This document shows, one piece after another, positions 1-20,570 of a DNA stretch of 20,570 bases. Location of the stretch: the IMG/VR virus record IMGVR_UViG_3300042923_000529, positions 1-20,570 of that record. One strand, 5' to 3'. How positions within the stretch are numbered: the first letter of the stretch is position 1; the number at the start of each line of letters is the position of its first letter. The notes beneath the pieces were generated by a model. The model saw nothing but the letters and a program-made list of their open reading frames with translations. It was not told the DNA's origin and did no database searches. The position numbers were made by a program, and so were the translations under genes. Source of the stretch: a virus.

Positions 1-283
1 AGCTAGAATATGCATCTACTGTATTATCACCACTTGGCGATTGACTACCACATATTAACGCGTAAGACGTACCGGTAGAACCAGATGCATAATATGATCT
101 ATTAATACTAAGGTCTGGCACTCCAGATACAACTGATATACCAGCACTATAACACAACCTAGCAACTCCCCCAACGCCTACATAAACTTTCTTAACTTTT
201 CTAGCTATATTAGCAACACCTATGTAGGCTTTCTTCCCTTTCCTAGATACACCACCTACTCCAATGTACATTCCTTTAGCCAT
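1..283 (-). CDS. Phage tail fibre / receptor-binding protein, N-terminal part (runs off the window)
   Basis: The reading frame opens with ATG at 283-281 after the ribosome site GAGGTGAT and stays open to base 1, so only about 94 N-terminal residues are visible. They begin MAKGMYIGVGGVSRKGKK and contain three tandem copies of a roughly 14-residue unit: MYIGVGGVSRKGKK, AYIGVANIARKVKK and VYVGVGGVARL. This basic repeat is typical of the N-terminal attachment region of tail-tip or fibre proteins in Firmicutes prophages (family knowledge). After it comes a Ser/Gly/Tyr-rich segment (SYYASGSTGTSYALICG) that resembles the start of kelch-type beta-propeller repeats; that comparison is inference. The gene follows the other fibre gene by 11 bases in the tail operon. 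Host-surface recognition is the likely role, but the receptor-binding part lies outside the window. Confidence 0.75.
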   Translation of the reverse strand, partial: MAKGMYIGVGGVSRKGKKAYIGVANIARKVKKVYVGVGGVARLCYSAGISVVSGVPDLSINRSYYASGSTGTSYALICGSQSPSGDNTVDAYSS

Positions 284-294
284 CTACATCACCT

Positions 295-897
295 CTATTC
301 ATACACAATGTAGAGGTCACCAGTAGTCAGAGCCGAAGAACCAGCTGTTAAATCAGTTGTGCTAGACTTTATGTTCCTGACCTGCGCTGTAGTTAGTGTT
401 GCTACTGCAGAAGCATTGGCTACAACCGGACCTCCGAATGTGCCATTAGTTATATTACTGGCCGCGTGTGTATGTGATGAGGCAGCCTTACCATTAATCT
501 GAGTCTGTACAGCACTTGTTACACCATCCATATAATTTAACTCAGCCGCAGTAGCTGTCAATCCTAAGTTTGTAAGAGCTGTTGCTGCCGTTGTTGCACC
601 AGTGCCACCTTTAGCAACTGGTAAAGTATCACTTATTGTTTGGGCAGTACCACCATTAGCGGGCATTGATGCAGGGAAGTCTGTAATGTCTGCAACGATA
701 TGATCATGGTCTGAAGGAGCTTTTCCATTAACTTCACCTGTTATTGCATTCATATCATTCGCCCCTAAATAATCACCTTGTTGCGTATATGTTGTCACAT
801 CTACCAATGATACTGTGCCATCAGCATTATTAATCATTTGATATTTCCTGGCTCCGATGAAAATATCATCTTTATAATCAGTTTTTAATTGTGCCAA
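295..897 (-). CDS. Tail fibre / collar-like structural protein
   Basis: A 200-residue protein starting with TTG at 897-895, preceded by AGGAG; the frame opens one base after the stop of the preceding gene. The N-terminal third (MAQLKTDYKDDIFIGARKYQ) is followed by repeated low-complexity segments typical of trimeric tail fibres: DHDHI near residue 65, KGGTGATTAATA near residues 95-106, AAELNYMDGVTSAVQTQINGKAA, and SSHTHAASNITNGTFGG. The HxH motifs in such shafts commonly bind metal along the trimer axis, and the GGTGAT motif is very common in phage fibre stems (family knowledge). It probably forms part of the tail tip or side-fibre shaft and works with the kelch-like fibre downstream. No enzymatic domain is visible. 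Confidence 0.8.
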   Translation of the reverse strand: MAQLKTDYKDDIFIGARKYQMINNADGTVSLVDVTTYTQQGDYLGANDMNAITGEVNGKAPSDHDHIVADITDFPASMPANGGTAQTISDTLPVAKGGTGATTAATALTNLGLTATAAELNYMDGVTSAVQTQINGKAASSHTHAASNITNGTFGGPVVANASAVATLTTAQVRNIKSSTTDLTAGSSALTTGDLYIVYE

Positions 898-898
898 G

Positions 899-1300
899 TT
901 ACATCACTCCTTTCGTATTAAGTTTGAATGATAATTTATTTCTACCGTAATATTGGCCGTCTAATAAATCATGTAATCTCTTTATTATTGATTCAACCCT
1001 ATTTAGCTCTACATAATCTATAAAAGCACCATTTTCACTATATTGCATTGTTTGACCTGTGAAAGCTGACGGTATTGTATTGCTTGATATAGTTTCTAAA
1101 TTATTCTCTATAGCATTTATCATGTCAGCATAGGGTAATCCGTTGTAAGTTTCATCAAGTCCCATGTCTTCTATAATAAAATTTCTATATAAATTCAAAG
1201 AATAATCTTTTAACCACTGTAAATTATTTTTTATACGGTTATAATCTTCAACGTTAAAATAATCATTTATTGTCCACGTTATTTTTGGTTCGCTATACAT
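899..1300 (-). CDS. Small tail-tip associated protein, function unknown
   Basis: A 133-residue protein starting MYSEPKITWTINDYFN, with a strong ribosome site (GGAGGGAAG) seven to eight bases before the ATG. Its start overlaps the end of the large baseplate gene by eight bases, so translation is probably coupled. The sequence is mixed polar with several predicted helices (roughly residues 17-45 and 100-118, the latter LNRVESIIKRLHDLLDG) and no cysteines or membrane segment. Proteins of this size are regularly found between the baseplate hub and the first fibre gene in Clostridia siphoviruses; I do not recognise a named function. An adaptor or assembly role at the tail tip is inference from position. 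Confidence 0.7.
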   Translation of the reverse strand: MYSEPKITWTINDYFNVEDYNRIKNNLQWLKDYSLNLYRNFIIEDMGLDETYNGLPYADMINAIENNLETISSNTIPSAFTGQTMQYSENGAFIDYVELNRVESIIKRLHDLLDGQYYGRNKLSFKLNTKGVM

Positions 1301-3515
1301 CGACTTCCCTCCTTGCTTTCAATTTACCTTTTATGGAACCGCTGAATGACAGCTGATGTTCATATGATTTAACCATTAAATTAGGGTTAAACTCATTTTC
1401 AAGAAATGTTATATCGCCTGTCTCAAGTGCTGGATCTCCCCTATATTCAAGCTCATATTCTTTATCACTTGCATAATAATCTGACACCCAGTTTAAAACA
1501 TCGACGGCCATGTTATCAGAACTAATCAGTGGATTATTCAATGTTTTAATATATCCCGTGTCGTTTATGACCTTATTATAGAGCGTGGTTGAAGTATAAA
1601 ACTCTTTCCCCATAACTGTTATGCTAACCACGGTATTTTCAACCGGTAGACCATTTATGGAAAATTGTATATAGTAAGCACCGCTTGAGATTACCGTAGC
1701 AACATACCCAGCAGCTGTTACCTGATATCCATGTGAAGCCTTTGAAAAGTAAAGAGTTACTGTATTGTTAATCTGATTAACCGTTTTATTCCCTTTGAAT
1801 ATCTGCTTATCTAGATCAGTACTAAGCGAATACTCAGTTTTGATAATATTAACTTCTTTTGCCTTGTCGAGCTTAATTCCTTTAGGAGTCGCTAACAAAT
1901 CATTATATTCAATTTTATAATCTGTTATATCACCAAAGGAAATTGAGTTAATATTAATCCTGTTATATGGAACAGAAGTCTTAGTAAAGTTAAATACAAT
2001 TTTGTCAAAAGGGAAGAATTCATGCTTAATTGAATATGTATTTTTATTAACACCTGCGATATTCAATGTTTCTACCAAGACATTTTGCTTAAATGTTTCT
2101 ACTGTGAATTGGCTTGGATAATTCTTATCAAAATCTATTGTCAATCCAAAACATATAAAAACTGCTTCCAGTGACAAAGTAACTGATGGTTCTATATCAA
2201 AATATCCGTTTTCATCTGAGATAGAAGAGCTGATATAACCTGTTTCTTCTGAACCTTTTATTCTAGGAGCAAAGATTAATCCCTCCAGCTTAGTTACATC
2301 CTTTTCAAAAGTTGCAAACTTGCCCTTTGACGAAGACATAGTTATTTTTGACACACTACTTAAATAATGCTGGTTGTCAGACGTAGCTGTAGCTGCAGGT
2401 ATAAATGATGATTTCAAAATAGGCTTTCCTTCATCGTTAATAGATAAAATGCAACGGCCTGCATTTGCTATAATTTGCAAGCATTCACGGTGCTTTAATC
2501 TTGGCAGTGGGTTATTTGTATATATGGTTTTTAAGTATTCATCAATTTCATACATATCTGGCAAGTATCCAGCATCTGCAAATACTAAAACAGCTAAATC
2601 ATTTAGCGAAATTCCGGACTCGCTATACACACCTTTGTAATATTCTCCTGTCATGGATTCAAGTCCATCAACTGCCTTAAATTTGGCTACTGAATCATCA
2701 GCTTCCCAAGATTTTAACTTAAGTGAAGCCAATTTAAACCATTCTATTTTCCCAAAAGATAATTCATAACCGTATTGAACATCAATATTTTGACCAGCTT
2801 CAAAGAAATTTAAAATACTCTCCTCGTTTTCAATATTGTATATCCTACTTGTGTTATCTACTGTAAGATCAAAATCCTGTTGTGGTACATCTATTGAAAT
2901 AAGTGAAATATAAGACTTCAAGTTCATGCTCTTAATATTTTTATTATTAAAGAAAACACCAATACCAAATGTCACATTTTCAATTCGTAGCCTTCTATTT
3001 GGATTTTCCATAGCTGTAGCCGTTATTCTAAAAAATGTAGCATTTTCAAATAGATTGTCTGTTGTGTACCGTTTACTTGAATTACTTGTGACAGTTATTA
3101 CATCGAAATCCGTTTCTATTGTAAAATCTACCGGGTAATAGTCGCCAAATACAATAGTTAATCCTTTTATATTAACTGAAGTTAAATCGATAAAGTTTAT
3201 TAATATTGATTGTGGTCCTTGTGATATTATCCCATTAGATATGTATCCATTTTTCATATTGATGGGTGCTACTCTAGGAGGAAATAACATACTTCCATTA
3301 GCTTTCACAAAGTTTTGTTCAAATGTTGCATAGTAATAACTTCTTTTATTAGTTCCAAAAATATCACTACTTGAAAAATATAAACCATCTGGGTTTTCTA
3401 AAAAGCTACTTGATTGGGCTAATTGATTTATTAGCCCTATATTTACATTTATGTATGAATGATTCCTTAGTGGTTGTTTCATTTCAACCGAATATTCATT
3501 ACTCACATTATGCAT
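1293..3515 (-). CDS. Large tail/baseplate protein (tail hub-like) with duplicated beta-sandwich-like module
   Basis: The best start is ATG at 3515, with GGTGAT four bases upstream; a longer version would need TTG at 3533. The protein is then about 740 residues. Numbering from the longer start, residues 69-192 and 407-534 repeat each other: both begin with ATFE and reach a PPR/APR motif, then GYIS, then GLTIVFGDYYP / GLTIDFDKNYP, and end near VTFG / ISFGD. Such discoidin- or carbohydrate-module-like insertions occur in baseplate proteins of Firmicutes phages; calling them carbohydrate-binding is inference. The remaining segments, for example VDNTSRIYNIENEESILNF (224-242) and the C-terminal region with LENEFNPNLMVKSYEHQLSF, fit a hub/Tal-type protein placed after the tape measure. 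No peptidase or lysozyme motif was seen. It follows the 124-aa tail gene by five bases. Confidence 0.75.
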   Translation of the reverse strand: MHNVSNEYSVEMKQPLRNHSYINVNIGLINQLAQSSSFLENPDGLYFSSSDIFGTNKRSYYYATFEQNFVKANGSMLFPPRVAPINMKNGYISNGIISQGPQSILINFIDLTSVNIKGLTIVFGDYYPVDFTIETDFDVITVTSNSSKRYTTDNLFENATFFRITATAMENPNRRLRIENVTFGIGVFFNNKNIKSMNLKSYISLISIDVPQQDFDLTVDNTSRIYNIENEESILNFFEAGQNIDVQYGYELSFGKIEWFKLASLKLKSWEADDSVAKFKAVDGLESMTGEYYKGVYSESGISLNDLAVLVFADAGYLPDMYEIDEYLKTIYTNNPLPRLKHRECLQIIANAGRCILSINDEGKPILKSSFIPAATATSDNQHYLSSVSKITMSSSKGKFATFEKDVTKLEGLIFAPRIKGSEETGYISSSISDENGYFDIEPSVTLSLEAVFICFGLTIDFDKNYPSQFTVETFKQNVLVETLNIAGVNKNTYSIKHEFFPFDKIVFNFTKTSVPYNRININSISFGDITDYKIEYNDLLATPKGIKLDKAKEVNIIKTEYSLSTDLDKQIFKGNKTVNQINNTVTLYFSKASHGYQVTAAGYVATVISSGAYYIQFSINGLPVENTVVSITVMGKEFYTSTTLYNKVINDTGYIKTLNNPLISSDNMAVDVLNWVSDYYASDKEYELEYRGDPALETGDITFLENEFNPNLMVKSYEHQLSFSGSIKGKLKARREVDV

Positions 3516-3520
3516 ATTTA

Positions 3521-3895
3521 TCACCGCCCACAATCAATGATATTACATTTACAGTTCTTATAGACTGTTGGTATACCATTTGCACCGAGTTCTAATGGCT
3601 CCGCCGTTCTGTTTCCTGGATACATCTGCAAGGTTATCATTTGGTTATGTACCATGTCTGGAAACGTTACATTGATTACAAATTTCTCGAATTCTTTTAG
3701 CATTTCAGACCACACAGAAGCATCGAGGCGGAACCATTGCAATGAATCTATTTTATACTGATCACGGCCTATTTTCTGGCCAACAAATTCAGCATTTGCA
3801 TTCTTACCGCCGTCAACGAAAGTAGCTACTTCAAATACTAATCCTCTATCCGGGGAAGGAAATGTCTTACCATTTATCTTAATCATGCCTGCCAA
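3521..3895 (-). CDS. Small distal tail protein (function uncertain)
   Basis: I place the start at TTG (3895-3893): AGGAGG lies seven bases upstream, whereas the in-frame GTG at 3904 would overlap that site and the ATG at 3886 lies too far. The 124-residue product begins MAGMIKINGKTFPSPDRGL. It is probably a beta-rich protein, with an aromatic stretch (LQWFRLDASVWSEMLKEFEKF) and a C terminus containing three cysteines (NCKCNIIDCGR), which could bind metal or form contacts in the particle. Its place between the tape measure and the large baseplate gene fits a distal tail component. Other possibilities are a small chaperone or tail completion protein. The family is familiar from Clostridia prophages, but I know no experimentally assigned function. 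Confidence 0.7.
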   Translation of the reverse strand: MAGMIKINGKTFPSPDRGLVFEVATFVDGGKNANAEFVGQKIGRDQYKIDSLQWFRLDASVWSEMLKEFEKFVINVTFPDMVHNQMITLQMYPGNRTAEPLELGANGIPTVYKNCKCNIIDCGR

Positions 3896-3912
3896 TTGCT
3901 CCACCTCCTATA

Positions 3913-6804
3913 TTATGTGATTAATTCATACCCTGATCTGTTTTTAGCATTCTGAATCATTGTAACAAGAGTTCTTCCATCTACTTCAGCAGTAGCATTA
4001 ATACCAAATATCGCATCAAGTATTTTAATTAGCAAATCAATAATTCTTTGTAACTGCTCTTCATTCGAATTATTTTGATTTACCATTTTAGCTGCAGATA
4101 ATGCCATTTCTAACAATTTGTCCTCGGGAGCTACTATTTCGCCCTGGTGCATATTATCACCAATCATAGCGAGCTGTGGAGTATTTGCTTTTACGTATCC
4201 ACCTTGCGCTAACTTTGGAATATTTACTTCGCTTATTGTCGGAATACTGAACCCAAACGATTTAACTCCAAACATATCTGTTACCCAATCAGGCACATCA
4301 ATGCTTAAGCCATTCATACTATTAATTATTTTATTAACAGCACGTACAACACCATTTGCCATACTTTCAACTCCACTAAGTATCGAATTGATTGTACCTT
4401 TGATTCCATCCCACATTCCATCAAAGAATCCAGTTACCTTATCTTTTATTTCTTGAAATGCATTTACAAATCCGTCTTTTATGTTTTTGAGGAATGTTTC
4501 TACTCCATTTTTGATATTCCCTACCGTGGTCTCAATTGATGTTTTAACTGCTTCTATCTTTTCGCCTACAATTTCAACTATCTTATCCCATATAAGCTTA
4601 AATGCTTTTTTAATTCCTTCCCACAAAGATTCAAATGCTTGCTTAAGTGATTCCCATGCAGCATCCCAATCACCACGAAATACGTTAACTATAAAATCAA
4701 CTAAATTAAGTAAAGCATCAAGAGCTCCTTGTATTACTTCTGAAACTGCTCCGCCAAATGTAAAGAATATTTCTCCTGCCTTCTCTATGACATCCGATAT
4801 AACTGGAGCAAGTTCTTCCATTAACCATGTTATAAAAGGAACTAATACTTCTTCCCATAATACTGATAACTTTTCAATGATTTTCCCAAAAGTTTCTAAA
4901 AATTTGTCTCTTAAAGGCACTAGATATTCATCAACAAAAGTAGAAAACTTCTCCGCTAATCCATCAAATACTGGAATGAAATGCTCTTCATAAAGTTCTA
5001 GGGCCTTACCAATAATCTCATCAATACCATTCTTGAATTTATCAAAGGCTGGCTTAATATATTTTTCATATGTTTCAAATACTTTTTCCCAGCTCTCAGT
5101 GACAAACCCTGCTATCTTATCTGCAACTTTGGCAATTGGATCTAGAGTCTCATCAACAGCTTTTAATATTTCATCCTTGTTATTTAGAACTGGAGTAACT
5201 AGTAAATCATATAAATCGGCACCAAACTTTAAAAGTAAATCCGTTATTCCTAACACACTATTAGAAAATATCTCAACTAAACTTGAGGTTATTAATACTG
5301 CATCTGGTCCTGTAGCTACACTAAACAACTCAGACAAGAACTCATTAAATTTAATAGTGGTATCAGCGAATTGTGTTCCAGAGTCAAATATGCTAACAAA
5401 CCTATCTTTTATAAATTGCCCATTGGATGAAAGATATTGATTAATACCAGAAGTTATATTTGTAGCAATTGACGTACCTATGGAGAGTGCAGTCCCCATA
5501 TTTGAGCCCACTGCCTCTGCATAAGTTGTTAAAAACCTTTTTGCAGCTTGTTGAACCTCTGAATCTGTAAAAATATCTTTAAGGGAACTACCAATCCCTT
5601 TTAACCCTTCTTTTAATTGGCTAAAGTCAATATCTTTAAACCTATCAAGAAAGCCTTTTTCGAATGAATCCCCTATTTCCTGAACTAAGCTTTTAATTTT
5701 TTCTAAGGCTTTTGACATAGGAGTTTCAATGGATTCTTCTGTCTTATTTTTAACTGCATCTAATCCAGTAATCGCACCACCAACACTGCCTCCGCTTCCA
5801 CCACTTTCAGAGTCACTGCTAGAACCAACTATGTTTAATTCATCAATTGATGTCGCACTACTTGCTGCTTTTTTCGCTGCCTTTCCGGCTGCATCAGCTG
5901 CATTTTCTACTCCGCCAACCGCTGTAGCCGTAGCATCACCAATTCCCTCTACAGAAGAACTTACTGCCTGCGCTGAGGTATCAGCCTTTCCAAACACTTT
6001 CGCTGTTAATGTAGAAAATGCACTTGCTACTGTCTGTATTTTCCCTAGTAGCATGTTCATCACTTTTACCACTGGTAATAATGCATTGATTAATCCCTGG
6101 CCTATAGATGCCTTTAGACTGTCAAATTGGAGTTTTAATAACCTAACCTGATTAGCCCACCCACCACTGGTACGAATAAAATCTCCACTTGCGGTTGCTA
6201 ATTGGTTCTGTACAAAGGCATATCGCAATGCAACCTTTTCAGCTTCTGTCATTTTAGCCGTAGTCTTTCCAAAACCATTAGCTAAGGCATACTGATCAAG
6301 AGCAGCTTGGGTCATTACCACACCTAAATCTTTTAAAGATTCAGTCTCACCGGTGAATACCGATTTTAACTTGGTATAGGCTTCATCCTGTGTTAAGTTA
6401 TAAAATGAAGCAACATCACCAGCCAGGCCAGTCAATGTTGTACCCATGTCATAGGCTTGCTTTTCAGTAAATCCAAATGCTTTAGCCATGGAACCAAAAG
6501 TACCGGTATATCTCTTTGCCATTGTTTCAGATAATCCAAAACTTGTAGCTGCATTCTTTGCAAATTCATTTACCTTATTACTCATGGTAGTAAAGGTAAC
6601 ATCAACAACATTTTGAACTTCAGCTAAATCAGATCCTAGTTCAATACTCTGCTTTCCAAAATCAATTAATTTCTTTACAGCAAAGGCTGCAGCAAGGGTG
6701 GCACCAGCTTTTTTTGCTAAACCGGTGATTCCCTTCATCTGCTTATTAAAACCATTCTGGTTAACTACAAGGTCAAGCCCAATTTGCCCTATACTTTCTG
6801 CCAT
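3913..6804 (-). CDS. Tail tape measure protein
   Basis: The start is ATG at 6804 with AGGTGA five bases upstream; an in-frame GTG nine bases earlier is weaker. The product is about 963 residues, beginning MAESIGQIGLDLVVNQNGFN. The N-terminal part (to about residue 270) matches the PhageMin_Tail type of tape measure core (TYxGTFGSMAKAFGF-like segment, LTQDEAYTKLKSVFTGETESLKDLGV). A Ser/Gly/Ala linker (about 285-350) is followed by long amphipathic helical repeats (about 380-800, many EKxxxFxxxWE patterns). The C terminus has the LAQGGYVKANTPQLAMIGDN and HQGEIVAPE motif common at the end of Firmicutes tape measures. The protein sets tail length and is threaded through the tube. I see no lytic transglycosylase or peptidase domain. 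Its length predicts a tail near 140-150 nm by the usual residue-per-length rule (inference). Confidence 0.93.
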   Translation of the reverse strand: MAESIGQIGLDLVVNQNGFNKQMKGITGLAKKAGATLAAAFAVKKLIDFGKQSIELGSDLAEVQNVVDVTFTTMSNKVNEFAKNAATSFGLSETMAKRYTGTFGSMAKAFGFTEKQAYDMGTTLTGLAGDVASFYNLTQDEAYTKLKSVFTGETESLKDLGVVMTQAALDQYALANGFGKTTAKMTEAEKVALRYAFVQNQLATASGDFIRTSGGWANQVRLLKLQFDSLKASIGQGLINALLPVVKVMNMLLGKIQTVASAFSTLTAKVFGKADTSAQAVSSSVEGIGDATATAVGGVENAADAAGKAAKKAASSATSIDELNIVGSSSDSESGGSGGSVGGAITGLDAVKNKTEESIETPMSKALEKIKSLVQEIGDSFEKGFLDRFKDIDFSQLKEGLKGIGSSLKDIFTDSEVQQAAKRFLTTYAEAVGSNMGTALSIGTSIATNITSGINQYLSSNGQFIKDRFVSIFDSGTQFADTTIKFNEFLSELFSVATGPDAVLITSSLVEIFSNSVLGITDLLLKFGADLYDLLVTPVLNNKDEILKAVDETLDPIAKVADKIAGFVTESWEKVFETYEKYIKPAFDKFKNGIDEIIGKALELYEEHFIPVFDGLAEKFSTFVDEYLVPLRDKFLETFGKIIEKLSVLWEEVLVPFITWLMEELAPVISDVIEKAGEIFFTFGGAVSEVIQGALDALLNLVDFIVNVFRGDWDAAWESLKQAFESLWEGIKKAFKLIWDKIVEIVGEKIEAVKTSIETTVGNIKNGVETFLKNIKDGFVNAFQEIKDKVTGFFDGMWDGIKGTINSILSGVESMANGVVRAVNKIINSMNGLSIDVPDWVTDMFGVKSFGFSIPTISEVNIPKLAQGGYVKANTPQLAMIGDNMHQGEIVAPEDKLLEMALSAAKMVNQNNSNEEQLQRIIDLLIKILDAIFGINATAEVDGRTLVTMIQNAKNRSGYELIT

Positions 6805-6853
6805 CACATTCACCTACCTTTTTATAGCTAAAGGTCATCGGCTCATAATGGCA

Positions 6854-7009
6854 CTACTTGACGTTTATTTTAATTTCGAATTCTTTTTTGCAATTTTTAC
6901 CCTTACATTTTACAAAAACACCTTTAGATACTGCCTTATCGTTAAAGCGAATTGGCATTTTATAACCACAGTAAGGGCACGTTACATTTTTTAAATCAAT
7001 TGTGATCAC
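6854..7009 (-). CDS. 51-residue zinc-ribbon protein (small, easily missed gene)
   Basis: Between the Gp15-like frame and the tape measure there is an open frame beginning with GTG at 7009, directly after the TAG stop of the preceding gene, and ending with TAG at 6854-6856. An ATT codon nine bases into the frame, with AGGTG at good distance, is an alternative start. The product contains CPYCGYKMPIRF, then KGVFVKC and GKNC, and ends EFEIKINVK. The four cysteines (two CxxC-like knuckles, at about residues 11, 14, 35 and 40) form a zinc-ribbon arrangement similar to small Com-like Zn-finger proteins of phages. Small cysteine-rich proteins at this tail-operon position occur in other Clostridia prophages. 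Its role is unknown; RNA binding or a regulatory role is possible. Confidence 0.7.
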   Translation of the reverse strand: MITIDLKNVTCPYCGYKMPIRFNDKAVSKGVFVKCKGKNCKKEFEIKINVK

Positions 7010-7348
7010 CTACTTTGTCATAGCTTCAAACATCTTCTCTAATTTAAACATTTCCTGTTCAAAAGTAACTTGATCCATCTTCTGGGCTGACCTGCCTCGC
7101 CATTCATCACGAATACGTTTCTGTTCCTTTGTAAATCTCTTTAATATATCTTTGTCATTTTCAGCCCGGATACTAACCAATCTTCCAAGTGGAGTTTCAG
7201 CGCTTAATCCACTTAATAGTGCTTTAAATTCGTCCCATTTCATGGTTTTAAATACGTCGGAGTATATCCGGATACCATATTGTGTTTGAAAGCTGGAAAC
7301 AATCAAATCCCAATCCTCGAATAGATCATAATAAGGGTCAACTACTCC
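7010..7348 (-). CDS. Gp15-like extension of the tail assembly chaperone (expressed by -1 frameshift)
   Basis: This frame has no convincing start: the first candidate, a TTG at 7306, lacks a ribosome site and lies inside a conserved-looking stretch. The frame is open further upstream through GVVDPYYDLFEDWDLIVSSF to the G-run at 7347-7351, which overlaps the end of the chaperone gene. I therefore read it as the second half of a chaperone fusion made by -1 ribosomal slippage. The sequence IVSSFQTQYGIRI, MKWDEFKALLSGLSAETPLG and FTKEQKRIRDEW matches the phage Gp15 type of protein. By analogy with the G/GT system of lambda, the fusion (about 209 residues) would bind the tape measure while the short form coats it. 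Coordinates given here start at the first codon after the slip. Confidence 0.75.
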   Translation of the reverse strand, partial: GVVDPYYDLFEDWDLIVSSFQTQYGIRIYSDVFKTMKWDEFKALLSGLSAETPLGRLVSIRAENDKDILKRFTKEQKRIRDEWRGRSAQKMDQVTFEQEMFKLEKMFEAMTK

Positions 7349-7638
7349 CCCGAACCGGTACCACCTGTAACAAGATCAACTGCAGCCATTACTAAAATCT
7401 GAAAATCATTAAATTGTAATTTGAATTTTTCGACTTTCTTTCTTTCGTTTTCATTAAAAATAAGTTCATACATTGAAACAATATCGTTGGGTTTAACTCC
7501 ACTACCTTCTCCGATAAGCTGCATTATTTTTAACATTGTGGCTGCATCTGAATTAACTTCCAATTCAACATTTTTTATCTTCAATTTTGGGTTCTCTTCA
7601 AAACTTAATTTGTCAGATATATCTATTACTTTTCCCAT
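7342..7638 (-). CDS. Tail assembly chaperone (short form)
   Basis: The start is ATG at 7638 with AGGAG five bases upstream; an earlier in-frame ATG at 7653 sits against the preceding terminator. The 98-residue product begins MGKVIDISDKLSFEENPK and contains a helical region (KIMQLIGEGSGVKPNDIVSMYELIF, KKVEKFKLQFNDFQILV) ending VDLVTGGTGSGE. Size, position between tail tube and tape measure, and overlap with the Gp15-like frame fit the first half of a siphovirus tail assembly chaperone pair. The last codons TCG GGG GAG TAG form the slip region. A terminator hairpin immediately upstream probably lowers its expression relative to the tail tube. Confidence 0.8.
   Translation of the reverse strand: MGKVIDISDKLSFEENPKLKIKNVELEVNSDAATMLKIMQLIGEGSGVKPNDIVSMYELIFNENERKKVEKFKLQFNDFQILVMAAVDLVTGGTGSGE
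7346..7351 (-). other. Candidate -1 ribosomal frameshift site
   Basis: On the minus strand the chaperone ends GGT TCG GGG GAG TAG. Moving back one base keeps GGG in the P site perfectly paired (G-run of five at 7347-7351) and the next codon becomes GGA, which enters the Gp15-like frame that is open for 112 codons. The zero-frame stop is only two codons away, which favours slippage. The heptamer is not a classical X-XXY-YYZ site, because the A-site codon re-pairs poorly, so efficiency is uncertain. Confidence 0.65.
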
Positions 7639-7650
7639 AGCGTCTCCTTT

Positions 7651-7679
7651 CAAAAAAGAGGGTAGGACTACCTACCCTC
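7651..7679 (-). terminator. Intrinsic terminator between tail tube and chaperone genes
   Basis: The minus strand carries a perfect 9-bp stem GAGGGTAGG / CCTACCCTC with a TAGT loop (7658-7679), followed by six T residues and then the chaperone ribosome site. It lies inside the structural operon, 15 bases after the tail tube stop. It probably acts as a partial terminator, so that tail tube mRNA is more abundant than mRNA for low-copy tail proteins. Confidence 0.88.
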
Positions 7680-7693
7680 ATAGATCATAGTCT

Positions 7694-8140
7694 TTATACT
7701 GCTGGTGTAAATGTTGGTTTTCCCTTGCAAAGAACTTCAAATTCTAGCCCGTCCAGAGCTGTTGAATCTCCACCACCAGGAGTGGTTACATTTACGATGC
7801 AGTTAAAAGTGACCTTTGCAGTGGATGGAAGTTCCCACTCAAATTTTGTAACAACCTCATTGCCTGACTTCCAAGCTAATCCAGCAACATAATCATTTCC
7901 TGGATCTCCATAGGTTCTCTTTCCAGAGAAACTAAAAGAAAGCTTCTTGGAAGTCATCATAGCATCACCCCAGCCTTCTGCTTCCATTGGGTTCCATTCC
8001 TCAACTCCACCTTCGATTGATGGTGCAAAGTTTTCCAAGTTTGCTATGATTACCATCTGTTCTATGGTGCTTTCAAGTCCTCCGATACCAATTTTAAATT
8101 TATTGTTAAATACCGGATAAGTTTTTGCAGTTTCTGGCAT
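7694..8140 (-). CDS. Major tail (tail tube) protein
   Basis: A 148-residue protein starting MPETAKTYPVFNNKFKIGIGG. It has the size and beta-rich composition of a tail tube monomer: EEWNPMEAEGWGDAMMTSKKLSFSF, KRTYGDPGNDYVAGLAW and the C-terminal strand region STALDGLEFEVLCKGKPTFTPAV. The segment GDPGNDYVAGL is a common landmark of tail tube proteins in Firmicutes siphoviruses (family knowledge). It polymerises around the tape measure to form the tail tube. The gene follows the tail terminator gene by eight bases and is followed by a strong hairpin terminator, as expected for a product needed in many copies. Confidence 0.9.
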   Translation of the reverse strand: MPETAKTYPVFNNKFKIGIGGLESTIEQMVIIANLENFAPSIEGGVEEWNPMEAEGWGDAMMTSKKLSFSFSGKRTYGDPGNDYVAGLAWKSGNEVVTKFEWELPSTAKVTFNCIVNVTTPGGGDSTALDGLEFEVLCKGKPTFTPAV

Positions 8141-8148
8141 ATAACTAC

Positions 8149-8544
8149 CTACCTTTCATAAAAAATATTAATTTCAATAACACGCTCGTATACTTTACTA
8201 TCATCCATATCAACGTCCACAGGCTCCTCTTGCAGCATCTGAATATAGATTATAGTCGTATCATTGATTGTTACGTTTTGTGTCAATCTCAACAGCTCAT
8301 AAAGTTTCCAGGCTTCCCTTTCAGTTTCCCTGGCACTTTTATTCCAATGGACTAGTACTGATACTGGTTTTACCTTATATGTGCCGGTATCTCCTATGCC
8401 AACTATTGGAGCTCTGGCCTGTTTTAATTGGTATACTCCGATGGATTTTTCTTTTTTATTATCCATCTTCCCCATGTATACATGATCATCTGTGACAACT
8501 GCCAGACCAGATATAAAATCTCTTACATCCTCTAAATAGAGCAT
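8149..8544 (-). CDS. Tail terminator / minor capsid-type joining protein
   Basis: A 131-residue protein starting MLYLEDVRDFISGLAVV, with GGAGG upstream and a TAATG overlap with the stop of the preceding gene (translational coupling). The fold looks alpha/beta with a strand-rich middle (GVYQLKQARAPIVGIGDTGTYKVKPVSVLVHW) and an end MDDSKVYERVIEINIFYER. This pattern, with a repeated sugar-tongue-like VLVHWNKSARETE segment, fits the Ph_Min_cap3/tail-terminator group that caps the tail tube and joins it to the head. It lies just before the tail tube gene, the usual place for a tail terminator. The exact family name is from memory of the pattern, not from a search. Confidence 0.75.
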   Translation of the reverse strand: MLYLEDVRDFISGLAVVTDDHVYMGKMDNKKEKSIGVYQLKQARAPIVGIGDTGTYKVKPVSVLVHWNKSARETEREAWKLYELLRLTQNVTINDTTIIYIQMLQEEPVDVDMDDSKVYERVIEINIFYER

Positions 8545-8921
8545 TATAAACCTCCTGCTCTTCTGTAAAATTCCTTATAGGCATTCTTACAAAAGTCTTT
8601 CTGACTTCCGTCAACCCAATCTTCATACCAATGCCCCTTTGCATTGGGGTTCTCATCTGTCTTAAAATCATACTCCGGATGGTAATAAAGCCGGCGGGAA
8701 TAAGGTGTTGAAGATACCAGTGTTGTTTTACCTTGTGAGATTTCAGAGTAATCAACAAAGGTGCTCTCATTCTGCAAAGCACCGGTATCCCTAGGTATTA
8801 CCTGCGCTTGGACTACTTGTGTATGTAAGGCTTCAGCAGTCTGTTCCAAGGCTATTGTCTGCGCTCTGGTAAGTTGTTTGATTTTCTGAGTATTAATCTT
8901 TACTTTTGAGTTTACCTTCAT
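8544..8921 (-). CDS. Head-tail joining / minor capsid protein (HK97 gp10-like)
   Basis: I choose ATG at 8921 as the start: GGAG lies eight bases upstream and the codon overlaps the preceding stop as TGATG. A longer reading from 8942 lies inside the preceding gene. The 125-residue product begins MKVNSKVKINTQKIKQLTRAQ. It has an N-terminal helix rich in A and Q (TIALEQTAEALHTQVVQAQ), then IPRDTGALQNES, the typical RDTGAL/NS motif of the HK97-gp10-like tail completion group, then STPYSRRLYYHPEYDF and GHWYEDWVDG. This group sits at the head-tail interface. The neighbouring genes are also joining proteins. Confidence 0.82.
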   Translation of the reverse strand: MKVNSKVKINTQKIKQLTRAQTIALEQTAEALHTQVVQAQVIPRDTGALQNESTFVDYSEISQGKTTLVSSTPYSRRLYYHPEYDFKTDENPNAKGHWYEDWVDGSQKDFCKNAYKEFYRRAGGL

Positions 8922-9259
8922 CACATCAGCTCCAATTTGCAATAGTTAACTGTACCGTCCGGATTTCTTGCCTTGGTGCCCTGGTAGATGATCCGCTCTA
9001 CCCCATATACTGTTGCGGTACCCCCGCTTAAGGTTGGTAGATCAGGAGCGATGTCTCCAGGAAATAACGCAATGCCGGTTAGTTGCACCAGTACTTTTTC
9101 TGCTGTTAATTTTGTCTTGGCGGAATCTTGATAATTACACTTTAAATCAAGACTTACGGATTCGATTGGTTCACCATATTTATTAGTTCCCTCCTGCTCG
9201 ATTACAACGTGTATATCAGTCTTACAGAACCTCTTGTCTACTAAACATGGGTATTTCAT
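8921..9259 (-). CDS. Head closure / stopper protein
   Basis: The start is ATG at 9259, which overlaps the upstream stop as TAATG; the run GGGGGG lies six bases upstream. The 112-residue product begins MKYPCLVDKRFCKTDIHVVI. It is predicted beta-rich (VSLDLKCNYQDSAKTKLTAEKVLVQLTGIALFPGDIAPDLPTL, then GGTATVYGVERIIYQGTKARNPDGT). The pattern of a small barrel with a conserved GTKARNPDGTVNYCKLEL end is that of head-closure (stopper) proteins in SPP1-type heads. Its place after the adaptor and before the gp10-like protein supports this. Confidence 0.78.
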   Translation of the reverse strand: MKYPCLVDKRFCKTDIHVVIEQEGTNKYGEPIESVSLDLKCNYQDSAKTKLTAEKVLVQLTGIALFPGDIAPDLPTLSGGTATVYGVERIIYQGTKARNPDGTVNYCKLELM

Positions 9260-9651
9260 TACCATCCCCCCAAACTCGGCCGGCATAACCCTGTCTCATA
9301 TAACTTCTGATAGGTACTGCCCTTTATTGCTACACCGTTTTGTATCTTTAGATTCCAACTAGCCTCAAAAGACATACTCACACCATTTATTCCGTACTGC
9401 TTTAGGACACTTTCAATATAGTCAGTATTCTCATATTCAAAGTCGGCCAATTCACAACAACATTCTTTGATAATCTCTTGCTGAAAGGTTGTCAAATTAG
9501 TAATGCCCCTACCTACAATTCGATTATAGGTAAGAGCATCTATGTGCCTGCTGGACTGTTTTAGGGCTTTATTTTGTTCATCTGCAGGAATTGTTGTCCC
9601 TTCGTACTCACTGGTATAATAACTGATATCTGCATAAGGTTCATAGGCCAT
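9259..9651 (-). CDS. Head-tail connector (adaptor, gp6-like)
   Basis: A 130-residue protein starting MAYEPYADISYYTSEYEGTT, with AGGTGG upstream. It is mostly helical, with LKQSSRHIDALTYNRIVGRG (the R.ID.lTynRI landmark of the phage gp6-like head-tail connector group) and TTFQQEIIKECCCELADFEYEN, followed by a short strand region MSFEASWNLKIQNGVAIKGS. Proteins of this group dock as a ring on the portal. The C terminus RPSLGGW is also usual. It begins eight bases after the stop of the HeH/LEM-type gene and is translationally coupled to the stopper. Confidence 0.85.
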   Translation of the reverse strand: MAYEPYADISYYTSEYEGTTIPADEQNKALKQSSRHIDALTYNRIVGRGITNLTTFQQEIIKECCCELADFEYENTDYIESVLKQYGINGVSMSFEASWNLKIQNGVAIKGSTYQKLYETGLCRPSLGGW

Positions 9652-9659
9652 AACACCAC

Positions 9660-9989
9660 CTACGCTTTCTGAGCTACTCTAATCTTCTTTAGAATTCCAT
9701 CCTGGGAAGTTGCTTGACCTAAGTCAATATTATTGGTTTCGGCATATGCTTTAAGTTCGTCCAAAGTCATATCGGAAAGTTCGTCATTACTTCCTTTTTC
9801 TTCTAATGCATCAATTAGTTCTTTATGCGCTGCTTCAAGTTTGGCATATTCCTCATAGCTTACGGTTTTGCCTTGACCATAGGCAATCGCATTTCCATTA
9901 TCATCCTTGATATCGAATCCTAAAGCAATATAGTGAGCCTTTTCAGACTCACTAATTGAATAGACTTTATTAGCTTTAATTGCTTTCAT
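9660..9989 (-). CDS. Small HeH/LEM-type head-associated protein
   Basis: A 109-residue protein starting MKAIKANKVYSISESEKAHY, with AGGAGG upstream. The N-terminal part (KVYSISESEKAHYIALGFDI) resembles the short domain that reads a phage residue pattern near head genes, and the middle is a helix (YEEYAKLEAAHKELIDALEEKG). The C-terminal 35 residues, MTLDELKAYAETNNIDLG and DGILKKIRVAQ, form the helix-extension-helix pattern known as HeH/LEM or Rho-N-like, often at the end of small proteins directly after phage major capsid genes. Its function is not established; a capsid-associated or nucleic-acid binding role is inference. Confidence 0.78.
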   Translation of the reverse strand: MKAIKANKVYSISESEKAHYIALGFDIKDDNGNAIAYGQGKTVSYEEYAKLEAAHKELIDALEEKGSNDELSDMTLDELKAYAETNNIDLGQATSQDGILKKIRVAQKA

Positions 9990-10000
9990 TTAAGTACCTC

Positions 10001-10885
10001 CTATGCTTGAACGTTCATGGCGCAACCTGCCACTTTCTTTTCAAGTAAAAATAGATCTCCAAAGTTACGGTTTTGATACAAATAGCCATCTGCTGTTCTG
10101 GAATCTGTACCTGGTGTGAACAGCTTGATATAGCTGTATTTATCCCTACAAACTACACAGGATGTATGGATTAAGATCCAATTAATCTGCTTCGCTGCTA
10201 TATCAGCTACGCACCCATCTGTAAAATTGTAAGCGGTTTTCATTCTAGCAGCCGGCACCATCTTAATTTCAACATCATCAAGACTATGTACATTTCGGTT
10301 AATTGTAGATGCAGTATTTACAGTAATAGTTCTTTGGATTCCTTCTGCAGTTTTAACAATCTTATTCATATTTGGAGTAACGTAAAGAACACGACCTTCC
10401 TGTGGTACCCCTGCTTCATCCATAATAGCCATTTCAGTATCAAATGCTTCAAGGAAAATTGTCGCATCTACAACCGTTGTGTCGATTCTTCCTGTAAATG
10501 CTACCAATTCCGCATGAAGTTTAGAAAAACGGTAGGAATCCTTTTCAGGAATAGCTTGCTCAGTTTCAAAAGTATTCTGGATATTAGCAACGGATAAAGT
10601 AAGATTAGTCTCATCGATATCCAGAGGATCCACAAAGAACTCAATATCTCTATCGTGCTCTAGCTTTTTTGCCTCCCAGTCATTGCTTAAGGTACCAGAA
10701 TTAAAACCAGGGGTTCTAGTATGGTCCTTATAACCACTTACAGTTAATCTTGGTAATTTGATAACCTGAGCATTCAGGAATTTTACCTGTGGATTGCTCT
10801 TTGTTAATGCATCGGAGCAAAGCTCTTTTGCATATTTCTGTTGTAATAAATCTGTAAATTGCGTAGCATAATCATATACTGCCAT
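10001..10885 (-). CDS. Major capsid protein
   Basis: A 294-residue protein starting MAVYDYATQFTDLLQQKYAKE, preceded by AAGGAGAG. It has the N-terminal arm, an E-loop-like segment (VSGYKDHTRTPGFNSGTLSNDWEAKK is one stretch of it, read here in parts: GYKDHTRTPGF and LSNDWEAKKLEHDR), the mid region VDPLDIDETNLTLSVANIQN, and the C-terminal RTADGYLYQNRNFGDLFLLEKK. This is the pattern of HK97-fold capsid proteins in Clostridia siphoviruses with a separate scaffold gene. No protease gene is present in the window, consistent with a capsid that uses a scaffold protein without a canonical prohead protease. The gene follows the scaffold by 20 bases. Confidence 0.9.
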   Translation of the reverse strand: MAVYDYATQFTDLLQQKYAKELCSDALTKSNPQVKFLNAQVIKLPRLTVSGYKDHTRTPGFNSGTLSNDWEAKKLEHDRDIEFFVDPLDIDETNLTLSVANIQNTFETEQAIPEKDSYRFSKLHAELVAFTGRIDTTVVDATIFLEAFDTEMAIMDEAGVPQEGRVLYVTPNMNKIVKTAEGIQRTITVNTASTINRNVHSLDDVEIKMVPAARMKTAYNFTDGCVADIAAKQINWILIHTSCVVCRDKYSYIKLFTPGTDSRTADGYLYQNRNFGDLFLLEKKVAGCAMNVQA

Positions 10886-10905
10886 AAGTTATATCTCTCC
10901 TTTTC

Positions 10906-11517
10906 TTATAATCCGAAGGCAGCCTTTAAAGCTGCTTCATCTGGTTTATTTTCTTGTCCGCTGGAACCACCGCCAATTTGAAAACCTTGATTGGTAGTTG
11001 TAGTCGGTTTCAATTGAGGTACATCTTCTAAGACTTTGTTTAATGCATTCTTAACCGCTTCCTGACTCACCTTGCCATCTTGCCCCTTAACGCTGCTTAA
11101 GTCAGCCATCTTAAGAACATATGGTAAGGTTTTTACATCAATGCCAAGTCCAACCGCTTCAACAGTAGCCAGTTTTTCAATCTCTGCCTTTTCGGCTAGA
11201 GCCTGCGCCTGTGTAAGCTGCGTTTGTATTACATTCACATCAGGTTGGTTTTTGGCTTTCTCAGCCTTAAACGCTTGCATAGCTTGATTTGCTTCTTCCT
11301 GACTCAATCCTTGTTGCTTGAAGTAATTTTTAAGGATTGTATCCTCAGTAACTGATTGCTTTCCGCTGATTATATTGGCAAGTTTGTCATAATCAAATGC
11401 TGGTGCCGAGCTTTGTTGAGTTTGTTGCTGCTGTTGATTATTGTTATCACCTTGGCCAGAAGCTCCATCTCCTTCAGCGAAAAATTGTAGTTTCATTGGT
11501 ATTAATGATTTTTTCAT
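10906..11517 (-). CDS. Capsid scaffold protein
   Basis: A 203-residue protein with start at 11517 (AGGAG nine bases upstream), beginning MKKSLIPMKLQFFAEGDG. The MKLQFFAE motif is a well-known signature at the start of scaffold proteins encoded just before major capsid genes. The sequence then has a glutamine/asparagine-rich linker (about residues 22-38), a long helix (about 75-125, EEANQAMQAFKAEKAKNQ and LTQAQALAEKAEIEKLA), and a Gly-rich segment before the C-terminal DEAALKAAFGL, which resembles the capsid-binding end of DUF4355-like scaffolds. It guides prohead assembly and then leaves. Three direct repeats lie just upstream. Confidence 0.85.
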   Translation of the reverse strand: MKKSLIPMKLQFFAEGDGASGQGDNNNQQQQQTQQSSAPAFDYDKLANIISGKQSVTEDTILKNYFKQQGLSQEEANQAMQAFKAEKAKNQPDVNVIQTQLTQAQALAEKAEIEKLATVEAVGLGIDVKTLPYVLKMADLSSVKGQDGKVSQEAVKNALNKVLEDVPQLKPTTTTNQGFQIGGGSSGQENKPDEAALKAAFGL

Positions 11518-11533
11518 AAGTTTTTGCTCCTTT

Positions 11534-11600
11534 CAGTTTTAAGAGTGTCTCTATTCAGTTTTATGGGTGTCTCCCGGATAAACAGTTTTCAGTGTGTCTC
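11534..11600 (-). repeat. Three 18-bp imperfect direct repeats upstream of the scaffold gene
   Basis: On the plus strand the copies are CAGTTTTAAGAGTGTCTC (11534-11551), CAGTTTTATGGGTGTCTC (11556-11573) and CAGTTTTCAGTGTGTCTC (11583-11600); 15 or more of the 18 bases agree in each pair. The starts are 22 and 27 bases apart. They lie between tandem terminators and the scaffold ribosome site. They could be binding sites for a regulator, an RNA-level element in the scaffold leader, or the leftover end of a mobile element with several transposase sites. Confidence 0.85.
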
Positions 11601-11640
11601 ACGTCTGCATCTTTTAGAGTCATAAGCATTTTGGACATAG

Positions 11641-11663
11641 AAAAAAGCCGTATCTCTACGACT
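11641..11663 (-). terminator. Second of two tandem intrinsic terminators after the immunity-like gene
   Basis: On the minus strand the 7-bp stem AGTCGTA / TACGGCT (one G-T pair) closes a GAGA tetraloop and is followed by six T residues. It lies 17 bases beyond the first hairpin. Confidence 0.85.
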
Positions 11664-11676
11664 ATTTTTTGGGTAT

Positions 11677-11714
11677 AAAAATACCACCTAACCATTTTGC
11701 TGATTGGTGGTATT
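11677..11714 (-). terminator. First intrinsic terminator after the immunity-like gene
   Basis: A perfect 9-bp stem AATACCACC / GGTGGTATT with a 17-base loop (stem bases 11680-11714), followed by a short T-run. The stem begins at the stop codon of the preceding gene. Together with the next hairpin it would block transcription into the scaffold gene unless the block is partial or a promoter lies within the repeat region. Confidence 0.8.
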
Positions 11715-12042
11715 AGAAATCTAAATCTACAAAAGTATTCAATTGTTTTGCATGTTCCAAAGCCTCTTTCAACTCGTCGAATTGATTACTTAAAATACTT
11801 AAGCATTTATCGATGTTATCACCTTCTATACGCTCAGATTCAAAATCATCAATTAACAGGTCGCATTCATTATTGATTTTGTCGATTATACCAGTTTTCC
11901 AGACCTCGTCTAACCTATTCTGGGTCATTGAATAACTGATTAAATTCTCATCTTCGGTAACACCACTGTGTTCACATAACTCAATACCGGCTGCATTTTT
12001 AGGAACTGTTATATATTTATTTGCTAAATCCAGGATACTCAC
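11713..12042 (-). CDS. Candidate immunity protein for the MuF C-terminal toxin
   Basis: A 109-residue acidic protein starting MSILDLANKYITVPKNAAG; its ATG overlaps the stop of the MuF-like gene by four bases (ATGA), so the two are translated together. It is rich in Asp/Glu (for example NNECDLLIDDFESERIEGDNID) and ends in helices (LSNQFDELKEALEHAKQLNTFVDLDF). It has no similarity that I recognise to a structural phage protein. A small acidic gene directly after a polymorphic toxin gene is the usual place and type of an immunity protein, which would bind and block the toxin in the lysogen. Tandem terminators follow it. The function is inference from context; an alternative is an unrelated small head protein. 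Confidence 0.6.
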   Translation of the reverse strand: MSILDLANKYITVPKNAAGIELCEHSGVTEDENLISYSMTQNRLDEVWKTGIIDKINNECDLLIDDFESERIEGDNIDKCLSILSNQFDELKEALEHAKQLNTFVDLDF

Positions 12043-13475
12043 CCCTTATCATTGTTTTTAAAATGTGTAGCAGCTTGAAACTCGCTCTTTGTTCTACCTC
12101 TTGTTTTTCCGTTCTCAGTGATATTAAAAGCGGCATTTCCGTTAATATCAAGATAATTTTTCTTAACATCCATACTCATATCCTGTATCCTGAAGTATTT
12201 TCCATTGACATCGTAAACTATACGGATTGGTGTTTCAGGGCTGGAATAAATTATTTTACCTTTTGAGTTTACATCGGATGCTTTTGGTTTAGCTAAGAAC
12301 TTTTTCATAGCCTCATTTAGACTTACACTCTGCCAATATTTTTCATAGTCGGCAGCTCTACCTGCTCCATCTCTCTTAGCTTTTATTATAGCATTATTGT
12401 CAGATTTATCAATACCTTTTAACTTATTCTTCCACTCATTAAACTTCTTATCATATTTTTGTATATCATCCGGATCCAGACTGACTTCTTTTAGGTTTTT
12501 ATACCTCTGCACCATTCTTTCAGCATACTTTTGTTTCTGCTCATCTCGGTATTTATCTGATAATCGGTTAATGTCAACCTGTGACATTGCCTTAGGTGTT
12601 GTAGTAATACCCTCAAAATATGTAGTATGACTATCCTTACAGTTTGGATGGTACAGCCCCTTGGCGATGGCTACGCTAAGTAATGGATATGGACCATCAG
12701 AAGCCTTACCACCACTCCATACATCATCAATGAACACTTTACCGACAAACGGAAGGCATTTAGGACAAGCAGCACCACGCTTATTCATGATAACAGTGGT
12801 GATTCCCCATTCCTGCCGCTTCTCACCTTCGCCTGTGAAGTATGCCCTCTTACTGGCAGTCTGGAGAGCCATCCTTGCATAAGAAGATATATTCACCCTG
12901 GTACCATTTTTGTACTCTATGCAGTTAATTCCTGACGACAGAAAATCTTTTGAGGCCATATCAACAGCCTGTTCATATGTAGCAGATCCGGTATTAGCAT
13001 ATGCCTGGGCATTAAAGATAATCTTCCGATACTGATCATTAGCCATTCGGAGCATTGCCACTTCGGCTTTTTGGAAGTCATCCTTAGTTGCCTTTATAAG
13101 AGCCTCCAATTTTCTGTCATTAAGCCTAAAAAATTCTGCAGTTGTACTAGCTTTCTTTGAAATGGATTGCGTAGGTTTAAATCCGTTTTTAATAGCCTCT
13201 AGTATCTTTATTTCCTGTCTCATGTTTCCTATTTGTCTAGCCTGTGTAATCGCTTCTGAAATAGAATCATTAATATCATTAAATTCTTTTTGATAAGCCT
13301 TTTGATTTGCTTTCTTATACTTCTCCATGGCTTTCAGCTGCTCTGCCTGCCACATAGACCACTCTTTTTCTTCGGCTATTTCCTCCACCCTGTGACGTGC
13401 CATGTTGCGCATCATGGATTTAATAAGACGGTCCTCTATAGCTTCGAATGCCTCTCCAATATCGTAATCATTCAT
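12039..13475 (-). CDS. MuF-like minor capsid protein (Phage_min_cap2 type) with C-terminal toxin-like domain
   Basis: I choose ATG at 13475 (AGGTGAT four bases upstream) over the in-frame GTG at 13484; the product is 478 residues. Using the longer numbering, residues 1-300 match the phage minor capsid protein 2 group: long helices, YARMALQTASKRAYFTGEGE (202-221), a CPKC pair (240-243) and LYHPNCKDSHT (278-287). Residues 300-380 form a charged helical linker. Residues 380-481 look foreign to a head protein: GKIIYSSPETPIRIVYDVNG, KYFRIQDMS, NYLDINGNAAFNITENG, KTRGRTKSEFQAATHFKN. This strand-rich end with Arg, Thr and His near the C terminus resembles the ends of secreted polymorphic toxins, perhaps a BECR-fold RNase; that assignment is inference. 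MuF proteins with C-terminal toxins are known from Firmicutes prophages. They could be delivered with the virion. Confidence 0.82.
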   Translation of the reverse strand: MNDYDIGEAFEAIEDRLIKSMMRNMARHRVEEIAEEKEWSMWQAEQLKAMEKYKKANQKAYQKEFNDINDSISEAITQARQIGNMRQEIKILEAIKNGFKPTQSISKKASTTAEFFRLNDRKLEALIKATKDDFQKAEVAMLRMANDQYRKIIFNAQAYANTGSATYEQAVDMASKDFLSSGINCIEYKNGTRVNISSYARMALQTASKRAYFTGEGEKRQEWGITTVIMNKRGAACPKCLPFVGKVFIDDVWSGGKASDGPYPLLSVAIAKGLYHPNCKDSHTTYFEGITTTPKAMSQVDINRLSDKYRDEQKQKYAERMVQRYKNLKEVSLDPDDIQKYDKKFNEWKNKLKGIDKSDNNAIIKAKRDGAGRAADYEKYWQSVSLNEAMKKFLAKPKASDVNSKGKIIYSSPETPIRIVYDVNGKYFRIQDMSMDVKKNYLDINGNAAFNITENGKTRGRTKSEFQAATHFKNNDKG

Positions 13476-13480
13476 CGGTA

Positions 13481-13711
13481 TCACCTACCATTCGAATGGA
13501 CCTTAAAACCCTGTGCTTTAAATTGCCTGGTAAGATTCTTAAGTTGGGTAATACTACTACATTTATCTGCTCTAAGCTCTGCATAATCCTGCTTTTCAAT
13601 TGCAAAAATACCATAAGGAACTTGATCAGATGCTATTTTTAGCAGCCCTTCGAACTCCATTTTGCCCATTTGGTACATTCGGTTCATTACTTTGACCTTC
13701 ATCCAGTTCAA
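13481..13711 (-). CDS. Small protein between portal and minor capsid genes, function unknown
   Basis: A frame of up to 76 residues (MNWMKVKVMNRMYQMGKME...) that overlaps the portal 3' end by 86 bases if the first ATG is used; GGGAG lies nine bases before that ATG. Later ATG codons (13687, 13660) would give 68 or 59 residues. The part outside the overlap, LKIASDQVPYGIFAIEKQDY and CSSITQLKNLTRQFKAQGF, reads as a compact alpha/beta protein and ends five bases before the minor capsid ATG. Small proteins of this kind are seen at this position in related prophages, but I know no assigned function. Confidence 0.65.
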   Translation of the reverse strand: MNWMKVKVMNRMYQMGKMEFEGLLKIASDQVPYGIFAIEKQDYAELRADKCSSITQLKNLTRQFKAQGFKVHSNGR

Positions 13712-15158
13712 CTCCCTCCATGTTTACTGCCGGTTCTTCCATTTCTACAATTCCCTGTTCCGCTTTAAGTCTCTTTACCTCTTCGGCTTTCCAATCATCA
13801 TCCTTGGAGTCGCCATACAATTCTTCAACACAAGCTTCAATACTCATAATGCCTTGTGTTTTACCTTTACCAACTGTTTCAACCTGGCTCTCAAATGACG
13901 GATTTGCATATTCACCGAAAGGCACTTCTACTTCAAGGTCTTCTACTGATTTTTTATTCCAGGTATCCCATGCTTTCATGGTTATATCGATGACTTTCGG
14001 AAGCGTATTCTGCATAGCTTCTACAATCTTATTCCTAGTATAAAGTGTTGCCTTCTCTTTTTCCCGTTGTGCTTCTGCATTATCCATTTTTTTCACATCA
14101 ATTCCTAAGGTGCTTGGACTTATTAATCCTTGCAGGCATAGATCTAATGCAGTTATGTAGGTACTTAGATAACTTTCATGAGGAATAACACCCTGAATAA
14201 GTTCAATCTTCTTTGTAGCCCCTTCCTGCATCGGGCTATCAGTTTTAATATAACTATTATCAAAGGCATTTGGCTTTAGCACTTCACCGGTGTTTGGATT
14301 CCTTGGAAGCATATCTTCAGGAATGTATTCCTTGGTTCTGTTCCTCCTAAGGGCATCCATCCATTGTGACCAGGCTTCATCAAAGGAATCAAAATTATCG
14401 ATTTTACCATCAAATATACTTTTTCCTCTGCCCTTCCACTTGCTTGATTTGAAAACTTTAAACGGTACAGCCATACAGAACTTATCTGTCCAAGTTACCG
14501 GTTTTAGTTCCGCAGTCTGAGGTAATGAAGTAATTTCAACCACCTTCCCCTCACGCTGCAGCTCATAATTGATATAACCGTATCCATAAGTCTCTAAGAG
14601 AAGGTATTCCTTCTTGTCATACTGATATATTGTCTTAAATACAATTTCCTTAACCCTGCCCCTGTCATAGTTAATGTCAATCTTGTCGCCGGTATAAAAC
14701 TCAATGATAGGATATTTACTTAAGACAGTATCAAAGCTTATCTTAAAAGCTCCATCGCCGATATATAGAGTTTCTGTTAGAGCTTCGGCTACAATCTCCG
14801 TAAAGCTGTTATCCTCTGCTATTTCATTCCACTCTTTCTGCCTGCTGTCTGTAATTTTAATATCATTCATATCAGCCACGACAAGAGAAGTGAGAACTTC
14901 GGTTATCATACCCGGTAAACCTGTATGTATCTTCCTGATTTCAAGACCAGGAGTACATGTGGCAGCCCAGAACCTTGTCCTATCTCCTGGCATCTGAGAA
15001 TAGAGTTGCGTTAATTCATCAGATTCTCCACGATACCAGATACGATTCTTAATTGCATTCGATTCATAATCTAGTATCTCAGTTATGTGGAAGGTATTTT
15101 GCTGTGCCGGCTCTATTCTTAACCAGCTTCGGATTCCACTTTTTATCTTCTCTGCCAT
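13626..15158 (-). CDS. Portal protein (SPP1 gp6-like)
   Basis: The start is ATG at 15158 (GAGGTGG nine bases upstream); a GTG at 15176 would overlap the terL stop. The product is 510 residues starting MAEKIKSGIRSWLRIEPAQ. It has the landmarks of the SPP1-like portal group: NRIWYRGESDELTQLYSQ near the start, LTSLVVADMNDIKI, a beta-rich wing (KEIVFKTIYQYDKKEYLLLETYG), and the stem/crown helices STLGIDVKKMDNAEAQREKEK with TLYTRNKIVEAMQ. It forms the dodecameric DNA channel at the head vertex and docks the terminase and the connector. The C-terminal 40 residues are acidic and low in complexity and overlap the next small ORF. Confidence 0.92.
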   Translation of the reverse strand: MAEKIKSGIRSWLRIEPAQQNTFHITEILDYESNAIKNRIWYRGESDELTQLYSQMPGDRTRFWAATCTPGLEIRKIHTGLPGMITEVLTSLVVADMNDIKITDSRQKEWNEIAEDNSFTEIVAEALTETLYIGDGAFKISFDTVLSKYPIIEFYTGDKIDINYDRGRVKEIVFKTIYQYDKKEYLLLETYGYGYINYELQREGKVVEITSLPQTAELKPVTWTDKFCMAVPFKVFKSSKWKGRGKSIFDGKIDNFDSFDEAWSQWMDALRRNRTKEYIPEDMLPRNPNTGEVLKPNAFDNSYIKTDSPMQEGATKKIELIQGVIPHESYLSTYITALDLCLQGLISPSTLGIDVKKMDNAEAQREKEKATLYTRNKIVEAMQNTLPKVIDITMKAWDTWNKKSVEDLEVEVPFGEYANPSFESQVETVGKGKTQGIMSIEACVEELYGDSKDDDWKAEEVKRLKAEQGIVEMEEPAVNMEGVELDEGQSNEPNVPNGQNGVRRAAKNSI

Positions 15159-15172
15159 ATTATCTAACCACC

Positions 15173-16567
15173 TCACTTCTTTATCACTCCTATCTTATCG
15201 CGGTATGGTATCCAACCGTACTGCGTGCTATTTATCATGTGATCGTTTTTATCCTCTGGAGTATTATCTTTATCTTCCAACCAACTGTAGACTTCACTCT
15301 CAGTGATGAAGTTTGTACAAGTGTCAACCACATAGAACATAGGCTCCTTACCTGCTTCATCATCAAATGAGAGCCAACCAAGCTCCAAATTAATACGATC
15401 TATAATCTCAACTGCCTTATAAGCACCATTGAACATATAAAGGCATTCATTATGAGCTCTCTTATACTTAGCAAACTCTGTAATGGTTGCCTGATCAGCT
15501 GAATCTATAAATACGTTCTTTGCAAATCCCCATTCTTTACGGTTACGCTCCAGGAATGCTATGTAATTTACTACTGTATCCGATGGAGCAATCGGTACCT
15601 CCAGGCTGGCATTATTATAAACCTTTTCATCCAGCAGCACATATCGACCTTTATTTGTAATCCCAGAGAAAGACATCGCTATGGTATCCGGTGACTCTTG
15701 GGAGTAAGATGTATCCAAACCAGATGTAAAAATAATAAAGTATTCATCCTGGTGCCTGTCCTTCTGTATGAACTGCTTGGCCCATTCCTTTGACCTTACA
15801 TGACGTTTTCTATTAAAATTACTGAATACAAGACCGGTTGCCCTGCCCCTTAAACCTTGTATTTTATTCTTCCACAGTTTTGTACCTTTGGGTACATTTA
15901 GAATTATTTGATCTATTTTCTCCTTAGGAAGCCCTGCGTTATGGACAAAAGAAAAGAACCAGTGCGCCCATCCGGGTTTCGGTTCCTCTGTTAACATATT
16001 ATTAATTTCGTCCGGAGCATCATTCTTATATTCCGGAAGTGGACGACTACAATTAATGTATTCTTTATATACAGGTAAGCTCGGATCATCTGGATTAAGT
16101 GTTGCCATTGTGTAATCAGCTCTCATCATAGCTTCACGTACAAAATCAATATCTGCAGTGTTAATCTCGTCTATGTAAAGACATCCATACTGTCCGCCTA
16201 AGGCCTTTTGCCACTTCTTTTTATCACCATAACCCATTACATAAACAATCTTATCACCACTGCTAGTATGGTAAAGAATGTGTGGTATCTTTTCATCCTT
16301 TGTACCGTTACCGTTGTATTCTGTCAGTATCCCAAAATCATCTACGATGCCCAAGTCTTTATTGATAATATTCTTTTCAGCTGTACCGGTATCCTTTGCA
16401 GCAATGATATGATATTTCTTCTTACTCTCAGCCACCAGGAGCATAAACTTGAAGATTCCTACTGTTGTTTTTCCTGCAGCTGTGGTTCCCTCCAAAAACT
16501 CAACTGGAGCAGTGTGTTTGATGAAAGCTTTATATTTATTTGACAGAATCAAGTTTTCCTGGCTCAA
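15173..16567 (-). CDS. terL: Terminase large subunit (PBSX-type)
   Basis: A 464-residue protein starting with TTG at 16567 (GGGGTGG six bases upstream), two bases after the terS stop. The N-terminal ATPase has a Walker A motif GTTAAGKTT (27-35), a Walker B YIDE (131-134), and a coupling motif TLNP (156-159). The C-terminal RNase H-fold nuclease has its acidic residues at D285 (SGLDTSYSQ), D355 (VFIDSADQA) and D442 (KNDHMINSTQYGW, the usual DHxxD/N..RY region with a conservative change). The order and sequence fit the PBSX-type large terminase. It pumps DNA into proheads and cuts concatemers, working with TerS and the portal. Length is normal for the family and no motif is missing. Confidence 0.95.
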   Translation of the reverse strand: MSQENLILSNKYKAFIKHTAPVEFLEGTTAAGKTTVGIFKFMLLVAESKKKYHIIAAKDTGTAEKNIINKDLGIVDDFGILTEYNGNGTKDEKIPHILYHTSSGDKIVYVMGYGDKKKWQKALGGQYGCLYIDEINTADIDFVREAMMRADYTMATLNPDDPSLPVYKEYINCSRPLPEYKNDAPDEINNMLTEEPKPGWAHWFFSFVHNAGLPKEKIDQIILNVPKGTKLWKNKIQGLRGRATGLVFSNFNRKRHVRSKEWAKQFIQKDRHQDEYFIIFTSGLDTSYSQESPDTIAMSFSGITNKGRYVLLDEKVYNNASLEVPIAPSDTVVNYIAFLERNRKEWGFAKNVFIDSADQATITEFAKYKRAHNECLYMFNGAYKAVEIIDRINLELGWLSFDDEAGKEPMFYVVDTCTNFITESEVYSWLEDKDNTPEDKNDHMINSTQYGWIPYRDKIGVIKK

Positions 16568-16569
16568 TC

Positions 16570-17139
16570 TTAACCACCCCTTAGCTGTGCGATAATGCCG
16601 TCAAGCTTATTCTTTTCTTCATTTAAGTTAGTCAGTTCAATTTTATCCTTAAACATACCTAAATGCCTACCCAGGAGTTCCAAAGCCTTAACCTTATCAC
16701 AGGTAGCTACCTCAATACCGTATTTGCCTTCCTTAATGCCGGCAATGGCTTTCTTCTTATCATCTGGGAGCTTATCAGTTGAAATAACTTCTACTGCTTT
16801 ATAAGTTTTTACCTTGCCGGTATCCGGGTCTATAACATACTTTCCATTAGATATAATCGGCTCGTCTATTACTTTGGCAAAGTCAGTACCTTTAGCAAAA
16901 GCAATGGCTGCCAGCTCATTAAGAACCTTGTCCTGGGTAATTTCTGTTCGTTTTTCCCGGTCCTTTATTCGTTGTTTAATATATTCTGCAACCTTAACAT
17001 TTCTTAACATTCTTGCCCCAGCAGCCGCTGCTGTTTCATCGCTCTTAACTGCTTTATAGACTGCCTTATAAGCCCTGGTGGCATTAAGGTCTATCAAATA
17101 TTCATCTGAAAATAACTTTTGTTTATTTGTTAATGCCAT
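16570..17139 (-). CDS. terS: Terminase small subunit
   Basis: I choose ATG at 17139 (GAGGTG six to seven bases upstream) as start; a longer frame from 17193 uses TTG, runs through a hairpin/T-run, and lacks a ribosome site. The 189-residue product begins MALTNKQKLFSDEYLIDLNA and continues with TRAYKAVYKAV and the helix-turn-helix region typical of the Terminase_2 group (AAAGARMLRNVKVAEYIKQR). The C-terminal part (KALELLGRHLGMFKDKIELTN) is also the normal form for this group. It recognises phage DNA for packaging and activates TerL. It is the first gene of the structural operon after the 430-bp leader. Confidence 0.93.
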   Translation of the reverse strand: MALTNKQKLFSDEYLIDLNATRAYKAVYKAVKSDETAAAAGARMLRNVKVAEYIKQRIKDREKRTEITQDKVLNELAAIAFAKGTDFAKVIDEPIISNGKYVIDPDTGKVKTYKAVEVISTDKLPDDKKKAIAGIKEGKYGIEVATCDKVKALELLGRHLGMFKDKIELTNLNEEKNKLDGIIAQLRGG

Positions 17140-17163
17140 CAGGCTCACCTCACTTTCAGCAAT

Positions 17164-17187
17164 AAAAAAAGAACCAACAATAGGTTC
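17164..17187 (-). terminator. Hairpin and T-tract just before terS (leader terminator or attenuator)
   Basis: On the minus strand GAACC, a 7-base loop (TATTGTT) and GGTTC are followed by seven T residues, ending 24 bases before the terS ATG. The stem is only 5 bp, so termination may be partial. Confidence 0.55.
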
Positions 17188-17275
17188 CAACAATCATGTG
17201 TATAATATTATTTATATTAATTTATCTCTAAGTTTAATTTTTTAATTATCACCTAAAAACAGGAACTAAGGCTAC

Positions 17276-17285
17276 TGCGCGCGCA
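17276..17285. other. Perfect GC palindrome, candidate packaging cut site
   Basis: The sequence TGCGCGCGCA is its own reverse complement and is the only GC-rich word in an otherwise AT-rich leader, about 137 bases before the small terminase gene. Cohesive-end sites of many Gram-positive phages lie just upstream of terS and have GC-rich symmetrical cores. No HNH endonuclease gene is visible in the window, so headful packaging with a pac site is equally possible. Confidence 0.35.
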
Positions 17286-17316
17286 ACACCTTGCATCTTC
17301 GGTAAAAATTAATCAG

Positions 17317-17370
17317 ATAGTTATTTCTTCAATACTACTTTAACCTAAATATCTTAAAGATAATAACTAT
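17317..17370. repeat. Nested inverted repeats in the structural operon leader
   Basis: ATAGTTAT (17317-17324) is complementary to ATAACTAT (17363-17370) with 38 bases between, and immediately inside the right arm lies TATCTT-A-AAGATA (17350-17362), a second perfect inverted repeat. They could be binding sites for a dimeric regulator, such as the upstream ArpU-like protein, or part of an RNA fold. Confidence 0.45.
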
Positions 17371-17469
17371 ATTTTTTAAAAAAACCATCATATACCTTCC
17401 TCCTTAACGTCTTTGCTAAACTATATGCGCTAATAGAACAAGATATTCTGACTATATTATAATAATCCT

Positions 17470-17498
17470 ATTATATCATATGAGCCTCAATTTCATAA
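17470..17498 (-). promoter_or_regulatory. Candidate late promoter with extended -10
   Basis: On the minus strand TATAAT (17475-17470) is preceded by TGA, giving TGATATAAT, a full extended -10. A weak -35 TTATGA (17498-17493) lies 17 bases upstream. The poor -35 fits a promoter helped by an activator. It would start an mRNA with a leader of about 325 bases before terS. Confidence 0.55.
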
Positions 17499-17524
17499 TA
17501 TGCGTATTGTATATTATTATTTAC

Positions 17525-17551
17525 AATAAAAAAGCACCCCGAAGGATGCTT
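17525..17551 (-). terminator. Intrinsic terminator of the three-gene cargo cassette
   Basis: On the minus strand the stem AAGCATCC / GGGTGCTT (8 bp, one G-T pair) closes a TTCG tetraloop and is followed by TTTTTTATTG. It lies 18 bases after the stop of the last cassette gene and closes the cassette before the late promoter. Confidence 0.92.
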
Positions 17552-17569
17552 CTACGTTTATATGTATTT

Positions 17570-17953
17570 TTACCTAAGTTTGTCTATAATTGGTTGAATA
17601 CTTTCTCCAAATAACTTTACAGTATTATAAATTAAACTTACATTTTTTATGTTTTGAGGAATTTTCAAAGCAAATTGTTTAATTCTTTCAACTGCAGATA
17701 TTAGTCTTATTTTTTTTGGTTTTTCGTTTTTTAATTGTTCTTGAATTGTATCTATATCATCTAATACCAATTCATTATTTAATCCACTTCCAGATTCGTC
17801 TAATAATTTTCTTAAAGAATCTAACAGTTCATTTATATTTTGCAAATCCTTTCCAGAAATTATAGATGTAACATTACCATCTGCAACATTTAATGCTGTA
17901 GAATTATTATTTCCAATAACATGTTGATTAATATTTACGCTTTTGTTTTCCAT
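17570..17953 (-). CDS. Cargo cassette gene 3: Asn-rich N terminus plus helical tail, unknown function
   Basis: The start is ATG at 17953, with AGGAG six to eight bases upstream; a longer reading from TTG at 18013 lacks a ribosome site. The 127-residue product begins MENKSVNINQHVIGNNNSTALNVADGNVTSIISG: about 35 residues of alternating Asn/Val/Ile that read as short beta strands with turns, of the kind seen in some accessory proteins of bacterial conflict systems. The rest is helical: NINELLDSLRKLLDE, DDIDTIQEQLKNE, RLISAVERIKQFALKIP, YNTVKLFGESIQPIIDKLR. No cysteine, signal peptide or membrane helix is visible. It ends the cassette before a strong terminator. I do not recognise a family; a self-assembling or effector-linked protein is a possibility only. 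Confidence 0.8.
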   Translation of the reverse strand: MENKSVNINQHVIGNNNSTALNVADGNVTSIISGKDLQNINELLDSLRKLLDESGSGLNNELVLDDIDTIQEQLKNEKPKKIRLISAVERIKQFALKIPQNIKNVSLIYNTVKLFGESIQPIIDKLR

Positions 17954-18063
17954 TTTAAGTTCTCCTATATTAAAAATATTGACCTTAAATTGATTCAATT
18001 GTTGAATAGACAAAATATCATCATTTTTTTTACTTGGTTCTCCGAAATCGTTAAAATTACTTT

Positions 18064-18423
18064 TTATGATTTTTTTTTTACATAGTCTTTATAGGTTGGA
18101 TTTATATAATACACTGGATAAATATTATTATAAGAAATTTCTATTTCATCTCCACAAATTTCACAATGAACTTTTTTATTAAATAAATCATCGTAATTAT
18201 CCAAAGTATCTATAATATTTAAATCATCCGAACACCTTATCTCATATCTTAGTTCTATAACTCCATCATTTACTAATTTGGAAAGTTCAATTACTATTAA
18301 GTCTATTGGTATATATAGTTTTCTACTTATAGTTTGAGGATAAAAATAATTAACTCTTGACTTTCTTGCTAAATATTCAATATAGTCTTTTATTTGACAT
18401 AAGTTAATATTTAAATCGGACAT
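18064..18423 (-). CDS. Cargo cassette gene 2: predicted winged-HTH protein with CxxC, unknown function
   Basis: A 119-residue protein starting MSDLNINLCQIKDYIEYLARK, with AGGGGG five bases before the ATG and an 18-base gap to the preceding gene. Residues about 31-60 (TISRKLYIPIDLIVIELSKL, VNDGVIELRYEI) look like a winged helix-turn-helix: an SRKL helix, a turn, a recognition-like helix and a short wing. Residues 87-90 are CEIC, followed by DEIEISYNNIYPVYYINPTY, as in a half zinc knuckle; only this one CxxC pair is present in that region, so metal binding would need a partner or dimer. It might sense or regulate, or be a subunit of a defence complex. I do not recognise the family. The base composition is as AT-rich as its neighbours in the cassette. 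Confidence 0.8.
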   Translation of the reverse strand: MSDLNINLCQIKDYIEYLARKSRVNYFYPQTISRKLYIPIDLIVIELSKLVNDGVIELRYEIRCSDDLNIIDTLDNYDDLFNKKVHCEICGDEIEISYNNIYPVYYINPTYKDYVKKKS

Positions 18424-18441
18424 AATATACCCCCTAACCTA

Positions 18442-19488
18442 TTAAAATATTTTATTTCTAATATATTCAATTACATCTTCCGTAACAGAAGATCTAAAAA
18501 CAATATTATTACTTTTCAATCCAACTTGCATGGTGTATAATATGCCATCAGCATGCGTAGCAAAACTAATATAACTCTTATTTTCGATGATATAATCTTT
18601 CAAAATAGTATATAAAGATTGATCACTCATATCTTTATCACTATTCTTTTTTATACCCATACCCATGCTACCAACACCTGCTAATAGTAAAGCTATAATA
18701 GATAAATCTTCAGTATCATAATTCATACTATCAAGAGATTCTACAAGTTTAACACTATCTTTATCGTGTAGATAATCGTCTATATATTTTATAATGCTAG
18801 CTAATGCACTTTTATCGTCTTCTGTTAATTCTAATGGCTCGCTAGGGATTGCTGTCCAGTTCAAATATCTTCCATTTTCTAAAGAATTTTTAAATGAATT
18901 TATATCTCCAGAATATTTTCTTAAAATACTTACTTCAGTTATATTTACTAGCCCCAGATCTCTAGACACGATATTTTCTATTCGATTGCATTTTGACTCA
19001 GGACATCTTATTTCAATCCAGCAATTATCAATGTCGATTTTAACTATTATGCTTCTAATTTGTTCTTGTCTATATGAATTTATTCCATTTGTTATTGTCT
19101 TATATCCATCTGATATAAAAATTTTAAGTATATATATATTATTATGATTAATTACACATGAAACTGTATCAATCTTATCCGTTCTTGATAAAATACTTAA
19201 ATTATAGCCATGCTCTGGTTTTTGTAGCTTTTCTTTCAATATATCTTTAGTAAAATTATCATCATATCTATATTTATACCATTTAACAGAAACTTGCCCA
19301 GCTAATATTTTATTTGTAATTTTATTATTAACTGTTTCATTAGATTCTAAAATATTAATATTATTAAACAAGTAAACTCTCTCATCTAGATCATCTGGAA
19401 AATTTAAATCAACTAACTTTTTTATTTCATTTACTTCATCCAAAGTTAAATTCATGAAATCTGCCTGTGTATATAAATTTTTATCCAT
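18442..19488 (-). CDS. Cargo cassette gene 1: 348-residue protein of unknown function
   Basis: A 348-residue protein starting MDKNLYTQADFMNLTLDEVN, with GGGGAG five bases before the ATG and a strong own promoter 40 bases upstream. Residues 1-60 are helical and acidic. Residues 95-190 are strand-rich (YNLSILSRTDKIDTVSCVI, NNIYILKIFISDG, RSIIVKIDIDNCWIEIRCPE) and contain WIEIRCPESKC with two cysteines. Residues 225-280 are helical with a Gly-rich end (LAGVGSMGMGIKKNSDKD), and 290-348 form a strand/helix end (YISFATHADGILYTMQVGL). No NTPase, nuclease, TIR, kinase or membrane motif is evident. The absence of known catalytic motifs and the operon with a small wHTH protein and an Asn-rich protein suggest a sensing or effector complex. 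Function is unknown. Confidence 0.85.
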   Translation of the reverse strand: MDKNLYTQADFMNLTLDEVNEIKKLVDLNFPDDLDERVYLFNNINILESNETVNNKITNKILAGQVSVKWYKYRYDDNFTKDILKEKLQKPEHGYNLSILSRTDKIDTVSCVINHNNIYILKIFISDGYKTITNGINSYRQEQIRSIIVKIDIDNCWIEIRCPESKCNRIENIVSRDLGLVNITEVSILRKYSGDINSFKNSLENGRYLNWTAIPSEPLELTEDDKSALASIIKYIDDYLHDKDSVKLVESLDSMNYDTEDLSIIALLLAGVGSMGMGIKKNSDKDMSDQSLYTILKDYIIENKSYISFATHADGILYTMQVGLKSNNIVFRSSVTEDVIEYIRNKIF

Positions 19489-19525
19489 ATTTGCTCCCCA
19501 TGCAATTCTTTAGTATTTAATTACT

Positions 19526-19554
19526 ATAATATACCAATTCTAAAAATATGTAAA
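19526..19554 (-). promoter_or_regulatory. Strong sigma-A type promoter of the cargo cassette
   Basis: On the minus strand TTTACA (19554-19549) and TATTAT (19531-19526) are separated by exactly 17 bases in an AT-rich setting, with the cassette start codon about 40 bases downstream. It is independent of the late regulator and suggests expression in the lysogen. Confidence 0.8.
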
Positions 19555-19571
19555 TACTTTCGTGAATTTGA

Positions 19572-19586
19572 ATCAAAATATTTGAT
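19572..19586. repeat. Small palindrome upstream of the cassette promoter
   Basis: ATCAAA-ATA-TTTGAT is a perfect 6-bp inverted repeat with a 3-base centre, ending 18 bases upstream of the cassette -35. It could be an operator for a dimeric repressor, but AT-rich palindromes are frequent by chance. Confidence 0.3.
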
Positions 19587-19599
19587 ATTGTAAAATAAA

Positions 19600-19649
19600 A
19601 ATAATAAAACTTAAAAGGCACCCGTACTTTATAATTTCCGAATGCCTTT
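19600..19649 (-). terminator. Intrinsic terminator closing the structured RNA
   Basis: On the minus strand AAAGGCATTCG pairs completely with CGGGTGCCTTT (11 bp with two G-T pairs; 19614-19649) around a 14-base loop, followed by a T-rich tail. It lies upstream of the cassette promoter and isolates the RNA from the cassette. Confidence 0.88.
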
Positions 19650-19925
19650 CAAATATGGGGGTAAAATAATTAATAAAGGCCCTGGGGAGGGAGTGGGCTT
19701 CGCGGATTCGAACCGTTATCAGCTACCTAGGATTGCAATGCTATTTTACCATTAAACTATCAGCCCGTAGATTAACTTGTTGTCGTACAAGTGTTTTCTG
19801 CCTAAACGCTATTTTCTACCGTTTGTAATCTCGTTTGAAATAGTAAGTCAACTATGATTAATCAGCCACCGGGCTTTTACACCCGGAAGCCGTCAGGAGG
19901 TTGAACAATCTGTCCAACTTTCTAG
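19614..19925 (-). ncRNA. Candidate structured phage noncoding RNA with a 3' tRNA-like domain
   Basis: This gene-free stretch between the late regulator and the cassette has a candidate promoter at its 5' side and a strong terminator at its 3' side, a predicted transcript of about 315 nt. Hairpins, read on the plus strand: AGGTTG/CAACTT (19898-19920), ACCGGG-type CCGGG/CCCGG (19869-19886), ATAGT/ACTAT (19840-19855), AAACG/CGTTT (19804-19836), ACTTGT/ACAAGT (19775-19792). They are followed by the tRNA-like element (19694-19766). No open frame covers the region. Its context recalls large phage RNAs such as GOLLD and ROOL, which occur in prophages near tRNAs, but it is clearly shorter, and I cannot assign it to a known class. 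It might also be a decayed tRNA cluster. Confidence 0.6.
19694..19766 (-). tRNA. tRNA-like element, probably atypical or degenerate
   Basis: Read on the minus strand the 73-nt element has GGGCT / AGCCC acceptor pairing (5 bp, then mismatches), the GTTTAATGGTAAAAT D-arm with conserved GG, and the T-loop TTCGAAT with a 3-bp stem CGG/CCG. Bases 8 and 9 (TA) and discriminator A are normal. In contrast the anticodon arm does not fold as a normal 5-bp stem with a 7-base loop in any frame I tried; a candidate GCA anticodon (TTGCAAT) has no matching stem. No CCA is encoded (ACTC follows). So the elbow is conserved but the decoding arm is not, consistent with a tRNA-like structure or a decayed tRNA. 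Confidence 0.5.
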
Positions 19926-19930
19926 CTTAA

Positions 19931-19959
19931 ATGATATCACAGGATAAATTACTTGAAAA
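19931..19959 (-). promoter_or_regulatory. Candidate promoter of the structured RNA
   Basis: On the minus strand TTTTCA (19959-19954) and TATCAT (19936-19931) are 17 bases apart; the start point would be near 19924. The match to the consensus is moderate. The position right after the late regulator would also suit a regulator-dependent promoter. Confidence 0.4.
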
Positions 19960-19983
19960 TAACATCTTTTTATCATATTTATA

Positions 19984-20466
19984 TCAGATAATTTCTATCC
20001 CATCACTTCCAAAAATCCTTATACTTACTGCCTTTGTCACCTCATTAACCCATCTTCTTACCGTTACAGCACTTGTAGTCAATGCTTCAGCTTCTTCCTC
20101 AAACGTAGTTCCTTTTACTAAACAATCATAAAGAGCATCATACTTGTAAGGCATGTCTTTTAGATCATATTCATCTTTCGTAAGAATTAATGCTTTTTCT
20201 ATATGCGATATAACAATTAAACTTCTAAGCTTACTCTTACGAATACTGTTAATATAAACCTCTTCTTCATCAGTATAGGCTTCTAATTGATTAGCTTCTG
20301 AAATTGCTTCTTCAATACTACTTTTAATTTTATTGTAGTTTTTAAGAAGAAGTTTAGTGTTGTGTAAGGCTTTCTTCCTACGTTCCATTTTTTCTTGCTT
20401 CGCATATTCCCTTATAGCTTTTTTAACTGCTTTATCTATCATATCGTCTGCTGTTTGTTTATTCAA
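19984..20466 (-). CDS. Late transcriptional regulator (ArpU/RinA-like)
   Basis: I choose TTG at 20466 as start (GGGGTG five bases upstream); a GTG at 20499 gives 171 residues but without a ribosome site. The 160-residue product begins MNKQTADDMIDKAVKKAIRE, a basic helical region with ERRKKALHNTKLLLKNYN, a middle helical part with SNxLEAYTDEEEVYIN-like segment and RSLIVISHIEKAL, and a C-terminal helix-turn-helix TTFEEEAEALTTSAVTVRRW with VNEVTKAVSIRIFG like sigma region 4. This is the pattern of ArpU/RinA-type regulators that switch on late genes of Gram-positive phages. It is the last gene before the packaging region, the usual position. It would act on the promoter near 17470, and possibly on the RNA promoter. 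Confidence 0.85.
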   Translation of the reverse strand: MNKQTADDMIDKAVKKAIREYAKQEKMERRKKALHNTKLLLKNYNKIKSSIEEAISEANQLEAYTDEEEVYINSIRKSKLRSLIVISHIEKALILTKDEYDLKDMPYKYDALYDCLVKGTTFEEEAEALTTSAVTVRRWVNEVTKAVSIRIFGSDGIEII

Positions 20467-20470
20467 TCTC

Positions 20471-20570
20471 TCACCCCTTATTGTAATGTGTGTATCCACA
20501 GTAGTAATCTACTCTGCCACTCTTATTCTTTTTCTTGTATGTATAATTTCCTCTGGACATATTTAAATTG
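20471..20570 (-). CDS. 3' end of an upstream gene or short peptide gene, coupled to the regulator
   Basis: An open frame enters from the right window edge and ends with TGA at 20471-20473, five bases before the regulator start. Its visible end is NMSRGNYTYKKKNKSGRVDY then YCGYTHYNKG. If the ATG at 20560 is the start it would be a 29-residue basic peptide, but the frame is open upstream to the window edge so it may be part of a longer protein. The stop codon lies within the ribosome site of the regulator, so the two are probably translationally coupled. Confidence 0.5.
   Translation of the reverse strand, partial: NLNMSRGNYTYKKKNKSGRVDYYCGYTHYNKG

Follow-up and report, generated by a model that had tools for sequence, protein, structure and literature searches.

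Layout of the locus on the minus strand

The window, the whole 20,570-nucleotide stretch of viral DNA analysed here, carries its genes and an RNA element all on the minus strand, to which the coordinates below refer. From 19930 to 19603 along that strand, the element comprises a putative promoter, a short hairpin, a CCTCC box, a 30-nt hairpin, a middle domain, a tRNA-like domain and a terminator. A late regulator lies upstream of this leader, and downstream are cargo genes followed by the terminase small subunit (TerS). Between 19488 and 19984 there is no minus-strand open reading frame of at least 60 amino acids, in agreement with the gene-free stretch described in an earlier, sequence-only reading of this DNA. 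Open reading frames, terminators and promoters are mechanical calls, terminators being called by pattern.

The gene directly upstream (19984..20499) encodes a 171-amino-acid phage regulator of PHROG 1558, a family whose function is not annotated; in most relatives this slot holds late transcriptional regulators of PHROG 36 and 248. The promoter-like pair TTTTCA-17-TATCAT, with the TG of an extended −10 (19931..19959), is present as first described. It is a consensus match only, of a kind common by chance (four pairs found against 3.1 in shuffled sequences), and we infer that it is the late promoter, with transcription probably starting near 19924. A first short hairpin, GTTGGACAGATTGTTCAAC (19900..19918), recognised from sequence and fold and variable among relatives, is followed by the pyrimidine box CCTCCT (19895..19900) and then by the core hairpin, CGGCTTCCGGGTGTAAAAGCCCGGTGGCTG (19863..19892), which is conserved, has the loop GUNANA and precedes a conserved ATT. 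Anti-Shine-Dalgarno mimicry by ACCTCCT was considered and rejected, the motif itself being the one point in its favour. The 53-nt middle domain (19802..19854) is identical in sequence to that of the related locus L162. The tRNA-like domain (19694..19766), a weak member of its kind, consists of an acceptor, a D arm, a T arm and an anticodon arm with a 16-nt loop. On its 3′ side lies the C-rich motif CTCCCTCCCCAGGGCC (19678..19693), similar versions of which occur in L158, L162, L169 and L301 and also in L161, which has no tRNA-like domain.

The leader ends in an intrinsic terminator, AAAGGCATTC...GGGTGCCTTTT (19603..19652). Its T-rich tail is as originally reported; the supposed 11-bp stem proved to be imperfect and long-looped (approximately 19652-19611), and it was absent from the output of a stricter scanner accepting loops of 3–8 nt. 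In line with the earlier proposal, the region between late regulator and cargo is predicted to give rise to a separate, structured RNA some 320 nt long whose 3′ domain is tRNA-like. It does not appear to be an isolated RNA, as had also been proposed, and is instead best described as the leader of a late operon.

A separate promoter, TTTACA-17-TATTAT (19526..19554), precedes the cargo genes (17570..19488), which encode proteins of 348, 119 and 147 amino acids. The 348-amino-acid protein belongs to PHROG 38742, a family without annotated function, and the 147-amino-acid protein (17570-18013) matched the C-terminal half of the PADLOC candidate defence model PDC-M14B (E 1.5e-17). A second intrinsic terminator (17530..17553) lies 3′ of the cargo, and a third (17160..17188) ends about 21–31 nt ahead of the TerS ATG (17139), leaving no room for a promoter. 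TerS (Terminase_2; 16570..17139) is the first late structural or packaging gene.

The core hairpin and its relatives

The RNA of this locus is real, apparently unlisted until now, and stands where the late genes begin in phages that infect Lachnospiraceae, a family of gut bacteria. That the element is more than chance is borne out by its relatives and not by the window sequence alone. The hairpins proposed from the letters held up, the conserved one (19892-19863) folding with pair probabilities of about 1 except at one U-U mismatch (−18.6 kcal/mol) and the whole 326-nt RNA being only mildly more stable than shuffled sequences (z −1.9). No Rfam family matched the window at gathering threshold, the 30-nt hairpin included, and ARAGORN found neither a tRNA nor a tmRNA in it, confirming that the RNA is not GOLLD, ROOL, tmRNA or an ordinary tRNA. 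Sub-threshold Rfam matches (c4-a1b1, ohsC, sobemovirus frameshift, snoRNAs) were at chance level and were discarded. BLAST searches of phages and plasmids with the whole element and the hairpin gave no match, one query matching ordinary tRNA-Met-type sequence only, and a search for related loci with the late regulator as query returned nothing. No prior description of the hairpin RNA was found in an open-access library; it may already figure, unnamed, in one of the large lists of candidate RNAs such as that of PMC8040213.

Relatives were found by way of TerS. In these, similarity is confined to the 5′ part of the region between late regulator and TerS, and the tRNA-like domain is absent. A degenerate pattern built from three sequences matched 14 viral contigs and, among genome contigs, three that were real, all of Lachnospiraceae; most genome-contig matches were chance hits to coding DNA. 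A covariance model and a second pattern together gave 124 hits at 102 distinct loci in viral contigs and Lachnospiraceae genomes, counts that include related, and so not independent, sequences. Conservation of the hairpins in related prophages, the test to which the sequence-only reading had exposed its proposal, thus came out in its favour. With the first model (E <=0.01), 28 of 397 genomes matched in Lachnospiraceae (the host family of L175, Cuneatibacter). With the second (0.001), the hairpin was found in 11 of 392 genomes at the level of the order and 5 of 391 at that of the class, and the strong matches of the class-level search fell only in genomes known from the family search. The window hairpin is a full family member at 55.8 bits, scored by a model that had it among its training sequences. 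The genome of Cuneatibacter caecimuris carries two copies, and at L263 (2342-2473, minus strand) two tandem copies stand 85 nt apart and are followed by an odd tRNA-like domain.

The aligned sequences reveal which molecule folds. Across 27 hairpins 97.2% of cells are paired, against at most 53% in slid-partner controls, and changes on both sides occur in 8 of the 12 pairs. Because the first search pattern had fixed part of the hairpin sequence, pairing was retested at the four stem positions that the second pattern did not constrain; these are paired in 92, 98, 96 and 87% of cases, far above column shuffles. Over the whole stem there are 254 G-U wobbles and only 2 A-C, which identifies the folding molecule as RNA of the minus strand rather than a palindrome in the DNA. 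At 86 of 102 loci, compared with 42 in shuffles, a C/T-rich box is present no more than 25 nt upstream of the core hairpin.

This strand bias weighs heavily against an element beside the terminase genes that serves packaging, be it as a site or as an RNA (cos, pac or pRNA-like). Such a function would suit the position ahead of HNH/TerS, the inverted repeat and the very high sequence conservation, and it is nonetheless highly improbable: the pairing is of RNA type, where a cos site would show DNA-level symmetry at the terminase cut site, the hairpin is common to phages with unrelated TerS families, and it lies up to 2.7 kb from TerS with cargo between. Of the functions floated at the outset (a decoy, a packaging RNA or a regulator), a regulator acting in cis on late transcription, through antitermination, is the one favoured, and the evidence speaks against packaging.

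The insert that follows the hairpin often also holds a middle domain with a covarying pseudoknot (19 loci, 93.6% paired), in which double-sided changes number 21 against 5.8 in shuffles. The window copy can be drawn as a pseudoknot of CTATTT/AAATAG and AAACG/CGTTT, a model built on two near-identical sequences, those of the window and L162. Long leader inserts of 300–500 nt occur in L170, L171, L176, L309 and L333, and a sequence block, AACAGCACCGYTACGGCGGTGC, is common to those of L170 and L171. Leaders with long inserts are possibly a larger ornate RNA variant absent from Rfam.

tRNA-like domains as cassettes in the leader

The 73-nt element at 19766-19694 has the tRNA elbow features and non-canonical anticodon arm with which it was first described. 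It has a D stem GTTT/AAAT, GG in the D loop, and an anticodon arm with a 4-bp stem, TAGC/GCTG, and a 16-nt loop; a canonical anticodon arm (5 bp, 7-nt loop, pyrimidine 33) was not found in this domain. The window copy is the weakest of its set, scoring 20.7 bits with the Rfam tRNA model RF00005 (gathering 29, E 0.10), and thermodynamic folding of the full leader did not recover its tRNA shape, a result given no weight in either direction. Only 5 of 7 acceptor positions and 3 of 5 T-stem positions are paired, and this poor pairing means that the copy may have decayed and lost its function; decay of the window copy alone is quite possible. Its close relative L162, with the identical 53-nt middle domain, has a clear tRNA-like domain of 43.4 bits, and the gathering threshold is also reached by L158 (32.8 bits), L169 (41.5), L337 (48.5) and L338 (50.5).

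Among relatives, 32 of 100 hairpins are followed by a T-arm signature, where shuffles give 2.1. About one-third of loci have a tRNA or tRNA-like domain between hairpin and terminator, and about two-thirds have none. The tRNA-like 3′ part stressed in the sequence-only reading is present, but it is by the 5′ hairpin that the family is defined. At L197 (Ile and Asn), L268 (Ile) and L333 (Asn) this position holds ordinary tRNAs, and about 20 domains keep the acceptor and T arm with an anticodon arm unable to decode. Over 20 such non-decoding domains, that of the window among them, pairing in the acceptor and T stems reaches 92.9% of cells, a figure favoured by the partial choice of acceptor strands for best pairing, which affects the T stems much less; slid partners give at most 53%. 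Double-sided changes in these domains number 65, against 18 in shuffles.

Two abnormal anticodon arms recur. A 17-nt loop, TGAGGTGCACCAATAAT, is identical in L204, L301 and L336, where it sits on different 4-bp stems and beside differing acceptors, and the arm GCGCGCGCATAACAGGTA is conserved in L158, L169, L337 and L338. In these four loci the conserved arm (CTGGCGCGCGCATAACAGGTACAG) sits on differing acceptor and T stems. The domain of L336 (~9000-9110, minus strand) lies within a phage tRNA island beside ordinary tRNA-Ile and tRNA-Met, and the 600 nt upstream of the L337 domain yielded no core hairpin. Scanning for TAGTTTAATGGTAAAAT, a string from the D arm, was uninformative, as most of the matches were ordinary phage tRNAs.

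These observations bear on whether the tRNA-like part is a decaying, functionless phage tRNA, a reading compatible with the best explanation of the hairpin. Decay would fit the ordinary tRNAs in the slot of some relatives (L197, L268, L333) and the broken pairs and sub-threshold score of the window copy. Compensatory changes, however, maintain the acceptor and T stems across relatives, and both abnormal arms are conserved while the acceptor differs, so that as a general account decay is possible but somewhat doubtful. Three types of anticodon loop contain a self-complementary 6-8-mer (GCGCGC, GGUGCACC and AUUGCAAU). An exchangeable RNA module with a role of its own, combining tRNA elbow and acceptor with a conserved non-decoding anticodon arm, can be envisaged and is quite unlikely; its palindromic loops could pair two RNA copies, and the leader would be dimerised, or docked on a tRNA-binding host factor, with the 5′ hairpin steering the polymerase.

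Sibling phages with and without the insert share exact flanks, CCGATT/GTTTCATGACACTCTCC when empty and CCGATT/AGAAGACG...TGTTCCGATT/GTTTCATG when filled, and the same is seen at CTGATT/GATTCCTGATATTCTCC. These empty sites demonstrate that the tRNA-like domain comes and goes as a cassette. Precise presence or absence of the RNA cassette at GATT, and the high variability of the cargo between leader terminator and TerS, would also be expected of a recombination linker through which cargo (moron) cassettes are exchanged, with conservation of the hairpin reflecting its role as a shared flank. Such a linker leaves the compensatory changes, the G-U strand bias and the missing late promoter unexplained and is very unlikely. 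The cassettes would be natural tRNA mimics selected for their acceptor-T half and not for decoding, a non-translational use of the tRNA shape directly testable in a cultured host, Cuneatibacter caecimuris.

Probable late transcription through the leader

The genomic context of the relatives is that of late control. The nearest upstream gene is a PHROG 36 transcriptional regulator at 46 of 76 loci, a PHROG 248 transcriptional activator at 14 (a set that may overlap the former) and a member of PHROG 1558, the window type, at 11; at a few loci it encodes a tail collar protein or a DNA methyltransferase. Downstream genes are TerS from several unrelated Pfam/PHROG families or diverse cargo. A second setting, in which the hairpin directly adjoins a tail collar-type gene at its stop codon (one such product ends in YTKK), has no promoter directly in front and cargo and terminators behind, and is seen in L191, L219, L224, L240, L260, L283, L304 and L319.

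Of 100 loci, 85 have a terminator-like structure in the interval +45 to +445, where shuffles give 14.4 and the reverse strand 11. TerS could be recognised at 44 loci. At 38 of these the distance from the end of a terminator to the TerS start codon is 150 nt or less, often 17–45 nt, and at 22 the stretch from hairpin to TerS contains at least two terminators; the three of the window were checked in the sequence. Where the gap after the terminator is at most 160 nt, a promoter score of at least 9/12 was found ahead of 0 of 24 packaging and 17 of 34 cargo genes (Fisher p 1.6e-5), classes that were assigned by eye. Since there is mostly no room for a promoter between terminator and late genes, transcription must pass through the leader. 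Terminators close to TerS, and the lack of promoters between, mean that the late genes are most easily expressed by polymerase arriving from upstream.

This arrangement also weighs against a free-standing trans-acting or ornate phage RNA, in which promoter, RNA and terminator would form one gene and the proximity of late genes would be incidental. The discrete promoter and terminator, the long structured inserts of L170, L171 and L176, which reach about 500 nt, and the covarying pseudoknot of the middle domain all suit such an RNA. Many members, however, consist of hairpin and terminator only (about 100 nt), the terminators mostly leave no promoter room before the late genes, and neither the window nor 25 related loci matched Rfam ROOL or GOLLD at gathering threshold, making this reading unlikely. 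ROOL and GOLLD (PMC12286853) resemble the present RNA as phage structured RNAs near or joined to tRNAs, and differ from it in that it gives no covariance-model match, is much shorter and occupies a late-operon leader.

The element common to all these leaders is the hairpin with its C/T box. The reading preferred here, with a probability of roughly 0.55, is that the locus is a late-operon leader whose nascent hairpin makes the polymerase resistant to terminators, the tRNA-like domain being an optional leader cassette. Polymerase would start at the late promoter and transcribe the hairpin, which would render it terminator-resistant either unaided, like HK022 put, or together with a factor from phage or host, like nut/N and pLS20 conAn. 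The leader, cargo and TerS-proximal terminators would then be passed only by polymerase from the late promoter, and spurious polymerase would stop. More tentatively, the tRNA-like cassette may owe its retention to the acceptor-T half. RNase P and RNase Z cut at acceptor-T domains, and the simplest use of this half would be as a cleavage site for both enzymes that trims or separates the leader. Leaky terminators could yield read-through without any special element, and the loci with the hairpin at a tail collar-type stop codon and no promoter directly ahead are a counterpoint to antitermination. If the antitermination reading is right, it would bring RNA-linked processive antitermination to the late genes of phages of a dominant gut family, whose late control is little studied. 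It would also explain how cargo, candidate defence genes included, can sit behind terminators inside a late operon without silencing the structural genes.

Known systems offer several likenesses to the core hairpin as a putative nut-, put- or conAn2-like antitermination element. The lambda nut sites, on which N acts, resemble it in having a C/T box ahead of a small hairpin whose loop is GNNA-like, and pR′-tR′, the site of Q action, shares the order late promoter, short leader, terminator and late genes. In contrast to lambda, the pyrimidine box bears only a loose similarity to the boxA consensus, boxA-like sequences being found in few loci (e.g. L192, L196), no N-like protein or N/Q homologue was identified at these loci, and many of the regulators are sigma-region-4-like. 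HK022 put RNA, two stem-loops of about 70 nt in the early operons of a lambdoid phage, is a precedent for RNA-based antitermination (PMC9378689). By description, both are short structured RNAs near a phage promoter with no dedicated antiterminator gene seen, and the present RNA would likewise act in cis and cause polymerase to ignore terminators; it differs in having one invariant hairpin with a C/T box in the late operon of Clostridia phages.

RNA-based processive antitermination elements (put, conAn2, EAR) are characteristically structured RNAs in the leaders of operons rich in terminators, as is found here, and intrinsic terminators inside an operon are considered a good indication of a conAn-type system (PMC8955417). 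The conAn system of pLS20, composed of the ConAn1 protein and conAn2 RNA, serves the conjugation operon of Bacillus plasmids, and the likeness drawn here is one of description. As that system is described (PMC8955417), the two have in common a Gram-positive mobile element, an RNA near the promoter and a long operon with many internal terminators in which subsets of genes have their own internal promoter.
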